DNA of 64,000 nucleotides, taken from Butyrivibrio sp. VCB2006. Its GTDB lineage: Bacteria > Bacillota > Clostridia > Lachnospirales > Lachnospiraceae. Position numbers and translations under genes: made by a program. The notes under the pieces were generated by a model. That model was not told the DNA's origin, did no database searches, and saw nothing but the letters and a program-made list of their open reading frames with translations. Below are positions 1 through 64,000 of the stretch, one piece after another (the stretch's first letter is position 1; each line of letters starts with the position of its first letter). The DNA is taken from positions 1 to 64,000 of the forward strand of contig NZ_ATVX01000004.1 in NCBI RefSeq assembly GCF_000420945.1, in the 5' to 3' direction.

Positions 1-1170
1 TGCAAGCTTTGTTGCTTTATCCTGAGCATCCTTTAATTCCTTGGCTGCCTGCTGGCCATCTGCAATAATCTGCTTCTTGTCTTCTGCAAGCTTTGCTGCC
101 TTATCCTGAGCATCCTTTAATTCCTTGGCTGCCTTTTCTCCAGCATCCTTAGCATCCTTGAGTCTCTGTAACTCGTCAGCTGCATTATCAGCCTCTGTCT
201 TAGCATCCTCTGCTGCCTTTTTCTTGCCTTCTACATCAAGATCTTTAGCTGCTTCAGCATTGTCTTTTGCAATATTAAGAGCATCTGTTGCTGCCTTAAG
301 ATCTTCTTTAAGCTTAGCTGCATTATCTCTGGCAGCTTTAAGATCATCTTCAGCCTTTTTAACATCTCCGTTTGTAGTCTCTATTGCTGAAAGGTACTTC
401 TCCTGTGCCTCGTTAGCCTCTCTAAGAGCTTTCTCGTATGCTTCCTTCTTATCAGAATAATCCTTCTGAGCTTCTGTAAGACTTTCGTTAGCTTCTTTAA
501 CTACAGCCTCAGCCTCTGCGTATGCTGAATCTGCTTCTTTCTGAGTCTTTGCATTAGCAATTTTCTCATTTGCTTCTGTTATCTTCTCTGAAACCTCATT
601 AAAAGCTTCGCTTGCCTGTTTAGCAGCCACATCAACTGTCTCTTTCTTGTCAAGCGCATTAACAGCATCATTTCTAACATCCTGAGTATCAGCGATGCTC
701 TGAACTTCCTTATTTAAGAGCTTAACATCATCTTTGATTACATCTACATCGCTAGCAAGAGCTGATGCATCATCTGTAATAGCCTCTGTGTTGTCGTTAT
801 ATATTTCCTTTAAATCAGGGTTAGTTACAACGTCAGAAGATTCTTCTTCAGAAGCTGATTCCTCAGAAGTTGATCCTTCAGATGAAGCAAATGCAGAATC
901 GATTGTCTCGATGTTTGTGTTGATATCATTAACTGCTTCAGATACGCTATCTTTTTCCTTGTTGATAGAATCATCAAATGACTGCTCTGCACTTTCAACC
1001 TTCTCTACATCTGTAGGTTCTGCACTGACAATACCATCGCCCTGAGCACCATTAACAAGGTTATTACCCTCATCTGCTGCCAAAGCAGTTACAGGTTGAA
1101 GAGCCATGCTTGCGCTGATTCCGATTGCAATTGCGTTTACGAGTTGCTTGTTCATAAGTTTCTTTTTCAT
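1..1170 (-). CDS. Exported Ala/Lys/Glu-rich coiled-coil protein (partial, C-terminus beyond window)
   Basis: The frame is open from an ATG at 1168-1170 to the window edge, giving 390 residues of a longer protein. The N-terminus is a signal peptide: Lys-rich start, hydrophobic stretch AIAIGISASMALQP, then a probable cut after ALA. An acidic Ser/Glu segment follows (about residues 90-120), and from about residue 150 the sequence is heptad-like coiled coil rich in Ala, Lys, Glu and Asp. The signal peptide is almost identical to that of the neighbour at 1456-5901, so the two are tandem paralogs. A GAGGG ribosome-binding site lies 11 nt upstream. The likely role is a long surface or wall-associated fibrous protein. 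No enzymatic domain is visible, and the anchor cannot be seen because the end is missing. Confidence 0.8.
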   Translation of the reverse strand, partial: MKKKLMNKQLVNAIAIGISASMALQPVTALAADEGNNLVNGAQGDGIVSAEPTDVEKVESAEQSFDDSINKEKDSVSEAVNDINTNIETIDSAFASSEGSTSEESASEEESSDVVTNPDLKEIYNDNTEAITDDASALASDVDVIKDDVKLLNKEVQSIADTQDVRNDAVNALDKKETVDVAAKQASEAFNEVSEKITEANEKIANAKTQKEADSAYAEAEAVVKEANESLTEAQKDYSDKKEAYEKALREANEAQEKYLSAIETTNGDVKKAEDDLKAARDNAAKLKEDLKAATDALNIAKDNAEAAKDLDVEGKKKAAEDAKTEADNAADELQRLKDAKDAGEKAAKELKDAQDKAAKLAEDKKQIIADGQQAAKELKDAQDKATKLA

Positions 1171-1308
1171 GTTACACATATCCCTCTTTTATTTTTTATT
1201 TCTTGTCACACACATTTGGGTCTTATAAAACGACCGATAATATTTATATCAAAAAGCAAATCATAAACATAATCATATTGAATATTATTTTTGTAGTTAT
1301 GATTTATT

Positions 1309-1332
1309 TGTATGATTGTATGATTGTATGAT
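1309..1332. repeat. Three perfect tandem copies of an 8-bp unit
   Basis: The octamer TGTATGAT occurs three times head to tail in the AT-rich gap between the two coiled-coil genes, about 140-165 bp upstream of the left gene. Short tandem units like this can change copy number by slippage. No function is shown. The rest of 1171-1455 holds only a terminator and AT-rich sequence. Confidence 0.7.
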
Positions 1333-1370
1333 TATTATATCGTTTCCATAATCCTGTAAATCGAAGGAAA

Positions 1371-1403
1371 AAGGGTGGGTTCCGGTTAGTGGAACCCACC
1401 CTT
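1371..1403 (-). terminator. Intrinsic terminator after the 1481-residue coiled-coil gene
   Basis: A 13-bp perfect stem (1371-1383 with 1391-1403) with a 7-nt loop is followed on the minus strand by TTTCC. It sits about 50 nt after the stop at 1456 and separates the two paralogous coiled-coil genes. Confidence 0.85.
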
Positions 1404-1455
1404 TGTAAGGAATAGGGGGATACTTATATGATGCGTTTTAAGCTCTCATCATTTT

Positions 1456-4400
1456 TTACTTTGTTGATTCTGAATTCTCAGCCTTAATGTTCTTTCTTCT
1501 AAGGTACTCTTCTGTTGATACACCTGCGATTGCTGCAAGGATTACGATTATCCACCATGGGAAGGACTTCTGTGTCTCATCCACCGGCATTGCTGCCTTT
1601 GCTGTATCTTCGTCTTCGATGGTTGCAACTGACTTCTTAGTGTTGTCCTTATTCTCCGGAGTCTTATCCTTGGTTGAAGCTACCTTGATATCATCTTCTG
1701 TTTCGTTTGTTTCTTCTACCTGTCTGCCTGCGCCATTTCCTGTGCGTATTCTCTGCTCTCCGAGAACTGCTCCGCCCTGGTTTGCATCTGCTACTTCATT
1801 TGCTATTGCATTAGATGCTACCTGTACAGGTGCTGTGATATCATATGTTCCGGCTGATGCTACTTCTTCAATTACTACGTAGCCTTCATCCTGTCCACCT
1901 TCAGAAGCTTCATCATTCTGATTCTCATTCTCCTGATCGATGCGGTCCTGTTTCTCATCAAGGATTTCTTTTGCATCTACAAGTTCTTCTGTTGCTTCGT
2001 CAAGGTCTTTCTGTGCCTGTTCGATTTCTTCCTTAGCTTCCTTGATCTTAGCTGCAAGTTCTTCTATTTTAGCTGCAAATTCAGCTTTATCAATGATGTT
2101 ATTTGCTACAAGAGTCTTAAGAGCTGATTCAAGAGCTGCCAGCTTCTTCTGAGCTGCTATAACAGCTTCTGCTGCCTTTCCTGCCTTTTCACTAAGCTCA
2201 TCGTATGCCTTGCGAGCTTCCTTGAAAGCTTCCTTAGCCTTAGATTCTGCATTAGCAAGATCTTTTTCTGCCTCAAGTTTCTTAGCTTTTGCCTTCTTGA
2301 TATCTTCAGCTGCTTTATTTGCCTTCTTCTCAGCTGCTATCTTGTCCTTTTCTGCCTTCTTGCCCTTTTCTTGTGCTGCCTTAGCTTCTGCCTTTGCAAT
2401 ATTTGCTTTAACTTCTGCTGCTATCTTATCTTCTCTTGCCTTCTTTGCCTTAGCTATTGCTGCTGCTTCAGCTGCCTTTGCCTCTCTTTCAGCCTTTTCT
2501 GCTGCTTTCTTTTCTGCATCTGCCTCTTTTGCCTTTGCTTCAGCTGCCTTCTTAGCTTCTTCTGCTTCTTTTGCTGCCTTCTGAGCTGCTAGCTTTTCTG
2601 CCTGGCCATCCTGTCCCTTCTTCTCAGCTGCCTTCTTATCATCTTCTGCCTTCTGAGCCTTTTTCTGCGCATTCTTCAGATCTTCTGCTGCTTTCTTTGC
2701 CTTAGCTTCAGCTGCCTTCTTATCTTTTTCTGCTTTTTCTATCTTCTTCTGAGCAGCTACAAGATCCTTGTCAGCCTTATTAGCGTCAGCTTCTGCCTTC
2801 TTCATATCTTTTTCAGCCTGCTCTGCCTTCTGACCTGCTGCCTTAAGTTCTTCAGCTGCCTCATTAGCTTTGCTTTCAGCTGCTTTCTTGTCTTCTTCTG
2901 CCTGATTTGCCTTAGCCTCTGCTGCTGCTAAATCTCCCTCAGCCTCTTTTGCCTTTGCTTCTGCTGCCTGCTTTTCTTCCTCAGCCTGACTTGCCTTGGT
3001 CTGGGCTGCTGCTAAATCTTCTTCAGCCTCTTTTGCCTTTGCTTCTGCTGCTGCCTTCTCATTTGCTCCAGCCTGTCCCTTTGCTTCTGCTGCTGCCTTT
3101 TCTCCCTCAGCCTCTCTTGCCTTAGCCTGTGCTGCTGCCTTCTCTGCTTCAGCTTCCTGTGCCTTTGTATTTGCTGCTAAAAGAGCTGCCTCTGCTTCCT
3201 GAGCTTTCTTGTTAGCTGCTGCAAGTTCTGCTGCTGCTTCGTTTGCCTTAGCTACTGCATCTTCATAAGCCTTCTTGGCTGCTGCTGCATCTGCTACTGC
3301 CTGAGAGTTAGCTGCCTGCCATTCTTCAAGAGCCTTCTGAGCATTAGCTGCTGCCTGATCTGCTGCTATCTTGGCTGCATCTGCATCTGCCTTAGCCTGT
3401 GCTGCTGCTTCAGCTGCTTCACGAGCCTGTGCTGTATCTGCTGTGTACTGGTCATGCTCAGCATCGTTGTACCAGTTCTGGTAGAATACTACCTTGCTAA
3501 GATTTGTGCTAGTTGCGGATCCCTTTTCAACAATACCCAAATCATATGTATTTTTGTACTGGCTGGAACTTGTTATATAGTTGCCCTTAGAATCCAGTGT
3601 AGTAAAGTTATAGTAAGTGGTCTTTCCGGTCTTTTTGTTATAGACCTGAATATAATTCTTCTTCCAATTTAAGTGTGTTACCAGATCGCTAATCACAAGA
3701 TCTTTTTCAGGATCTATAGACTTATCCTGTGAGTATACATAATATCTGATAAGGTTCTGTGCAATTTCTGTATTGATAGAAAGAGTACGATTCTTATGAA
3801 GATCTTCTTCAATATTCTCTCTAAGATCTTCGATCTGCTGATATCCTGCGTACTGTTTCTGTGCTTCTTCAAGAGCTTTATTTGCTTCTGTAACTGCACT
3901 TGCTGCATCTATAGCTGCCTGATCCGCAAGTCCCTTAGCTTCGTTTGCTTCATTTATCTTGCCTGCCAGCTCATTAAGAGTAGCATTTGCGTTATCACTT
4001 GCTTGCTTAAGAGCTTCGAGGTCACCAACTTCTCCAGCCTTCTTTTCTGCTGCTTCCTTCTCTGCTGTTGCTTCATCTATCAACTGATTAGCTGCTGAAA
4101 TCTCTGCTGCTGCCTGATCAGCCTTCTCCTGTGCTGCTGCTATTTCTGAATTTGCCTGACCTTCCTTGGAAATAGCATTTGCAAGCTCTGTAGCTGCTTC
4201 TTTTTCTTTCTTATCTGCATTTTCATATTCAGTCTTAGCATCTGCTGCCTTCTGCTCTGCATTTGCCTTATCTGTAACTGCCTCACCAGCCTTTGTCACA
4301 GCGTTGGCAAGCTCTGTAGCTGCATCGCCAGCCTTCTGATTAGCTGCTGTTATATCTGCCTGAGCCTGTTTTGCATTATTCTCAGCAGTGGTCTTGTCTG

Positions 4401-5901
4401 CAGTTGCTTCTTTAGCCTTCTTTTCTGCATTTTCTTTATCTGTAGCTGCTTCTTTAGCCTTCTTCTCTGCTGCTTCTTTTGCTGCTGCAGCCTCTGCTAC
4501 CTTCTTTTCTGCCTCTGCCTTATCCTTGAGTCCTGCTGATCCTCTGGATATCGCATCCTGTAATTCTCTCTCTGCATCAGCTGCCATCTTGTTGGCTGCT
4601 GCTATTTCTCTTTTGGCTTCTTCTGCCTTCTTATTTGCATCTTTTAATTCTTTGTCTGCATCTTTAATCTTATTCTCTGCTGCCTTCTTATCTTCCTCAG
4701 CCTTTCTAGCCTTAGCTTCTGCTGCCTTCTTTTCTGCTGCCGCCTCGTCAGCCTTCTTCTCTGCTGCCTTCTTGTCTTCTTTTGCCTTGTTTTCTTTTGC
4801 TACAGCTGCCTTATACTCTGCATCAGCTTCCTGTTCTCTCTGCTCTGCTGCTGCCTTAGCTGCTGCTGCCTCGCCTGCCTTCTTCTCTGCTGTTGCCTTT
4901 TCTGTTACTGCTTCATTAGCTCTTCTCTCTGCATCTTTCTTATCACGTTCTGCATCTCTGGCATCCTTTTCTGCATTCTTCTTATCCTGCTCTGCTGCAG
5001 CTGCCTTTGCATTTGCAAGGCCTTCGAGAACCTTCTGGTATCCGGCTTCCTGCATTTCAAGATTCTTTGCTGCATCATTTGTAAGATGAGAAAGATCTTC
5101 TGCTGCCATCTTGGCCTTTTCAAGATTCTTTCTTGCTGCTTCTATATCAGCACCTGTCTCTTTAAGTGCTTTTTCATAAGCTGCCTGTGCATCTGCCTCT
5201 GCCTTAACAGCTTCGTTATATTCTTTTTCTTTTTCTTCGTAGTCAAGTTTAGCCTGTTCAACAGCTGCCTTAGCTGTTTCTACGTTGGCTTCAGCTGTCT
5301 TAACAAGAGCGTTAGCTGCATCTATGTCTGCCTGTGTGTTAGCATTTACAGCTGCTGCCTTAGCTGCTGATACTTCGTTGTTAACTGCAGAAACTTCATT
5401 GTTTACGTTTTCTGCGATACTCTGGATCTCGGCTGCCTTGTTCTCTACGTTTTCCTTTGCAGTTTCTACTGTTTCCTGTGTAGTTGTAATATTCGCAACG
5501 TCTTCCTTTATTTCAGGAGCGTTCTTCTGATCAACCTTATCAACGTTCTTGTCAACGCCTGCTACAGCTGCACCGATAATAGTATTACCGATATTGCTTA
5601 TTGGTTGTACTTCAACTTCTACGTGTCCGGCTTCTATTGTTACGCTGTCATTTTCTTTTGCATCTTTAAAAGCCTCTACTACTTCATCAGCTGCCTGCGC
5701 TGCAGTATCAACTGCGTTATCAAATTCAACCTGAGCTGCTTCCTGATCTACTGAATTATCTTCCTTTGTTTCCTTAATTGGTTCAGGTGTAAGCTCTTCG
5801 CCTTCTGTTGCCAGAACTGTCATAGGCTGAAGTGCCATGCTTGCACTGATGCCTATTGCGATTGCCTTTACTAAATTCTTGTTAAATAAATTCTTTCTCA
5901 T
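1456..5901 (-). CDS. Large exported coiled-coil surface protein, 1481 aa
   Basis: A Sec signal peptide (residues 1 to about 32, cut after VLA) is followed by very long Ala/Lys/Glu/Asp coiled coil in two blocks, roughly residues 130-695 and 820-1350. Much of it has a 14-residue period (two heptads) of the type AEEDKKAAEAKAKE. A non-coiled insert rich in Tyr, Thr and Asn lies between the blocks at about residues 697-820. A low-complexity acidic segment and a C-terminal membrane span (WWIIVILAAIAGV) with a basic tail end the protein; no LPxTG motif is seen, so it is probably a membrane-anchored fibre that crosses the wall. Base composition is biased by GCT and AAG codons. The promoter was not identified. 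Function unknown; structural or adhesin-like roles are inference. Confidence 0.85.
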   Translation of the reverse strand: MRKNLFNKNLVKAIAIGISASMALQPMTVLATEGEELTPEPIKETKEDNSVDQEAAQVEFDNAVDTAAQAADEVVEAFKDAKENDSVTIEAGHVEVEVQPISNIGNTIIGAAVAGVDKNVDKVDQKNAPEIKEDVANITTTQETVETAKENVENKAAEIQSIAENVNNEVSAVNNEVSAAKAAAVNANTQADIDAANALVKTAEANVETAKAAVEQAKLDYEEKEKEYNEAVKAEADAQAAYEKALKETGADIEAARKNLEKAKMAAEDLSHLTNDAAKNLEMQEAGYQKVLEGLANAKAAAAEQDKKNAEKDARDAERDKKDAERRANEAVTEKATAEKKAGEAAAAKAAAEQREQEADAEYKAAVAKENKAKEDKKAAEKKADEAAAEKKAAEAKARKAEEDKKAAENKIKDADKELKDANKKAEEAKREIAAANKMAADAERELQDAISRGSAGLKDKAEAEKKVAEAAAAKEAAEKKAKEAATDKENAEKKAKEATADKTTAENNAKQAQADITAANQKAGDAATELANAVTKAGEAVTDKANAEQKAADAKTEYENADKKEKEAATELANAISKEGQANSEIAAAQEKADQAAAEISAANQLIDEATAEKEAAEKKAGEVGDLEALKQASDNANATLNELAGKINEANEAKGLADQAAIDAASAVTEANKALEEAQKQYAGYQQIEDLRENIEEDLHKNRTLSINTEIAQNLIRYYVYSQDKSIDPEKDLVISDLVTHLNWKKNYIQVYNKKTGKTTYYNFTTLDSKGNYITSSSQYKNTYDLGIVEKGSATSTNLSKVVFYQNWYNDAEHDQYTADTAQAREAAEAAAQAKADADAAKIAADQAAANAQKALEEWQAANSQAVADAAAAKKAYEDAVAKANEAAAELAAANKKAQEAEAALLAANTKAQEAEAEKAAAQAKAREAEGEKAAAEAKGQAGANEKAAAEAKAKEAEEDLAAAQTKASQAEEEKQAAEAKAKEAEGDLAAAEAKANQAEEDKKAAESKANEAAEELKAAGQKAEQAEKDMKKAEADANKADKDLVAAQKKIEKAEKDKKAAEAKAKKAAEDLKNAQKKAQKAEDDKKAAEKKGQDGQAEKLAAQKAAKEAEEAKKAAEAKAKEADAEKKAAEKAEREAKAAEAAAIAKAKKAREDKIAAEVKANIAKAEAKAAQEKGKKAEKDKIAAEKKANKAAEDIKKAKAKKLEAEKDLANAESKAKEAFKEARKAYDELSEKAGKAAEAVIAAQKKLAALESALKTLVANNIIDKAEFAAKIEELAAKIKEAKEEIEQAQKDLDEATEELVDAKEILDEKQDRIDQENENQNDEASEGGQDEGYVVIEEVASAGTYDITAPVQVASNAIANEVADANQGGAVLGEQRIRTGNGAGRQVEETNETEDDIKVASTKDKTPENKDNTKKSVATIEDEDTAKAAMPVDETQKSFPWWIIVILAAIAGVSTEEYLRRKNIKAENSESTK

Positions 5902-6077
5902 ATCATATCCCTCTCATTCCGAAAATAATAAGTATTTCCTGTTCCTTGAAACTGTTATACACTCGTCAAAATCATATTTATAATCATAAAAAACCAAAAT
6001 TTTGTTTGTTAATATTCGTTTAATGATAGGTTTAGAACTGTTTATTTTTACTTTATAATTCAAGGCAATAAAAAAAG

Positions 6078-6102
6078 GCCTCTTGTCCAGTAAACAAGAG
6101 GC
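6078..6102 (-). terminator. Terminator of the rimP-ribF operon
   Basis: A 9-bp stem (GCCTCTTGT with ACAAGAGGC, 7-nt loop) is followed on the minus strand by seven T residues. It lies 12 nt after the ribF stop and ends the long translation operon. Confidence 0.9.
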
Positions 6103-6114
6103 TTTTCAGCACTT

Positions 6115-7017
6115 TTAACACATCGCTATATCTTTTTCCATCTGAGCTTTTAATTGCTCAACATTATCAAATTTCATTTCAGGGCGTCTAAATTCAAGGA
6201 GTCTGACCTCAATAGTCTTGCCATAAACGTCTTCGTCAAAATCATAAATGTAGGTCTCAACGCCAACCTGATTATCGTTGGAAACAGTTGGTTTACGGCC
6301 AATATTGGTCATTCCCTTGTAGGTCTGTCCATCAATAATTACCAAGCTGCTATACACACCAAAAGGTGGAAGGAGTTTACCTACGGGAGGCAGAATATTG
6401 ACTGTAGGAATTCCAATGGTATGACCAAGATGCTTGCCATGCTCTACAATTCCCATGATGCTGTAGTCACTGCCAAGAAGTCTCTTTGCCATAGGAATTT
6501 CGCCATCAGCTATCTGATTTCTTACTCTTGTAGAAGAAACCTCCTGCCCATCAAGCATAACCTTGTCAATCAGGCAGAGTTCAAAGCCCAGTTCCTTACT
6601 CATATTGCGTAGAAGGTACTGATCTCCTCTTCCCTTGTTGCCAAAAGAAACATCGGTTCCGGCAGCAATATAGTCAGCCTTAAGGTCTTCAACCAGGATT
6701 GTCTTGACGAAGACCTCCGGCGGAGTTGCTGCAGTCTGAGCATTTAAAGGAAATTCAACAAGAATATCTATTCCCATTTCCTCGAAGGCATTTCTCTTTT
6801 CATTACGGGTAAAGAGCTGCTTAACAGGATGTCCAACAAAGAACTCCTCAGGAGATGGCTCGAAGGTGAAAACTGTTGCCTTAAGGCCATCCTGCTTCTG
6901 ATCAAGAATGTATTTAAGAAGCTTTTTGTGTCCTAAATGAATTCCGTCGAATTTGCCTATTGCTATGGCGGTTTTGTCATTTATATTAAGTTCGTCTAGT
7001 CGTGTTATTATCTGCAT
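6115..7017 (-). CDS. ribF: Bifunctional riboflavin kinase / FAD synthetase
   Basis: The 300-residue product has the usual RibF layout. The N-terminal nucleotidyltransferase half shows GKFDGIHLGHK (the family's GxFDGxHxGH signature) near residues 22-32 and STRVRNQI near 160. The C-terminal riboflavin kinase half has GHTIGIPTVN near residue 200 and a conserved region ending with YIYDFDEDVYGK. It converts riboflavin to FMN and then FAD in the cytosol. It is the last gene of the long minus-strand operon, 38 nt after truB, which is the common truB-ribF order in Firmicutes. Length and start fit the family. Confidence 0.95.
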   Translation of the reverse strand: MQIITRLDELNINDKTAIAIGKFDGIHLGHKKLLKYILDQKQDGLKATVFTFEPSPEEFFVGHPVKQLFTRNEKRNAFEEMGIDILVEFPLNAQTAATPPEVFVKTILVEDLKADYIAAGTDVSFGNKGRGDQYLLRNMSKELGFELCLIDKVMLDGQEVSSTRVRNQIADGEIPMAKRLLGSDYSIMGIVEHGKHLGHTIGIPTVNILPPVGKLLPPFGVYSSLVIIDGQTYKGMTNIGRKPTVSNDNQVGVETYIYDFDEDVYGKTIEVRLLEFRRPEMKFDNVEQLKAQMEKDIAMC

Positions 7018-7055
7018 AGTTTATCTTCTTACTTGTCTGTAGCTATCGGTTGGTG

Positions 7056-8015
7056 TTAATTCTTTTCAAAAAAGAACTTGTCCACCTTGAACTGTCTGAT
7101 CTTCGCGTCGTATTTGTATATTCCAAAGAAGGTTTCATCCTCAGCATATACCCGGACCATATTTCCGTCCTTAAACATTTCTTTTGAAAAATCTGTATCA
7201 TTAACGCCATCAGGATCTTCATTTATTACATTATCCTTGCGGAAGCTGTTACCGTTCTCAAGAAGAGCTCTGCAGCTGTCCTTAACATGGATTTTATCAA
7301 GGTCTTTAAAAATGTATTCCGGAGACTGGATAATGCTATCTAAGGTTCCGTTGTCTCTCATTTCTTCTACCTGAGAGAGCTTAACTGCAGTATCGAGAGC
7401 AAATGCACCTACTCTTGTGCGCATAAGGTTCTGCATAGCAGCTCCGCAGCCAAGTCGAAGTCCAATGTCATTGCAAAGAGTTCTGATATAAGTTCCCTTT
7501 GAACACTTAACTTCCATAACGAAGGTATGATCTTTTTCCAGGTTGCTGTCATCAAGAATTGTAATGGCTCCGATGTTGACCTTACGAGGCTTACGCTCAA
7601 CTTCTATACCTTCTCTTGCAAGCTCATAGAGTTTTTTACCATTCTGTTTGATGGCTGAATACATAGGTGGAATCTGGTCATACTCGCCAACAAAGGCCTG
7701 CACGGCCTCATGAAGCTCAGCTCTTGTTACATTAACTTCTGCTTCCTCAAGGATTGTTCCTGACATATCCTGAGTATCAGTAGTTACGCCAAGTTTACAA
7801 ACTGCTATGTACTCTTTGTCGTGGTCAGTAAGCATCTCAACCAGCTTGGTTCCTGTTCCAAGGCATACTACAAGCACACCTGTGGCATCAGGATCAAGAG
7901 TTCCTGTGTGACCAATTTTCTTTTGATGGAGGATACCACGAAGCTTAGCCACCACGTCATTGGAGGTAAAGCCCTGTTCCTTGTATATATTTATAAGACC
8001 GTTATATTTGTTCAT
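7056..8015 (-). CDS. truB: tRNA pseudouridine-55 synthase
   Basis: The 319-residue protein matches TruB: GFTSNDVVAKLR near the start, then HTGTLDPDATGVL with the catalytic Asp near residue 43, and YEL and KCSKGTYIRTLC further on. It makes pseudouridine 55 in the T-loop of most tRNAs. It lies between an nrnA-like gene and ribF in the translation operon. The start ATG gives MNKYNGLINIYKEQG, the normal TruB N-terminus. The C-terminal end has a small PUA-like region (GNMVRVYAEDETFFGIY). Confidence 0.95.
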   Translation of the reverse strand: MNKYNGLINIYKEQGFTSNDVVAKLRGILHQKKIGHTGTLDPDATGVLVVCLGTGTKLVEMLTDHDKEYIAVCKLGVTTDTQDMSGTILEEAEVNVTRAELHEAVQAFVGEYDQIPPMYSAIKQNGKKLYELAREGIEVERKPRKVNIGAITILDDSNLEKDHTFVMEVKCSKGTYIRTLCNDIGLRLGCGAAMQNLMRTRVGAFALDTAVKLSQVEEMRDNGTLDSIIQSPEYIFKDLDKIHVKDSCRALLENGNSFRKDNVINEDPDGVNDTDFSKEMFKDGNMVRVYAEDETFFGIYKYDAKIRQFKVDKFFFEKN

Positions 8016-8069
8016 ATGTCGTCCCAGTTAATAATAGCCGCAAGACTGGCAATCCTGCGGCTATAATAT

Positions 8070-9026
8070 TTATTTCTTTTCGTCATACTGCTGCTGAATG
8101 TAGTTGGTAATGCTGTTGATTGCATCATGTGCAGTTCCGTTAAGAGTGCATCCTGATGCTCTTACGTGACCACCACCGCCAAGGAGCTTAGCAACCTTGG
8201 ATACATCGATATTGCCATTACTACGAAGGCTTACTCTGTACAGCATTGGCTCATCCTCGTACATGAAAATAGCTACGTCTGTGCCAATAGTGAACATAAG
8301 CTGATTAACAATTCCGTCAAGGTCATTACCGTTAACACCATAGAAATCCATTGTCTGTCTGGATACTACAGAAGCGATAACCTTACCGTCCATAAGTGTA
8401 ATACTCTCAAGAAGTGCTCTTCCAAGAATCTGGTTCTGTGTATAGGTCTTTTCGTAAAAGACATGGTCTATAAGCCATGTGAAATCAAAACCGTAGGAAG
8501 TAAGCTTACCGGCAATCTCATAGGTCTTAGGAGATGTGCTGTTATATTTGAACACACCTGTATCAGTTACCATACCTGTGTAAAGAGCCTGTGCAATTTC
8601 TTTATCAATCTTAGCTTCATCCATTACATTATATGCAAGTTCACAAGCTGAGCTTGAAGTAGGAACGATATAAGTAACATCACCGGTTCCAGGGTTACTG
8701 ATGTGATGGTCAATGTTGATAGTCTTCTTGGCAGCATCAAAAAACTTCTCTGCGCCGCCGGTTCTGCCCTTCTCACAGTCAATGCAGATGAAAAGATCAA
8801 AACTCTCAACATCAGTTGTAAATGTGTGATTGATCTTGTCAGCATCCTGGATAAACAAGAATTCATCAGGGATATCCTCAAGGAAAACCTCTGCCTTAAT
8901 TTCAGGATAGTTCTTTTTAAGGTAAAGATATAATCCCATTGTAGATCCGATACAATCTCCGTCCGGTCTTACATGTCCGCAAATACCTACTGTTTTTACA
9001 CCATTTAAATGCTCATCAAGCTTCAT
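8070..9026 (-). CDS. nrnA: DHH/DHHA1 phosphoesterase, NrnA-like (oligoribonuclease / pAp phosphatase)
   Basis: About 318 residues. DHH motif I (HVRPDGDCIGS), the diagnostic NIDHH motif in the middle and GGGGHVRASGC in the DHHA1 domain are all present. Family members degrade short RNAs and 3'-phosphoadenosine 5'-phosphate. The ATG at 9024-9026 was preferred over the upstream TTG at 9035 because an AAAGG site sits nine bases before it. The gene follows rbfA closely and precedes truB, the usual rbfA-nrnA-truB order in Clostridia. The biochemical split between nanoRNase and pAp phosphatase cannot be decided from sequence. Confidence 0.9.
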   Translation of the reverse strand: MKLDEHLNGVKTVGICGHVRPDGDCIGSTMGLYLYLKKNYPEIKAEVFLEDIPDEFLFIQDADKINHTFTTDVESFDLFICIDCEKGRTGGAEKFFDAAKKTINIDHHISNPGTGDVTYIVPTSSSACELAYNVMDEAKIDKEIAQALYTGMVTDTGVFKYNSTSPKTYEIAGKLTSYGFDFTWLIDHVFYEKTYTQNQILGRALLESITLMDGKVIASVVSRQTMDFYGVNGNDLDGIVNQLMFTIGTDVAIFMYEDEPMLYRVSLRSNGNIDVSKVAKLLGGGGHVRASGCTLNGTAHDAINSITNYIQQQYDEKK

Positions 9027-9041
9027 CAATAACAACCTTTC

Positions 9042-9467
9042 TTATTCTTCATCCTCTGATTCCTCATCGAAATCAGTTTCTTCTATTTCTTCGCCGCGAG
9101 CAACTCTAGCCGCATTGTCTTTAGCTGCAACTTCATCAATCTTCTTGGACATATTGATGGCGTACTCAATTGAATCATCCATGATAAATCTGATCTCAGG
9201 AGTGTATCTCATATTGAGCTCTTTGGCCAAAGTACTGCGAACATAACCTGCTGCGCTCTTAAGACCCTCAGCAGTTCTTGCTCTGTCCTCGTCGTCACCC
9301 ATTACAGTTACCCAGACTTTACATGTCTTAAGGTCCGGAGCAACCTCAACGTCCATAACAGAAGTCATGGGGCTGATTCTGGGATCTTTGCTGTAACGGA
9401 GAGCTTCTGAAATAACCTTCATAACCTCGCCGTTGATTCTTTTATTCTTATTGCTATTCTTTCTCAT
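9042..9467 (-). CDS. rbfA: Ribosome-binding factor A
   Basis: 141 residues. The N-terminal region RINGEVMKVISEALRYSKDPRI and the later VEVAPDLKTCKVWVTV are typical of RbfA, a small KH-like protein that helps 30S maturation. The C-terminus carries an acidic tail. Its GGAGG ribosome-binding site (9475-9479) directly abuts the end of a structured intergenic repeat that fills the space after infB, so translation of rbfA may be influenced by folding of that element. Confidence 0.95.
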   Translation of the reverse strand: MRKNSNKNKRINGEVMKVISEALRYSKDPRISPMTSVMDVEVAPDLKTCKVWVTVMGDDEDRARTAEGLKSAAGYVRSTLAKELNMRYTPEIRFIMDDSIEYAINMSKKIDEVAAKDNAARVARGEEIEETDFDEESEDEE

Positions 9468-9479
9468 TTTTTTACCTCC

Positions 9480-9649
9480 GTGATATACGGATTGCTCCGT
9501 ACTATGTACTCTCGCAATCCTACATACATTCGAAACTCGATATGTTCATTTCATTCACATATCTTTATTTCTCATGTATGTTCGGTCCTCAAGGTTACAC
9601 TCATACGTCTGCAAGCAGCCATAAGTGTAACTTTTCGTCCCTATATCAC
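9480..9649 (-). repeat. Family I structured intergenic element, copy 1 (infB/rbfA gap)
   Basis: The element fills the whole gap between the infB stop and the rbfA ribosome-binding site. Inverted ends GTGATATA/TATATCAC (9480-9487 with 9642-9649) enclose stem GGATTGC/GCAATCC (9489-9495, 9514-9520), stem ACATACAT/ATGTATGT (9522-9529, 9574-9581) and a locus-specific hairpin (9594-9601 with 9624-9631). The same layout recurs at 23749, 56224 and 58355. The infB TGA stop directly touches the element end. An RNA-level role is inferred. Confidence 0.85.
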
Positions 9650-12586
9650 TCACTGTCTAGGTACTTCTACCATCTCGTATGCTTCTACGTAGTCGCCTTC
9701 ATGGATTGAATCGAAACCGTCAAATACAAGACCGCACTCGAAGCCTTCCTTAACTTCCTTGACGTCATCCTTGAATCTCTTAAGGGATGCAAGATCACCT
9801 TCGAAGATCTGCTCGCCCTCTCTCTGGATACGAACCTTGCACTCTTTCTTGATGACACCATCCTTAACGAATGCACCGGCAATGTTACCAACCTTGGAAG
9901 CCTTGAAGATCTGACGAACTTCTGCATGTCCGGTAACTCTTTCCTCATAAATAGGAGCAAGCATACCCTTCATAGCATATTCGATTTCCTCGATAGCCTG
10001 GTAGATAACCTTGTAAAGCTTGATTTCTACGCCTTCGTGCTCAGCCATGCTCTTAGCTGTTGCATCAGGACGAACATCAAATCCGATGATGATAGCGTTA
10101 GATGCTGCAGCAAGTGTTACGTCAGACTCGTTGATTGCACCAACACCACCATGGATAACCTTAACAACAACTTCGTCGTTAGAAAGCTTAAGAAGTGACT
10201 GCTTAAGAGCCTCTACGCTACCCTGAACGTCAGCCTTGATGATGATATCAAGTTCCTGAAGTCTACCTTCCTCAATCTTGGAGTAAAGATCATCAAGTGA
10301 CATCTTAGCCTTAGTCTCTTCGATAAGATCCTTCTTGTGCTGCTGAAGGTATGTATTAGCATACTGCTTAGCAAGCTTATCAGTAGGATGTGCAAGGAAT
10401 ACTTCACCTGCGTTAGGTACATCTGAAAGACCAAGGATCTCAACAGGCTGTGAAGGACGAGCTTCTTTAAGCTTGTTGCCCTTATCATCAACCATGGCTC
10501 TAACCTTACCTGAGCTTGCTCCAGCTGAAATGAAGTCTCCAACATGAAGTGTACCCTTCTGAACAAGTACGTTTGCTACAGGACCACGGCCCTTATCAAG
10601 CCTTGCCTCAAGTACAAGTCCTCTTGCCTCTCTGTCTGGGTTAGCCTTGAGCTCAAGGATATCTGCTGTAAGGATGATAGTCTCAAGGAGGTCCTCAATA
10701 CCTTCACCTGACTTAGCTGATACAGGAACGAACTCAGTTGTTCCGCCCCAATCTGTAGAGATAAGACCATACTCGGTCATTTCCTGCTTAACTCTGTCTA
10801 TATTAGCGTTTGGCTTATCAATCTTGTTAACAGCTACGATGATTTCTACCTCAGCTGCCTTAGCATGGTTGATAGCTTCTACTGTCTGAGGCATTACACC
10901 GTCATCAGCAGCAACTACAAGTACTGCGATATCTGTTGAATTAGCACCACGCATACGCATTGCTGTGAATGCTTCGTGACCAGGTGTATCAAGGAATGTA
11001 ATCTTCTGATCATTTACAGATACTGTGTAAGCACCGATTCTCTGTGTGATACCGCCTGCCTCTCTGTCTGTAACAGATGTCTTACGTATAGCATCAAGAA
11101 GTGATGTTTTACCATGGTCAACGTGACCCATTACGCAGACAACAGGAGGTCTCTTCTTGAGAGTCTCAGGTGCGTCTTCTTCTTCCTTAAGAAGTTCTTC
11201 GATAACATCAACCGGAACTTCTTTTTCGCAAAGGATTTCGTATTCCATTGCGATATTCTCAGCTTCCTCATATGTAAGCTCTGTGTTAACTGTAGAAATC
11301 TGTCCGGCCATGAAGAGCTTCTTGATGATAACTGAAGGCTGCATTCTCATCTTCTCAGCAAGTTCCTTGATAGAAACCTTCTCTGGGATTGTGATAACCT
11401 TGATCTGCTCTTCAGGTTCCTCAACCTTCTTAACCTCAGGCTTGATGAATCTGCCAACTCTCTTACTTCTTGGCATCATCTCTTCCTGCTCGTAAGCAAG
11501 ATCCTTCTTGTTTCTCTTATCCTTCTCCTGACCCATACGACGTCTTTCTTCGTCTCTGTGTCCTGCACCCTCTTTTACAGGTGCCTCGAAGGCTGCAGCG
11601 CCTCTGTCATTTCTATCACCGCGCTTACCATCAAACTTACCGCCGAACTTGTCGTTCTTGCCAGCGAACTTGCCCTGACCGCCTGCAGCCTGATTGAAGC
11701 CGCCCCTGTTGTCACGGTTAAAGCCGCCCTGGTTATTATCTCTTCTGAAGCCGCCCTGGCCACCATTTCTGTTCTGGCCGTTCTGGTTTCTGTCTCCGTT
11801 TCTGTTGAATCCGGAGTTGCGATCGTTTCTATCGTTACGATCATTTCTATCGTTTCTGTCATTTCTGAATGACTGATTATCTCTGTTTCTGTTCTCAACA
11901 GGAGCACTTACTACAGGTGCCTGTTCCTGAACAGGAGCCTGAACCTTCTCCTGAACCGGTGCCTTAGGCTGTTCCTGTACAGGTGCTTGAACAGGAGCTT
12001 CCTTCTTGGGAGCCGGAGCAGGTGTCTTCTTGAGAGGAGAACTATAGCTATCAAGCTGTGAAGGTGCTGTCAAAGGCTTGATAGGATGATATACATTCTG
12101 TGACTGCGCGAACTGCTTGCGCTGAGGCTGGTTGTTACCGCCTCTGTTATTGTCACGGCGCTGATTACCGCCGTTTCCGTTATTATTCTGGTTGTTAAAG
12201 CCGCCCATCTTGGAGTTACCGGCATTAGTAACCATGATAATCTTCTTCTTTTTCTTGGGAGCTTCACCGGCTGGCTTGTCTGAAACTGCCGGCTTCTCTG
12301 CAGGCTTTTCTACTGCCTTCTCAGCTGGCTCTGCTGCCTTAACAGGCTCTTTTGCAGGCTCTTTTGCAGGCTTTTCTTCAGCCTTCTCTGCTGCCTTTTT
12401 AGGCTTTTCTTCCTTTGCTGCAGATTTAGCACCGCCAAAATGCTTACGAGCTACATCTGCATCTGTTTCTTCTATAGAACTGTTCGAACGCTTCGCCTCA
12501 ATGCCATTTTCCTGCAAAAAGCTTATAAGCTCTTTTCCTTCGCATCCAAGCTCAAATGCAAGATCGGATATTTTTATTTTTGCCAT
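9650..12586 (-). CDS. infB: Translation initiation factor IF-2
   Basis: 978 residues. The N-terminus has an IF2_N helix ([21 protein letters not shown]) and then a long low-complexity Lys/Ala/Glu and Asn/Arg/Gly/Gln linker. A second IF2_N region is near residue 400, and the GTPase domain has G1 GHVDHGKT (about residue 488), G3 DTPGHEA and G4 NKID. Beta-barrel and C-terminal fMet-tRNA binding domains follow. It delivers initiator tRNA to the 30S subunit. Its ATG overlaps the ylxQ stop codon by one base, so translation is probably coupled. The stop codon touches the family I repeat. The linker contains a run of Arg-Asn-Asp triplets encoded by a short-period DNA repeat at 11819-11872. Confidence 0.97.
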
Positions 12587-12951
12587 TACATTTCCTCCGT
12601 ATTTCTGTTTGTCGAATGTAAGTCGTCACCATCAATGCCCTCTGACGGTAACTGTAAGTTCTTCCGAAGCGACTGTGCAAAGCCTTTATCCGTTATAGCC
12701 AGACTTGTTCGAACATCCTTACCTATTGCATGCCCTAATTCTTCCTTGGTACCAAAGAAAACAATAGGGACATTATAATAACTACATTTATCATTAAACT
12801 GTTTCTTCGTGTTATCGGAAGCATCTTCACTCACGATAACAAGTTCTGCATTGTGGGCTCTTATTGCCTCAAGAACAGCAAACTCACCACTCTTTAATTT
12901 GCCCGCTCGCATACACAGTCCAAGTAACGAATAATTCTTATTAGAATTCAA
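12586..12951 (-). CDS. ylxQ: L7Ae/L30e-family ribosomal protein YlxQ
   Basis: About 121 residues with the L7Ae-type core [15 protein letters not shown], then a central [17 protein letters not shown] segment and [16 protein letters not shown]. These proteins bind kink-turn RNA. The frame is open upstream into ylxR, but residues before the core do not look like the family, so the start is taken as TTG at 12949-12951. An AGGAG lies 13 bases before it, inside the end of ylxR. The start is the uncertain part. It sits between ylxR and infB, the standard Firmicute order. Confidence 0.85.
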
Positions 12952-12955
12952 TATC

Positions 12956-13213
12956 TTAACCAAGCTCCTTTTGTAGCCTAATTGAAACTTCCTCTGGTAT
13001 CTGAGATTTGAGAGATCTTTCAAGGCCTTTATTCTTAATGGCCTTCTTGAGGCAATCGGAATTGTTGCAAATATATGCGCCTCTTCCATTAGCTCTGCCT
13101 GTTGTATCAAGAATGATCTCATCTTCAGGGGTCTTCAGAACTCTGATCATTTCTTTTTTCTCTTTCATCTCACCGCAACCGACACATTTCCTCAAGGGAA
13201 TTTTCTTTTGCAT
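12956..13213 (-). CDS. ylxR: YlxR family RNA-binding protein (DUF448)
   Basis: 85 residues with RKCVGCGEMKEKKEMIRV at the N-terminus, GRANGRGAYIC in the middle and a following NSDCLKKAIK helix. All are hallmarks of the YlxR/RnpM fold, which binds RNA and in some Firmicutes modulates RNase P. The conserved CxxC is present. It lies 18 nt after nusA and overlaps nothing, with ylxQ starting at its end. Confidence 0.93.
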   Translation of the reverse strand: MQKKIPLRKCVGCGEMKEKKEMIRVLKTPEDEIILDTTGRANGRGAYICNNSDCLKKAIKNKGLERSLKSQIPEEVSIRLQKELG

Positions 13214-13231
13214 ATAACTCCTATCCAGAGA

Positions 13232-14386
13232 TTACTCTTCGCTGCCCTCAGATTCTTCGTACTCGCCTTCCTCGTACTCGCCCTCTTCGTACTCATCGTA
13301 GTCTTCATCGTCGAGGTAGTCTTCCATACGGAATCCAGGAGCATCCTTAGCCTGAGTCTCGCTCTTAATATCAATCTTGTAGCCTGTAAGTCTGGCTGCA
13401 AGTCTCGCGTTCTGACCTTCCTTACCGATTGCAAGTGAAAGCTGGTAATCAGGAACAACAACCTTAGCGCTCTTCTCATCAGGATCAGCAAATACTGCTA
13501 CGATCTTGGCTGGTGAAAGTGCGTTCTGAATAAGGTTACCAGGGTTCTCATCCCAGTTGATAACGTCAATCTTCTCACCATTAAGCTCATCTACGATAAG
13601 GTTAACTCTTGCGCCGTTAACACCTACGCAAGCACCAACTGCATCAACGTTAGGGTTGTTAGAGTAAACAGCAATCTTAGTACGGCTGCCTGCTTCTCTT
13701 GCGATTGACTTGATTTCTACTGTACCGTCCTGGATCTCAGCAACTTCCTGCTCGAAAAGTCTCTTTACAAGATCTGGGTGTGTACGAGAAACAAGGATTC
13801 TAGGTCCCTTAGAACCGTTCTTAACCTCAAGAACATATACACGAAGTCTCTGTGTAGGTCTGTAAACCTCACCCTTAACCTGCTCGTTCTCATTAAGAAT
13901 TGCATCAGCACGTCCAAGGTTGATAGAGATGTTCTTGCCGATAAATCTCTGAACAACACCTGTTACGATATCATGCTCTTTTTCAAAGTATTCATTGTAG
14001 ATTGCGCCACGCTCTTCCTCACGAATCTTCTGAAGAATAACGTTCTTGGCGTTCTGTGTAGCGATACGTCCAAACTCCTTGGAGTTAAGTGATACAGCTA
14101 CAATATCGCCAACCTTAGCCTTTTTGCTGATCTTCTTGGCATCATCAAGACTAATCTCAATCTGAGGATCCATTACATCATCTGCAGTCTCAACTACTTC
14201 CTTATCAGCGTAGCACTTGAAGTCACAGCTGTTTCTGTCAACCTCTACTCTGATATTATCAGCCTTGCCGAAATTGTTCTTGCAAGCTGTGATAAGGGAA
14301 TTCTCAATTGCATCAAACAGAGAATCCTTACTGATGTTCTTCTCCTTCTCTAAAAGGTCAAGGGCATCCATTAATTCTTTACTCAT
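13232..14386 (-). CDS. nusA: Transcription termination/antitermination factor NusA
   Basis: 384 residues. The NusA N-terminal domain (ELMDALDLLEKEKNISKDSLFDAIE) is followed by an S1 domain (about residues 135-200), then KH domains with EAGSRTKIAVYS, GACVGVNGARV and SLAIGKEGQNARLA. It binds RNA polymerase and nascent RNA at pauses and terminators. A strongly acidic Glu/Tyr/Gly tail replaces the C-terminal repeats found in proteobacteria. It lies 30 nt after rimP in the same operon. Confidence 0.96.
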   Translation of the reverse strand: MSKELMDALDLLEKEKNISKDSLFDAIENSLITACKNNFGKADNIRVEVDRNSCDFKCYADKEVVETADDVMDPQIEISLDDAKKISKKAKVGDIVAVSLNSKEFGRIATQNAKNVILQKIREEERGAIYNEYFEKEHDIVTGVVQRFIGKNISINLGRADAILNENEQVKGEVYRPTQRLRVYVLEVKNGSKGPRILVSRTHPDLVKRLFEQEVAEIQDGTVEIKSIAREAGSRTKIAVYSNNPNVDAVGACVGVNGARVNLIVDELNGEKIDVINWDENPGNLIQNALSPAKIVAVFADPDEKSAKVVVPDYQLSLAIGKEGQNARLAARLTGYKIDIKSETQAKDAPGFRMEDYLDDEDYDEYEEGEYEEGEYEESEGSEE

Positions 14387-14416
14387 CGTAATCTCCTTTT
14401 TCCGCTCGTTAATTTA

Positions 14417-14881
14417 TCAAAAATCAAGAGCAAGCTTAATCACTGATATCTCTTTTCTAATAAAAGTTTCATCTACATCATTTATAGTTACTGTTACTGT
14501 TGTATCATCAAAGCTCTTAAGAGTTCCGGCAAATTCCTTAACTCCATCTTTAGCCTTGAAAAGCTTGAGTTCCACATCCTGACCAATGCTGCTGGCAAAA
14601 TGCCTGTCCTTCTTGAGCTGACGGCCAAGTCCCGGGCTGCTAACCTCAAGTGTATAGGCCTCCTCAATAAAGTCATCAACATCAAGTGCATCAGAAAGCG
14701 CATGGCTTACATCAACACATTCATTGATGTTCACGCCTCCATCCTTGTCGATATAAGCTCTAAGGTACCACTCGCCTGCTTCCTTGACATACTCAACATC
14801 ATAAACCCTGACGCCGTTTGCCTCCGCAATAGGAGTTAACAGAGCTTCCGTTTTCTTCTCAATGTCGTCTTTTTTGGACAT
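14417..14881 (-). CDS. rimP: Ribosome maturation factor RimP
   Basis: 154 residues from the ATG at 14879-14881, which has AAAGGAG at good spacing. A longer in-frame start at 14938 lies inside the leader hairpin and is rejected. Conserved parts are GVRVYDVEYVKEAGEWYLR, then DADY-type motif replaced by INECVDVSHALSDALD, and EVSSPGLGRQLK. RimP assists 30S assembly. It is the first gene of the operon. Confidence 0.94.
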   Translation of the reverse strand: MSKKDDIEKKTEALLTPIAEANGVRVYDVEYVKEAGEWYLRAYIDKDGGVNINECVDVSHALSDALDVDDFIEEAYTLEVSSPGLGRQLKKDRHFASSIGQDVELKLFKAKDGVKEFAGTLKSFDDTTVTVTINDVDETFIRKEISVIKLALDF

Positions 14882-14911
14882 ATCTGGCTCCTTTATTTTT
14901 TGGCATAAATA

Positions 14912-14935
14912 AAGTGGACTCGCGAAAGTCCACTT
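14912..14935 (-). promoter_or_regulatory. Leader hairpin of the rimP-nusA operon, possible attenuator
   Basis: A 9-bp perfect stem (14912-14920 with 14927-14935, loop of six) lies about 25-50 nt after the predicted transcription start. On the transcript it is followed by UUAUUUAU, so it resembles a weak intrinsic terminator. As the operon encodes NusA, autoregulation by attenuation is plausible but not shown. Confidence 0.6.
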
Positions 14936-14966
14936 CAAACTAGTCTAAATCTTATGTTACACATGC

Positions 14967-14995
14967 ATATTAGCATGATAATGAAATAATGTCAA
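14967..14995 (-). promoter_or_regulatory. Sigma-A promoter of the rimP operon
   Basis: Minus-strand -35 TTGACA (14990-14995) and -10 TAATAT (14967-14972) are separated by exactly 17 bp, an almost consensus vegetative promoter. It lies 86 bp upstream of the rimP start codon. Confidence 0.8.
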
Positions 14996-15077
14996 ATTTC
15001 ATTACTGATTTTTGCTGAATTTATGCTGTATTTTTGCTTTCATATGGACTGAATGTTTCCAAATCACTGCTTTTCTT

Positions 15078-15490
15078 CTGTAATACCAGAATTGATTTTG
15101 ACTCACTCTTGTTATTGCAGAATTCTTTTTCTGTAATACTATGACTGGCGTTAAATCTGTCCTTGGTATTACAGAATTTGTTTACTGTAATACCATTATT
15201 GATTTGCAACTTGTTTTGTTATTACTGAATTCTTTTTTGGTAATACTATATTAAATTTTCAACTTATCTTGTTATTACCAGATTCTTTTTGGGTAATACC
15301 ATGATTTTCCTAAACCTTTCTTTAGTATTACAGGATTATTTTTCTGTAATAACAATGAACTTTGCAAATTTTCTTTGGTATTACATGAAATATTATTGAT
15401 AATATCAAGCCGCTTTCAAAATCAAATTTGGTATACACTCCTCTGCAATATGTAATACCATCTCACTCCACGTTCACAACATGGTATTAA
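15078..15490. repeat. Family III palindrome array, array 1 (about 8 units, 53-nt period)
   Basis: Units of form GTAATACCA, about 20 nt of unique sequence, then TGGTATTAC recur eight times, separated by AT-rich linkers of about 10 nt. Seen the other way, 33-34 nt imperfect palindromes (starting at 15109, 15163, 15216, 15269, 15322, 15375 and 15428) are separated by spacers of 19-21 nt. This fills most of the 14996-15537 gap. No cas genes are nearby, and the palindromes are too degenerate for a CRISPR. Function unknown. Confidence 0.85.
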
Positions 15491-15537
15491 CATAGTCCTC
15501 ATCGCCATTGCTATAGACAATCTTCCTTAAAATATCT

Positions 15538-16299
15538 TCACATAAGATTGTCTAACATCATCTTTTGAACCACATCAACTGTAAGAGGCATCATTTTAGA
15601 TTCAAATGTCATCAAAAGATTTTCACCTGGTATATACCCGTTTCTAATATATAACGCTATCTTTCTGATCATCTTGTCAAAATACTCTGGGTCATCTATC
15701 TTACCAAAGTGTTCCCATAAAAGAATTCGTTGATCCGCCTCTTTCTTAATGGTGAAATCAGGGTATACGTCCAAGCCTTCCAAATTCAACCTACACTCAT
15801 ATCTATACATAATTCCAGCATCAAATAGTGCATTGGCTATGAGTGCTTCAGACTTAGATCTAACAAGCTCTCCCTTAGGTGCTTTGACAATCAAATTTTC
15901 AGGGTGTGATGGATTCCTATCATATTCTTCCATATCCCAGCGGCCCGGTATTAACAGACTTCTGTATTTCGATTTGCTACCAAGAAGTTCCTGGTAATCA
16001 GTAGTCTTTCGTGTTCTCAAATACTGTTTTATACTCTTAAGTTCATTTTCTCTATCTTTAAGAAGCGCTTTCCAATACGCTTTTTTAGCAAGTAGTCTTG
16101 CAAGATCAATATCCTTCTCGCCAATATATTTACGACAAAAGTTACCATCTTCTGCCTTTTTCTGATGATACCATCTATTAGTATTATTTACTTTGCAAGC
16201 CACAACAGTCCCTTCCGGACTTCTTTCCAATCCAAATTTTATTTTTTCAATTTCCTTTTCTAGCTCGTTTTTTCTGGTCAAAAAATAGTCTTTGGCCAT
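15538..16299 (-). CDS. Orphan PD-(D/E)XK-like protein of unknown function, 253 aa
   Basis: The first half is charged and helical (KNELEKEIEKIKFGLE near the start, with further Lys/Arg-rich helices). The second half has the pattern of a PD-(D/E)XK nuclease fold: SKSEALIAN near residue 145, YPDFTI near 179 and LLWEHFG near 194. That would supply E, D and E as metal ligands, with no clear E-x-K lysine. ATG at 16297-16299 was chosen because AGGAGG precedes it; an in-frame ATG nine codons upstream lacks a site. No partner methylase or helicase is adjacent. It stands alone between tRNA-Glu and palindrome array 1. Nuclease activity is inference. Confidence 0.7.
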   Translation of the reverse strand: MAKDYFLTRKNELEKEIEKIKFGLERSPEGTVVACKVNNTNRWYHQKKAEDGNFCRKYIGEKDIDLARLLAKKAYWKALLKDRENELKSIKQYLRTRKTTDYQELLGSKSKYRSLLIPGRWDMEEYDRNPSHPENLIVKAPKGELVRSKSEALIANALFDAGIMYRYECRLNLEGLDVYPDFTIKKEADQRILLWEHFGKIDDPEYFDKMIRKIALYIRNGYIPGENLLMTFESKMMPLTVDVVQKMMLDNLM

Positions 16300-16420
16300 A
16301 GGCACATCCTCCTTCATTTTTATCATTTTTTAAACCACTTAAACATCTGTGAAAATTCGGAAGAATATCCGATGACAAACTAAAGACATTTCACAAGAAA
16401 GTTGTGTAGATAATAAAATA

Positions 16421-16441
16421 CCCAAACCATAGTGGTTTGGG
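16421..16441 (-). terminator. Terminator after tRNA-Glu
   Basis: A 9-bp stem CCCAAACCA/TGGTTTGGG with a 3-nt loop is followed on the minus strand by TATTTTATT. It lies 30 nt after the tRNA end. Confidence 0.75.
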
Positions 16442-16471
16442 ATTCGGGTTGGGCTGTTATTAAACAGTCAG

Positions 16472-16543
16472 TACCTCGTAGCGGAATCGAACCGCTGATT
16501 CTGCCGTGAGAGGGCAGCGTCTTAACCGCTTGACCAACGAGGC
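16472..16543 (-). tRNA. tRNA-Glu (anticodon CTC)
   Basis: The minus strand folds as a 72-nt cloverleaf: acceptor arm GCCTCGT with ACGAGGT (G1-U72), an anticodon stem CTGCC/GGCAG with loop CTCTCAC giving anticodon CTC, and a T-arm GCGGTTCGATTCCGC. The discriminator is A, and the CCA end is not encoded. It reads GAG codons. Confidence 0.93.
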
Positions 16544-16692
16544 TTAGTTTGTTTGTCGCTGCTGTATCGCGGCGACTTGTTTATATTATCCCAACTTAGA
16601 AAATAATGCAAGCACTTTTTTTAAATTTTTTAAACTTTTTTACCATTTTTTCTTCAAAGCCAGTATTTATGCTGCTTTCTAAGAATAAAAAA

Positions 16693-16727
16693 ATTGCCTT
16701 CGACCACAAATTGCAGTCAAAGGCAAT
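16693..16727 (-). terminator. Terminator after the PAP2 phosphatase gene
   Basis: The stem TTGCCTT-GAC/GTC-AAGGCAA, with a loop of about 10 nt, is followed on the minus strand by seven T residues. It lies 60 nt after the stop at 16787. Confidence 0.85.
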
Positions 16728-16786
16728 AAATAATTTCATATTTTCAACAGCTAAATAAGTTGAATTAGATATCACAAAACAGTAAG

Positions 16787-17455
16787 TCACTTAACAGTAG
16801 TCTTATCAAGCAGTCCAGAAAAGAGGCACAGCAGCGCTCCACTGATTATTACTCCACCAAGAATATCAGTAAACCAGTGTACTCCGCACACAAGTCTGCC
16901 AATAACTGTAAGAACAATAATTACAGCAGCTATAATCCTGATAAGTAATCTGTCGCTACTTGAGGCCTGAAGTCTGTATTTGTTGATTATGAGGATCAGT
17001 GATCCCATTACAACACATACAAGCATAGTGTGTGATGAAGGGAATGATGCTTCAACATGCTCTGCTCCCTCTTCTATTATTGGTCTGTAGTTTATAACTA
17101 CTTTTTCAAAGAGACCATATAATGCAAATACAACAACATATAATCCTCCAAGTAAAAGAATTGGAGCATCAACTTTAAGTAGACTCTTTCTCTTAATAAG
17201 CTGATAAGCACCGGCTACAGCGTACTGAAGGACAACACCTATAGCCACAAGCCCAAAAATCTCAGTAAGAAAATACCAGAACTTGCTATATCCAAAGATA
17301 TTATGAACAGCAAGATTCAAATGAGAAAAACCAATCGAAGTTGACTCTGGTCCTATGGCATCTACATCATAGCTCTTTATAAGTGCAATAAGCACAAAAA
17401 AAAGAACAAACAATACCCCTGAACAAATAAACTTAGTAATACTATTCTTTTTCAT
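16787..17455 (-). CDS. PAP2-family membrane phosphatase, 222 aa
   Basis: Six hydrophobic segments and the three PAP2 phosphatase motifs are present: YRP (with preceding basic residues) near 123, PSSHT near 138 and R-x5-G-VHWFTD near 193. Members dephosphorylate lipid phosphates such as undecaprenyl pyrophosphate or phosphatidic acid on the outer face of the membrane. The ATG at 17453-17455 is chosen over the in-frame upstream extension, which would run into the palindrome array; GGGAG lies seven bases before it. It appears monocistronic, with its own terminator. The substrate cannot be assigned. Confidence 0.85.
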   Translation of the reverse strand: MKKNSITKFICSGVLFVLFFVLIALIKSYDVDAIGPESTSIGFSHLNLAVHNIFGYSKFWYFLTEIFGLVAIGVVLQYAVAGAYQLIKRKSLLKVDAPILLLGGLYVVVFALYGLFEKVVINYRPIIEEGAEHVEASFPSSHTMLVCVVMGSLILIINKYRLQASSSDRLLIRIIAAVIIVLTVIGRLVCGVHWFTDILGGVIISGALLCLFSGLLDKTTVK

Positions 17456-17475
17456 ATTCATTCTCCCTTTTTGAT

Positions 17476-17939
17476 GTAATAACAAAAGAACTTCAAATTT
17501 GGTTTTGTTATTACTATTTTTTCCTTGTAATAACAAAAGATCATCAGATTCAATTTTGTTATTGCTTTCTATTTTCCTGATAATATCAATGTAATTACAT
17601 ATCTAGCTCTGGTATTACTTTATTTTTCACTTGTAACACCAAAAGGACTTCTGATCTAACTTTGATATTACTTTATTTTTATCTAGTAATACCACAAGAG
17701 TCTCAAATCTGGATTTGTCATTACTTTTCATTTTTCTTGTAATACCAACAGTTACTCAGCTCTAATTTTGTTATTACTATTATTTTTTCTTGCAATACCA
17801 AAATAACATCCTATTCAATTCTGTTATTACTTTAGATTTTTCATGTAATAACAAAGGTTCTACTCATCTAGCTTTGGTGTTATTTCTTTTCACCACTAGT
17901 ACCAAGGCTCTTTCAGCTCCACATTTGTTATTACTATAG
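17476..17939. repeat. Family III palindrome array, array 2 (9 units, exact 19-nt spacers)
   Basis: Eight full palindromic modules of 32-34 nt, consensus TTGKTATTAC, 12-14 nt, GTAATAMCAA, start at 17505, 17556, 17609, 17662, 17715, 17768, 17821 and 17874, with a half module at each end. All nine spacers between them are exactly 19 nt by manual count, giving a period near 53 nt. Spacers are unrelated in detail but share pyrimidine-rich TCTA-like ends. The array fills the gap between polC and the PAP2 gene; 17940-18032 shows nothing else. Confidence 0.88.
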
Positions 17940-18032
17940 TCAGCATCACCAGCTAATCGCCAACACTTCACCAACTATCTGTCAGCAACTCTTCGCCTAG
18001 AACAAAGTAATTGATAAATAAAATATTCCAAA

Positions 18033-21000
18033 TTATCTCATCAAATCAAACAAGCTGATCTGGTTGGAGTCAGGCAGATCTCCGAGAAGTCCCATATCGG
18101 CCATCTTCTCGATAACACCCTGAGGGCACTTGGTTCTCTGGCGGAAGTCATCCTTGGAAAGGAATGGGCCGTCCTTGGCAGCTTCCACGATCTGGTCGGC
18201 AGCCTTTTCACCCATGCCATCGATACTGGTAAGAGCAGGCATGATCTTATCTCCGATAACCTGGAAGTCTCTTGACTTAACCTTAAATATATCAATAGGC
18301 ATGAATTCAATGCCTCTTTCGTACATCTCTTCTACAAGTCTCATGTCGCCGTACTCTGCCTGCTGAGCGTTAGTAAGCTCATCTTTTCTGTTCTGATAGT
18401 CACGCATGATTGCATGAAGATGGTTTTCTCCAAGGCACATGTGCTCGTAGTTGAAGGCCTTAGCTCTGATACTGAACCAGGCTGCATAGAATGCCTGAGG
18501 TACGTATACCTTGAAATAAGCAATTCTCCAGGCCATCATAACGTAGGCCGCAGCGTGGGCCTTAGGGAACATGTACTTGATCTTTTCACAGGACCAGATG
18601 TACCAGTCCGGTACGCCATGGTCAATCATGTCCTTCTTCCATTCAGGCCAGTTCTTCTCTTTGCCGCCGGCAACCTTACCCTTACGTACTGCCTCCATGA
18701 TCTTGAAGGACTCAGACTTATCAAGGCCCTTCTGGATCAGGTAGATCATGATATCATCTCGACAACATATGCAGGTATCAATTGTAGCTGTACCTTCCTG
18801 AATAAGTGTCTGTGCGTTACCAAGCCAAACGTCGGTACCGTGTGACAGACCGGAAATTCTGATAAGGTGCGACAATGAAGATGGTCCTGCATCGATAACC
18901 ATCTGCATAGCAAAGTCAGTACCAAACTCAGGAAGTCCCAAGCATCCAAGCTTGGTGCCTCCAAGCTGTTCCGGTGTAACATTAAGAGCTGTAGTATTCA
19001 TGAAAAGACTCATTACGTTCTTGTCATCCAAAGGAACCAGCTTAGGATCAAGGCCCGTGCAATCCTGAAGGAATCTGATCATGGTAGGATCATCATGTCC
19101 CAGAATATCGAGTTTAAGAAGGTTGTGGTCAATTGAGTGATAGTCGTAATGTGTTGTAATAGTAGCTGTAGTCATATCGTTGGCAGGGTGCTGAACAGGA
19201 CAGAAGGAATTGATATTCTCTCCCACCGGCAAAACTATGATTCCACCGGGGTGCTGACCTGTGCCACGTCTTATGCCGGTACAGCCCTGAACGATTCTGT
19301 TTATTTCACTTTTTCTTTTGCTGGAGCCTATTGAGTCATAGTACTTCTTAACAAAGCCGTAAGCTGTCTTATCTGCAAGTGAAGCTATAGTTCCGGCTCT
19401 GAAGGTCTGTCCGTAGCCAAAGATAACCTCTGTATACTTATGGGCCTTGGACTGATACTCACCGGAGAAGTTAAGGTCGATATCAGGCTCCTTGTCTCCC
19501 TTAAATCCAAGGAAAGTTTCGAAAGGAATATCAAAGCCATCCTTGTACAGCATAGTTCCGCACTTAGGACATCTCTTGTCAGGCATATCGCAGCCTGAAT
19601 TACCACCAAATGCCAAAACTTCTTCCGAATCAAAATCCGAATACTTACACTTAGGGCACACATAGTGAGGACTAAGGGAATTAACCTCTGTAATACCCGA
19701 AGTGAACGCAACGAAAGATGATCCAACGGAACCTCTGGATCCTACCAGATATCCGTCCTCATTGGACTTCCAAACCAGCTTTTGAGCAATGATATACATA
19801 ACCGCGAAACCATTCTTAATAATGGAATTCAGCTCTCTTTCAAGACGCTCCTGAACAATCTCAGGCAGATTCTCTCCGTATATTTCATGGGCCTTGTCAT
19901 AGCAGATCTTGGTCAGGATTTCATCACTGTTCTCGATGACAGGGGCACACTTGTCCGGACGAACAGGAGAAATACTGTCGCACATATCCAGGATTTTCCT
20001 GGTGTTGTCGATGACAATCTCCCTAGCCTTATCTCCGCCAAGATAGTCAAACTCAGCCATCATCTCTTCCGTAGTTCTCAGGAAAAGAGGTGCCGGCTCC
20101 TCGTCGTCCATACCCTTTCCGGCCATGATAATTGTCCTGTAAATCTCATCTTCAGGATTAAGAAAATGAGCGTCACAGGTTGCTACAACAGGCTTATTAA
20201 ACTGCTCTCCAAGCCTTACTATTTCTTTATTGATTTCTCTGATATCGTCATCAGAGTTAATATCTTCATATCTCTCAGAGCCAACCATGAAGTGGTTATT
20301 GGCAACAGGCTGAATTTCAAGATAGTCATAGAAATTCACAAGACCTGCGATTTCTTCCGGTGGTCTTCCCTCAACAACTGCGCCATAAAGTTCACCCGCG
20401 CAGCATGCACTACCAATAATAAGACCTTCTCTGTACTTCATCAGTTCGCTCTTAGGAATAAGAGGGAATCTTCTGAAGTAATCTATATGAGACTTGCTGA
20501 CAAGAGTATATAGATTAACTCTTCCAAGTGTATTCTTGGCCAGAATAATGCAGTGGTTAGGGCGAAGGTGTCTGATCATCTCCGGGGTTGGTTTACCCAG
20601 GATATTAACATCAGTCAGATTCTGGGCCTTCTGCTCTTTGAGCATAGGAACAAACTTGTTGAAAATAAGGGCAGTACACTCTGCATCATCAACAGCTCTG
20701 TGATGGTGGTCAAGAACTACATTCAAAGTCTTGGCTACCGAATCAAGAGTGTGCTTGGCATGCAGTGGGAAGAAATACCTCGCAAGCCAGAGAGTATCTA
20801 CTGTTGTATAGTCAACGTCAATTCCAAGTTCCTTACAGTTCTGGTTAATAAAGCTGATATCAAAGGCTACGTTATGTCCAACAAGAACCGCGCCCTCACA
20901 GAACTCCACAAACTTAGGAATAATAACTTCCCTGGTCGGAGCATCCATAACCATTTCATCTGTAATGCTTGTAAGCTTCTCGATTCTATAAGGAATTGGC

Positions 21001-22622
21001 ACCTGTGGATTGATAAACTCAGAGAATCTCTCTACAATCTCACCGTTTTTTATCTTAACGGCGCCAATCTCAATAATCTTGTTTTTAATAGGAGAAAAAC
21101 CTGTTGTCTCGATATCAAATACTACAAAGGTAGTATCATCAAGGGGCTGTCCCTTGTCATTAACAACAATCTCCTTAAGGTCATCTACAAGATAAGCCTC
21201 TACACCAAGAATTAGTTTAAAGAAATCCTGCCTCTCGATAGGTGGCTCACCGGCCTCTTTTCTTCTCTTACACTCACCTGAATAAAGATCTTCCCAAACA
21301 TGGTTAGCATCGGTAAGAGCCTGCACTACGCCGTGGTCAGTAATGGCGATTCCCGGCATTCCCCACTTATAGGCCTGCTTAACAATGTCTTTTACCTCGG
21401 AAACACCGTCCATATCACTCATCTTGGTATGGCAGTGAAGCTCAACACGCTTAACCTCTGCGTTATCTTTCCTCTTGGTTGTAAAGTCAGGAATTTTCTT
21501 GACTCCCACAACAGACTGGATAGAAAGCTCATGGTCGAACTTATCTACCGCTGCGATTCCCTTAACCTTAACAAAGGCACCCTTCTTGACTTCCTTGGTA
21601 ATTTCAGGGGCATCCTCAGTCTTGATGAACATCTTAACTGTGATGGAATCAGTAAAATCAGTAATATCAAAAATAAGAATACTCTTCTCATTTCTGATAT
21701 CTCTCTGCTCAAAGGCTGTAATCTGCCCGTGAATAGTAACTTCTCCAAGCTCTCCCACCAGGTCAACCAGCTTCATTACTTCGTCATCGAAGTCTCTTCC
21801 AAAGATAACATCAGGATTATCACTCTTTTTGAAGCCACCGCCAAAGTCTCTTCTTCCGGTCCATTTTCCTTTTCCGGCAAAAGAACTCTTGGCACCCTCT
21901 GCAGGTGAAGGAGCTGCTGCCCCCTGTCCGTTTCCTGCATTAGAACCTGCACTGCTTGTCTTACCGGCTCCGGCTGCCGCAGCTTTCTCTGCTTCTTTTG
22001 CAGCCTTCTTTTCTTCTTTTTCTTTTTTCTTCTCAAGCGCTTCCTGCTCAACAGCCTCAAGTTTCTTAGCCATTGAAGCTGCTTCTTCGGAATAATCGGG
22101 TTCTGTTTCTTCTTTTTCTACCTTAACAAACTCAGGAGAAATTACAGCAGTAAGGCCGCATCTCTCATTGATGATCTTGGACAATACCCTCATAAGGTCA
22201 GGAGCTTTTTTCTTGCCGACAACAGTGTCCTCAAGCTTAATTACAATATTGTCCTCATCTGGGTAAGAAAACTGAGCAGCACGAAAAAGACTATATTCCA
22301 TATGGTCATAGTCTTTAAGTTCCATCTCTATACTCTCTCTGTACAGATCAATAAGATTTTCCGGAGTGTACTGGGCTGATAAGCTGAACTTTTCGTAAAT
22401 CTTGACTGTAAGGTCCTGATTGCCAAAAAGCTGCTTCTTGATACCTGACTCTGTTTTGAGAATGTCTGTCTTATCTATCAGCTTGTTACTGGAAATATAT
22501 ATTCTAATAAAATCCTGCTTCCTTGTGGTAGACACCTTCTCAACCATGGTCTGTTCCATGATTTCCTTGGTGCCTGCATCCAGCTTAAGCGCAGGAAAGA
22601 CATCAAAAAATTGCTTACTCAT
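18033..22622 (-). CDS. polC: DNA polymerase III alpha subunit, PolC type
   Basis: 1529 residues with the full Gram-positive PolC layout. An N-terminal domain and a low-complexity Ala/Gly/Ser linker are followed by an OB fold (EVTIHGQITAFEQRDI). The PHP domain begins with ELHCHTKMSDMDG near residue 394, interrupted by the DEDD 3'-5' exonuclease with FDIETTGFSPIKNKIIEIGA near 500. A zinc-binding pair of CPKC motifs is near 990-1020, then the catalytic PDIDLNFSGEYQ. It is the replicative polymerase for leading-strand synthesis. It follows ispG by 26 nt in the dxr-rseP-ispG-polC cluster, a common Clostridia arrangement. Confidence 0.97.
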   Translation of the reverse strand: MSKQFFDVFPALKLDAGTKEIMEQTMVEKVSTTRKQDFIRIYISSNKLIDKTDILKTESGIKKQLFGNQDLTVKIYEKFSLSAQYTPENLIDLYRESIEMELKDYDHMEYSLFRAAQFSYPDEDNIVIKLEDTVVGKKKAPDLMRVLSKIINERCGLTAVISPEFVKVEKEETEPDYSEEAASMAKKLEAVEQEALEKKKEKEEKKAAKEAEKAAAAGAGKTSSAGSNAGNGQGAAAPSPAEGAKSSFAGKGKWTGRRDFGGGFKKSDNPDVIFGRDFDDEVMKLVDLVGELGEVTIHGQITAFEQRDIRNEKSILIFDITDFTDSITVKMFIKTEDAPEITKEVKKGAFVKVKGIAAVDKFDHELSIQSVVGVKKIPDFTTKRKDNAEVKRVELHCHTKMSDMDGVSEVKDIVKQAYKWGMPGIAITDHGVVQALTDANHVWEDLYSGECKRRKEAGEPPIERQDFFKLILGVEAYLVDDLKEIVVNDKGQPLDDTTFVVFDIETTGFSPIKNKIIEIGAVKIKNGEIVERFSEFINPQVPIPYRIEKLTSITDEMVMDAPTREVIIPKFVEFCEGAVLVGHNVAFDISFINQNCKELGIDVDYTTVDTLWLARYFFPLHAKHTLDSVAKTLNVVLDHHHRAVDDAECTALIFNKFVPMLKEQKAQNLTDVNILGKPTPEMIRHLRPNHCIILAKNTLGRVNLYTLVSKSHIDYFRRFPLIPKSELMKYREGLIIGSACCAGELYGAVVEGRPPEEIAGLVNFYDYLEIQPVANNHFMVGSERYEDINSDDDIREINKEIVRLGEQFNKPVVATCDAHFLNPEDEIYRTIIMAGKGMDDEEPAPLFLRTTEEMMAEFDYLGGDKAREIVIDNTRKILDMCDSISPVRPDKCAPVIENSDEILTKICYDKAHEIYGENLPEIVQERLERELNSIIKNGFAVMYIIAQKLVWKSNEDGYLVGSRGSVGSSFVAFTSGITEVNSLSPHYVCPKCKYSDFDSEEVLAFGGNSGCDMPDKRCPKCGTMLYKDGFDIPFETFLGFKGDKEPDIDLNFSGEYQSKAHKYTEVIFGYGQTFRAGTIASLADKTAYGFVKKYYDSIGSSKRKSEINRIVQGCTGIRRGTGQHPGGIIVLPVGENINSFCPVQHPANDMTTATITTHYDYHSIDHNLLKLDILGHDDPTMIRFLQDCTGLDPKLVPLDDKNVMSLFMNTTALNVTPEQLGGTKLGCLGLPEFGTDFAMQMVIDAGPSSLSHLIRISGLSHGTDVWLGNAQTLIQEGTATIDTCICCRDDIMIYLIQKGLDKSESFKIMEAVRKGKVAGGKEKNWPEWKKDMIDHGVPDWYIWSCEKIKYMFPKAHAAAYVMMAWRIAYFKVYVPQAFYAAWFSIRAKAFNYEHMCLGENHLHAIMRDYQNRKDELTNAQQAEYGDMRLVEEMYERGIEFMPIDIFKVKSRDFQVIGDKIMPALTSIDGMGEKAADQIVEAAKDGPFLSKDDFRQRTKCPQGVIEKMADMGLLGDLPDSNQISLFDLMR

Positions 22623-22648
22623 TACTTCCCCAATAAATCAAAACTTTT

Positions 22649-23704
22649 TCACTTCCAATTGTCCAGTTCTGCTTTCAGCGCACCTAAAAGCTCGCTCTCA
22701 GGCATTTTCCTGACAATCTCACCCTTCTTGATAAGAAGACCTTCGCCATCGCCCCCTGCGATTCCTATATCTGCTTCCTTGGCTTCACCTGGGCCATTTA
22801 CTGCACAGCCCATAACTGCAACCTTAATATCAAGAGGATACTTCTGAACCATGGTCTCAACCTGGTTAGCAAGGCCGATAAGATCAATCTTGGTTCTGCC
22901 ACAGGTAGGACAGGAAACAACTTCTATTCCGCCCTTTCTAAGCTCCAGGGTTCTCAAGATAAACTTAGCGGTCTTGATCTCTTCTACAGGATCTCCTGAA
23001 AGAGATACTCTGATAGTGTCACCGATTCCCTGGCTTAGAATAATTCCAAGTCCAACAGATGACTTGATATTTCCGCCATAAAGTGTTCCTGCCTCAGTAA
23101 TTCCTACATGAAGAGGATACTGGCACTTCTTGGCAAGAAGCTCATGGGCCCTAGCGCAGAGCATAACATTTGAAGACTTGATGCTGACAACCATGTTGTC
23201 GTACCCAAGATCCTCAATAATACCAATCTTATCAAGAGCGCTCTCTACAAGGCCCTCTGCAGTTACTCCGCCGTACTTTTCAACAAGGTCTTTTTCCAAA
23301 GAACCGCTGTTAACGCCAACTCTGATAGGGATATTCCTCTCCTTGGCACAGGATACAACAGCTGCAATTCTGTCCTTGGCTCCGATGTTTCCGGGATTAA
23401 TTCTGATCTTGTCAGCGCCATTTTCCATAGCAGCAATAGCCATCTTATAGTCAAAATGAATATCAGCTACAAGTGGAATACTGATCTGTTTCTTAATCTC
23501 TTTTACCGCCTTGGCAGCTTCCTCAGTAGGAACTGTACATCTGATGATCTCGCAGCCTGCTTCCTCGAGCCTGTGGATCTGCTCTACAGTTGCCTTAACG
23601 TCCTCAGTCCTTGTGTTAGTCATGGACTGGATGAGGATTGGATTACCACCACCAATGACTCTGTCACCTATATGAATAACCTTTGTATTATCTCTGTATG
23701 CCAT
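22649..23704 (-). CDS. ispG: 4-hydroxy-3-methylbut-2-enyl diphosphate synthase
   Basis: 351 residues from the ATG at 23702-23704, with GGAGG six bases upstream; a TTG four codons earlier overlaps that site and is rejected. The N-terminal TIM barrel has IGGGNPILIQSMTNT. The [4Fe-4S] cysteines are in SCPTCGRT and MGCAVNGPGEA near the C-terminus. It makes HMBPP from MEcPP in the MEP isoprenoid pathway, and sits with dxr in the same gene group. Confidence 0.96.
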   Translation of the reverse strand: MAYRDNTKVIHIGDRVIGGGNPILIQSMTNTRTEDVKATVEQIHRLEEAGCEIIRCTVPTEEAAKAVKEIKKQISIPLVADIHFDYKMAIAAMENGADKIRINPGNIGAKDRIAAVVSCAKERNIPIRVGVNSGSLEKDLVEKYGGVTAEGLVESALDKIGIIEDLGYDNMVVSIKSSNVMLCARAHELLAKKCQYPLHVGITEAGTLYGGNIKSSVGLGIILSQGIGDTIRVSLSGDPVEEIKTAKFILRTLELRKGGIEVVSCPTCGRTKIDLIGLANQVETMVQKYPLDIKVAVMGCAVNGPGEAKEADIGIAGGDGEGLLIKKGEIVRKMPESELLGALKAELDNWK

Positions 23705-23748
23705 AATTGCCTCCAAAAATATCTCTCATATTACTTATCACTACAGTT

Positions 23749-23922
23749 ACAAGGTAGTTACGGATTGTTCCACTTCGTTCTCACAATCCTAGAAATAATT
23801 CGAAAATCGATCCGCTCATTCTTCGCGTATCTTTTTTTCTCATTATTTCCTATCTATCAAATGTCATATCGATATTGCATGTAAACATGCATATCGTATG
23901 CCACTTGATAGAACTACCTTGT
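23749..23922 (-). repeat. Family I structured intergenic element, copy 2 (rseP/ispG gap)
   Basis: Perfect 11-bp ends ACAAGGTAGTT/AACTACCTTGT (23749-23759 with 23912-23922) enclose the family core. Compensating changes relative to the other copies are seen in stem 2 (GGATTGT/ACAATCC) and stem 3 (AAATAAT/ATTATTT). A long locus-specific hairpin spans 23854-23911 with stem end CTATCAA/TTGATAG. The right end contains the rseP stop codon TAG (23914-23916) and two preceding codons. Confidence 0.85.
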
Positions 23923-24966
23923 GAATTTCGTAATGTCGTTAAACAGCACAAATACCATTAGTCCCAGAAGTGCCACCATTCCGATCATGTGCACAAATCC
24001 CTCTTTTTCCGGAGGAACAGGTTTACCGAATATAACTTCAATGAACTGGAACACAAGTCTGCCGCCGTCAAGAGCCGGAATCGGTAAAAGATTCATAACT
24101 CCCAGGTTAACCGACAAAAGAACTGTCAGAGACAGCATAGTCAGCACCACAGCAGAAACTCCGTAAGGCTTAACCTCTTCATAGGTATCGTCCACCATCT
24201 TGACCATGCCCACAGGACCAGAAACATCGTCCTTGGACAGACGTCCTTTGAACAAAAGCGCAAGGCTTCTATAAGTTGCCTTGAAATAGTATCTAACCTC
24301 ATACCAGGCATACTTAAGAGCCGCAGGGCCTCTTACTTCGCCATACTCTCCAAGGTAAATGCCCATGTAGTATCTGCCTGCTTCTTCGCTGTACTTGGGC
24401 TGAAGAGTTGTTGTGTATCTCTGACCGTCTCTCTCATACACAATCTCCATAGGACTTCCCTCTGCAAACTGCGAAATAAGAGTAACTTCTCCGGCCATGT
24501 ACACTTTCTCGCCGTCAACACTGATAAACTTATCCCCAACCTGCATGCCGGCCTCTACAGCTGCTGAATCCTCAGTCATGTTGCTGATAACAGGAAAATC
24601 CCAGGTTGAAAAGCTTACCAGAATAACAGCCAGAATATAAGCAATAATAAAGTTAGCAAATGGTCCCGCAAAAAGAGTTGCTATTCTGCGCCAAACAGGA
24701 GCATTCAAAAACGAACGCTCATCGTAGTTTCCCTTCTCCTCTGCAATAGGATCCATGCCGTCAAATACGCAGGCACCGCCGATTGGAAGAAGCTTAATGC
24801 TATAGAGGGTCTCGCCCTTCTGCTTTTTCCAGATTGTTGGGCCCATTCCGATAAAGAACTCGTTAACTCTGATGCCTCCGGACTTAGCCACAATGAAATG
24901 GCCGAACTCATGGGAGGCTACCAGAACTCCGAATATTATAAAGAATATAAGTATGCTTACTATCAT
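23914..24966 (-). CDS. rseP: RIP metalloprotease RseP/RasP (site-2 protease)
   Basis: 350 residues with four membrane segments. The zinc-binding HEFGH is near residue 19 in the first span, and NLLPIPALDGGR in the third carries the third ligand. A PDZ domain lies between about 120 and 200 (AAVEAGMQVGDKFISVDGE). It cleaves membrane anti-sigma factors and signal-peptide remnants inside the membrane. It lies 44 nt after dxr. Its last codons and stop form one strand of the terminal stem of family I copy 2. Confidence 0.95.
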   Translation of the reverse strand: MIVSILIFFIIFGVLVASHEFGHFIVAKSGGIRVNEFFIGMGPTIWKKQKGETLYSIKLLPIGGACVFDGMDPIAEEKGNYDERSFLNAPVWRRIATLFAGPFANFIIAYILAVILVSFSTWDFPVISNMTEDSAAVEAGMQVGDKFISVDGEKVYMAGEVTLISQFAEGSPMEIVYERDGQRYTTTLQPKYSEEAGRYYMGIYLGEYGEVRGPAALKYAWYEVRYYFKATYRSLALLFKGRLSKDDVSGPVGMVKMVDDTYEEVKPYGVSAVVLTMLSLTVLLSVNLGVMNLLPIPALDGGRLVFQFIEVIFGKPVPPEKEGFVHMIGMVALLGLMVFVLFNDITKFTR

Positions 24967-25010
24967 GTTTCTCCTAATTGTCAGTTACTTAATGTGTTTT
25001 AATATGATGA

Positions 25011-26153
25011 TCAGTTTCTAAGGTAATCGTATGTTTCCTGCTCTGCCGCAAGGATTGCAGCAACGTCAGGATTATCAATTCTCTTATGGTGATTCATAGC
25101 TCTTTCTATCATGTCATAGATCTCAAGGTACTTGATGTCGCCCTTGAGGAAAGCCTTAACCGCCATCTCATTGGCCGCATTAAATACAGTCGGCATGCTT
25201 CCGCCGGCGTAGGCTGCATCAAAAGCGAGCTTAAGGCCTCTAAAGGTATCTGTATCAGGCTTTTCAAAGGTAAGGCTATGAAGCTCAAACAGATCAAGTC
25301 TCTTTTCCGCCATAGGTCTTCTGTCAGGGTAAAAGAGCGCGTACTGAATAGGAAGCTTCATATCAGGCACACCAAGCTGCGCAATAACGGCTCCGTCCAC
25401 GTACTGAACCGCACTGTGAACAATACTCTGAGGATGTACCACAACCTGGATATTATCAAGGCTCACGTCAAAGAGCCATCTTGCTTCCATAACTTCAAGT
25501 CCCTTATTAACAAGAGAAGAAGAATCAATTGTGACCTTAGGTCCCATATCCCAGTTAGGGTGCTTGAGAGCATCAGCCGCAGTCATATTAGCAAGCTCTT
25601 CTCTCTTCTTGCCTCTGAATGGGCCGCCGCTGGCTGTTAAAAGAATCTTCTCAACCTTGTCCCTTGGTTCTCCGTTAAGAGACTGGAAAATAGCACTGTG
25701 CTCACTGTCTACAGGAAGAATCTGAACCTTCTTGCTGGCAGCAAGAGGCATAATGATGTGGCCTGCGCAAACCAGTGTCTCTTTATTGGCAAGAGCGATA
25801 TCTTTGCCGCTCTCAATTGCTCTGATTGTAGGCTGGATACCGATCATACCGACAACAGCTGTAAGAACCGTATCTGCTTCCGGCACGGAAACGATCTCAA
25901 GAAGGCCTTCCATTCCTGACATTACCTTGATTCCAAGGTCTGCGATTCTGGTCTGAAGGTCTGTTGCAGCTGTCTCATCGTACATGCAGACATACTTAGG
26001 CTTAAACTCACGAACCTGAGCCTCAACCTCCGCTACTCTCCTATTAGCTGCAAGTCCCACTACTGTAAGCTCGTCAGGATTGTTTCTGACAACATCCAAA
26101 GTCTGAGTTCCTATAGAACCTGTAGAACCCAAAAGCACTATATTTCTATGCAT
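25011..26153 (-). CDS. dxr: 1-deoxy-D-xylulose 5-phosphate reductoisomerase
   Basis: 380 residues. The NADPH-binding GSTGSIGTQTLDVV is at the N-terminus. Catalytic parts follow: ANKETLVCAG, LPVDSEHSAIFQ and MDMGPKVTIDSSSL-type segment (MGPKVTIDSS). It commits carbon to the MEP isoprenoid pathway. A terminator behind cdsA separates it from the upstream genes, so transcription of dxr-rseP-ispG-polC should start in 26154-26290, where TTGATG and TATAAA about 18 bp apart are a weak promoter candidate. Confidence 0.96.
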   Translation of the reverse strand: MHRNIVLLGSTGSIGTQTLDVVRNNPDELTVVGLAANRRVAEVEAQVREFKPKYVCMYDETAATDLQTRIADLGIKVMSGMEGLLEIVSVPEADTVLTAVVGMIGIQPTIRAIESGKDIALANKETLVCAGHIIMPLAASKKVQILPVDSEHSAIFQSLNGEPRDKVEKILLTASGGPFRGKKREELANMTAADALKHPNWDMGPKVTIDSSSLVNKGLEVMEARWLFDVSLDNIQVVVHPQSIVHSAVQYVDGAVIAQLGVPDMKLPIQYALFYPDRRPMAEKRLDLFELHSLTFEKPDTDTFRGLKLAFDAAYAGGSMPTVFNAANEMAVKAFLKGDIKYLEIYDMIERAMNHHKRIDNPDVAAILAAEQETYDYLRN

Positions 26154-26292
26154 AATATCTCCTTTTTTACCACAAAATCTTTATATCAAAAGCCTAATAT
26201 TATCATCAAAAAATCTATAATCGGACAAAGTATACTATATCACTATAGCCATCTTTTTCCTAGTCGCAGAAAGAATCCAAAGGGCGAAAAAA

Positions 26293-26318
26293 TCCCTCTA
26301 ATCCTAAGATTAGAGGGA
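26293..26318 (-). terminator. Terminator after cdsA
   Basis: A perfect 11-bp stem TCCCTCTAATC/GATTAGAGGGA with a 4-nt loop is followed on the minus strand by six T residues. It is 13 nt after the cdsA stop. Confidence 0.9.
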
Positions 26319-26330
26319 AAAATAATTTCT

Positions 26331-27155
26331 TTATTTAATCATTGGCCCAAGTACTGCCGCCAAGAAATATATACAAGGGATTACAAAAATTACACTGTCA
26401 AAGCGATCCATTATTCCGCCATGACCGGGAATAAGCTTACCGTAGTCCTTGATATCGTGATCTCTTTTTATACCGGATGCAAGAAGGTCTCCAAGCTGAG
26501 CAATTATGCTTCCTGCGAATGTGATAACCGCAAATGCAATGATAACACTCACATCAAGAGCTTCTCTGTTATAGATTATGTAACCCATTATGATTCCTAC
26601 AATCACAGAGCCCACAACTCCGCCGATTGCCCCCTCGATGGTCTTCTTGGGGGATAGCTTGGGAGCCAGTTTGTGTTTGCCAAAGGCTCGTCCCGAGAAA
26701 TATGCACAGGTGTCACATACCCAGGCAATAAATGGAATCCATGCAAGGTACTGTCCGAACGGTCTTATCCTCAGAAGATAGACAAAAGACATATTCACAG
26801 GAGCATACACAAAGCAAAAGAACGTTGTAATTGCCATTGTTGCAGTAAACTTAGGGAAGTTTACCACATAGCACACCATTATGAGGAAAAACGCAAACAT
26901 AATAGAAAAGATGTAATATCTATAGTCTCTCACCAGGATCATCTGCACATAGTGAACAATTATAGATATGTATCCGCACAGTTCAAGTCCGTTGCATTTC
27001 TGCCCCTGAAGGTGAACTCCGGTTGCCCTTGTAAGCTCAAAAAAGCTGACAAAAGAAACCGCCAGAAGTGTAGCCGCCAGTACGTATCCGCCTGACAAAA
27101 GAACTACAGCCAGCACTACACCTATTATTATTCCGCTAATTACTCTAGTCTTCAA
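26331..27155 (-). CDS. cdsA: Phosphatidate cytidylyltransferase (CDP-diglyceride synthase)
   Basis: 274 residues with about eight membrane segments. The family signature near the C-terminus is seen as [26 protein letters not shown]. It makes CDP-diacylglycerol, the precursor of phospholipids. It follows uppS by 17 nt, the usual uppS-cdsA pairing. Confidence 0.95.
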
Positions 27156-27172
27156 ATTATATACCAGCCTTA

Positions 27173-27892
27173 TTACTCAGTTTTGAGTCCCCCGAACTTA
27201 CGGGTTCTGTTGCCATAAGCTTCTACTGCCTTAAGGAGCTGCTCCTTGTCGAAATCAGGCCATGCTACCTCTGTAAAATAGAATTCAGAGTATGCGCACT
27301 GCCACAGAAGATAGTTGGAAATACGCTGTTCATTGCAGGTTCTGATAAGAAGATCAGGATCCGGAAGGTAATTGGTATCCAGATTCTCAGCTATCATATC
27401 CTGTGTAATATCCGCAGCAGCTATCTCTCCTGCCTGAACCTTTTCTGCTACCTTGCGGACTGCTCTGGTTATCTCATCTCTACTGCCGTAGTTAATAGCT
27501 ATTGTAAACGTAAGTCCTGTATTGCCGGCAGTTGCTTCCTCAAGTTCTCTTATCGCATCCTGAATATCAGCAGAAAGAGCACTCTTATCGCCGATAACGC
27601 GGCAACGAACATTGTTCTTCATGGACTTCTTGATACTGGTCTTAAGGTAATTACGAAGAATAGTCATAAGTGCAGAAACTTCTGCCTCAGGTCTGGACCA
27701 GTTCTCAGTTGAAAAAGCATAGACTGTAAGATATTTGATTCCTATATCTCTTGCATCTACGAGAATATCCTCTACAGCCTTGGCTCCCTGCATATGTCCA
27801 TAGTTTCTGGGCATTCCCTTGGCCTTGGCCCATCTGCCGTTACCATCAAGTATAATCGCTACATGCTGAGGAATATTTGAATTGTTTTCCAT
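27173..27892 (-). CDS. uppS: Undecaprenyl diphosphate synthase (isoprenyl transferase)
   Basis: 239 residues. [17 protein letters not shown] carries the catalytic Asp near residue 17, with [19 protein letters not shown] and the C-terminal [20 protein letters not shown]. It makes the C55 lipid carrier for wall synthesis from IPP produced by the dxr/ispG pathway encoded next door. It is the first gene after a terminator-like hairpin that follows frr. Confidence 0.96.
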
Positions 27893-27929
27893 ATACTCAC
27901 CTAATTTAAATCTTTTCTTATAAAAACCT

Positions 27930-27970
27930 AGTCATGAAATATCAATCATAGCGAAAGATATTTCATGACT
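27930..27970 (-). terminator. Terminator-like hairpin between frr and uppS
   Basis: A perfect 14-bp stem (27930-27943 with 27957-27970) with a 13-nt loop is followed on the minus strand by AGGTTTTTAT. It lies 11 nt after the frr stop. The T run starts three bases after the stem, so it may be a terminator or an operon-internal processing hairpin. Confidence 0.65.
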
Positions 27971-27981
27971 GTCATAGTTTT

Positions 27982-28533
27982 TTATACTGTCATTACTTCT
28001 TTGTTCTTTTCTTCTACAGCTGCATCAATGTCCTTGATGAACTTATCTGTGATCTTCTGAAGCTCATCATTAAGATCATTGATCTCATCCTCAGATACGT
28101 CTGTTCCCTTAAGCTTCTTGAAAGCTTCGTTACCATCACGACGTACGTTTCTAACTGCAACCTTGGCATCCTCACCCTTCTTGCGGATGTCCTTGGTGAG
28201 CTGTTTACGACGTTCCTCAGTAAGCTCTGGGAATACAAGTCTTATTACAGTGCCGTCATTACTTGGTGTAATACCAAGATCAGACATCATGATCGCCTTC
28301 TCAATGTCCTTGATAAGGGTCTTGTCCCAAGGAGCAATCTGGATAATTCTTGCTTCAGGAACTGAAACGTTACCTACCTGCTGAAGTGGTGTAGGTGTTC
28401 CATAATAATCAACCTTAATCTTATCAAGTACGTGAGGGTTAGCTCTTCCTGCGCGGATAGAAGCAAGGTCCTCTCTAAGGAAATCATATGATTTCTGCAT
28501 TTTATCGTTATAAACTTTTACTTTCTCATTCAT
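27982..28533 (-). CDS. frr: Ribosome recycling factor
   Basis: 183 residues, the usual size. DLASIRAGRANPHVLDKIKVDYYG near the N-terminus and LTEERRKQLTK plus the C-terminal DELQKITDKFIKDID helix are characteristic. It splits post-termination ribosomes together with EF-G. It follows pyrH by 31 nt, as in most Firmicutes. Confidence 0.96.
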   Translation of the reverse strand: MNEKVKVYNDKMQKSYDFLREDLASIRAGRANPHVLDKIKVDYYGTPTPLQQVGNVSVPEARIIQIAPWDKTLIKDIEKAIMMSDLGITPSNDGTVIRLVFPELTEERRKQLTKDIRKKGEDAKVAVRNVRRDGNEAFKKLKGTDVSEDEINDLNDELQKITDKFIKDIDAAVEEKNKEVMTV

Positions 28534-28564
28534 ACCGGATTCCTCCTATTAAACTCTAGTAGTA

Positions 28565-29260
28565 TTAATCAGTTGTAACTGTTGTTCCATTAAACTTGCC
28601 GGATGCAGCATTTACTATGCTGTTCTCTTCCTGAAGAGCAAAGACTCTCATAGGAACCTTGTTGTCTCTGGCAAGAATAGAAGCTGTCATGTCCACAACC
28701 TGAAGATTATTGGCAATAACCTCATTTATTGAAACAGTATCATATCTCTTTGCATCAGGATTCTTGGCAGGGTCACTATCATATACCCCATCAATAGCCT
28801 TAGCTAAAAGAATGTAATCTGCCTCAACTTCGATAGCTCTCAGTACAACACCTGTATCTGTTGAGAAATATGGATGTCCTGTACCGCCTGCAAAGAACAC
28901 TACCATATTCTTGGCAAAATACTTGTTAGCCCTGTCCTTGGAAAAGAGCTTTGTAAAGGAACCACATTCAAAAGGTGTAAGTATATTGGTCATCATGCCC
29001 TCGCTTCTGAAAATCTCAGAAACGTAAATACAGTTCATGATTGTAGCAAGCATTCCAATCTGGTCAGCCTTGGTACGATCGATATTCTCGCTTGTACGAC
29101 CTCTCCAGAAATTGCCGCCTCCGATAACTATACCAACCTGTGTTCCGTTATCAACAAGCTGTTTAACCTGCAGCGCAACCTTTCTGACTGTCTCCTCATC
29201 AAAGCCAGTCTTCTTGTCGCCCGCAAGGGCCTCACCACTGAGTTTTAATAAAATTCTCAT
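28565..29260 (-). CDS. pyrH: Uridylate kinase
   Basis: 231 residues of the amino acid kinase fold: MRILLKLSGEAL at the start, GIVIGGGNFWRG in the nucleotide-binding loop, and GTGHPYFSTDTGVVLRA typical of PyrH. It phosphorylates UMP to UDP. rpsB and tsf, often upstream, are absent here; a bactofilin gene precedes it instead. Confidence 0.96.
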   Translation of the reverse strand: MRILLKLSGEALAGDKKTGFDEETVRKVALQVKQLVDNGTQVGIVIGGGNFWRGRTSENIDRTKADQIGMLATIMNCIYVSEIFRSEGMMTNILTPFECGSFTKLFSKDRANKYFAKNMVVFFAGGTGHPYFSTDTGVVLRAIEVEADYILLAKAIDGVYDSDPAKNPDAKRYDTVSINEVIANNLQVVDMTASILARDNKVPMRVFALQEENSIVNAASGKFNGTTVTTD

Positions 29261-29279
29261 AACTTTCTCCGACTATTTA

Positions 29280-30305
29280 TTATCTATTTTTGAGTGTCTC
29301 AAAGAACTCTGATGGATTAACATCAGCATATGCCTGTGAGCACATACCTTCGATAACCGCACCATTGTTGATCTGAACTGACTGGGACTTAATGTTACCC
29401 ATTACAATTGCTGTTGTATCAAGAACTACAGGTCCGTGAACATCGATGTCACCCTTTACAGCACCGGCGATAACTGCGCTTGAACCAAAAATGTTACCTA
29501 CGATAACTGTGCTCTGGCCAACCTTAACGCTGCCCTTACTTCTAACTTCTCCGGTAATTCTTGCTGACTCAGCATAAATCTCTGCTGCATCTGAATCGCC
29601 TGAAATCTCGCCTGTTACATTGAGCTTACCAAGGCACTTGATGTTACCTGTTACCTTACCGATAAGATCAAGTGATCCTGTTGTCTGAAGGTCACCTGTG
29701 ATGACCATACCTTCTGTAATGCTAGCTGTCTCATCTGTTGGTGTCTGCTGTTCAAAATCCATAGTTTCATATCCCCCATTATTTGAATTATTGATTGTAG
29801 ATGCAGATTCCTCTGCAACATATCTCTCTACAGGCTCCTGCGCAACGTAGGTTTCTTCTACTGCGGCGCTAATTGCCTCAAAGCCTGACTGTGGCTGTGA
29901 AACCTCTGTTTCAGCCTCGGTCTGCTCCTCAATCTTTTCTTCAAGTTCCTCAAGTTCAACCTCAGCTGCAGCCTCAGCCGCTGCGCTCTGCTTGAGTTCA
30001 GCCATTACGTCAAGTGCGCTCTTAGGAGCTTCCTCTTCCACTACCTCTTCAGCAACCTCCTGTGGCTCCTCAACTTTTTCCGGCTCCTCGGCCTCGTTTG
30101 TTTCCCCGCCAATTTCCTCAAGTTTGATATCGTCAAGCTTGTTGAGCATGCTGTCGATATCTACCTTTTCAGATTTGTCCCCGCGAGTGAAACCTTCCCC
30201 ATTCTTGTCACTATCAAGAGCAGCTGTCTCGTCTGCCTTGTCATCAGGCATGAGAGTGTTGACAGCCTGTGAAAGGTCATTCTTCAGCTCAGAAAAAAAT
30301 CCCAT
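29280..30305 (-). CDS. Bactofilin-like polymer-forming cytoskeletal protein
   Basis: 341 residues from the ATG at 30303-30305 (GGAGG eight bases upstream; the earlier in-frame ATG is the ribosome-binding site itself). Residues 1-190 are acidic, Glu/Ala-rich and probably disordered. Residues about 190-325 form the bactofilin beta-helix: repeated short Gly/Ile/Val steps such as GDLQTTGSLDLIGKVTGNIKC. Bactofilins polymerise at the membrane and help position wall enzymes. The long acidic N-terminus is unusual for the family. It sits between a polysaccharide deacetylase and pyrH. Confidence 0.85.
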   Translation of the reverse strand: MGFFSELKNDLSQAVNTLMPDDKADETAALDSDKNGEGFTRGDKSEKVDIDSMLNKLDDIKLEEIGGETNEAEEPEKVEEPQEVAEEVVEEEAPKSALDVMAELKQSAAAEAAAEVELEELEEKIEEQTEAETEVSQPQSGFEAISAAVEETYVAQEPVERYVAEESASTINNSNNGGYETMDFEQQTPTDETASITEGMVITGDLQTTGSLDLIGKVTGNIKCLGKLNVTGEISGDSDAAEIYAESARITGEVRSKGSVKVGQSTVIVGNIFGSSAVIAGAVKGDIDVHGPVVLDTTAIVMGNIKSQSVQINNGAVIEGMCSQAYADVNPSEFFETLKNR

Positions 30306-30335
30306 CTTGATATCCTCCATTCACTATAAATCTTA

Positions 30336-31322
30336 TTATTTGATATGTTGAACCGGTAACGTATCGTCTGTTATCGGATATATCACTGTGTCATCCATTG
30401 CCTGGATAGCCTCTATTATCTCCGGCAGAGCCTCAACTGTAGCCTTCTTGTCTGCTGCATCATGCATCAGTACTACGCAGTGCTTGAACCTTGGAATATT
30501 CTCCACAATGTTGTTGTATATTGTGGTCTTGTTGGAACCGGCTCTGTCATCACCGGCAGAAACATTCCAATCAAAAAATGTAATATCGCTATCATTAAGG
30601 CAGTCAACAAGCTCCTTCATATCAACTGTGCTGACATTGTTGGAACTGCCTCCCGGGAATCTATAGTACTTGGCCCAGACTCCGGTGGTCTCATAAAGGA
30701 ACACTCTAAGTTTATCAAGATCAGCCTTGAAAGAAACCGTTGAGTCATATATCACGTTGTACTTGTGACTGTAGGAATGCATACCTAAAGTATGTCCCTC
30801 GTCAACAATCCTCTTGTACAGATCTGTATATCTGGCATCAGGCTTACCACATACAAAGAAAGTAGCCTTCACATCATACTCTGCAAGGATATCCAAAATC
30901 TCTGCGGTAGAAGAACTCGGTCCATCATCAAATGTAAGATACACGTACCTTGTTCCCTCGATGTCCTCGGGATTCTGCGCACCGCTGACATCAACATTGG
31001 CATAATCCACATCCATGTTGACAGGCTCTTCCACAGACCCGGCTTCACCGGCTGCATCCTCCACAGATGCATCAGCCTGCGCCTCTGCTTCCTGAGCAAA
31101 AATCTCCATCTCTGTTCCATACCGTTCCCGGTACCAGGAGAGGTCTGCCCTGCTCTGGTCAAGATCGCCCTTAAGTCTGTCATATTTAATTGCAAGGATA
31201 ATACAGATACATGTTGGAATAAGACAAGAAGCAGCAACTGTCGCAACAATCAGCCTTCTCAAACACTGAATTCGCTTACTATAAACTTTCCCCTTTTTAC
31301 TGGTCTCCTTGTCAGACGTCAT
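30336..31322 (-). CDS. Membrane-anchored polysaccharide deacetylase (NodB domain)
   Basis: 328 residues. A basic N-terminus and one membrane span (about residues 25-47) put the catalytic domain outside. NodB motifs: TFDDGP near residue 130, HS-YSH for metal binding, YRFPGGSSN, DWNVSAGD and VVLMHDA. Members remove acetyl groups from peptidoglycan or other wall glycans (CE4). The linker between span and domain is Ala/Glu/Asp rich. Just upstream of the bactofilin gene, which may hint at a shared wall role. Confidence 0.9.
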   Translation of the reverse strand: MTSDKETSKKGKVYSKRIQCLRRLIVATVAASCLIPTCICIILAIKYDRLKGDLDQSRADLSWYRERYGTEMEIFAQEAEAQADASVEDAAGEAGSVEEPVNMDVDYANVDVSGAQNPEDIEGTRYVYLTFDDGPSSSTAEILDILAEYDVKATFFVCGKPDARYTDLYKRIVDEGHTLGMHSYSHKYNVIYDSTVSFKADLDKLRVFLYETTGVWAKYYRFPGGSSNNVSTVDMKELVDCLNDSDITFFDWNVSAGDDRAGSNKTTIYNNIVENIPRFKHCVVLMHDAADKKATVEALPEIIEAIQAMDDTVIYPITDDTLPVQHIK

Positions 31323-31393
31323 TACAATAAATCTCTTTCATTTCAAAATATGTAACCAGTGAATAGTATAGCATAGTTTATGCCCAAAAGGAA

Positions 31394-31420
31394 AGAGCGC
31401 AGGTCTAATTCCTGCGCTCT
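31394..31420 (-). terminator. Terminator after the 226-residue secreted protein gene
   Basis: A perfect 10-bp stem AGAGCGCAGG/CCTGCGCTCT with a 7-nt loop is followed on the minus strand by TTCCTTTT. It lies 17 nt after the stop at 31437. Confidence 0.85.
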
Positions 31421-31436
31421 AAAAAACTACTGATAT

Positions 31437-32117
31437 TTAAAAATCCATTAACGGGTCATTACCTGCTGAAGTATAGGTCAATATATAAGTATCATACTTG
31501 GCTGTGTTATGGCCAACCACCTGCGAATTGGTGCTTCCACCATGGAAGGTATATCCTACATCTGCAATATTTACCGTGTCAAATCCAACAGCCTTGCCAT
31601 TTTTAAGAAAAACTGTTCTGACTCCAACACCCTGAATATCATGTTCGGAATAATTAGTTGCGGATACCTGAAGGCACTCGCCGTTATTCACTGCATCTAT
31701 ATCCACAGAATTGTAAGTACAGTTGTCTGTCTCGCCGACATTGAATGAATACCTAAAGTTTGAAACGCCCTGTATATCTACATTTTTGAACTGTCCATAC
31801 AGGATAAACTGCTGATCCTTCTTGACTGCATCTGAATAATCCTGAGATTTGGCAACCACATTTCCATTCTTGTCAACTGCAGTAAACTCGGCGTTTATCG
31901 TAATATCCTTGCCGGTATTATTAGTAGCAACAACAACATAAAAAGTACACCAGTCATAGCCATCAGGAATAACATACTCATTGTTAACCTTGATATTATC
32001 TGCGGAAGGAGCTGCTGCATAGACAGTAAGCTGACCACAATCCAATATGCAGTTCAGTAAAATGAGGATTAAAGACATTGCTAAAGATACCATGACAGAA
32101 GTAGATTTTTTCCTCAT
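31437..32117 (-). CDS. Secreted protein of unknown function, 226 aa
   Basis: A signal peptide (basic start, LAMSLILILLNCILD, probable cut after AAA) is followed by about 190 residues rich in Asn, Val, Asp and Tyr. The alternating hydrophobic pattern (FYVVVATNNTGKDITINAEF; RYSFNVGETDNCTYNSVDI) suggests one or two beta-sandwich modules of FxLYD or Ig-like type. Two Cys residues could form a disulfide. GGAGG lies nine bases before the ATG. Family not recognised. It lies between a deacetylase and a secreted glycosidase-like gene. Confidence 0.7.
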   Translation of the reverse strand: MRKKSTSVMVSLAMSLILILLNCILDCGQLTVYAAAPSADNIKVNNEYVIPDGYDWCTFYVVVATNNTGKDITINAEFTAVDKNGNVVAKSQDYSDAVKKDQQFILYGQFKNVDIQGVSNFRYSFNVGETDNCTYNSVDIDAVNNGECLQVSATNYSEHDIQGVGVRTVFLKNGKAVGFDTVNIADVGYTFHGGSTNSQVVGHNTAKYDTYILTYTSAGNDPLMDF

Positions 32118-32251
32118 ATAAGGCGCCCTCCAACTAGATTTTTGATAATTTTATTATCCTAGTTTTGGGTTAATTAATCGATGGTATCAGTGGTTATTTA
32201 ATCCTTTTTTTAGCTTTCTAAAAATTGTATTAAACCCGCACCAGTACTGGG

Positions 32252-33871
32252 TTAGCGGGCATTCATTTCAGCATTCCAGTTGGCTATTCCCATGTACGCA
32301 GCTGCCTGTTGTACATAGGTCCCACCATTAGCTCCATTCATCTGCTTGAAGACCTCGAAAGCCAGTTTTCTTCTGCCATTCTGGTCTGTCAGGCCTACGG
32401 AAAGCCCCTGTCTGACCTCAAGAGGGTAATCAGTCTGTCTGTTGAATATGATCATCTTGATATGGCTGTTAGTCATAGCCCTCTGATACGCATAAACCAT
32501 GGCATATGCCTGAGCCTCCTCGCCTTGAGTTGAGGAATAACCTATCTCAGTTAAAAGAACAGGTCTGACATTTCCCTTAGTATTGCGCATTTCAGGAAGT
32601 GAAAGATAATCTGTCAGCTGCTCAATATTCTGCATTGACAGATATGGAGTATTAATATTGTGCTGGATCATAGCTGCAGCTGTCTCATTCTTTGGAGTCC
32701 AGAAGCTTGTCCAGGTCATAGGATAGTTGTAAGGATGCTCAGCAACGGCCCAGTCAAAATTACCCTGAGCTTTAGCCACAGCATTTATAGCTTCTATCAT
32801 ACTTCTTGCTGAATAATAAGATCCAGGATTATGTACATGTGTCCAGTTCTGATCAAGGCTGATGCAAACTGTGGCATTTGAGTTCTTACTCTTGATTGCG
32901 TTATAACACACTCTCAGAGAATCCACATAGAGCTGCGCATAGGTAAGCTCATCGGAAACTGAAGAGTAATTCCATACGTTCTTGGCATTAACCTCATTGG
33001 CAACAACCCAGTTATCTACCTGTCCAAAACCATTACGACCGTTATATCTGTTTGCCAGGAAAGAAACAACCGCCTCAAGATACTCAAGGCCCTTCTGCTC
33101 TGAAGTATTCATCATATAGTAGTTACTTCTTCCTATGCCACCTCTTGAAGAAGGAGAGATCATAAATTCCTCTCCCTTGGCGTATGGGTTCAAAAGAACC
33201 ATTGTAAGGCCAATACCCTGATTTGATGTTGTTCTTACGCAGTGATCGTACTGTGAAAGCTTTACTGAGTCAAAGCCGTATACTTTTCCGTTGTAAGAAT
33301 ACTGAACCGCACCATTACCGCCGATTACGTCCTCCAGGTTAATATTGTAAGCAGCCTGCTGAACGCCAAGTTCAACAACTTCATTGTTGCCGTTTCCAAT
33401 CTTGGCACCGTCAAGGATAATTCCCTTTTTGCCATTATTCTTGGCTGCTACTGCTGTACCGAGAACTTCAGGATTTGTAATGTACCTTGGATTGGTAACA
33501 GGCACCATAGAGCCTCCCTGAAGAACACAAATCTGGAACTTGTCGTAAAGACGGCATTCTGTTGTATTCATACCAAGTGGTACTGAAAAGACAGCATTAG
33601 GACCAACAGCTGCTGTCGCTACAGCATTACCGGAAGGGCCATTCTGATAAACCTTCTCAGCATAAAGATAATAGATTCCGTCATCGCTGGCAGGAAGGTC
33701 TGATGCAGACGCAACAATGTTTACATTACTACCTCCGATAGTTACGGAATTGATGGCTACAGCACCGGTTCCGGCGGCCATAACGCTAACAGGATTTGTT
33801 AAAAAAACAAATGCTATCGCAAGCACTCCTGCTGCAGTCATAAATAGATTTTTGATAAGTTTCTTGTTCAT
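32252..33871 (-). CDS. Secreted glycosidase-like protein (probably DUF5722), 539 aa
   Basis: Signal peptide at residues 1-32, then a beta-rich N-terminal segment (about 35-140) and a TIM-barrel-like region. Two acidic positions look like clan GH-A catalytic residues: Glu in WVVANEVNAKNVWNYS and Glu in PVLLTEIGYSS, the latter at the end of a strand. DAVAEHPYNYP-like and SLDQNWTHVH segments resemble a sugar-binding cleft. DUF5722 is recalled from Lachnospiraceae proteins; the assignment is from memory. ATG at 33869-33871 is preferred to the GTG two codons upstream. Substrate unknown; hydrolase activity is inference. Confidence 0.7.
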   Translation of the reverse strand: MNKKLIKNLFMTAAGVLAIAFVFLTNPVSVMAAGTGAVAINSVTIGGSNVNIVASASDLPASDDGIYYLYAEKVYQNGPSGNAVATAAVGPNAVFSVPLGMNTTECRLYDKFQICVLQGGSMVPVTNPRYITNPEVLGTAVAAKNNGKKGIILDGAKIGNGNNEVVELGVQQAAYNINLEDVIGGNGAVQYSYNGKVYGFDSVKLSQYDHCVRTTSNQGIGLTMVLLNPYAKGEEFMISPSSRGGIGRSNYYMMNTSEQKGLEYLEAVVSFLANRYNGRNGFGQVDNWVVANEVNAKNVWNYSSVSDELTYAQLYVDSLRVCYNAIKSKNSNATVCISLDQNWTHVHNPGSYYSARSMIEAINAVAKAQGNFDWAVAEHPYNYPMTWTSFWTPKNETAAAMIQHNINTPYLSMQNIEQLTDYLSLPEMRNTKGNVRPVLLTEIGYSSTQGEEAQAYAMVYAYQRAMTNSHIKMIIFNRQTDYPLEVRQGLSVGLTDQNGRRKLAFEVFKQMNGANGGTYVQQAAAYMGIANWNAEMNAR

Positions 33872-33912
33872 ACACACCCCATAAATAATAAAAATATATA
33901 GTTACTAGTACC

Positions 33913-34662
33913 CTAGTAATCCACCTTCATCATGCAGAGTCCCTCAGGTCTCGCCGTAGGCCCTGCTTTGCTCCTGTCACAGGCTTCCAGAATATCTTTT
34001 ACCCCTTCAGGCGTTATATTTCCATATCCCACCTCCAAAAGAGTTCCTGTCAGGATTCGTACCATGTTCTGCAAAAATCCGTTACCGTGGAAATAGAAAC
34101 GGATGTAATTGCCACTTTCCTCGATATTGATAGTATCAACGCATCTGACTGTTGATTTCTTCATCTTGTTATTGCCGCAAAAGCTCTTAAAATCGTGCTC
34201 ACCCACAAGGTACTGAGCTGCTCTCCTCATCTTGGCAACATCAGGTTCTTTATCCAATACCGTAACATATTTCCTGTCAAATACCGGCTTACTTGAGCCA
34301 TACCAACAGGTATACCTGTAAGTCTTGCCTATAGCATTGTATCTGGCATGAAATCTCTCCGAGCAGGCCTTGACCTCGCCCACGCTTATATCCTCAGGAA
34401 GATATGAATTCAAATATGATTGGATTTGCGCCTCAGAAAGCTGCGTATCAAGAACGACACTGGCAGTCATGGCTCTGGCATGAACACCGGCATCAGTTCT
34501 GCCCGCGCCTATTAGATTTACTTCTTCATTCCCCTCAGCATTAACCATTCTGTTAAGGACACTTTCAAGCTTTCCCTGAATGGTATCAACGCCGGACTTT
34601 TTCTCCCAGCCATGATATCTTGTTCCATCATAGCTGATAACAAGCTTATAATTTTGCTTCAT
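33913..34662 (-). CDS. truA: tRNA pseudouridine(38-40) synthase
   Basis: 249 residues: YDGTRYHGWEKKSG at the start, the catalytic GRTDAGVHA near residue 56 and FLQNMVRILTGTLLEVG in the C-terminal part. It modifies positions 38-40 of the tRNA anticodon arm. It stands apart from the usual ribosomal protein/ecf cluster and lies 83 nt after the gltD-like gene, beyond a terminator. Confidence 0.95.
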   Translation of the reverse strand: MKQNYKLVISYDGTRYHGWEKKSGVDTIQGKLESVLNRMVNAEGNEEVNLIGAGRTDAGVHARAMTASVVLDTQLSEAQIQSYLNSYLPEDISVGEVKACSERFHARYNAIGKTYRYTCWYGSSKPVFDRKYVTVLDKEPDVAKMRRAAQYLVGEHDFKSFCGNNKMKKSTVRCVDTINIEESGNYIRFYFHGNGFLQNMVRILTGTLLEVGYGNITPEGVKDILEACDRSKAGPTARPEGLCMMKVDY

Positions 34663-34685
34663 CCCCTACATTTCCAATACAAAAA

Positions 34686-34733
34686 AATATTGATGCCGCC
34701 GGCAAGCAATCGTGGGCCGACAGCACCAATATT
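34686..34733 (-). terminator. Terminator after the gltD-like gene
   Basis: A long stem with small mismatches (AATATTG-TGC-GC-GGC with its complement) encloses an 11-nt loop and is followed on the minus strand by seven T residues. It lies 13 nt after the stop. Confidence 0.85.
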
Positions 34734-34745
34734 ATACCTTAAATA

Positions 34746-35933
34746 TCACCTATTTGTCTGCATAAAATTATGCATATCTTCAGCAATTTGTTTAGATACC
34801 GCAACAGCAGCAACTACAGTTTTGGCACCTGTAACAACATCACCAGATGCAAATACCCCCGGAATAGTAGTTTCGCCCAATTCATTGGTGGCAAGATTTC
34901 CCTTTTCATTGAGCTTAAGGTCTTTTTCCTTGCTGACAATTCTGTCCTGGGGAACCTGAGAAATGGCAATCATGATGCTATCTGCCGGAATAAGCTTCTC
35001 CCCATCTTCCGTTTTAAATACAGGGCCATCATCCTCAATTCTCACAATGGACATATTGTATTCGAATTTAACGCCGTCAACCTTGGCGTATTCAAATTCT
35101 GTCTTGGAAGCAGATACGGATTCTCCTCTAACATAGACTGTGACATCACGTGATCCGTGGCGTATAGCCGTTCTTGCCACATCCATTGCTGCATTTCCGG
35201 CGCCTATTATGGCAACCTTGTCCCCAAGTTCGTATACATCAGGATTATTCAGATAATTGATGGCGTAAAAAACATTTCCAAAAGTCTCTCCGGGAATGCC
35301 AAGTTTCCTGGGTCTCCAGGCTCCGGTTCCAATGAAAACACTCTTGTATCCGTCGTTTAAAAGATCCTGTATAGTTGTGGATCCACCTATGGAAAAGTTT
35401 GGTCTGAACTTTATTCCCAGCTCTCTCATCTTGACATAGTATCTGTCGAGAATTGACTTTGGAAGCCTGAATTCAGGAATACCGTAGCGAAGAATACCGC
35501 CAATCTTATCGTGAGTTTCAAAAACAGTGATTGAATAGCCCTTAAGAGCCAGTATGATAGCAATCGTTATGCCTGCAGGCCCTGCTCCGATCACCGCTGC
35601 CTTCATCCCGTTTGAAGGAGCTTTTTTGAGCTCAAGTCTTTCAAAACATGAATCCGATATGTAGTTTTCTATAGACGAAATGTGGACGGGATCCCCTTTT
35701 ATCCCGCGAACACAATTTCCTTCACACTGATTCTCATGATTGCATACAAGAGAACATACCATAGACAGCGGATTGTTTTCAAACAGCATCTGAGCTGCTT
35801 CCATCATCTTATTCTCTTTAAATAGACGTATCATTTCCGGAATGTTGGTGTGAATAGGACACCCATTCTCCCTGCATCTGGGATTTGGGCACTGCAAACA
35901 ACGGTTTGCTTCATCAATAACGTGTACAGACAT
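34746..35933 (-). CDS. GltD-like NAD(P)H-dependent FAD oxidoreductase with N-terminal Fe-S domain
   Basis: 395 residues. The N-terminal cysteine-rich domain has CLQCPNPRC-ENGCPIH and CSLVCNHENQCEGNCVRG, typical of glutamate synthase beta-type subunits that bind two Fe-S clusters. Then come the FAD Rossmann motif GAGPAGI (near residue 114), RYGIPEFRLPKS, a second nucleotide motif GAGNAAMDVARTA (near 245) and GVFASGDVVTGAKTV near the end. Stand-alone members pass electrons from NADPH to various partners or work in glutamate synthesis with GltA, which is absent here. At 395 residues it is shorter than full GltD (about 460-490). Confidence 0.85.
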   Translation of the reverse strand: MSVHVIDEANRCLQCPNPRCRENGCPIHTNIPEMIRLFKENKMMEAAQMLFENNPLSMVCSLVCNHENQCEGNCVRGIKGDPVHISSIENYISDSCFERLELKKAPSNGMKAAVIGAGPAGITIAIILALKGYSITVFETHDKIGGILRYGIPEFRLPKSILDRYYVKMRELGIKFRPNFSIGGSTTIQDLLNDGYKSVFIGTGAWRPRKLGIPGETFGNVFYAINYLNNPDVYELGDKVAIIGAGNAAMDVARTAIRHGSRDVTVYVRGESVSASKTEFEYAKVDGVKFEYNMSIVRIEDDGPVFKTEDGEKLIPADSIMIAISQVPQDRIVSKEKDLKLNEKGNLATNELGETTIPGVFASGDVVTGAKTVVAAVAVSKQIAEDMHNFMQTNR

Positions 35934-36022
35934 AGAATAATCCTCCCTTTTGGACTATTCTATAGAGAATTAAGCTTTAGAAAAACCTAAAATCATGTAA
36001 AGATTCTTGCTAAAATTGAAAA

Positions 36023-36060
36023 AATCATCTGCTACTTTTTTGTCAATGTAGCAGATGATT
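36023..36060 (-). terminator. Terminator after the ECF S-component-like gene
   Basis: A perfect 13-bp stem AATCATCTGCTAC/GTAGCAGATGATT with a 12-nt loop is followed on the minus strand by TTTTCAATTTT. It lies 40 nt after the stop at 36101. Confidence 0.85.
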
Positions 36061-36100
36061 CATAATAATCCATATTCAATAAATATCCAGTCAGTTGGCT

Positions 36101-36673
36101 TTAATGCTCATTTTTAAGGAATCTGCTAAGGGCAGCCCAGATGATAAAAGCATACACAAATCCGATGCAGGCTGTAATGAACTGTGTCGTTGAAAACGTA
36201 GTCTGAAATACAGGAAGTTTGTTCATAAGAGGGCTATCAGCCGGAATAAATGTAGGCAGAAGCCAAAGTGCTATAGTAAGTCCCATGAACAATCCCTTAA
36301 GTAGTGCACAGATCACAGCCTTAACATAACTCTTGATATCACGAAGTCCTTTGCCATTTATAAGGTCTTTTCTCAGAAGGTAATAGGTTGCAACTACAAG
36401 CACTGCATTACCTGCCATGATAAGCGGAATAATTAATGGCACAGCCATCATAACCGGAGACGCGGCAATAATATAAGCCGTAACAGGTGTTATAATGCTC
36501 AGAACCAGGCCGCTAGCAAGTCCAACAGCTAGAACTGCTATGATCAGGCAGGCATTTATGATCGGTCCTGTAATAAACACGCTCAGGTTCTTAAAAAACT
36601 GGCTCACTATGCAGATAGCAAGCAGCGCTGCTGTAATAACGATTTGTCCAGTCCCAAAAACACTCTTTTTCAT
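36101..36673 (-). CDS. Integral membrane protein, ECF transporter S-component-like
   Basis: 190 residues with about six hydrophobic segments and few charges. The first span FGTGQIVITAALLAICIVSQFFKN and the loop GPIINACLIIAVLAVG resemble S components of energy-coupling-factor vitamin transporters, which use a shared EcfAAT module encoded elsewhere. No regulatory riboswitch was recognised upstream that would indicate the vitamin. It appears monocistronic with its own terminator. Confidence 0.65.
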   Translation of the reverse strand: MKKSVFGTGQIVITAALLAICIVSQFFKNLSVFITGPIINACLIIAVLAVGLASGLVLSIITPVTAYIIAASPVMMAVPLIIPLIMAGNAVLVVATYYLLRKDLINGKGLRDIKSYVKAVICALLKGLFMGLTIALWLLPTFIPADSPLMNKLPVFQTTFSTTQFITACIGFVYAFIIWAALSRFLKNEH

Positions 36674-36735
36674 ACGTTTGAATCCTCCTAATTATTTATT
36701 CTTAGAATAACACAGCCTCCCCAGGCTGTAACGCA

Positions 36736-38157
36736 TTATTTGGTCAGCAGTACACAGGTCTCTATAGACCTTGTAAATGGGAACATGTCCACCGGCACAG
36801 CCTTTTTAACCTTGTATCCGCCCTTGGTGATAAGTTCCAGGTCCCTTGCAAGAGAATCAGGGCTGCAGGAAATATATACGACCTTCTTGGGCGCCAGGTT
36901 GATCATGGAAGTGATGAACTCAGGTGTTGAGCCTGCTCTTGGAGGATCCATAAATACCAGATCCACCTTATCCCCCGAATCAGCCATCTGCTGCATAAAT
37001 CTCGTAGCATCATTTTCATAGAAAGTGATGTTGTTAACATCGTTAATCTTGGCGTTAAGCTTGGCATCGCTTACGGCATCCGAATTAAGCTCAACAGAAA
37101 TAACCTCTTTAACATGAGGGCTTGCGATGATTCCAATTGTTCCAACACCTGAATAGCAGTCAAGAGCAACCTCATCTCCCTTAAGATCTGCCATCTCAAT
37201 AGCAGTATTGTACAAAACTTCCTGCTGTATAGGATTAACCTGATAGAAAGACTTAGGACTTATCTTGAACTTCATACCACAGCAGATATCATAGATAAAT
37301 CCCGGGCCATACATAGGCTTTTCTTTGTCTCCCAGGATCATGCTGGTCTGCTTGTCGTTAACATTAAGAACAATAGTTGTAATCTCAGGATGCTCCTTTA
37401 AAAGAGCCTTCACAAAGTTATTCTTGGAAGGGAAAATAGGCGACACTGTTACAAGTACTACCATGATTTCCCCTGTATTCTTGCCTATTCTGATAAGAAC
37501 ATGGCGAAGCAGGCCATAACCATTGTCCTCGTCATAAGTTTTAATCTTAAAGGATTTGAGCATTCCGCGGATTGTGCCAATAATAGCATCTGCTTTCTGG
37601 TCCTCTAAAAGGCAGCTGTCGATAGGCACCACGTCATGAGTTCCCTCTCTGTATATTCCGGACAAAGGATTACCCTTTTTATCATGGGTAAATACCGCAT
37701 GAACCTTGCATCTGTAATGCTCAGGCTCTTCCATTCCCACAAAAGCAGCTACCCTTGTATATGGCTCCAAAAGCTCAGCCACATGGGCATGTTTCTGACG
37801 GAGCTGCTTGTCATAAGGTGTATCGATCATCTGACATGCGCCACACTTCTTGAAATATGGGCAGCGGCTCTTCTTGGTATTGCCATTCTCACTGTCCTGG
37901 CCAGTCTTAGAATTAGTCTTCTTGTCTACTAATCCTTTTCTAACTGTTTTCTTTCCATTATCAGAATAGCTTACTGATGATTTTTTCTTGGTTTCATCAT
38001 TTGCTACCCTTTTTTTTGTGCTTTCCTTAAGCCCATCAGTAAAAGAAGCTTTTTCCTTCTTCTCCTTTTTCTCGACTCCGGCACTCTTTGGTACCTTGCC
38101 TTTATTCATCTTCTCATTGATTTTCTCAAACTTTTTTACATTCTGATGATATGACAT
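36736..38157 (-). CDS. rlmD: 23S rRNA (uracil-5-)-methyltransferase RlmD/RumA family
   Basis: 473 residues. After a Lys/Ser-rich N-terminal extension of about 90 residues, the Fe-S cysteines CPYFKKCGACQM appear near residue 100. The SAM-binding DCYSGVGTIG is near 330, and the catalytic Cys is in VVYISCSPDSLARDL near 430. The enzyme makes m5U in 23S rRNA. The usual TRAM domain before the cysteines is not evident; the extension is instead highly charged and probably disordered. It lies 63 nt after a small gene of unknown function. Confidence 0.88.
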   Translation of the reverse strand: MSYHQNVKKFEKINEKMNKGKVPKSAGVEKKEKKEKASFTDGLKESTKKRVANDETKKKSSVSYSDNGKKTVRKGLVDKKTNSKTGQDSENGNTKKSRCPYFKKCGACQMIDTPYDKQLRQKHAHVAELLEPYTRVAAFVGMEEPEHYRCKVHAVFTHDKKGNPLSGIYREGTHDVVPIDSCLLEDQKADAIIGTIRGMLKSFKIKTYDEDNGYGLLRHVLIRIGKNTGEIMVVLVTVSPIFPSKNNFVKALLKEHPEITTIVLNVNDKQTSMILGDKEKPMYGPGFIYDICCGMKFKISPKSFYQVNPIQQEVLYNTAIEMADLKGDEVALDCYSGVGTIGIIASPHVKEVISVELNSDAVSDAKLNAKINDVNNITFYENDATRFMQQMADSGDKVDLVFMDPPRAGSTPEFITSMINLAPKKVVYISCSPDSLARDLELITKGGYKVKKAVPVDMFPFTRSIETCVLLTK

Positions 38158-38196
38158 ATCTATCCTCTTTTATTCAAACAAATAATCAAAACAAAA

Positions 38197-38217
38197 GTAG
38201 GGGCGCATGTCCCCTAC
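38197..38217 (-). terminator. Short terminator after the 134-residue gene
   Basis: A 7-bp GC-rich stem GTAGGGG/CCCCTAC with a 7-nt loop is followed on the minus strand by TTTTG. It lies 3 nt after the stop at 38221. Confidence 0.7.
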
Positions 38218-38220
38218 TCA

Positions 38221-38625
38221 TTATTCGTTTTCCTCTTCATAGTCCTCAGTACTATTCTCAAATTTCAGTTCAGGCATCTCAAGTCCATCGCTCTCGTCAT
38301 CAGACTTAACAGCCTCGCTTCTCCTACGGATACGATCATTAAACTTGATATCGCCGTTATCCTTGAACTTGATTCCCTCGATGCCCTGGGCAAGCTCTCT
38401 GGCTCTAAGGATTTCGCTCTTATTGATTCTGAAGGTGCATACAATCTTGCTGCCCTTTCTGTCAAAGAGGCGCTGAAGAATTGACTTGTCCTGCCATTCT
38501 ATGAAATACGAAATTCTATGTGCAAGGAATCTCTCTTCTAACTGCTTCTTGCTCTCGATGCTGTAAACCCTGCAAAAAGGAACTTCGTTGTTAAAAACCT
38601 GGTTATTCTGTATTATTGATGACAT
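38221..38625 (-). CDS. Small charged cytosolic protein of unknown function, 134 aa
   Basis: ATG at 38623-38625 was preferred to an upstream in-frame start because GGGAG precedes it. The N-terminal two thirds (CRVYSIESKKQLEERFLAHRISYFIEW) look like a compact alpha/beta fold. The last 45 residues are strongly acidic (SDDESDGLE, TEDYEEENE) and probably disordered. No catalytic motif is recognisable. The gene is upstream of rlmD with a terminator between. Confidence 0.65.
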   Translation of the reverse strand: MSSIIQNNQVFNNEVPFCRVYSIESKKQLEERFLAHRISYFIEWQDKSILQRLFDRKGSKIVCTFRINKSEILRARELAQGIEGIKFKDNGDIKFNDRIRRRSEAVKSDDESDGLEMPELKFENSTEDYEEENE

Positions 38626-38748
38626 AACTCCCTCTCCAAAAGTGATATTCCAAGTGAAATTATAGCATAGGGACACGTTCAAAAACAACTTTTATTGCAT
38701 CCGCCATTCTCATTGGTTAAGATGAATCTATAAGGAGGCACATTGACT

Positions 38749-40356
38749 ATGTTTTCATTTAGCACTTCTCTGCCCGAGGAAGTCGGAGTCTCCTCCGGTT
38801 CCATAAGGGATTTATTATTATATCTGGACGAAAAAGATATCCCAATGCATTCAATTCTCATTATGCGAAAGGATAAGCTTATCTTTGAAAAATACTACGC
38901 CCCATACCAAAAAGATACTCTTCACAGGATGTTTTCAATCAGTAAGAGTTTTACCGCCTTTGCCATATCTCTTTTAGCTGACGAAGGGAGACTCTCTTTG
39001 GACGATTCCATAACTGATTATTTCCCGGAATACACAAATGAAGCCACACATCCCTGGATAAAGGCCACCACCATCAGGAATATGCTGATGATGAGGACCT
39101 GTCACGCTTCAACCACCTATAAGGTCGACATGAAGTCCGACTGGGTCGAAAGCTTTTTTAACGTAGCTCCAACCCACAAACCGGGCACAGTGTTCCACTA
39201 TGACACCTCTGCAGCCCACGTTCTGTGCTCCCTTGTAGAAAAACTCACAGGGATGCCAATGCTTGATTATCTGAAAGACAAATTACTGCATCATCTGGAT
39301 TTCAGCGAAAACTCCTACATGGTAAAGGATCCCTTTGGCATTTCCATGGGTGGAAGCGGACTTATGGCAACTCCTATGGATATCCTTAAGGTTCTGTATG
39401 TCCTTGATAAAAAAGGTACTGTCACCTGCAGTGATGGCATAGTCAGAACTCTTTTGAATCCTGAATTTATCGAGCTTGCTACTTCTAACCTGTCCGATAA
39501 CATAATGACCGGCCCTCTTCCAAGCGAATCTGCCGGATACGGAATGCAGATCTGGCAAAACGAAATGGGAGGCTTTGTAATGTATGGTATGGGCGGGCAG
39601 CTGGCAATCAGCATTCCGGACAAAGAGCTTCTTATCATGACCACTGCAGATACTCAGGGAATCGCCGGTGGAAATCAGGTTATATATGATGGGATTTACA
39701 GAATTCTTTTACCGGGAATATCTGATACAGAGTCTGCAGATTTCGCTTCCGCAAATTCCAGCCATCGGGTAAAAGAAAAATCAGATTACGAGGCGCTTTG
39801 TGAAACCGCCAATGGCCTGAATATCTCTCTTCCAAGGATTCCGGAAAAAGAGACTTCTCAAGCCCCTGGAGGAGCCAGCCAAACTCCCAAATTCATTAAG
39901 GCTTTAGCGGATGCTAATTCCAAACCTATAATTTTAAATTATACCCTTTCCAAAAATCGTCAGGGATTTTCCAAAGTTCAGCTTGAGATTACAGAAGATA
40001 AATCTTTCATTCGCTTTTATGCAGGTGAAAACAAAGAAGCTTCACCGGTCTACGATATAACTTTTGGATTTCAAAGCATGCTTGAAGGTGAGCTTAAAAA
40101 GGTTATTACAAAGTGCTATGATATCAAGGGCGAACTGCCCTATGAAGTCCAAAATGGCACCCACTATACAGCAGGTGCCATCTGGCTTAGAGGAAACGTG
40201 TTGTATGTCCGCATTCACCTGATTGATGAATGCGTTGGAAGTCTTCGATTTGAGCTATACTTTGGGGATGATGATATCACCATTTTTATGCGCAAGATCG
40301 AAGAAACATACTTCAAAGAATTTGATGGTCATCTATACGGAACCCTTATCAGATAA
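38749..40356 (+). CDS. Serine hydrolase of the beta-lactamase (class C/PBP4*) family
   Basis: 535 residues on the plus strand, an exception to the local direction. The catalytic SxxK is in FSISKSF near residue 64, the Tyr motif in HYDTSAAHVLC near 150, and the H/KxG-like motif near YGMGGQLAIS around 285. The last 190 residues are beta-rich and resemble the C-terminal lipocalin-like domain of such hydrolases. There is no signal peptide, so it is probably cytosolic and may be an esterase rather than a beta-lactamase. AGGAGG lies ten bases before the ATG; a TTG two codons earlier is possible. Confidence 0.85.
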   Translation: MFSFSTSLPEEVGVSSGSIRDLLLYLDEKDIPMHSILIMRKDKLIFEKYYAPYQKDTLHRMFSISKSFTAFAISLLADEGRLSLDDSITDYFPEYTNEATHPWIKATTIRNMLMMRTCHASTTYKVDMKSDWVESFFNVAPTHKPGTVFHYDTSAAHVLCSLVEKLTGMPMLDYLKDKLLHHLDFSENSYMVKDPFGISMGGSGLMATPMDILKVLYVLDKKGTVTCSDGIVRTLLNPEFIELATSNLSDNIMTGPLPSESAGYGMQIWQNEMGGFVMYGMGGQLAISIPDKELLIMTTADTQGIAGGNQVIYDGIYRILLPGISDTESADFASANSSHRVKEKSDYEALCETANGLNISLPRIPEKETSQAPGGASQTPKFIKALADANSKPIILNYTLSKNRQGFSKVQLEITEDKSFIRFYAGENKEASPVYDITFGFQSMLEGELKKVITKCYDIKGELPYEVQNGTHYTAGAIWLRGNVLYVRIHLIDECVGSLRFELYFGDDDITIFMRKIEETYFKEFDGHLYGTLIR

Positions 40357-40376
40357 TTCTTTTTACTAAAAATCCG

Positions 40377-41717
40377 TCAAAATCTGAAACATACTACAAT
40401 TGAAAATGATACTGCCGCAAGGATAATACCTATCTGAGCGGCAGGTATTTTTTTATAGAAACGAATGATCATAAGGAAGCACCATACGATAACATTCATT
40501 ACTACCCATGAAGACAGGATTCTCTTTGGTGTGATTCCAAAGATTGCGATGTATACTCCCATAAGGTTACATGCTGCAAGAATTGCAAAGCCAAGTGCAA
40601 ACACAAAGAGCACTGTTGCAAGGATTCTGGTAGCCTTTTCTTCCCAAAGAGCTTTCTTGGAAAGGAAACATGATCCGGCTAAAATCGCAAAGTTTAAAAG
40701 TACCACTCTTATAAGGCTCCAAAAACTTCCCACGGCTCTAACTGATGCTTCATGAGCTGTAGCTGCAAATAAGCCCTTGTGATTGATGAAATCATAAATT
40801 GATGTGCCAAGGAATAATGTGTAGAGAAAGCATACGCTTCCAATTACGATATATGCTGAATATGCAGGAAGCTGATGGCATCCCTTGGTCTCTTTTTCAA
40901 AACTCTCTTCTGTTATGAAAGGCATACTCTTGTTGAGCGCACCGCCAACAAGGCTAAATAAAAACCAGCTGACAGGAATTGAAGCAATAATATAAATAAT
41001 GTTCTCTACTGTGTAATCCCAGAACTTCTGTGTAAAGAACTCATCAAGGGCTTCCAGGAACTTCTCTCCCACTTTCCTGAAGGTTTCGGATGCTTCGGAG
41101 AGCTGCACAAAAGCATATAAACATACACAGAATGCTATAAAAACAGATATTACAATTGTAAATACTGTCTTGGCAAAATTTTTTTTCTTTGGAGCTACAT
41201 CGTAAGCATCCTCAGGTTTCTCTTCTCTTTTGAATATAGCTATGATTCTGAGGAATATATTTGTAATAGGGATTGCTATAAAGCCCTGGAAACAGTCTAC
41301 AATGAAAAGTATTCCGCTTCGTCCGGCTGCAAGGGATCCGGTCCTTGCAAGAACATAATAGATAATGGTAAAGTGCCACAAAAAGATCTGGTAAAACTCC
41401 CAATCATCATGGAAATTCCATAAAGCAAGTCCAATTGACTGTAAGATAATGCATCCCACAAAGATAATAGGTTCATACATGGAATTCTTTTTCTCAGCAA
41501 TACTCTGATAGGTCACGCCAACCTTGTTAGCAAATATTTCTGTACAAATAAGGAATATAACGGCAAATCCAAGCATTCTGATTCCGTATCTGTTCTGAAG
41601 AAATGGAACGTCACAAACACCGGCTCCCCATGCCATGTATTTGATATAAATAAAACCGATTACATAGCTAATGATGGCAGCCCACCTGAATACTGCCTTT
41701 TTTTCTTTAATTTCCAT
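40377..41717 (-). CDS. Polytopic membrane protein (DUF4153-like), 446 aa
   Basis: About eleven hydrophobic segments with a charged loop around residues 165-185 (FKREEKPEDAYDVAPKKK). The pattern of spans and the segment ending in KRILSSWVVMNVIVWCFLM recall DUF4153/DUF4173 membrane proteins, whose function is unknown. ATG at 41715-41717 has GGAGG five bases upstream. It follows the XRE/DUF2975 pair by 54 nt and could share their transcript; the three genes may form one unit. Confidence 0.65.
   Translation of the reverse strand: MEIKEKKAVFRWAAIISYVIGFIYIKYMAWGAGVCDVPFLQNRYGIRMLGFAVIFLICTEIFANKVGVTYQSIAEKKNSMYEPIIFVGCIILQSIGLALWNFHDDWEFYQIFLWHFTIIYYVLARTGSLAAGRSGILFIVDCFQGFIAIPITNIFLRIIAIFKREEKPEDAYDVAPKKKNFAKTVFTIVISVFIAFCVCLYAFVQLSEASETFRKVGEKFLEALDEFFTQKFWDYTVENIIYIIASIPVSWFLFSLVGGALNKSMPFITEESFEKETKGCHQLPAYSAYIVIGSVCFLYTLFLGTSIYDFINHKGLFAATAHEASVRAVGSFWSLIRVVLLNFAILAGSCFLSKKALWEEKATRILATVLFVFALGFAILAACNLMGVYIAIFGITPKRILSSWVVMNVIVWCFLMIIRFYKKIPAAQIGIILAAVSFSIVVCFRF
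40412..40454 (+). terminator. Possible plus-strand terminator inside the convergent gene
   Basis: Reading the plus strand, CTGCCGC pairs with GCGGCAG across a 19-nt loop and is followed by GTATTTTTTT. It lies 56 nt after the serine hydrolase stop but within the last codons of the convergent membrane-protein gene. No other terminator is seen for the plus-strand gene. Confidence 0.45.
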
Positions 41718-41771
41718 ACTGTCCTCCAAATGACTTATATTATTGGTCTGATCTTGATACCTGATGAATTT

Positions 41772-41996
41772 TTATTCATCACTGTCCGGTCCATCCTCCG
41801 GCACATATTCCAGGATGTCTCCGGGCTGGCAATTTAGCTCTTTACAAATTGCATTCAGTGTAGAAAATCTTATTGCCTTAGCTTTATTATTCTTAAGGAT
41901 AGACAAATTTGCCGGTGTAATGTCTACTCTCTCTGCCAGGTCCCCCGCGCCAATCTTGCGCATTGCCATTACCACATCCAGATTAACTCTTATCAT
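41772..41996 (-). CDS. Small XRE-family regulator
   Basis: 74 residues. A helix-turn-helix (IGAGDLAERVDITPANLSILKN) is followed by FSTLNAICKELNCQPGDILEY, the typical layout of the compact Cro/C1 regulators found behind DUF2975 genes. It is 10 nt from the DUF2975 gene stop, so they are co-transcribed. Paired direct repeats next to the promoter of that operon are its likely binding site. Confidence 0.9.
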   Translation of the reverse strand: MIRVNLDVVMAMRKIGAGDLAERVDITPANLSILKNNKAKAIRFSTLNAICKELNCQPGDILEYVPEDGPDSDE

Positions 41997-42006
41997 GACT
42001 ACCTCC

Positions 42007-42489
42007 TCATACTGTTAAATCCAGTTCATCTTTCATCTCAACTGCCTTGGCAAATGCATGGCTGATAACACTTATGATGGGTGTCACAAAAGCAGTTGTA
42101 ACTGTGATGACAAAGATCATGTATGTACAGGTAATTCCAATCGCAAATGTGATTACGCAGGCCAGAAATACAAGATTACTAAGAATCCTCAGAGCTCTGA
42201 CATTTTGTTCAACGAAAACTTCTCCAAGCTCTATTCTGCAAACCAGCTTATATAACATAAACAAAAAGATAAACAGAATAGTTGCAAGAATATATCCGCC
42301 AATTAACATAATCCAATATCTATACGCATCCGGGGCCAGTGGTGTCGTCTTAGTCATGACTATTTCTACAATCTTCGGCCCCAAGACACACATAACCACT
42401 GCTGCAACTGTAAGAACAACAATAAAAGCCTTGGTTGCTCCTATACTGGCCAGTTCTCCAACTTTGCTTTTTTCCTTTCCGTTACCCAT
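42007..42489 (-). CDS. DUF2975 membrane protein
   Basis: 160 residues with four hydrophobic segments. LYKLVCRIELGEVFVEQNVRALR between spans two and three is the conserved DUF2975 loop. Function unknown; these proteins occur with a small XRE regulator and may sense an envelope signal. ATG at 42487-42489 has GGAGG eight bases upstream. First gene of a two- or three-gene operon with a clear promoter. Confidence 0.88.
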   Translation of the reverse strand: MGNGKEKSKVGELASIGATKAFIVVLTVAAVVMCVLGPKIVEIVMTKTTPLAPDAYRYWIMLIGGYILATILFIFLFMLYKLVCRIELGEVFVEQNVRALRILSNLVFLACVITFAIGITCTYMIFVITVTTAFVTPIISVISHAFAKAVEMKDELDLTV

Positions 42490-42555
42490 CGCAATTTCCT
42501 CCAAAATCAAACTAATATTTAATAACTTCTCTCATATTTACGATTTGTTGAATTA

Positions 42556-42627
42556 AGAATAATACACATAAATCCGAATGTCAATATATTTTTATTGTTA
42601 TTCGATATATTTATATTGTTTTTCGAT
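42556..42627 (-). promoter_or_regulatory. Promoter and paired operator repeats for the DUF2975-XRE operon
   Basis: Minus-strand -35 TTGACA (42579-42584) and -10 TATTCT (42556-42561) are 17 bp apart. Just upstream are two direct repeats ATCGAAWAACAATA (42593-42606 and 42614-42627) whose starts are 21 bp apart, two turns of the helix. This suggests cooperative binding of a dimer pair, probably the XRE protein. The remainder of the 302-bp gap to 42791 holds the plus-strand promoter region of the peptide genes. Confidence 0.7.
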
Positions 42628-42740
42628 TTTACCAATGTATATTTACAATTTATGGTAAACTTTTAACAATTTGGACACAGCTGTTACAGAAGTGATAGAT
42701 TTCTTTACTCTGCTCAGACGCAGTGCTAACATTACGTCTT

Positions 42741-42758
42741 GTGAGTTGGCCAACTTAC
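42741..42758. promoter_or_regulatory. 18-bp near-perfect palindrome upstream of the first peptide gene
   Basis: GTGAGTTGGCCAACTTAC is symmetric except for one pair. It ends 33 bp before the ATG of the first precursor-like gene. It could be an operator or an mRNA hairpin; no regulator for it is evident. Confidence 0.5.
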
Positions 42759-42791
42759 AGGAGTATAAAAGTATCATGGAGGAAAGAAGTA

Positions 42792-42974
42792 ATGAAAACT
42801 TGGAACACACCAGTTATCGAAGAGCTTGAGATCAACCAGACAGCAGGCGGCGGCCCAAAGAGCAATAATTTCGACAACATTTACCTTACAGATGAGCAGT
42901 TAGACGCTCTTAGAAAGCTTGGTTTTGACGTTACCGGCGATTGGGCTGGTTTCGCTAAAGTAAGCGGTAAATAA
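42792..42974 (+). CDS. RiPP precursor-like peptide 1, 60 aa
   Basis: The start is the ATG at 42792, with GGAGG nine bases upstream; it begins MKTWNTPVIEEL. This leader style (aromatic, then x-P-V-x-E-E-L, then N-Q-T-A) matches lasso peptide leaders recognised by RRE domains, where Thr sits two residues before the core. After QTA comes GGGP, then Asp ten residues into a putative core starting at the first Gly. The remaining 30 residues (DEQLDALRKLGFDV... ending KVSGK) are conserved with the second copy. It converges on a lasso-cyclase-like gene. Core boundaries and product class are not proven. Confidence 0.75.
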   Translation: MKTWNTPVIEELEINQTAGGGPKSNNFDNIYLTDEQLDALRKLGFDVTGDWAGFAKVSGK

Positions 42975-42987
42975 TCACAAGATCAGA

Positions 42988-43023
42988 AGAGTTTGACGCA
43001 GCAATGTGTCAAACTCTTTTTTT
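42988..43023 (+). terminator. Terminator after peptide gene 1
   Basis: A perfect 10-bp stem AGAGTTTGAC/GTCAAACTCT with a 10-nt loop is followed by six T residues. The second peptide gene therefore probably has its own promoter in 43030-43130. Confidence 0.9.
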
Positions 43024-43151
43024 GTGCAAATATTAAATCTTTATAAAACTAATTTGTTACATTTTTGTAAGAATTGTGTACGCTTTTAAATAAACATGTT
43101 ATTATTTCGTTAAGTTTTAGGTATATATATATCAAACAGGAGGAATGACGT

Positions 43152-43334
43152 ATGAAGACTTGGAACAGACCTGTTCTCGAAGAGCTTGCTCTTAACCAGA
43201 CAGCAGGCGGCGGCCCTAGAAGCCAGAAAATGGATCATGTGTATCTTTCAGAAGAGGAAATCGAATTTCTCAGAAAACATGGTCACGATGTATCCGGTGA
43301 TTGGACCGGATTCCAGAAAGTAAGTGGTCAGTAA
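43152..43334 (+). CDS. RiPP precursor-like peptide 2, 60 aa
   Basis: Same length and layout as the first peptide: MKTWNRPVLEELALNQTAGGGP, then a divergent stretch, then HDVSGDWTGFQKVSGQ. Invariant between the two are MKTWN-PV-EEL, NQTAGGGP, the Asp at core position 10, LRK-G, DV-GDW-GF-KVSG. AGGAGG lies upstream of the ATG. The strong conservation of the C-terminal part is unusual for lasso cores and is discussed under findings. It ends 37 nt from the convergent cyclase-like gene. Confidence 0.75.
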   Translation: MKTWNRPVLEELALNQTAGGGPRSQKMDHVYLSEEEIEFLRKHGHDVSGDWTGFQKVSGQ

Positions 43335-43340
43335 TTCCAG

Positions 43341-43369
43341 AAAGAGCTTGGCGTAATGCCAAGCTCTTT
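43341..43369. terminator. Bidirectional terminator between peptide 2 and the cyclase-like gene
   Basis: A perfect 12-bp stem AAAGAGCTTGGC/GCCAAGCTCTTT with a 5-nt loop. On the plus strand it is followed by CTTATTTTT; on the minus strand it lies directly after the convergent stop codon. Confidence 0.85.
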
Positions 43370-43370
43370 C

Positions 43371-45296
43371 TTATTTTTCTCCGTATTTATCTAAAAACGA
43401 ACTGCATGACAGGATTTTCACTTTTCTCATAAGATTATCCTCAGATGTCTTAGCTTTTAGCACATCTATTGCTTTATTAGTATCAAAGTATCTCGTCAAG
43501 TTGGAATTAAGGCCTTCTCCATTTTTCCTGATATCCTGATTGTCATACTTCTCATATCTCATTACGGCATCGCCACTTTGTCTTCCTCTCCTTGAAATGA
43601 CCCCTCTTATCTCGTCGGGAACATATTCATTAAGATAACTGCGAACCAATTTTCTCTCGACGCCATCCCAAGCCAGGCATCTATATGGAAGCTTCAAGCA
43701 TAACTCTATAATCCTCTTATCTTCAGTTGGATCTCTTATAATACAGCCATTAAACAATCCATCCTTTGTTTTGTAAATTCCCATAAGCTGAAGCAGCAGC
43801 GGCGAAACAGTATTATTTCTGTATTGCCCAATTGTTTTCATGCTTTGGCCATCTCTTTTAAATCTTTCTTCCCAAGTTTCTCTAATATTATATTTTTTAG
43901 AGAGTTCTTTTCGAAGAAGTTCTTCATCCAGAAAGCCATCTAACTGTACTTTTTGAGCGCCAAATGTATCCTCACAAAAAATACGTAACAATCTTTTTCT
44001 GCTGACCTTTATATTTTTCCCATACCTAGACAGCTGCATTCCAGCCGTAATAACTTTGCCCTCAGTCAGCGCCATATATGCACTTTTAAATATATCCCCA
44101 TAGGAAATGGTCATGTTTCCGTAAGCACCATCTAAGACAATCTTGCACTTGTCTTCCACTGCCTTTTTATATACTTCAGACATCCAAATGTGGTTAATTG
44201 CAGCCTTACTTGGAAATTCAAGATAATCAACCAGCTTATCCAGATCTGTCAATGCGCTCTTGCCTTCGCAATCCAGAAAATGTGGAATAATATTCTTATA
44301 TTTTTGGCATATTATCTCCACACCTTTAGTTTCATCATCAATCCAATAGCCATACTTATTTTCGTGTTTATGATCAAATTCTTTTAAAGGAATTGATGTG
44401 TAACTATATAAAGGCTTATTTTCTTCCTGTAAAAAAGTTGCTGCTACACTTCCCACTGCCGAAGAGTCTAATCCGCTACTAAGTGAAATAGCCACATTAG
44501 CATCAGTTCTGGTTGCGTCTTCTACACATTTTTTAAATGTATCAACAAAAAGTGTCCTACATTCTTCTTCAGTAAGCTTCTTATCCATCTTGATATTTGA
44601 TAATGGATCATAATACTTGATTTTAGTTACTGATATCTCACCCTTATCATACTCAGCCTTTATGCCGGTACCATATGGCAAAATATATACATTTTCAAAT
44701 GGTGTTAAACCGACAAACAGAAGAGTTGTTGGATTATCTGTGGCCATACAGGCTGTCATCCACTTTTCATCAAATTCAATATTGTCAACTGCATCTGTTA
44801 TGCAACTCGTAAGCGTTCCAAAATAGACCTTGCTTCCCTCAACATAATAGTGAACACATCGTGAAGAAGTATGGTCCGTATATAAATGAAACTCATTTTT
44901 ATTTTGGTCATAGACAGCAAAAGAAAACAGTCCTAATACATGATTGCCAAATGCCTCGCCCCAGGTTTGGTATGCCAAAAGTAACAATCTACCATCAGGA
45001 GTATCCGATGATAGCTTCTCACCTGAAATTTCCCTGTTTAGCTCCAAAATCAGTTTTTCTCTATCATCTAATACACAATCCGCAGTAAAAAATATGCTGT
45101 CTTCACTATATGGAAGTACCTCGAAATGGGATTCTTTAGTTATAAATTGAATTCCACAGGCCATATAAACATTACCGCTTTGTAAATGTCTAACATCATC
45201 TACCTTATATTTACTAATGCACTTGCTCATTCTGCCCGAAATATCTTGTTCAAGCCCTTTTCCTGATAAGTCTATGCATCCCCAAATTGCTGACAT
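43371..45296 (-). CDS. Asparagine-synthetase-like enzyme, lasso-cyclase type
   Basis: 641 residues. The N-terminal glutaminase-like half starts MSAIWG, so the catalytic Cys2 of true AsnB is missing. The C-terminal half has the ATP-pyrophosphatase motif SLSSGLDSSAVGSVAA near residue 275 and a later LDGAYGNMTISYGD where AsnB has its second loop. This architecture is typical of lasso peptide cyclases (McjC type), which adenylate an Asp/Glu side chain and close a ring with the core N-terminus. GGGAG precedes the ATG and overlaps the end of the kinase-like gene, suggesting translational coupling. Convergent with the peptide genes. True asparagine synthetase is less likely given the missing Cys and the context. 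Confidence 0.82.
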   Translation of the reverse strand: MSAIWGCIDLSGKGLEQDISGRMSKCISKYKVDDVRHLQSGNVYMACGIQFITKESHFEVLPYSEDSIFFTADCVLDDREKLILELNREISGEKLSSDTPDGRLLLLAYQTWGEAFGNHVLGLFSFAVYDQNKNEFHLYTDHTSSRCVHYYVEGSKVYFGTLTSCITDAVDNIEFDEKWMTACMATDNPTTLLFVGLTPFENVYILPYGTGIKAEYDKGEISVTKIKYYDPLSNIKMDKKLTEEECRTLFVDTFKKCVEDATRTDANVAISLSSGLDSSAVGSVAATFLQEENKPLYSYTSIPLKEFDHKHENKYGYWIDDETKGVEIICQKYKNIIPHFLDCEGKSALTDLDKLVDYLEFPSKAAINHIWMSEVYKKAVEDKCKIVLDGAYGNMTISYGDIFKSAYMALTEGKVITAGMQLSRYGKNIKVSRKRLLRIFCEDTFGAQKVQLDGFLDEELLRKELSKKYNIRETWEERFKRDGQSMKTIGQYRNNTVSPLLLQLMGIYKTKDGLFNGCIIRDPTEDKRIIELCLKLPYRCLAWDGVERKLVRSYLNEYVPDEIRGVISRRGRQSGDAVMRYEKYDNQDIRKNGEGLNSNLTRYFDTNKAIDVLKAKTSEDNLMRKVKILSCSSFLDKYGEK

Positions 45297-45306
45297 AACT
45301 GCTCCC

Positions 45307-46206
45307 TTAATCTATATTATTCAAAATATATTCCAAAATGCTATCAAGCGTATTTTTCTCTTTATTCCTTATTATTCTGTGAATTGAAATACCGGACGCA
45401 AATCCAAGACATCTGAGCAAATCTTCCGGTTCAACCCTGAACTCCTGATTGAAGAGCCACTCTATAAAAATGGAATCTGTAACTACTTTTATTTTTTCGG
45501 CACCATCAATCTTACTCATCTCAAGCTCTTCGCAGTTTCCAACCTCTACTCTGAATAAGGTATTCACTTCACTTGGCTCATCAAAAAACTCCTCGTTACG
45601 TGGTATCTCATATTTATTCAAATCGTATCTGACCTGTCTTAGTCCATCTGTAGAAATATTATTATTCTCGATCTGATCCAAGCACAATTTCTGAGCCGGG
45701 AAAGCCGGATATGATAAATACCTACCATCAGACTGTCTGATACAGGTAACATCATCTGCAATTAGCTTTGCACCTTTTTTTATTAGTTCTGTCATTAGTG
45801 TAGATTTGCCGCTGCCACTATTACCTGCAATCACAATGGTTTTGTCATCTATTCTAATACATGCGCCATGGAGCATGATATTTTCATGAAACCACAGCAA
45901 AATAGCAAGACACATTCCTGGTAGAAATTGTGCCGCATCATCAACAGAGACATCTTCTTTTTCTAAAAAAGAAATCTTATTTTCCCTAATCCAGAAATAC
46001 CCAGTTTGGTTATTAAACCATAACTCTTTCTTTCCATAATCACATATCTGTCCTTTATCTGCAGCTAACTTTATTTCCTCAGAAATATCCCCATGTTCAA
46101 TAATTATGTCTGGTTCTTTATCATTTTTCTCTATACTAACAAACTGCGGGAATTCATAATCCGAAGCTAAGGTCAACCCATAGATTTTGTAATAATGCTT
46201 TTCCAA
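45307..46206 (-). CDS. HPr-kinase-like ATPase of a RiPP cluster
   Basis: About 299 residues. The N-terminal part (HYYKIYGLTLASDYEFPQF) is the beta-rich domain seen in RiPP-associated HprK homologs. The Walker A motif GNSGSGKST is near residue 127, followed by LIADDVTCI and later FPAQK as in HPr kinase. In some lasso clusters such proteins phosphorylate the C-terminal Ser of the precursor; both peptides here have a Ser near the end (KVSG). No ATG fits: TTG at 46204-46206 has GAGGA seven bases upstream and is taken as the start, and a TTG at 46224 is possible. It is translated ahead of the cyclase-like gene. Confidence 0.78.
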   Translation of the reverse strand: MEKHYYKIYGLTLASDYEFPQFVSIEKNDKEPDIIIEHGDISEEIKLAADKGQICDYGKKELWFNNQTGYFWIRENKISFLEKEDVSVDDAAQFLPGMCLAILLWFHENIMLHGACIRIDDKTIVIAGNSGSGKSTLMTELIKKGAKLIADDVTCIRQSDGRYLSYPAFPAQKLCLDQIENNNISTDGLRQVRYDLNKYEIPRNEEFFDEPSEVNTLFRVEVGNCEELEMSKIDGAEKIKVVTDSIFIEWLFNQEFRVEPEDLLRCLGFASGISIHRIIRNKEKNTLDSILEYILNNID

Positions 46207-46251
46207 TTGGTAATCCTCTTTCAACTCTTGTTATCTTAAATTCACTAGATA

Positions 46252-46280
46252 AATATAATAGGTTTCCATAACAAAAACAA
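46252..46280 (-). promoter_or_regulatory. Candidate promoter of the kinase/cyclase-like operon
   Basis: -35 TTGTTT (46275-46280) and -10 TATATT (46252-46257) on the minus strand are 17 bp apart. The -35 overlaps the T tract of the GH35 terminator. Confidence 0.45.
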
Positions 46281-46315
46281 GCATTTCAATCAATGAATCA
46301 TGACTGAAATGCTTG
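46278..46315 (-). terminator. Terminator after the GH35 gene
   Basis: An 11-bp perfect stem CAAGCATTTCA/TGAAATGCTTG with a 16-nt loop is followed on the minus strand by TTTTTGTT, 11 nt after the stop. Confidence 0.82.
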
Positions 46316-46326
46316 CCAATAACGTT

Positions 46327-48195
46327 TTAGCCGATATCAGGTTCGTCCTTGAGTTCGATAGTATCTTTGTGCTTGCCATCTGTCTCAAAGATAATGATTT
46401 CATTCTCTCCATCCTTAAGAAGTGGTGCAGGGATGTAGAGTCTCTTCTGAGGTCCGATCTCCCAGAATCTTCCGAGGTTAAAGCCGTTAATAAACGCTAC
46501 GCCCTTGCCCCAGCCTTCGAAATCAAGGAAAGTATCGCCCTTCTCTGTAACATCAAAGGTGAAACGATAGAATGCTGGCGCACTCTCTTTGTACTCCTTG
46601 GAGAAGTCAACCTTCTCGATATTATCAAGCGGAAGTGTATAGATATCCCAGTCATTATGGATGTGGCCGTTTATCTGAACACATCTGCCAATACCCTTTC
46701 TCTGAGTCTCCATACGAGGTCCGAAGTTAACACGTCCCATGTTTTCAACAAGTACATCAAACTTCTCATTAAGTCCCTGAAGAGTTCCTGTAGAAAGGCC
46801 TGCCTCTCCGATTGCTGCAGCAGCAGTCTCAGGAGTAAGGCCATGCTCCATCATAAATTTACCGGCCAGCATCTGTGCAGGCTGTGAGCATGCAAGGTAC
46901 TTGTCCATAGGAATATCATGCTCATCATTAAGCTCAAGGTCATAAAGAGTGATAAGTGGATTCTCCTCCACAAATACATTGGCTCTGTCTCCGGTCTCCC
47001 AAAGTTTAAGCTTAGCAATGCCGGCCTCTGAATGAAGTCTTGATCTGTACAGAATATATCCATAGCTCTGATCAAGTTCTTCCATATTAACAGTGTAAGG
47101 AAGATGTACAGGAGTGCTAAGGTCATCCAGAGTTGCAAAAAGAGATACCTTATCCTTGCAAGTCAATGTTCCGTAAGCTTTTCTCTGTATCTTGGTTGAA
47201 AACTCAACCTTTGGAATATCAACGTACTTGCCGATTACTTCCTGATATTTACGGTACTTCTCAGTAATCTGACCATCCTCTGTCAGGATTCCATCATAGT
47301 CATAGCTTGTAACATCAGGTGTAAGCTCATTGTAATAGTTAGAGCCATTCATGAATCCAAAGTTTGTACCACCCTGGAACATGTAAATGCTGACATTTCC
47401 AAGTTCAAGCATCTTATCAAGGTCCTCTGTGCTCTGCACCAGATTTCCCTTCATGTGACCGCCATTTCCCCAGTGGTCAAACCAGCCAACCCAGAACTCG
47501 GCGCACATAAGAGGGCCACCATTTGTGTAGTCTTTGATCACATCAAAACGCTCCTCTGTCTTGGAGCCGAAGTTTCCTGTTGGGTGAGCACCCTCAGCAA
47601 ATCCACCTCTGTAGCTCTCGTGATAAGGGCCATCTGAAGTGATAAGAGGAACTGTAACGCCATACTTAACCATAAGATCATGCATAAACTTCATGTACTC
47701 ATGGTCGTTGGCATAATAGCCATACTCATTCTCAATCTGCATGAGAATGATATTACCGCCGTTGTCGATCTGATACTTGGTAATTTTGGGCATCAGAACC
47801 TTATAATAATCCTCTACAGCATCAAGGAAAGGCTTGTAGCTTACTCTGAGACGCATGTTGCGATCTTTTAACAGCCATGCAGGAAGTCCGCCAAATTCCC
47901 ACTCTGCGCAGATATATGGAGATGGTCTGATGATGATATAAAGCCCAAGTTCAGTTGCAGTCTGAATGAATTTCTCAATATCACAGAAGCCTTCAAAATT
48001 AAACTCTCCCTTTTTGGGCTCTGTAAGATTCCATGGAATGTAGGTTTCTACTGTATTGCATCCCAAAGCTTTTAATTTTTCAAGTCTGTCTACCCAATAT
48101 TCAGGCACAGTTCTAAAATAATGAAAAGAACCTGATATTACCTTAAATGGTTCTCCATTAAGATAGAAGGTATCCTTAATCTCAAATTTTCCCAT
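46327..48195 (-). CDS. Glycoside hydrolase family 35 beta-galactosidase
   Basis: 622 residues without a signal peptide, so cytosolic. The N-terminal barrel has SGSFHYFRTVPEYW near residue 21. The acid/base Glu is in LMQIENEYG (E157) and the nucleophile in MCAEFWVGWFDHWG (E233), both with the family spacing. C-terminal beta domains include GRVNFG and KGVAFINGFNLGRFWE, a GH35 hallmark. It removes terminal beta-galactose from oligosaccharides, fitting galactan side chains of pectin taken up by the adjacent importer. It has its own promoter and terminator. Confidence 0.93.
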   Translation of the reverse strand: MGKFEIKDTFYLNGEPFKVISGSFHYFRTVPEYWVDRLEKLKALGCNTVETYIPWNLTEPKKGEFNFEGFCDIEKFIQTATELGLYIIIRPSPYICAEWEFGGLPAWLLKDRNMRLRVSYKPFLDAVEDYYKVLMPKITKYQIDNGGNIILMQIENEYGYYANDHEYMKFMHDLMVKYGVTVPLITSDGPYHESYRGGFAEGAHPTGNFGSKTEERFDVIKDYTNGGPLMCAEFWVGWFDHWGNGGHMKGNLVQSTEDLDKMLELGNVSIYMFQGGTNFGFMNGSNYYNELTPDVTSYDYDGILTEDGQITEKYRKYQEVIGKYVDIPKVEFSTKIQRKAYGTLTCKDKVSLFATLDDLSTPVHLPYTVNMEELDQSYGYILYRSRLHSEAGIAKLKLWETGDRANVFVEENPLITLYDLELNDEHDIPMDKYLACSQPAQMLAGKFMMEHGLTPETAAAAIGEAGLSTGTLQGLNEKFDVLVENMGRVNFGPRMETQRKGIGRCVQINGHIHNDWDIYTLPLDNIEKVDFSKEYKESAPAFYRFTFDVTEKGDTFLDFEGWGKGVAFINGFNLGRFWEIGPQKRLYIPAPLLKDGENEIIIFETDGKHKDTIELKDEPDIG

Positions 48196-48309
48196 AATAA
48201 CTCTCCTTTAACCTCGTAGAAAATCTACAATTAACCATAGACAAATATGTCCTTGTAAATGCACTCTTTTCCCACTGCATATCCACTTATGATCATTACA
48301 AAAAGCGCA

Positions 48310-48338
48310 TTTATAATTACATATTAAATTTTTGTAAA
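48310..48338 (-). promoter_or_regulatory. Promoter of the GH35 gene
   Basis: Minus-strand -35 TTTACA (48333-48338) and -10 TATAAA (48310-48315) are 17 bp apart, just downstream of the importer terminator. The leader is about 110 nt long. Confidence 0.7.
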
Positions 48339-48374
48339 CTAAGAATACTCTTTCGGTTTCCGTTTTATTAAGAT

Positions 48375-48410
48375 AAAGGGAATACTGGAGTAAATCACAG
48401 TATTCCCTTT
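48375..48410 (-). terminator. Terminator of the sugar importer operon
   Basis: A perfect 13-bp stem AAAGGGAATACTG/CAGTATTCCCTTT with a 10-nt loop is followed on the minus strand by ATCTTAAT. It closes the lplB-lplC-binding protein operon. Confidence 0.8.
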
Positions 48411-48431
48411 TTTCCATGGTGTAATAATGAA

Positions 48432-48497
48432 GTTCTGCTCTCGCTTTGCTCGCCAGAACTAAGTAGTACACTAAGCTCGAAAATGCCTCGCTAAGTG
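48432..48497 (-). repeat. Family II two-hairpin element, copy B
   Basis: 66 nt starting one base after the stop of the binding-protein gene. It holds hairpin GTTCTG/CAGAAC (48432-48437, 48454-48459) and hairpin CACTAAGC/GCTAAGTG (48469-48476, 48490-48497), the latter with one central mismatch. The second copy at 50281-50346 has the same layout and length with different but still pairing stems. The rest of the 48196-48498 gap holds a terminator and a promoter. Confidence 0.75.
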
Positions 48498-48498
48498 A

Positions 48499-50142
48499 TT
48501 ACTTATAGAGTTCGTCGAACTGTCTCTGAAGCTCAGCTGTTACATCATCGATACCAGCCTTCTTAAGAGCTTCCTGATACTCAGCAACGATATCTTCAGC
48601 TGATCCCTGGTACTTACCAAATGCGATCTGCTTCATGTATGTTGTGTGAATATCGTTAATGTTGTCGATTTTAGACTGAATGTCATCTACGTTAGGAACG
48701 AACTGTCCATATGGATAGTCGATCTTGATTGCATCGTACTCTTTGTAGAGCTTCTCGATTGCATCCCAGTTCATTGTAGCGTCCTTGATCTCAAGGTCAT
48801 CGTTACGTCCCCACCAGTAGTTTACAGAAATACCATCTGTAGCTGAGTTGTATCCTTCTGGAGTCTTTCTCATGCCATCATCTGTAAGCTCGTAAGAAAC
48901 ACCTTCTACACCATAGTTGAAGAGCTTGTAGCACTCAGGATCGTTTCTGATAAGGTCATAAACCATAAGAGCTCTCTCAGGGTTCTTGGAAGCTGCAGAT
49001 ACAGCCATAGCACCGTGAGTGATTGAAAGAGCTACAAGGTTCTTAGTCTCTTCACCAAAGTAGAAGAAGCCTGTCTCTGCGTTAGGATCGTCATAAATTG
49101 TGTAACCATCCTTGTGTGAGCAAAGATCTGTCCAAGTCTGTGTGTGGTGCTGCTCAGCTGCTACACGGCCAATCTTGAAGTCTTCTCTGTTGTCAGAAGT
49201 TGTGTTATTGAGAACGTCTGTCTTCCAAACTCCAATCTCATCCCATTCCTTCATCATCTTAGCAAATTCAACAAGTGAATCTGTATCTGTTACATATGGT
49301 GAATATACTGTGTAAAGGTCATCCTTTGTACCACCCCACATAGCGCCGGAGTTGATACCATCGATTGAAACATAGTTAGAGTGAGATGTAATCCATCCAC
49401 CAACCATTGTTGCATACTGTGTGCCGTCTGAATCCCAAGGAATAACATCAGGATATGTCTCTTTTACATACTTGAAGTATGTTGTAAGGTCTTCCCAGCT
49501 CTTAACGCCATCAGCAAGGCCTGCTTCCTTAGCCCAGTCAAGACGATATGCAAATCCATGGTTAGTCCACTGTGCATAGTTATCTTCAGGCATAAGGTAG
49601 ATGTTTCCATCATATTTGCAGAGTTCCCAGTGTTCAGGTGAAACTGAAGCCCATGTCTTAGGAGCGTATGTCTTGAGCATATCCTCTGAAAGCTCAAGGA
49701 AAGCGCCGTTCTTAGCATTTGGCCAAGCATCAAGCCAGTCAGAAGCTGTACCAACAAGGTCTACAGTACCATCCATACGTGCAAGAGTTAAGTTGTAAAC
49801 TGAAAGGTAATCTGTCCAGTCGATGTAGTAAACTTCGAGCTCTGCGTTAACCTTCTCTGTAAGGATCTCGTTGAGCTGTCTGAGCATCTCATCTGTCTGG
49901 TTTCCTTCAGGAGCACCACCTGTTGTCATGTAAGTGATAACTACATGCTCAGATGTGTCAATAGCAGAAGCATCAGCTGTCTCTGTGCTGCCTGCATCAG
50001 TTGTAGTTGCCTCAGTCTTTGTTTCTGTCTGTGTTGCAGTTGTGTCTGCAGGAGCTGGTGTTTCAGCTGTAGATGAGCCACATGCTGCGATTCCCATTAC
50101 CATGCTTGCGCTAAGTAATGTTGCTAATAACTTTTTCTTCAT
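48499..50142 (-). CDS. Extracellular solute-binding lipoprotein for sugars
   Basis: 547 residues. A lipoprotein signal peptide with lipobox-like GIAACGSS sets the mature Cys at residue 21, followed by a Thr/Ala/Glu-rich linker. The rest is a large family 1-type binding protein (DWTDYLSVYNLTLARMDGTVDLVGTASDW...), similar to LipO/LplA-type proteins. It captures oligosaccharides outside the membrane for the two permeases upstream in the operon. The ATPase is not encoded nearby; such systems often share MsmX-type ATPases. Confidence 0.88.
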   Translation of the reverse strand: MKKKLLATLLSASMVMGIAACGSSTAETPAPADTTATQTETKTEATTTDAGSTETADASAIDTSEHVVITYMTTGGAPEGNQTDEMLRQLNEILTEKVNAELEVYYIDWTDYLSVYNLTLARMDGTVDLVGTASDWLDAWPNAKNGAFLELSEDMLKTYAPKTWASVSPEHWELCKYDGNIYLMPEDNYAQWTNHGFAYRLDWAKEAGLADGVKSWEDLTTYFKYVKETYPDVIPWDSDGTQYATMVGGWITSHSNYVSIDGINSGAMWGGTKDDLYTVYSPYVTDTDSLVEFAKMMKEWDEIGVWKTDVLNNTTSDNREDFKIGRVAAEQHHTQTWTDLCSHKDGYTIYDDPNAETGFFYFGEETKNLVALSITHGAMAVSAASKNPERALMVYDLIRNDPECYKLFNYGVEGVSYELTDDGMRKTPEGYNSATDGISVNYWWGRNDDLEIKDATMNWDAIEKLYKEYDAIKIDYPYGQFVPNVDDIQSKIDNINDIHTTYMKQIAFGKYQGSAEDIVAEYQEALKKAGIDDVTAELQRQFDELYK

Positions 50143-50180
50143 TTTTATCCTCCTTTTTGATAAGAAAATGAATATGTGAA

Positions 50181-50285
50181 CCCACTTACGTGAGCTACTA
50201 ACAAGGAACTTCCAATTGTCCTCTCTGGGATTCTCACTAAGTTCGACTTCGTCTCACTTACGTGAGTTACTAACAAGGAACTTCC
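50181..50285 (-). repeat. Two 33-nt direct repeats with an internal small hairpin
   Basis: 50181-50213 and 50253-50285 differ at only a few positions; each contains CTCAC-TTAC-GTGAG type symmetry and ends in AAGGAACTTCC. They lie between family II copy A and the ribosome-binding site of the binding-protein gene, within one operon. No coding function. Confidence 0.75.
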
Positions 50286-50346
50286 GCTCTCGCATACGCT
50301 CGCCGGAAGACGTTCGAACTAGCTTCGAAAATACCTCAGCAAGTTC
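50281..50346 (-). repeat. Family II two-hairpin element, copy A
   Basis: 66 nt beginning just after the stop of the permease gene at 50349. Hairpin CTTCCG/CGGAAG (50281-50286, 50304-50309) with a GCGAG-rich loop and hairpin GAACTAGC/GCAAGTTC (50316-50323, 50339-50346) correspond to those in copy B with paired base changes and the same central mismatch. Confidence 0.75.
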
Positions 50347-50348
50347 TC

Positions 50349-51269
50349 TCAGCCCTTTACCGCACCGACTGTAATACCGCCGATGAAATACTTCTGAACG
50401 AAAGGATACAGAAATACGATAGGACCTGTAGCCATAACGGCTGTTGCCATCTTAAGAGACTCTGTAGGAACATCTGTAAGTGTGATGTACTGTCCGGCAA
50501 TTGAGTTCTTAAGAGCCTGTGTCTCGTTAACAACCTTGTACAGCTGGAACTGAAGAGGCTTAACAGCTACTCTTGAGCTGAGGAACAGTGATGACTGATA
50601 CCACTCATTCCAGTAACCAAGTGCAAGGAAAAGACCTATTGTAGCAAGAGCAGGCTTAAGCATTGGAAGAATAAGTCTTGTAAAAATAACCATATCTCCA
50701 GCGCCGTCAATCTTACCTGATTCTGTGATCTCATGAGGAATAGCCTTAACGAAGTTCTTCATGAGAATGATCAGCCATGGTGACATAAGAAGTGGGAAAA
50801 ATACTGCCAAATAGCTGTCATTTAATTTGTAAGTCTGTGTCATCAGAAGGTAGTATGGAGCAAGACCTGCTGAGAACAGTGATGTAAAGTAAATATAGAA
50901 GGAAATGGCATTTCTGAGAGGGAAATCTTTTCTCTGAAGTGCATAACCTGTCATAGCGATGATCAAAAGACCTACTACAGTACCACAAAGTGTAAGTGTG
51001 ATTGTAAGTCCGTAGGACTTCCAGATCATTCCGCCTCTTACAACCATCTCGTAAGCTTTAAGTGTAAACTCCTTAGGAAGAAGCTGAACACCTTCTGCTC
51101 TGATTACTGACTCATTGGTAAAAGATGTACCGATGATGATCAGGAATGGGAAAATACATGCAAGAGCATAGAATGTAATAAGTACATATCCGAATACTCT
51201 TATAATAATATCTGAAACGCCAAGCTTAACCTTAACGCCAGTCATCTCAATTTCATTTGATTTAGACAT
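50349..51269 (-). CDS. Sugar ABC transporter permease, LplC/CUT1 type
   Basis: 306 residues with six membrane segments. The EAA-type loop that contacts the ATPase is seen as ITESGKIDGAGDMVIFTRLILPMLKPALAT-like sequence near residue 190. The C-terminus is typical of LplC-like proteins (FLYPFVQKYFIGGITVGAVKG). It forms the channel with the permease encoded immediately upstream and is followed by family II copy A and the binding-protein gene. Confidence 0.92.
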   Translation of the reverse strand: MSKSNEIEMTGVKVKLGVSDIIIRVFGYVLITFYALACIFPFLIIIGTSFTNESVIRAEGVQLLPKEFTLKAYEMVVRGGMIWKSYGLTITLTLCGTVVGLLIIAMTGYALQRKDFPLRNAISFYIYFTSLFSAGLAPYYLLMTQTYKLNDSYLAVFFPLLMSPWLIILMKNFVKAIPHEITESGKIDGAGDMVIFTRLILPMLKPALATIGLFLALGYWNEWYQSSLFLSSRVAVKPLQFQLYKVVNETQALKNSIAGQYITLTDVPTESLKMATAVMATGPIVFLYPFVQKYFIGGITVGAVKG

Positions 51270-51313
51270 TTTAAACTCCTCTTCTCTTTAACGATTCTTA
51301 TCAATATCAGTAA

Positions 51314-52270
51314 TTAGAACAGTGAATAGTCAGGATCGATCTTCTTAACTATGTAGTTAACGCCCATAACCATAACAAAACCAATAATTGACTGATACAA
51401 ACCAACAGCTGAAGCTGTAGAGAAGTTAAAGTCATTGATTGTAGCACGATACACATATGTCTCAATGATATCTGTTGTTGGATACAGAAGTGAGTTTGTA
51501 CCGATGATGTTGTAGAACAGACCAAAGTTACCTTTTACGATTCCACCAAGAGCAAACAACAGAAGGATTACTATTGTAGGCTTAAGTCCCGGAAGAATAA
51601 TGTATCTGATCTTCTGGAAAGCGTTGGCACCATCAACCTTGGCTGCCTCGATGATCTCTGCATCGATACCGCAGATAGCTGCGAAGTAAACAACTGAGTT
51701 ATAACCTGTCTGCTGCCATAAGTGAACGATTACGAGAATCACAGGCCAAACAGATGGATCTGAATAAGGGCCCCACTTTTCTCTTCCCATGGATGTCAAA
51801 ATCTCATTAACAAAACCATAGTCATAATTCAAAAGGTTATAAACAAGGATACCAACCAAAACCTGTGAAATGAAATATGGAAGGAACATCATTGTCTGTG
51901 AAACCTTCTTGAACATCTTGTTCTGCATCTCATTAAGAAGAATAGCTACAAGAATAGCAAGCAAGTTACCAAGAATGATGAATGCGATATTGTAAAGAAT
52001 TGTGTTCTTGGTAAGTTCGAAAAGCTTACCTGACTCTGCAAGGAACTGGAAGTTCTTGAGTCCTACGAACTTACTTCCGAAAATTCCGTCTCTGTAGTTG
52101 TACTTAACGAATGCAACCCAGATACCCGGCATTGGCATATAACTGAAAAGGAAGAAAAATACTACTGCAGGCAGACACATAAGTTCAAGAACTCTGTATC
52201 TCCACAGAGTCTCTAAAACTCCGCGCTTCCTTACTACCTGTGTAGAAGTTTTACTACTATTCTTACTCAT
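51314..52270 (-). CDS. Sugar ABC transporter permease, LplB/CUT1 type
   Basis: 318 residues from the ATG at 52268-52270 (GGAGG five bases upstream); the longer frame starts inside the operator region. Six membrane segments; the EAA loop is EIIEAAKVDGANAFQKIRYIILPGLKPTI. The RYRVLELMCLPAVVFFFLFSYMPMPG start is typical of LplB-like permeases for complex glycans. First gene of the importer operon, downstream of a promoter framed by two LacI-type operators. Confidence 0.92.
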   Translation of the reverse strand: MSKNSSKTSTQVVRKRGVLETLWRYRVLELMCLPAVVFFFLFSYMPMPGIWVAFVKYNYRDGIFGSKFVGLKNFQFLAESGKLFELTKNTILYNIAFIILGNLLAILVAILLNEMQNKMFKKVSQTMMFLPYFISQVLVGILVYNLLNYDYGFVNEILTSMGREKWGPYSDPSVWPVILVIVHLWQQTGYNSVVYFAAICGIDAEIIEAAKVDGANAFQKIRYIILPGLKPTIVILLLFALGGIVKGNFGLFYNIIGTNSLLYPTTDIIETYVYRATINDFNFSTASAVGLYQSIIGFVMVMGVNYIVKKIDPDYSLF

Positions 52271-52344
52271 TGGTTCCTCCAATTTACTCGCGATTGCTAT
52301 TTTAATTCTAAAACACAGTCCCCGTATTGTGCATTTTAACAACT

Positions 52345-52418
52345 TGCAACCGATTTCATATTATTATTTAATCATTAATGCCATATATTAGTCAATGATT
52401 TTTTTGAAACCGATTGCA
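52345..52418 (-). promoter_or_regulatory. Importer promoter framed by two LacI-family operators
   Basis: Operator-like sites TGCAACCGATTTCA (52345-52358) and TGAAACCGATTGCA (52405-52418) are mirror variants of the site upstream of the LacI gene. Between them on the minus strand is TTGACT (52390-52395) with AT-rich TTAAAT/TAAATA 18-19 bp downstream. Start-to-start distance is 60 bp, which could allow looping. Confidence 0.75.
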
Positions 52419-52440
52419 GTTTTAGTGAATTAATACAAAT

Positions 52441-52470
52441 AGGAGGAAGCTATACTAGTTACTTCCTCCT
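52441..52470 (-). terminator. Terminator after the LacI regulator gene
   Basis: A perfect 9-bp stem AGGAGGAAG/CTTCCTCCT with a 12-nt loop is followed on the minus strand by ATTTGTATT. It separates the regulator from the importer operon. Confidence 0.7.
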
Positions 52471-52568
52471 ATTTTTGTACATTTTGCCATATATTGTATA
52501 CAAAAATACCAAATAGCAATATCACAGTTTCAAAAACGTTTATCCATATATCCTTCTATCTTTTGCCA

Positions 52569-53618
52569 TTAGTTATAGCATATCCCTGTACTATCCCTGA
52601 TAACCAGCACCGGATCAACCATTTGAAGATCTTCTACTTCTTTTCCGGCAGATACAGCAACTGCTGTATCTATCAGTTTCTGGCCATACTTATCATAGTT
52701 ATAATCTATACTGGTAAGCTTAGGCGACATCAGATCAGCGATATATGTATTGTCAAAACTTACTACGGATATATCTTCAGGCACTCTTAACCCATGTTCT
52801 CTTATACTCCGGAGAGCTCCACTGGCAGCAAAGTCATTTATTGCTATTATCGCTGTAGGCCTGTCCTCTAGTTTCAGAATCTTATTGGTTGCGTCATACC
52901 CTGATTCAGGATCATAATATCCATTTACTACATATTCCCCGTTTACCTTGATGCCATGCGCCTTGAGATTTTCCTCATATCTCTGATACTTGTAAAAAGT
53001 AGAAGCAACGCGCATCTCACCTCCAACAAGAGCAATCTTGTGATGCCCAAGTCCGATAAGATGCTCCATTACAAGGTTCATGCCCTCTGCTTCATCAATT
53101 ACCACTCTGTGAACCGGGGCTTTATCCAGCTTGCCTGTAACAATCACAGGAGTATTTATACAAACAGTCCTGACCTTCTCAGCGTAGGCTTCATCAGTTA
53201 TAAGGTCGTCTACACGGCCTCCCATCTGAATGATTGCATCCACCTTCTGCTGCATTAAAAGATCAAGTTGAGCTTGTTCTCTCTCTTTTACGCCAAGCGA
53301 ATTAGCAAGACCCACACTATATCCGGCCTTCTCGGCTGCTATCTCGCAAGCCACAAAAAGAGCTGAATAATATGGGTTTCTGACATCAGCTGCAATAATA
53401 CCGATATTTTTGGTCGCAGTGTCAGAAAGGCCCTTAGCTAAAGCATTTGGCTTAAAATTATATTTATCAATTATACTTTGGATTCTGTCCTTTTTCTCTT
53501 TGCGAACGGAAGCACTACCGTTAAGGACACGAGAAACAGTAGAAGCAGATACACCCGCTTCCGCTGCAATGTCATAGATTGTAATCGACTTACCGGCATT
53601 CAGTCTATCGTTTTCCAT
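52569..53618 (-). CDS. LacI-family transcriptional regulator of the sugar importer
   Basis: 349 residues. The helix-turn-helix ITIYDIAAEAGVSASTVSRVL at residues 12-32 is followed by NGSASVRKEKKDRI hinge and a periplasmic-binding-like effector domain (NIGIIAADVRNPYYSAL, ISVVSFDNTYIADLMSPKLTSID). It lies just upstream of the importer operon, and near-identical operator sequences stand before both, so it probably represses both until a pectic or galactan sugar binds. The effector is not known. Confidence 0.92.
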   Translation of the reverse strand: MENDRLNAGKSITIYDIAAEAGVSASTVSRVLNGSASVRKEKKDRIQSIIDKYNFKPNALAKGLSDTATKNIGIIAADVRNPYYSALFVACEIAAEKAGYSVGLANSLGVKEREQAQLDLLMQQKVDAIIQMGGRVDDLITDEAYAEKVRTVCINTPVIVTGKLDKAPVHRVVIDEAEGMNLVMEHLIGLGHHKIALVGGEMRVASTFYKYQRYEENLKAHGIKVNGEYVVNGYYDPESGYDATNKILKLEDRPTAIIAINDFAASGALRSIREHGLRVPEDISVVSFDNTYIADLMSPKLTSIDYNYDKYGQKLIDTAVAVSAGKEVEDLQMVDPVLVIRDSTGICYN

Positions 53619-53644
53619 AAAAAAACTCCGTCTTGGGGACTGTC

Positions 53645-53692
53645 TGAAACCGATTTCAATTACATATTACGAAATATCATTCATCTTGTCAA
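53645..53692 (-). promoter_or_regulatory. Promoter and autoregulatory operator of the LacI gene
   Basis: -35 TTGACA (53687-53692) and -10 TAATAT (53664-53669) on the minus strand are 17 bp apart. The operator TGAAACCGATTTCA (53645-53658) covers the predicted transcription start, which favours autorepression. Confidence 0.8.
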
Positions 53693-53720
53693 TACGCTAT
53701 TTTCCACCATTTCTTTTAAG

Positions 53721-54986
53721 CTAATATCCCATATAAACTCCGGGGATATCACTTTCTGTCAGGTGGAACTTATTGGAACCATCTTCGTTATCGGCTGTTT
53801 CCATCTTGACCACGTTAACATATCCGTCATTTATCATGTCTACCATGTATTTAACAATTTCAGGATCAAACTGACTTCCTGATCCTTTTTGGATTTCCTC
53901 AATGATCTCATCTTTATTCAAATGCCTTCTATACACACGGTTACTGGACATGGCATCGTAAGAATCCGCAACACCCACAATTCTCGCATACAAAGGAATA
54001 GCTTCTCCTCTAAGCCCCTCAGGATAACCAGTTCCATCATATCTTTCATGATGATAAAGTGCTGTCTCGCGAATTCCTCTGATAGAAGAAAGCTGTTTAA
54101 GCATCTTTCCACCTGCTATAGTGTGGTTTTGGATAAGTTTTCGCTCTTCGTGGGTTAGCTTGCCCGGCTTGTTAAGTACCGCATCAGGAATACTTATTTT
54201 TCCTGAATCATGCAAAAGACCTGCATAGTAAATGTTCTGAACCTCATCCTCCGAAAGTTTCATTCTTTTTGCTATTTCCGCTGCATACATGGCAACTCGC
54301 TTTGAGTGTCCCCTTGTATATGGATCCTTGGCATCGATGAAACTTATGAAAGTGTTCATTGACTGGAGAATTATCTTGACGTCATTTTGCTGTCTTTCCT
54401 TGTAATTTCTGAGATTAAACTTAGTTACCCAGTAACCCACAAATACTACAGCCCAAACAATTATTCCTGCTATGATAAAAGGTCCCACCAAATCTTTTTT
54501 GGCATCGACTATCTCATAACCTACAAATCTGAGAAAATCCGGTGAAAAAGGCTCAGGAGTATTAAGCAGGATTCCAAAGCTTATGGCTTCGTATGAATGT
54601 ATGTCAATGTTGTAGTATTCAGGCGTAAAAACAATATTATTCTTATCTAAATGCGGATTTATAGCGGCATCCCAGGAGTTCTTTATAACCGTACCGGTAG
54701 GGACAGTAAGTCCGATTTTCCAGTTAGACATTGTAGTGTCGCCTATATTGGTTATAAGAAACTCATATTCCGTATCATATCCCACAGCCCCTCTGGTCTC
54801 GCTGTTTTTTTTCACAGTAGCATATACGCCGTCAGAAAGTCTGGCGCCGTTAAGGTTCAAATCAGAAACATATTCAGCTGACACATTATTTTCAATAGCA
54901 GACTTATTAACCAAATATGCCGAAAGGAGCATAACAAGCACTGCCATGAACATCATAAATGTGTTTAGAGGTCTTTCCATTTTCAT
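53721..54986 (-). CDS. Membrane-associated HD-GYP domain phosphodiesterase
   Basis: About 421 residues. Two membrane spans (near residues 10-30 and 170-190) flank an extracellular domain of about 140 residues with a carbohydrate-binding-like beta pattern (FLITNIGDTTMSNWKIGLTV). The cytosolic HD-GYP domain has HSKRVAMYAAEIAKRM, LLHDSGKISIPD, and HHERYDGTGYPEGLRGE. Such domains hydrolyse cyclic di-GMP. The outer domain resembles CBM2/cellulose-binding folds, so it could link sugar sensing to c-di-GMP; this is inference. ATG at 54984-54986 is chosen for its AGGGA site. Confidence 0.85.
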   Translation of the reverse strand: MKMERPLNTFMMFMAVLVMLLSAYLVNKSAIENNVSAEYVSDLNLNGARLSDGVYATVKKNSETRGAVGYDTEYEFLITNIGDTTMSNWKIGLTVPTGTVIKNSWDAAINPHLDKNNIVFTPEYYNIDIHSYEAISFGILLNTPEPFSPDFLRFVGYEIVDAKKDLVGPFIIAGIIVWAVVFVGYWVTKFNLRNYKERQQNDVKIILQSMNTFISFIDAKDPYTRGHSKRVAMYAAEIAKRMKLSEDEVQNIYYAGLLHDSGKISIPDAVLNKPGKLTHEERKLIQNHTIAGGKMLKQLSSIRGIRETALYHHERYDGTGYPEGLRGEAIPLYARIVGVADSYDAMSSNRVYRRHLNKDEIIEEIQKGSGSQFDPEIVKYMVDMINDGYVNVVKMETADNEDGSNKFHLTESDIPGVYMGY

Positions 54987-55098
54987 ATCGTTAGTCCCTG
55001 ATAAGCGCATTTTCACACACTACTACGAGTACATTATAACTAAATACAATTGATAAAGCAGTTATTAATCTATGATATTTTAATAAACTAAATAAAAA

Positions 55099-55133
55099 GA
55101 GCTCTACCGGCTTCATAAAAACCGGTAGAGCTC
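55099..55133 (-). terminator. Terminator of the kduI-kdgK operon
   Basis: A perfect 12-bp stem GAGCTCTACCGG/CCGGTAGAGCTC with an 11-nt loop is followed on the minus strand by TTTTTATTT. It lies 27 nt after the kdgK stop. Confidence 0.9.
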
Positions 55134-55159
55134 CATATTTACTCTTTACTTGATCATGA

Positions 55160-56185
55160 TTATCTCTGGATACGTCCTGATCCGTCACCGCCAGCGAGCT
55201 TGTTAACTTCGTCAACAGTAACAAGGTTGAAGTCTCCCTCGATAGAGTGCTTAAGTGCTGATGCAGCTACAGCAAACTCGATTGTTGCCTGAGGATCGAA
55301 GCCATTTACGCAGCTGTAGATAAGTCCGCCGCCGAATGAATCTCCGCCACCAACACGGTCAACAATGTGAAGAGCATACTTCTTGGAGAAGTAAGCCTGT
55401 CCGTCTGTGTAAAGCATTGCGCTCCAGTTGTTGTCGTTAGCTGAAAGTGACTCACGAAGTGTGATAGCAACCTTCTTGAAGCCAAATCTCTCTGTAAGCT
55501 TCTGAGCAACCTCGATGTAGCCCTCTCTGTTAAGCTTACCTGTTGTAACGTCTGTAGAAGAAGCAGCGATACCGAATACATCGTTAGCATCCTCTTCGTT
55601 AGCGATACATACATCAACATACTGGCAAAGCTCAGCCATTACCTTGCCTGCCTTCTCCTTGCTCCAGAGCTTCCCTCTGTAGTTAAGGTCGCAAGATACT
55701 GTAAGGCCGTGCTCTTTAGCCTTCTTACAAGCCTCAAGTGTGATCTCAGCAAGAGAATCGCTTACAGCTGGAGTGATACCTGTGAAATGGAACCACTCTG
55801 CGCCCTCGAAAATCTCATCCCAGTTAAAGTCAGCTGGAACTGCCTCAGCGATAGCTGAATGTGCTCTATCATAGATGCACTTAGAGCCTCTCTGTGAAGC
55901 ACCCTTCTCGTTGTAGTAGATACCTACACGATCGCCACCTCTTGTGATCTTGGATGTATCAACGCCGTACTTTCTAAGAGAGTTAACAGCTGCCTGACCA
56001 ATCTCGTGCTTAGGAAGCTTTGTAACATATACAGAATCAAGGCCATAGTTAGCAAGAGAAACTGATACGTTAGCCTCTCCACCACCGAATGTAGCCTCAA
56101 GATGATCAACCTGAACAAATCTAAGGTAGTTGTCTGGCTGAAGACGAAGCATGATCTCACCAAATGTAACGACTTTCTTTGACAT
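55160..56185 (-). CDS. kdgK: 2-keto-3-deoxygluconate kinase (PfkB family)
   Basis: 341 residues. FGEIMLRLQPDNY at the N-terminus, substrate-binding FGGGEANVSVSLANYG, and the C-terminal anion hole with catalytic Asp in DRVGGGDSFGGG near residue 275 identify a PfkB sugar kinase of the KDG kinase type. It phosphorylates KDG to KDPG, which the adjacent aldolase cleaves to pyruvate and glyceraldehyde 3-phosphate. Last gene of kduI-kduD-eda-kdgK; a family I element fills the gap to eda. Confidence 0.92.
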   Translation of the reverse strand: MSKKVVTFGEIMLRLQPDNYLRFVQVDHLEATFGGGEANVSVSLANYGLDSVYVTKLPKHEIGQAAVNSLRKYGVDTSKITRGGDRVGIYYNEKGASQRGSKCIYDRAHSAIAEAVPADFNWDEIFEGAEWFHFTGITPAVSDSLAEITLEACKKAKEHGLTVSCDLNYRGKLWSKEKAGKVMAELCQYVDVCIANEEDANDVFGIAASSTDVTTGKLNREGYIEVAQKLTERFGFKKVAITLRESLSANDNNWSAMLYTDGQAYFSKKYALHIVDRVGGGDSFGGGLIYSCVNGFDPQATIEFAVAASALKHSIEGDFNLVTVDEVNKLAGGDGSGRIQR

Positions 56186-56223
56186 AATAAAATCCTTCTT
56201 TCTTTATATACAAATATACAATA

Positions 56224-56395
56224 TGAGTGATATACGGATTGCTCCGTTTCACTCTCGCAATCCTACATACATTCGGAAATCGATATATTTATTTCATTCA
56301 CATATCTTTTTTCCTCATGTATGTTCGCATCCCGAGGTCATACAGACATTTGTGTAAACACATGTCTGTATGACTTCTGTCTGCTATATCACTCA
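56224..56395 (-). repeat. Family I structured intergenic element, copy 3 (eda/kdgK gap)
   Basis: Perfect 11-bp ends TGAGTGATATA/TATATCACTCA (56224-56234 with 56385-56395) include the eda stop codon (56393-56395). Stem 2 GGATTGC/GCAATCC is at 56236-56242 and 56257-56263. The locus-specific hairpin 56337-56374 has a 13-bp arm based on GTCATACAGACAT. The core is nearly identical to copies 1 and 4. Confidence 0.87.
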
Positions 56396-57352
56396 ATTTT
56401 TAACAAGATGAACTGCGAAACCGCCGAACTCATCAGCAAGGTAAGCAACCTTAAGATGATTATCTGCATCATAGCTAAATGAAGACTCATCAAACTTAAC
56501 GCCCTGCTTGCCAAGGTGATATACTGCTCTGTCAACGTTGTTAGTTCCGATAGCGATGTGTCCGTGTGTTCCACGTCCCTGAGACTTCATAACTTCTACA
56601 ACAGATCCGGCAAATACAGAAGAATTGCCAACCTTCTTGCCAAAGCCGAAGAGCTCAAACATCTCAGCTGTCTTCTCAGCAGCTGCTGCATCTGTCTCGT
56701 TGATTCCAACGTGCTTCATTGTGAAGCCAAGCATTGCATTAACTGCGTCTCTTGTCATAGCTTCGATCTCATCGAACTTACCTGCAGAAATGAGGTCCTT
56801 CTTAACCATCCAGCTACCGCCGCAGCAGAATACCTTGTTGAAGCTGAGGTAATCATTGAGGTTGTTCTTGTTAACACCACCTGTAGGCATGAAGTGCATC
56901 TTTGTATAAGGAGCTGCCATAGCCTTGATCTTGGCAATACCACCGTTCTGCTCTGCTGGGAAGAACTTAACGCAGTCAAGACCAAGCTCGATAGCCTGCT
57001 CAACTTCGCCTGGTGTTGCTGTACCAGGTACTACAGGTACTCCGATTGACTGAATGTACTCAACATTTGATCTGTTGAATCCAGGGCTAACAATGAACTT
57101 AGCGCCTGCTGCCTTAGCACGGTCAGCCTGCTCAGCATTGAGAACTGTACCAGCACCAACGATCATCTCTGGGAACTTCTCAGAAATAAGTCTGATTGCT
57201 TCCTCAGCAGCTGCTGTACGGAATGTAACCTCTGCAGCTGGAAGGCCGCCCTTTATAAGTGCCTCAGCAAGTGGCACTGCATCCTTAGCATCGTCAATAG
57301 CGATTACAGGAACGATACCAATTTTGTATAACTCTTCGCAAATCTTATCCAT
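56393..57352 (-). CDS. eda: KDPG aldolase fused to a VOC-superfamily domain
   Basis: 319 residues from the ATG at 57350-57352. Residues 1 to about 205 are a complete KDPG/KHG aldolase: GIVPVIAIDD, EVTFRTAAAEEAI, FIVSPGFNRSNVEYI, and CVKFFPAEQNGG with the Schiff-base Lys. Residues about 212-319 form a vicinal-oxygen-chelate/glyoxalase-like domain (MKHVGINETDAAAAE... GHIAIGTNNVDRAVYHLGKQGVKF). The aldolase makes pyruvate and glyceraldehyde 3-phosphate from KDPG. The role of the VOC part is unknown; regulation or epimerase-like activity is possible. No frame break is seen between the domains, so the fusion is genuine. Confidence 0.92.
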   Translation of the reverse strand: MDKICEELYKIGIVPVIAIDDAKDAVPLAEALIKGGLPAAEVTFRTAAAEEAIRLISEKFPEMIVGAGTVLNAEQADRAKAAGAKFIVSPGFNRSNVEYIQSIGVPVVPGTATPGEVEQAIELGLDCVKFFPAEQNGGIAKIKAMAAPYTKMHFMPTGGVNKNNLNDYLSFNKVFCCGGSWMVKKDLISAGKFDEIEAMTRDAVNAMLGFTMKHVGINETDAAAAEKTAEMFELFGFGKKVGNSSVFAGSVVEVMKSQGRGTHGHIAIGTNNVDRAVYHLGKQGVKFDESSFSYDADNHLKVAYLADEFGGFAVHLVKN

Positions 57353-57442
57353 TTTAATTGCCTTTCTTTCCTTATAACTTATAAATGGTGCAATCATGCG
57401 CAAGCACGATTGCACATTGAATTTAATCTATTACCAGTTGGC

Positions 57443-58297
57443 TCACTGTGCCTGGCTCTCGTCGATATCCTGGAACTTAGAAGGATCAAGGTTGTTAGGA
57501 TCCTGTCCGATGTAAGCAGAAATACCACCATCGATATAAACTACCTGTCCGTTGATGAAGTCAGAAGCTGGAGATGCAAGGAATACTGCAAGTCCCATAA
57601 GGTCCTCTGTCTTGCCCCATCTCTGAGCTGGTGTCTTAGAACGGATGAATCTGTCAAATGGGTTCATTGATCCATCAGCCTGCTTCTCACGAAGAGGTGC
57701 TGTCTGAGGTGTTGCAATGTAACCAGGTCCAATAGCGTTGCACTGGATGTTGTACTGACCATACTCAGAGCAGATGTTTCTTGTAAGCATCTTAAGTCCG
57801 CCCTTAGCTGCTGCATAAGCAGATACAGTCTCACGACCGAACTCTGACATCATTGAGCAAGCGTTGATGATCTTACCTGATCCCTTCTTCATCATTGCAG
57901 GAAGAACTGCCTTAGAGCAGATGAATGGACCTGTAAGGTCTACATCGATAACCTGCTGCCACTGATCAACTGACATCTCGTGCATAGGAATTCTCTTGAT
58001 GATACCTGCGTTGTTAACGAGGATGTCGATTGTACCAACTTCTTTCTCAACTGCAGCTACAAATTCCTGTACCTGATCTTCCTTAGTAACGTCGCAAACC
58101 TTACCGAAGGCCTTGATGCCGTGCTTCTCGTACTCAGCAAGTCCCTTGTCTACGAGTTCCTGGTTGATATCGTTAAATACAACCTTAGCTCCGCTCTCTG
58201 CGAATGCTACTGCATAAGCAAGTCCAAGTCCATAAGAAGCGCCAGTAACCCAAGCTACCTTGCCTTCAAGTGAAAAGTTCTTTAAAAAATCTCCCAT
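57443..58297 (-). CDS. kduD: 2-deoxy-D-gluconate 3-dehydrogenase / KduD-type SDR
   Basis: 284 residues of the short-chain dehydrogenase fold: VTGASYGLGLAYA nucleotide motif near residue 18, NNAGI, and the catalytic Tyr/Lys in SAYAAAKGG. The neighbourhood with kduI, eda and kdgK assigns it to reduction of 3-deoxy-D-glycero-2,5-hexodiulosonate to KDG (KduD). Gluconate 5-dehydrogenase is the sequence-level alternative. The extended C-terminus (YIGQDPNNLDPSKFQDID) is a little longer than usual. Confidence 0.9.
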   Translation of the reverse strand: MGDFLKNFSLEGKVAWVTGASYGLGLAYAVAFAESGAKVVFNDINQELVDKGLAEYEKHGIKAFGKVCDVTKEDQVQEFVAAVEKEVGTIDILVNNAGIIKRIPMHEMSVDQWQQVIDVDLTGPFICSKAVLPAMMKKGSGKIINACSMMSEFGRETVSAYAAAKGGLKMLTRNICSEYGQYNIQCNAIGPGYIATPQTAPLREKQADGSMNPFDRFIRSKTPAQRWGKTEDLMGLAVFLASPASDFINGQVVYIDGGISAYIGQDPNNLDPSKFQDIDESQAQ

Positions 58298-58354
58298 TTT
58301 AAAATCCTCCTAATTGTCTCTTTATGTGAATTGTTTCTTATCACTACTAAAACA

Positions 58355-58528
58355 TTGATGTACGGATTGCTTCACTTACGTTCTCGCAATCCTACAACCA
58401 TTCGGAAATCGATATACTCATTTCATTCGCATATCTTTTTTCCTCATGTCTGTTCGGTCTTCAAGGTCAAGCATATTATCATGCAAGCATGAAATATGCT
58501 TGACTTTGAATCCCTTGTATCACATCAA
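58355..58528 (-). repeat. Family I structured intergenic element, copy 4 (kduI/kduD gap)
   Basis: The terminal stem pairs TTGATG (58355-58360) with CATCAA in the last kduI codons (58523-58528) and TAC with GTA, leaving a 3-nt bulge. The kduI stop TGA (58520-58522) lies in this end. Stem 2 GGATTGC/GCAATCC is at 58364-58370 and 58386-58392. The locus-specific hairpin spans 58466-58504 with arm GTCAAGCATAT. Downstream flank shares GTAGTGATAAG with copy 2. Confidence 0.85.
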
Positions 58529-59383
58529 GTCCTGCATAGCGCAGTCATCCATATCATCGAAATCCTGGTTTTCTCCAACCATTCCCCAGATGAATGTGTA
58601 AGCCTGTGTGCCGCATCCTGAGTGGATTGACCAGCTAGGGCTGATAACAGCCTGCTCATTTCTCATGATGATGTGGCGTGTCTCCTGAGGCTCGCCCATG
58701 AAGTGCATAACGAATGCATCCTCAGGAATATCGAAGTAAAGATAAACTTCCATTCTGCGGTCATGTGTGTGGCATGGCATTGTGTTCCATACGCTACCAG
58801 GCTTAAGCTCTGTCATACCCATCTCAAGCTGGCAGGTCTCAACCTGACCGGGAAGAATGTACTTGTTGATAACTCTGTGGTTAGCACCCTCAAGGCTTCC
58901 AAGCTCCTTCTTGTTCTCATCCTTGATGATAACAACGCCTTCCTCAGGTGTTCCTTCTCTTTTGATAAGAACTGTTGGATATGTCTTGTGAGCAGGTGCA
59001 CTGTTGATGTAGAACTTAGCAGGCTTTGATGCATCTACGCTGGCAAAAGAAATATCTTTTGCTCCCATTCCGATGTACATTCCCTGCTTGTACTCTACAG
59101 TGTACTTCTTGCCATCAATAGTGATGACTCCGGCACCGCCGATGTTGATTACTCCCATCTCTCTTCTCTGAAGGAAGTACTCAGCTCTAAGCTCATCTCC
59201 GGCTGTAAGAACCAGCTCCTTATTTACAGGTACTGCAGATCCTGTGATGATTCTGTCAATATGGCTGTAAACAAGCTTGATGTCGTCCGGCTGGAACAGA
59301 TCATCAATCAGAAACTCTTCTCTAAGTCTCTTGGTGTCATAGTATTTCTCGTCTCTTGGTGAACATGCAGTTCTAAGTTCCAT
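58520..59383 (-). CDS. kduI: 5-dehydro-4-deoxy-D-glucuronate isomerase
   Basis: 287 residues. LVLTAGDELRAEYFLQRREMGVINIGG and the cupin metal site in TMPCHTHDRRMEVYLYFDI with the later SPSWSIHSG are the KduI signature. It isomerises DKI (5-keto-4-deoxyuronate) released from unsaturated galacturonides. First gene of the operon kduI-kduD-eda-kdgK, with a good promoter upstream. The stop codon lies inside the end of family I copy 4. Confidence 0.95.
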   Translation of the reverse strand: MELRTACSPRDEKYYDTKRLREEFLIDDLFQPDDIKLVYSHIDRIITGSAVPVNKELVLTAGDELRAEYFLQRREMGVINIGGAGVITIDGKKYTVEYKQGMYIGMGAKDISFASVDASKPAKFYINSAPAHKTYPTVLIKREGTPEEGVVIIKDENKKELGSLEGANHRVINKYILPGQVETCQLEMGMTELKPGSVWNTMPCHTHDRRMEVYLYFDIPEDAFVMHFMGEPQETRHIIMRNEQAVISPSWSIHSGCGTQAYTFIWGMVGENQDFDDMDDCAMQDLM

Positions 59384-59443
59384 AACTCCATCTCCTTTAT
59401 ATTTACCATCCTCTAAATGGTATTATTCTCTTTATGCTCTTGT

Positions 59444-59472
59444 ATCATACTGTATAATTTATTCTTTGTCAG
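59444..59472 (-). promoter_or_regulatory. Promoter of the kduI operon
   Basis: -35 CTGACA (59467-59472) and -10 TATGAT (59444-59449) on the minus strand are 17 bp apart. The start lies about 60 bp upstream of kduI. No operator resembling the nearby LacI sites was found. Confidence 0.7.
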
Positions 59473-59575
59473 TTCATTTTTGTTATAAAAACTTGCAAAT
59501 CTTGACATAATGTAAGAGCTTTCACTTTTTTTACATTTTACCCCAATCCCCCGGAAAAAGATAGGCAAAAAAATG

Positions 59576-59601
59576 CCCCCAGTGGTATGCTCCACTGAGG
59601 G
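59576..59601 (-). terminator. Terminator after the MATE exporter gene
   Basis: A 10-bp stem CCCCCAGTGG/CCACTGAGGG with one mismatch and a 6-nt loop is followed on the minus strand by CATTTTTTT. It lies 17 nt after the stop. Confidence 0.85.
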
Positions 59602-59618
59602 TTCTTATTAGAGGAAGA

Positions 59619-60968
59619 TTAATTAGCAAGCGTCTTTTTCTTGAAGCTGCGATATCTCATCCACGCTGTCAGGCCACTTATAGACCATACGATTCCCACA
59701 GACCACCAAATTCCCCATAAACCGATAACCGGGATTGATGTAAGGCCCACAGGCACTATGAATCTTCCAATGACTTCCACAATACCATTGAGGAGAGCAA
59801 AAAATGAATCTCCAAGACCGTTCAGTACTCCCCTGACCACATAAATGAGCCCAAGCATGATATAGAAGTAGCTTGTGATCCTAAGAGCCATCGCTCCCAT
59901 TTCTATTACCGCTTCATCTGTAACAAAAATGCGGGTAATTGCCTCGCCGAAAAATTGCATTATCGGAAGCATCAAAACTGAAAAGATTGCCATGAGTACA
60001 AGGCTCTTTCTGTAGCCTTCAACAATTCTGTCTTTTTTGCTGGCTCCGTAGTTCTGCCCGGTATAGGTAGAAAGAGCTGCTCCCAAAGTCTGGTAGGGCT
60101 GATGAATTACCTGTTCTATTCTACTGGTTGCAGTAAAGGCAGCCACTGCCACTTTTCCATAGGAGTTAACTACCTTCTGAAGCGCCATACAGGAAATGGC
60201 AATAAGTGAAAACTGCAGGGACAACGGAACTCCAAGTCTAAGTATCTTTATGGTTATAGATGAGTCGAACCTAAGATCAGATCTGGTCATCTTGAAATAC
60301 TCATTTTTCCTAATTGCATAAACAAGGCAACTGATTCCTGACAGGAACTGTGCTATCGCGGTGGCAACGCCGGCACCTACAACGCCCCAATGCATAATGT
60401 ATACAAATAGCATATCAAGAGCAGTGTTGAGAAGGCATGAAAAAATAAGAAAATACAGCGGTGTTCTGGAATCGCCAAGAGCTCTCAGCATTGAGGATGC
60501 GTAGTTATAAAGCGAAACAAACACTATCCCAACGCACATGATTCTCATATAGGCTACAGCATCACCCATGATTTCATCAGGTGTGCTAAGAATCGCCAGT
60601 ATTGGTGTAGTTAATACAAATGCCATAAAGCCTACTATTATCGGGAACACTAGCATGATATAGCCAGTATTAACTATGCAGCTCTTTACCTCAGAAGGAT
60701 TTCCCTTTCCAAAGAACTGAGAAGTGATGATTCCTCCTCCACTTCCTATACCATTACATAGTGCAAAGAACAGGAAGGTAACTGATCCGGTAGCTCCTAT
60801 AGCAGCCAGGGCATCAGCTCCTACAAACTGTCCCACAATAACCGAATCCACCAGGTTATATAGCTGTTGGAAGAGATTTCCTATAAGCATTGGAATAGAA
60901 AACTTGATTAAAAGGGAAACCGGACTCCCTTCGGTCATATTTAAAACCTGTGATTCGTTTTTACTCAT
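59619..60968 (-). CDS. MATE-family multidrug/cation efflux transporter
   Basis: 449 residues with twelve membrane segments. The start SPVSLLIKFSIPMLIGNLFQQLYNLVDSVIVGQFVGADALAAIGATGS is the classic MATE/DinF motif, and the second half has the symmetric counterpart. It exports an unknown compound by ion exchange. It follows the GH51 gene by 61 nt with no terminator seen between, so the two may be co-transcribed. A link to the sugar genes is not evident. Confidence 0.92.
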   Translation of the reverse strand: MSKNESQVLNMTEGSPVSLLIKFSIPMLIGNLFQQLYNLVDSVIVGQFVGADALAAIGATGSVTFLFFALCNGIGSGGGIITSQFFGKGNPSEVKSCIVNTGYIMLVFPIIVGFMAFVLTTPILAILSTPDEIMGDAVAYMRIMCVGIVFVSLYNYASSMLRALGDSRTPLYFLIFSCLLNTALDMLFVYIMHWGVVGAGVATAIAQFLSGISCLVYAIRKNEYFKMTRSDLRFDSSITIKILRLGVPLSLQFSLIAISCMALQKVVNSYGKVAVAAFTATSRIEQVIHQPYQTLGAALSTYTGQNYGASKKDRIVEGYRKSLVLMAIFSVLMLPIMQFFGEAITRIFVTDEAVIEMGAMALRITSYFYIMLGLIYVVRGVLNGLGDSFFALLNGIVEVIGRFIVPVGLTSIPVIGLWGIWWSVGIVWSISGLTAWMRYRSFKKKTLAN

Positions 60969-61029
60969 TTTAAATCCTCATTAATGCAAAGCCTACTGCT
61001 ATCCCCTCAAATATATATATCGATAGTAG

Positions 61030-62628
61030 TCAGCTTTCAAATACATATACATTCCAGGAAAGTGGCTTAACGTGAAGCTTAAACTCTCCATTTTCAAAGG
61101 TATAATTCTCCTCTTTCTCCGGAACAAGTGCATTTTCATTTTCAAAAGTATTCTTTGCTTCCATGTCATCTGTGTGCATTCTATATGCAGCTGATGGCTT
61201 GTAGCCCTCAAAGCCCTTGAGGTCGATTGTCAGAGGATACTCAGCATCTTCGTTTCTGTTGATAACAAATACTGTAAGGCGCTTATTATCTCTATCCCAG
61301 GCAGATGCAGAGTCGATAAAGTTAACACCCTCTTTTCCTGTGTACTGAGAAGTGTCCTCAATTGCGTAACCAGGCATATCATAGGTCTCGCACTCCACCT
61401 TGGTATCAAGAGAAATACCCTTGGCATAGTTAATAAGATCCATGAACACGTGGTGTGAAGCTGACTTCCATACATGGTCGTGATCTGATGAAGCAAGGGC
61501 AGAAAGTCCGCCTGTCATGCAGCCAATCTTGACTCTGTCAGCGTGCCTTAAAAGCGCAAGCTGAATTGACGCCATTGAAAGAGCGTGAAGCATGTCTCCA
61601 CCAGGGAATCTGCGATCAGGCATGTTATCTGGATCGTGGCGAATATATCTTCTCTCAGGGTCAAAGCGGTAATGGTTTCTTGCCATATTATAGCGGCCAT
61701 AGCCAGGATGAAGCTCCTGAAGAGGTCTGACCATTGCACCATATTCGTCAAAAGATATATTGACCTGCTTTGGGGATCTGTGTTTGGAAGCAACGTAGTC
61801 AATCATTGCCACCTCTGTGTTAATGAAATCTTCGTAGTACAGCGATCCGCCAAGTAAAGCCTTGATATCGCCCGGTGCTGCGCTGTGATAATGGTGAACA
61901 GATACATAGTCAACCACATCGTAGCACTTATTAAGGGCTGTTTCATCCCACTCCGGGAACCCTTCCATAAATGGTGCTGATGAGCCGCAAACTGCAGTTT
62001 CTATAGTTTCATCAATCCACTTGATTGCCTTGGAAGTCTCGAGAACTTTGACTCCGTATCCTTCAGGATTCTGATTCCAGGATCCAAGCTGCCATGGTCC
62101 ATCCATCTCATTTCCCAGATACCACATTTTGACATTGTATGGATCTTCATGACCATATTTCTTTCTAAGGTCTGACCAGTAGGTTCCTCCCTCATGATTG
62201 GTGTATTCAACAAGATCCATGGCATCCTGTATACTTCCGGTTCCCATGTTTACAGTGTAAAGAGGCTCTGTTCCAACCTTAGCCGCCCACTGAAGATACT
62301 CATCATGTCCAACTTCATTTGTGTAGTACTGGTGCCATGCAGGATCAAGAACCACTTTTCTGTCAGCTAATGGTCCAATTGAATTCTTCCACTGCCAGGC
62401 AGATACGAAATTTCCTCCCGGCATTCTGACTGCCGGCAGATTTGTCTCTTTTAACGCCTTGATAAAATCTGTTCTAAAGCCCTGTTCATCTGCTGTAGGG
62501 TGCTTGGGATTAAACATTGTCCCATTCACCATTGTTCCTATAGGTTCAAGGAACGCAGAAAAAAGCCTTTCTGATATTTCCCCAATTTGGTACATCGGAT
62601 GCACCGTAATCTTAGCATTTTGTGCCAT
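61030..62628 (-). CDS. Alpha-L-arabinofuranosidase, GH51
   Basis: 532 residues, no signal peptide. The acid/base Glu is in YLGNEMDGPW (E174) and the nucleophile in NISFDEYGA (E295), both typical for GH51. VRMPGGNFVSAWQW near residue 67 is also a hallmark. The last third is a beta-sandwich. It removes arabinose from arabinan or arabinoxylan oligosaccharides in the cytosol, complementing the galactosidase and uronate genes of this region. Confidence 0.93.
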   Translation of the reverse strand: MAQNAKITVHPMYQIGEISERLFSAFLEPIGTMVNGTMFNPKHPTADEQGFRTDFIKALKETNLPAVRMPGGNFVSAWQWKNSIGPLADRKVVLDPAWHQYYTNEVGHDEYLQWAAKVGTEPLYTVNMGTGSIQDAMDLVEYTNHEGGTYWSDLRKKYGHEDPYNVKMWYLGNEMDGPWQLGSWNQNPEGYGVKVLETSKAIKWIDETIETAVCGSSAPFMEGFPEWDETALNKCYDVVDYVSVHHYHSAAPGDIKALLGGSLYYEDFINTEVAMIDYVASKHRSPKQVNISFDEYGAMVRPLQELHPGYGRYNMARNHYRFDPERRYIRHDPDNMPDRRFPGGDMLHALSMASIQLALLRHADRVKIGCMTGGLSALASSDHDHVWKSASHHVFMDLINYAKGISLDTKVECETYDMPGYAIEDTSQYTGKEGVNFIDSASAWDRDNKRLTVFVINRNEDAEYPLTIDLKGFEGYKPSAAYRMHTDDMEAKNTFENENALVPEKEENYTFENGEFKLHVKPLSWNVYVFES

Positions 62629-62713
62629 TTTGTAACTCCTCCAATTTATCTTTTCCCCGTAATATCTAAATAGTAGACGGGCCTAACCTGATATCGCCAA
62701 TAACACAATACGA

Positions 62714-62755
62714 AAGGCCAGATGTCTACATATAAAATGTAGCACACCCGGCCTT
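62714..62755 (-). terminator. Terminator-like hairpin after the second XRE gene
   Basis: A long imperfect stem (AAGGCC outer, CTACAT inner with its complement) is followed on the minus strand by TCGTATT rather than a T run. It lies about 140 nt after the stop at 62894. It is in the 5' region of the GH51 gene, so a leader structure is an alternative. Confidence 0.5.
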
Positions 62756-62893
62756 AATTCTTCTAAATCATTTTTGTTGAAAACACACCAATTATTGCTA
62801 TGTAAGGTTATCTATTCACATAGCCACCTTCATGTATATTACTCTAGATGATTATTCTTTTTAGTATAAGTCATTTATGACTGTTGGAAGCTA

Positions 62894-63085
62894 TCACTCC
62901 CAGAACAGCTCATCCAAAGTCTTATCCAGTGCCTTGCTAATGGCAATACACAGATTGATTGTAGGGTTGTAATCACCCTTTTCTATAGCACTTATTGTCT
63001 GTCTTGATACTCCACAAAGCTTGGCAAGATCATCCTGAGAGAGATCCTTACCTGCTCTTGCTGCCTTTAATCTAAGATTTTTCAT
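62894..63085 (-). CDS. Small XRE-family regulator (Cro/C1 type)
   Basis: 63 residues. The HTH is LSQDDLAKLCGVSRQTISAIEKGDYNPTI-type, with the tail AISKALDKTLDELFWE that is standard for this compact group. It follows a small membrane protein by 11 nt, the same gene pairing as the DUF2975/XRE genes at 41772-42489. It probably regulates its own operon. Confidence 0.92.
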   Translation of the reverse strand: MKNLRLKAARAGKDLSQDDLAKLCGVSRQTISAIEKGDYNPTINLCIAISKALDKTLDELFWE

Positions 63086-63096
63086 AGGCTCCCTCC

Positions 63097-63615
63097 TTAC
63101 TCCTGCTTGGAATCAATAGCTTTTTTGATAAGCATTTCTACACCAATGATGATAAATACAAGTCCAATTACAAGATTAACAAATGGGAAAGCAAGCACAC
63201 CATCAACAATCATACTGCCATTTAAAAAGCCTCTGATTCCGTTAGCAAGGTTAATGACTGCAAGAGCTCCACATAATATTCCGTACCTCTTTGGATTTGT
63301 GTTAAGTCCAATATACGCGTCATGCCAAACTGAATAAACAACATGTACCAAAACTCCAATCATGATTGCACAAAAATGCTGTGTCATAACTCCCATAGGA
63401 ATGATATTCCCTGCCTCTGCACATATTCCAAAGACAATTTCTGTAATTATCACTGCCCAAAATGCATACTTGTAAGCTACTCCTCTTACTCTTTCCTGCA
63501 TTTCGTCATACTTGTTCACTCCGCGCTTTTTGTTAACAAACAATGCGATTATAGAAAAAATCGCCACAAAACTAATCCCCAATGCAAATCCCATCATGTA
63601 TGATGTACTCTTCAT
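63097..63615 (-). CDS. Small membrane protein paired with an XRE regulator, 172 aa
   Basis: Four to five hydrophobic segments. A charged loop after the first span (NKKRGVNKYDEMQERVRGVAYKYAFW) is shared by a family of Firmicute membrane proteins found next to XRE genes; the exact DUF is not recalled. Function unknown. First gene of a two-gene operon whose leader is about 170 nt and structured. Confidence 0.75.
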   Translation of the reverse strand: MKSTSYMMGFALGISFVAIFSIIALFVNKKRGVNKYDEMQERVRGVAYKYAFWAVIITEIVFGICAEAGNIIPMGVMTQHFCAIMIGVLVHVVYSVWHDAYIGLNTNPKRYGILCGALAVINLANGIRGFLNGSMIVDGVLAFPFVNLVIGLVFIIIGVEMLIKKAIDSKQE

Positions 63616-63729
63616 AATTTAATACCTTACCTTTCTCAATACTCTTTATTATTCTTTTGTAGATCATGATCCTGAGCAGGTAATTAGTCGACGTTATCAT
63701 CTGTTCATTCTCATATCTCTCCTGATAAA

Positions 63730-63775
63730 TAATCCTAGATGGTTTTCTCTCGGTGAAATTATTCCATCCGGATTA
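63730..63775 (-). promoter_or_regulatory. Leader hairpin of the membrane protein/XRE operon
   Basis: TAATCC/GGATTA (63730-63735, 63770-63775) and GATGG/CCATC (63738-63742, 63764-63768) stack with small bulges around a 21-nt loop. The hairpin is flanked on both sides by the direct repeat CTCCTGAT (63719-63726, 63776-63783). It lies within the transcribed leader. Confidence 0.55.
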
Positions 63776-63789
63776 CTCCTGATGAGATT

Positions 63790-63818
63790 ATACTAGCACT
63801 GTAGTAGAATGATGTCAA
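63790..63818 (-). promoter_or_regulatory. Promoter of the membrane protein/XRE operon
   Basis: -35 TTGACA (63813-63818) and -10 TAGTAT (63790-63795) on the minus strand are 17 bp apart, with TGC before the -10 as an extended element. Confidence 0.7.
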
Positions 63819-63864
63819 CTATATTTTACATTTATCTTTTGGAAGTGTCATTTTGTTATTATTT

Positions 63865-64000
63865 CTGGCATTTAGCTTTTATTTTCTGGCATTTTTCATC
63901 TATGGAGTGCATTTTGCATGTAGGAATTGCCTATTGCATTTGAGGAATGCTTTTTGCTTTTGAAGAACGCTTTTGCTATTACTGAACTTCGTTTTCTGCA
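63865..64000. repeat. Degenerate tandem repeat of about 20 nt running off the window
   Basis: Units resembling GGAATGCATTTTGCATTTGA recur roughly every 19-22 nt (starts near 63904, 63923, 63944, 63964 and 63986), with weaker units upstream. It is non-coding in all frames as far as visible. The array continues beyond the window edge, so its extent is unknown. Confidence 0.5.

Follow-up and report, generated by a model that had tools for sequence, protein, structure and literature searches.

The element found in four intergenic copies in the window, by which we mean the whole 64,000-nt stretch of Butyrivibrio sp. VCB2006 DNA analysed here, is the Clostridiales-1 RNA (Rfam RF01699), and it is an insertion that comes and goes. 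It sits in sense at the stop codon of an upstream gene, is present at some orthologous sites and absent from others, has been copied recently to unrelated places, and closes on a foot helix that follows the end of its host gene. All four copies were matched over their full length by the covariance model of the family, with scores of 94.5-115.4 bits (E-values from 1.5e-25 to 6e-20) against a curated gathering score of 48 bits, and the claim of a preliminary description that the element belongs to no named RNA family therefore fails. The same description had placed the four copies correctly to within a few bases; they lie on the minus strand, in the direction of transcription of the flanking genes, which share that strand at all four copies (Table 1). 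The fixed length of about 170-175 nt that it gave is borne out by the window copies (167-170 nt by the Rfam model) but not elsewhere, as full matches in other genomes range from about 150 to 220 nt. The name rseP for the M50 peptidase gene is our assumption, and the dehydrogenase gene is presumably KduD, from its gene context.

Table 1. Clostridiales-1 copies in the window, their foot helices and the genes on either side.
Feature	Position	Strand	Basis
infB, upstream host of copy 1	9650-12586	minus	Pfam IF-2, GTP_EFTU, IF2_N
infB stop codon TGA, directly abutting copy 1	9650-9652	minus	ORF 9650-12586, IF-2 domains
Clostridiales-1 copy 1, infB/rbfA gap	9480-9649	minus	Rfam 115.4 bits, model 1-166
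Copy 1 P1 arms	9642-9649 (5' in RNA), 9480-9487 (3')	minus	sequence
rbfA, downstream of copy 1	9042-9467	minus	Pfam RBFA
rseP-like M50 peptidase, upstream host of copy 2	23914-24966	minus	Pfam Peptidase_M50
Stop codon of copy 2 upstream host gene	23914-23916	minus	ORF
Clostridiales-1 copy 2, rseP/ispG gap	23749-23922	minus	Rfam 94.5 bits at 23752-23919
Copy 2 P1 arms	23912-23922 (5'), 23749-23759 (3')	minus	sequence
ispG/gcpE, downstream of copy 2	22649-23716	minus	Pfam GcpE
KHG/KDPG aldolase, upstream host of copy 3	56393-57415	minus	Pfam Aldolase
Clostridiales-1 copy 3, KHG/KDPG aldolase/PfkB kinase gap	56224-56395	minus	Rfam 103.8 bits at 56226-56393
Copy 3 P1 arms	56385-56395 (5', including stop TGA 56393-56395), 56224-56234 (3')	minus	sequence
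PfkB-family sugar kinase, downstream of copy 3	55160-56185	minus	Pfam PfkB
KduI-family gene, upstream host of copy 4	58520-59383	minus	Pfam KduI
Clostridiales-1 copy 4, KduI/short-chain dehydrogenase gap	58355-58528	minus	Rfam 99 bits at 58356-58522
Copy 4 P1 arms	58517-58528 (5', TTGATG-[TGA]-TAC), 58355-58363 (3')	minus	sequence
Short-chain dehydrogenase, KduD-like, downstream of copy 4	57443-58297	minus	Pfam adh_short_C2

The predicted fold consists of a foot helix P1, a long hairpin P2 (usually with a CUUG loop), a hairpin P3 whose internal loop, UGAG/CGAA, is conserved, and a hairpin P4 on the 3' side. The terminal stems of the first three window copies are GTGATATA/TATATCAC, ACAAGGTAGTT/AACTACCTTGT and TGAGTGATATA/TATATCACTCA; in the fourth the 5' arm is TTGATG-TAC, with the stop codon TGA (58520-58522) bulged out of it. 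At copy 2 this arm, ACA AGG TAG TT, is made of the last two sense codons of the host gene, its stop codon and two further nucleotides. Locus-specific pairing of the terminal stems could be read in the sequence at all four sites, and the changes in stems 2 and 3 and the variable long hairpin that had been reported were seen as stated.

Other repeats were noticed in the same window. Between 17463 and 17937, nine imperfect palindromes of about 53 nt (TGTAATAACAAAAG...TTTTGTTATTAC) lie head to tail at a spacing of 51-53 nt, with a single copy at 15174-15228. On the plus strand, two similar 184-nt stretches (42792-42975 and 43152-43335) each hold a small frame, read by eye, that starts with MKTWN, which ends before a terminator-like hairpin and which we presume to resemble a lasso-peptide (paeninodin-like) precursor. 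A frame of 1481 amino acids on the minus strand (1456-5901) is rich in low-complexity repeats, whose spacing is often a multiple of 42 nt.

Clostridiales-1 is a multi-copy element of Butyrivibrio and its relatives. The genome from which the window comes carries 23 full copies and one fragment. In a search of relatives, 39 of 61 genomes matched, 38 of these above the cut-off. Each of the 37 same-genus genomes, this one included, had between 1 and 32 matches; in other families of the order, 2 genomes out of 24 had any. Laxer filters applied to 12 of these genomes yielded up to 42 matches in one of them, several below the cut-off, and under stricter filters 4 of 398 genomes sampled across the phylum matched, all from the same family. 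Named records with one form of the element amounted to 59 stretches, from Butyrivibrio, other Lachnospiraceae and one organism labelled Clostridiales bacterium. Two sets of copies were used for the measurements below. Set 1 holds 172 copies, from 181 model matches minus 8 with lengths outside 140-225 nt and 1 duplicate, its regions being part of the listed places and all the chosen ones over the cut-off. Set 2, from a pattern scan of named records, holds 40 (69 matches minus 21 already in set 1, 6 for length and 2 duplicates), giving 212 kept copies together. The flanks were long enough to score placement in 168 of 172 and 33 of 40 copies, pairing beyond the model edge in 171 of 172 and inverted flanks in 209 of 212; stem classes were taken from 161 of 172. 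Orthologous copies make these counts non-independent; the 23 loci of the own genome are independent.

Relatives of the element were also sought outside chromosomes. Of three patterns run against viral contigs, two had no match and the third hit 28 stretches, none recognised by the model (best 18.9 bits, E 0.13); a blastn search of phages and plasmids with one copy found no relative. A phage, plasmid or viral origin was set aside on these results, which are a partial test, as the three patterns cover no more than 62, 3 and 43 copies out of 212 and set 2 had been chosen with the first.

The position of the copies relative to genes is highly regular. In the own genome, a same-strand upstream frame of at least 58 codons stops within -5 to +16 nt of the 5' edge of the element in 23 of 23 copies. 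A stricter rule, which called for a frame open over at least 100 codons and a stop within -8 to +18 nt, was satisfied by 118 of 168 set 1 copies compared to 2.3% of random positions in the same loci, and in the named-record set by 23 of 33 copies compared to 2.7%, with an antisense stop at the 3' edge in 2 of 33. The stop of an antisense gene was found at the 3' edge in 13 of 168 copies, somewhat above the 3.1% at random positions. Stop offsets peak at 0, +1 and +4, and at +4 the element's own TGA can be the stop. Among the 117 copies called stop-adjacent by an ORF caller, 97 have a same-strand gene no more than 150 nt downstream (median start distance 34 nt), in another 7 such a gene lies at a greater distance, and in 13 the next gene is on the opposite strand. 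The caller left 55 of 172 copies as not stop-adjacent, 7 of which were found to be so on inspection, and the remainder are found behind intrinsic terminators, immediately behind a tRNA-Thr gene or elsewhere between genes. The conserved association with one type of downstream gene that characterizes a riboswitch or 5' leader regulator was not seen: the window copies precede unrelated genes, and most of the orthologous loci read are without the element. At some operon sites that hold Clostridiales-1 in other species, an intergenic repeat of another, unrelated kind (TAATCACTTRGCGAGG...GAGAGCAGAACTTC, with variants) was observed just after the stop (L147, L150, L153, L118, L121, L122, L109, L064, L071, L059); it had no Rfam match at the five loci scanned (L150, L147, L118, L109, L064).

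P1 is tailored to the host gene because its 5' arm often enters host sequence (the stop and, in some copies, the final codons before it), with the complement in its 3' arm. In 68 of 209 copies the flanks outside the core are reverse-complementary for 3 nt or more, compared to 7.8 expected when flanks were swapped between copies. Such inverted flanks were found in 42 of 143 stop-adjacent copies (6.3 expected) and 23 of 63 others (3.0 expected), and in set 2 alone in 14 of 38 (1.96 expected); 71 of 171 set 1 copies had no pairing past the edge of the model. At the rseP-ispG site the 3' arm tracks the host end: the window genome has ACAAGGTAGTT at this end and a second genome (G009) has ACGAGGTAAT, and the 3' arms are AACTACCTTGT and ATTACCTCG, respectively. 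In element-free relatives (G004 and G032; loci L092 and L093), ACGAGGTAATT is followed directly by the ispG start, with no ATTACCTCG. Similarly, the foot of L015 (GCATGATA/TATCATGC) opens with the host GCA and stop, and an empty relative (L213) has GCATAA without the complement; at least two other empty relatives of this site end in different codons. Among the loci listed, the host arm thus occurs without its complement in element-free relatives at no fewer than two, and a pre-existing palindromic target was ruled out at both. The host part is likewise shared at a third site (L207), but with a relative too distant for a firm comparison. Finally, at a site with genes that we take to be pheS and pheT from their protein ends, genomes with the full element read TTT TAG and empty or deleted ones TTC TAA or TTC TGA, so copying in the reverse direction, or an earlier change in the host, may apply. 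The host tailoring of P1 is real, as the preliminary description had proposed for the terminal stem of a structured element on the transcribed strand.

To follow the element at orthologous sites, orthologues of the four downstream genes were fetched from 41 same-genus genomes, which gave 30 loci for each gene. The upstream partner adjoins the downstream gene in 30, 30, 28 and 27 of the 30 loci at the four sites, and the element is mostly absent. Read by eye, the infB-rbfA site holds a full element in 4 of 30 loci and a shrunken one with both P1 arms in 3, with none recognised in the rest; the rseP-ispG site holds a full element in two loci and a remnant in a third among 30; and the aldolase-kinase and KduI-dehydrogenase sites have full elements in three and four loci, respectively. 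In one of these last loci (L155) the full element has the stop codon on one side and a further, damaged copy on the other. At the pheS-pheT-like site, 8 loci read of 14 found comprised 4 full, 2 remnant and 2 empty, one of the remnants being in a locus with 98% flank identity to a full one; at another orthologous site 4 loci were read of 9 found. Moreover, one genome (G020) carries a pair of 170-nt copies that are 100% identical and sit at unrelated loci with no common flanking 12-mers, and another (G028) has three copies 98.8% identical to that pair. The flanks of these five diverge from the P1 ends outward, and three share a small downstream hairpin. The existence of filled, shrunken and empty sites, together with identical copies, therefore indicates that the element has been gained, lost and copied to new places, and this contradicts the earlier view that the pairing excludes an insertion. 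An empty site was also sought for the copy behind the tRNA-Thr gene, where the three clear orthologues (L175, L259, L279) were all filled and L280 lacked the tRNA. An extra hairpin (GGCCAGTAGCACTTGG...CCTAGTGCTACT) was observed in one of them (L259, genome G036), inside the conserved P3 region.

Direct repeats of 3 nt were found at the edges of 7 copies compared to 4.9 in shuffles, and of 2 nt in 54 compared to 20.2 (209 copies); 34 of these 54 are self-complementary (AT, TA, GC) and 17 are GA. A clear target duplication of the classical kind was not seen beyond 2 nt. YGATA occupies positions 2-6 in 151 of 212 copies, the outer bases vary with the host, and some feet match it over their whole length. 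PF01797 (Y1 transposase) is absent from 8 copy-carrying genomes of the same genus, including two that are 99-100% complete and carry 15 (G024) and 7 (G033) copies, and the Y1 transposase was rejected as an obligatory partner. On the 3' side, 15 of 171 copies (e.g. L009, L011, L016, L023, L034, L225, L243, L265) have AGTAG no more than 14 nt from the edge, too few for a constant 3' tail; it is possibly a tail or what is left of another element. Downstream of some AT-rich copies (L045, L049, L187, L208, L026, L263, L269) there is a small inverted hairpin in which about the first 17 bases of the element recur, as in GGTGTCAAAA-loop-TTTTGACACC-TACATCAT, and which looks like a shrunken reverse copy.

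The strong covariation claimed for the element was confirmed statistically. With 102 matches (99 distinct) in an alignment fitted to the structure model, which favours that structure, all 56 base pairs change on both sides, none of 500 shuffles reached the covariation score, and 89.8% of cells pair, compared to 68.2% in shuffles and 31-43% when partners were slid. This covariation is almost purely Watson-Crick. In all 212 folded copies G-U makes up 2.0% of pairs, and the same folding gave 10.5% for 14 tRNAs, 13.1% for 172 windows of coding sequence and 15.4% for shuffled sequences. The figures for P1 to P4 are 1.0, 2.9, 1.9 and 0.9% (161 of 172 copies), and at the first flank position G-U accounts for 1% compared to 11% in shuffles. 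Close orthologous pairs of copies were compared by sequence alignment and the predicted fold of one member, one locus yielding several pairs: the 19 pairs with at least 90% identity showed 27 changes from one Watson-Crick pair to another, 12 one-sided changes that still pair and 29 broken pairs, and the 40 pairs at 80-90% identity showed 223, 69 and 179. The 29 broken pairs beside 27 Watson-Crick replacements in the closest copies are no sign of perfect mending. Passage through a G-U intermediate was impossible for 14 of the 27 and 97 of the 223 replacements. Among instantaneous rRNA changes, 61.0% are reported in a section of Monttinen and Loytynoja (2022, PMC8794818) to be of the other, G-U-passable type, which leaves 39%, so the ratio found here is not decisive alone. 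The same source, in the portion concerned with hairpins, proposes template switching as an origin of perfect stems and gives an enrichment of CTTG loops in hairpins with compensatory changes (2.43% compared to 0.01%); in Clostridiales-1, CTTG occupies the P2 loop position in 176 of 212 copies. We read the pattern, from sequence comparison, as probable folded-RNA selection plus template switching, in some proportion. The selection on base pairing put forward earlier would thus be one of two readings, as the near absence of G-U pairs and the host arm without complement also fit DNA template switching. Strong covariation may accordingly record in part template switching in DNA and not RNA selection, with few G-U intermediates here.

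Both internal-loop sequences, ATGAG and CGAA, occur in 203 of 212 copies, and in 168 of 172 the better fold is that of the sense strand and not of the antisense strand. The kept loop, the sense fold and the strand bias argue for a role in RNA. A passage of PMC12306157 reports that REP hairpins no more than 15 nt from a stop codon lower translation, and in a clostridial operon intergenic stem-loops set cleavage and stability, according to the part of PMC10311766 that deals with it. By analogy, Clostridiales-1 may act on the mRNA at the stop codon.

Our best explanation, to which we would give about an even chance as a whole, is that of an RNA element that is mobile and co-transcribed, whose stems are lengthened and repaired in part through template switching in DNA, and which acts on the host mRNA. 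Clostridiales-1 would be a non-autonomous mobile repeat of Butyrivibrio and relatives, presumably moved by some enzyme and transcribed within the mRNA of the host operon, that inserts or survives in sense at a stop codon and less often after a terminator or tRNA. The complement in the 3' arm of P1 would be written by intrastrand template switching at the hairpin during DNA replication, and switching together with folded-RNA selection would keep the stems Watson-Crick while their sequence drifts. Folded at a stop codon, the RNA could form an end barrier on the mRNA or slow down ribosomes as they terminate. The specific step by which replication, after insertion at the stop codon, copies the end of the host gene reverse-complemented onto the far side of the element is a tentative proposal that we doubt more than we believe. 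If it were true, a textbook-grade covariation would have arisen largely by copying and less by slow compensatory mutation, and an RNA structure anchored at a stop codon would become fitted to each operon. The stop-codon position, the mobility and the host-tied foot make this a testable mRNA element instead of a loose sRNA gene, and species that differ at the same operon site provide a natural experiment for both the mRNA role and the covariation question.

Other explanations were weighed against the same data. An ordinary selected cis-acting RNA, with point mutation followed by selected compensation, an adaptive match to the host, a role in mRNA stability, processing or translation termination, and no template switching, would account for the covariation score that 0 of 500 shuffles reached, the change of 56 of 56 pairs on both sides, the kept UGAG/CGAA loop and sense fold, the excess of sense over antisense copies at stop codons, and the one-sided and broken changes in close pairs. 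The scarcity of G-U pairs (2.0% compared to 10.5, 13.1 and 15.4% in tRNAs, coding windows and shuffles, and 1% compared to 11% at the first flank position), the 14 of 27 and 97 of 223 replacements not passable by G-U and the frequent losses at orthologous sites speak against it, and we hold it to be rather unlikely. Such losses, with the remnants and identical copies and the 1-42 matches per genome (weak ones included), are what would be expected of a purely selfish DNA repeat of MITE or REP type, in which the hairpins serve transposition as single-stranded DNA, to which pure Watson-Crick pairing is well suited, and the stop codon is the site of least harm. Harm avoidance alone, however, would not predict the 118 sense compared to 13 antisense copies among 168 at stops or the tight clustering of offsets at 0, +1 and +4; moreover, no mover is known from a search that covered PF01797, and viral contigs, phages and plasmids held no relative with the patterns and the single query used. 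We consider this reading unlikely.

Insertion into a pre-existing palindrome or terminator hairpin, the tailored stem being the old target, would agree with the commonness of inverted flanks and with the copies behind terminators, but the empty relatives of the rseP-ispG and L015 sites carry the host arm without its complement, which makes this explanation very improbable. An independent small RNA gene, in turn, deserves hardly any credence. It would match the Rfam type of the family ('Gene; sRNA') and the table entry in Weinberg et al. (2010, PMC2864571), where it is marked as probably RNA and probably neither cis-regulatory nor riboswitch; yet the element sits on the stop codon of the upstream gene, is followed on the same strand by a gene within 150 nt in 97 of 117 cases (median 34 nt), and comes and goes at orthologous sites. 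In contrast to the Rfam type, the placement found here argues for mRNA.

The mobile, co-transcribed element that we favour shares traits with several known systems. RF01699 itself stems from Weinberg et al. (2010, PMC2864571), a source that, in the part on this family, locates it in Clostridiales and the human gut, and whose table row for it gives no function, stop placement, mobility or tailored stem. The family has thus been catalogued since 2010; searches of the literature by family name and accession returned no functional study of it, and no earlier description of its placement, mobility or host-built foot was found. REP elements are short single palindromes with an associated Y1/RAYT transposase in the genome, whereas Clostridiales-1 has a four-helix fold of about 150-220 nt, and its copies occur also in genomes without a Y1 (RAYT-type) transposase. 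It resembles them as a multi-copy extragenic element, REP hairpins lying in part within 15 nt of the upstream stop (PMC12306157, in the passage on their location). A hairpin near the stop is likewise found in the 118 of 168 Clostridiales-1 copies within -8 to +18 nt, but here with a larger multi-helix fold, in sense orientation and with a foot stem that can include the stop itself. MITEs, ERIC, BOX, RUP and Correia elements are short and non-autonomous, with inverted ends, variable copy number and remnants formed by internal deletion. Clostridiales-1 shows the same shortness, apparent lack of autonomy, inverted ends, variable copy number and remnants, as well as filled and empty orthologous sites and copies at unrelated ones; unlike them, it has no clear target duplication, its outer bases follow the host, and it combines strong covariation with a sense bias. 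The perfect stems, multi-base compensatory changes and CTTG loops are reminiscent of the hairpins ascribed to template switching in the rRNA and microRNA genes treated in a portion of PMC8794818, with the difference that here the template would be the end of a host gene beside a mobile element.
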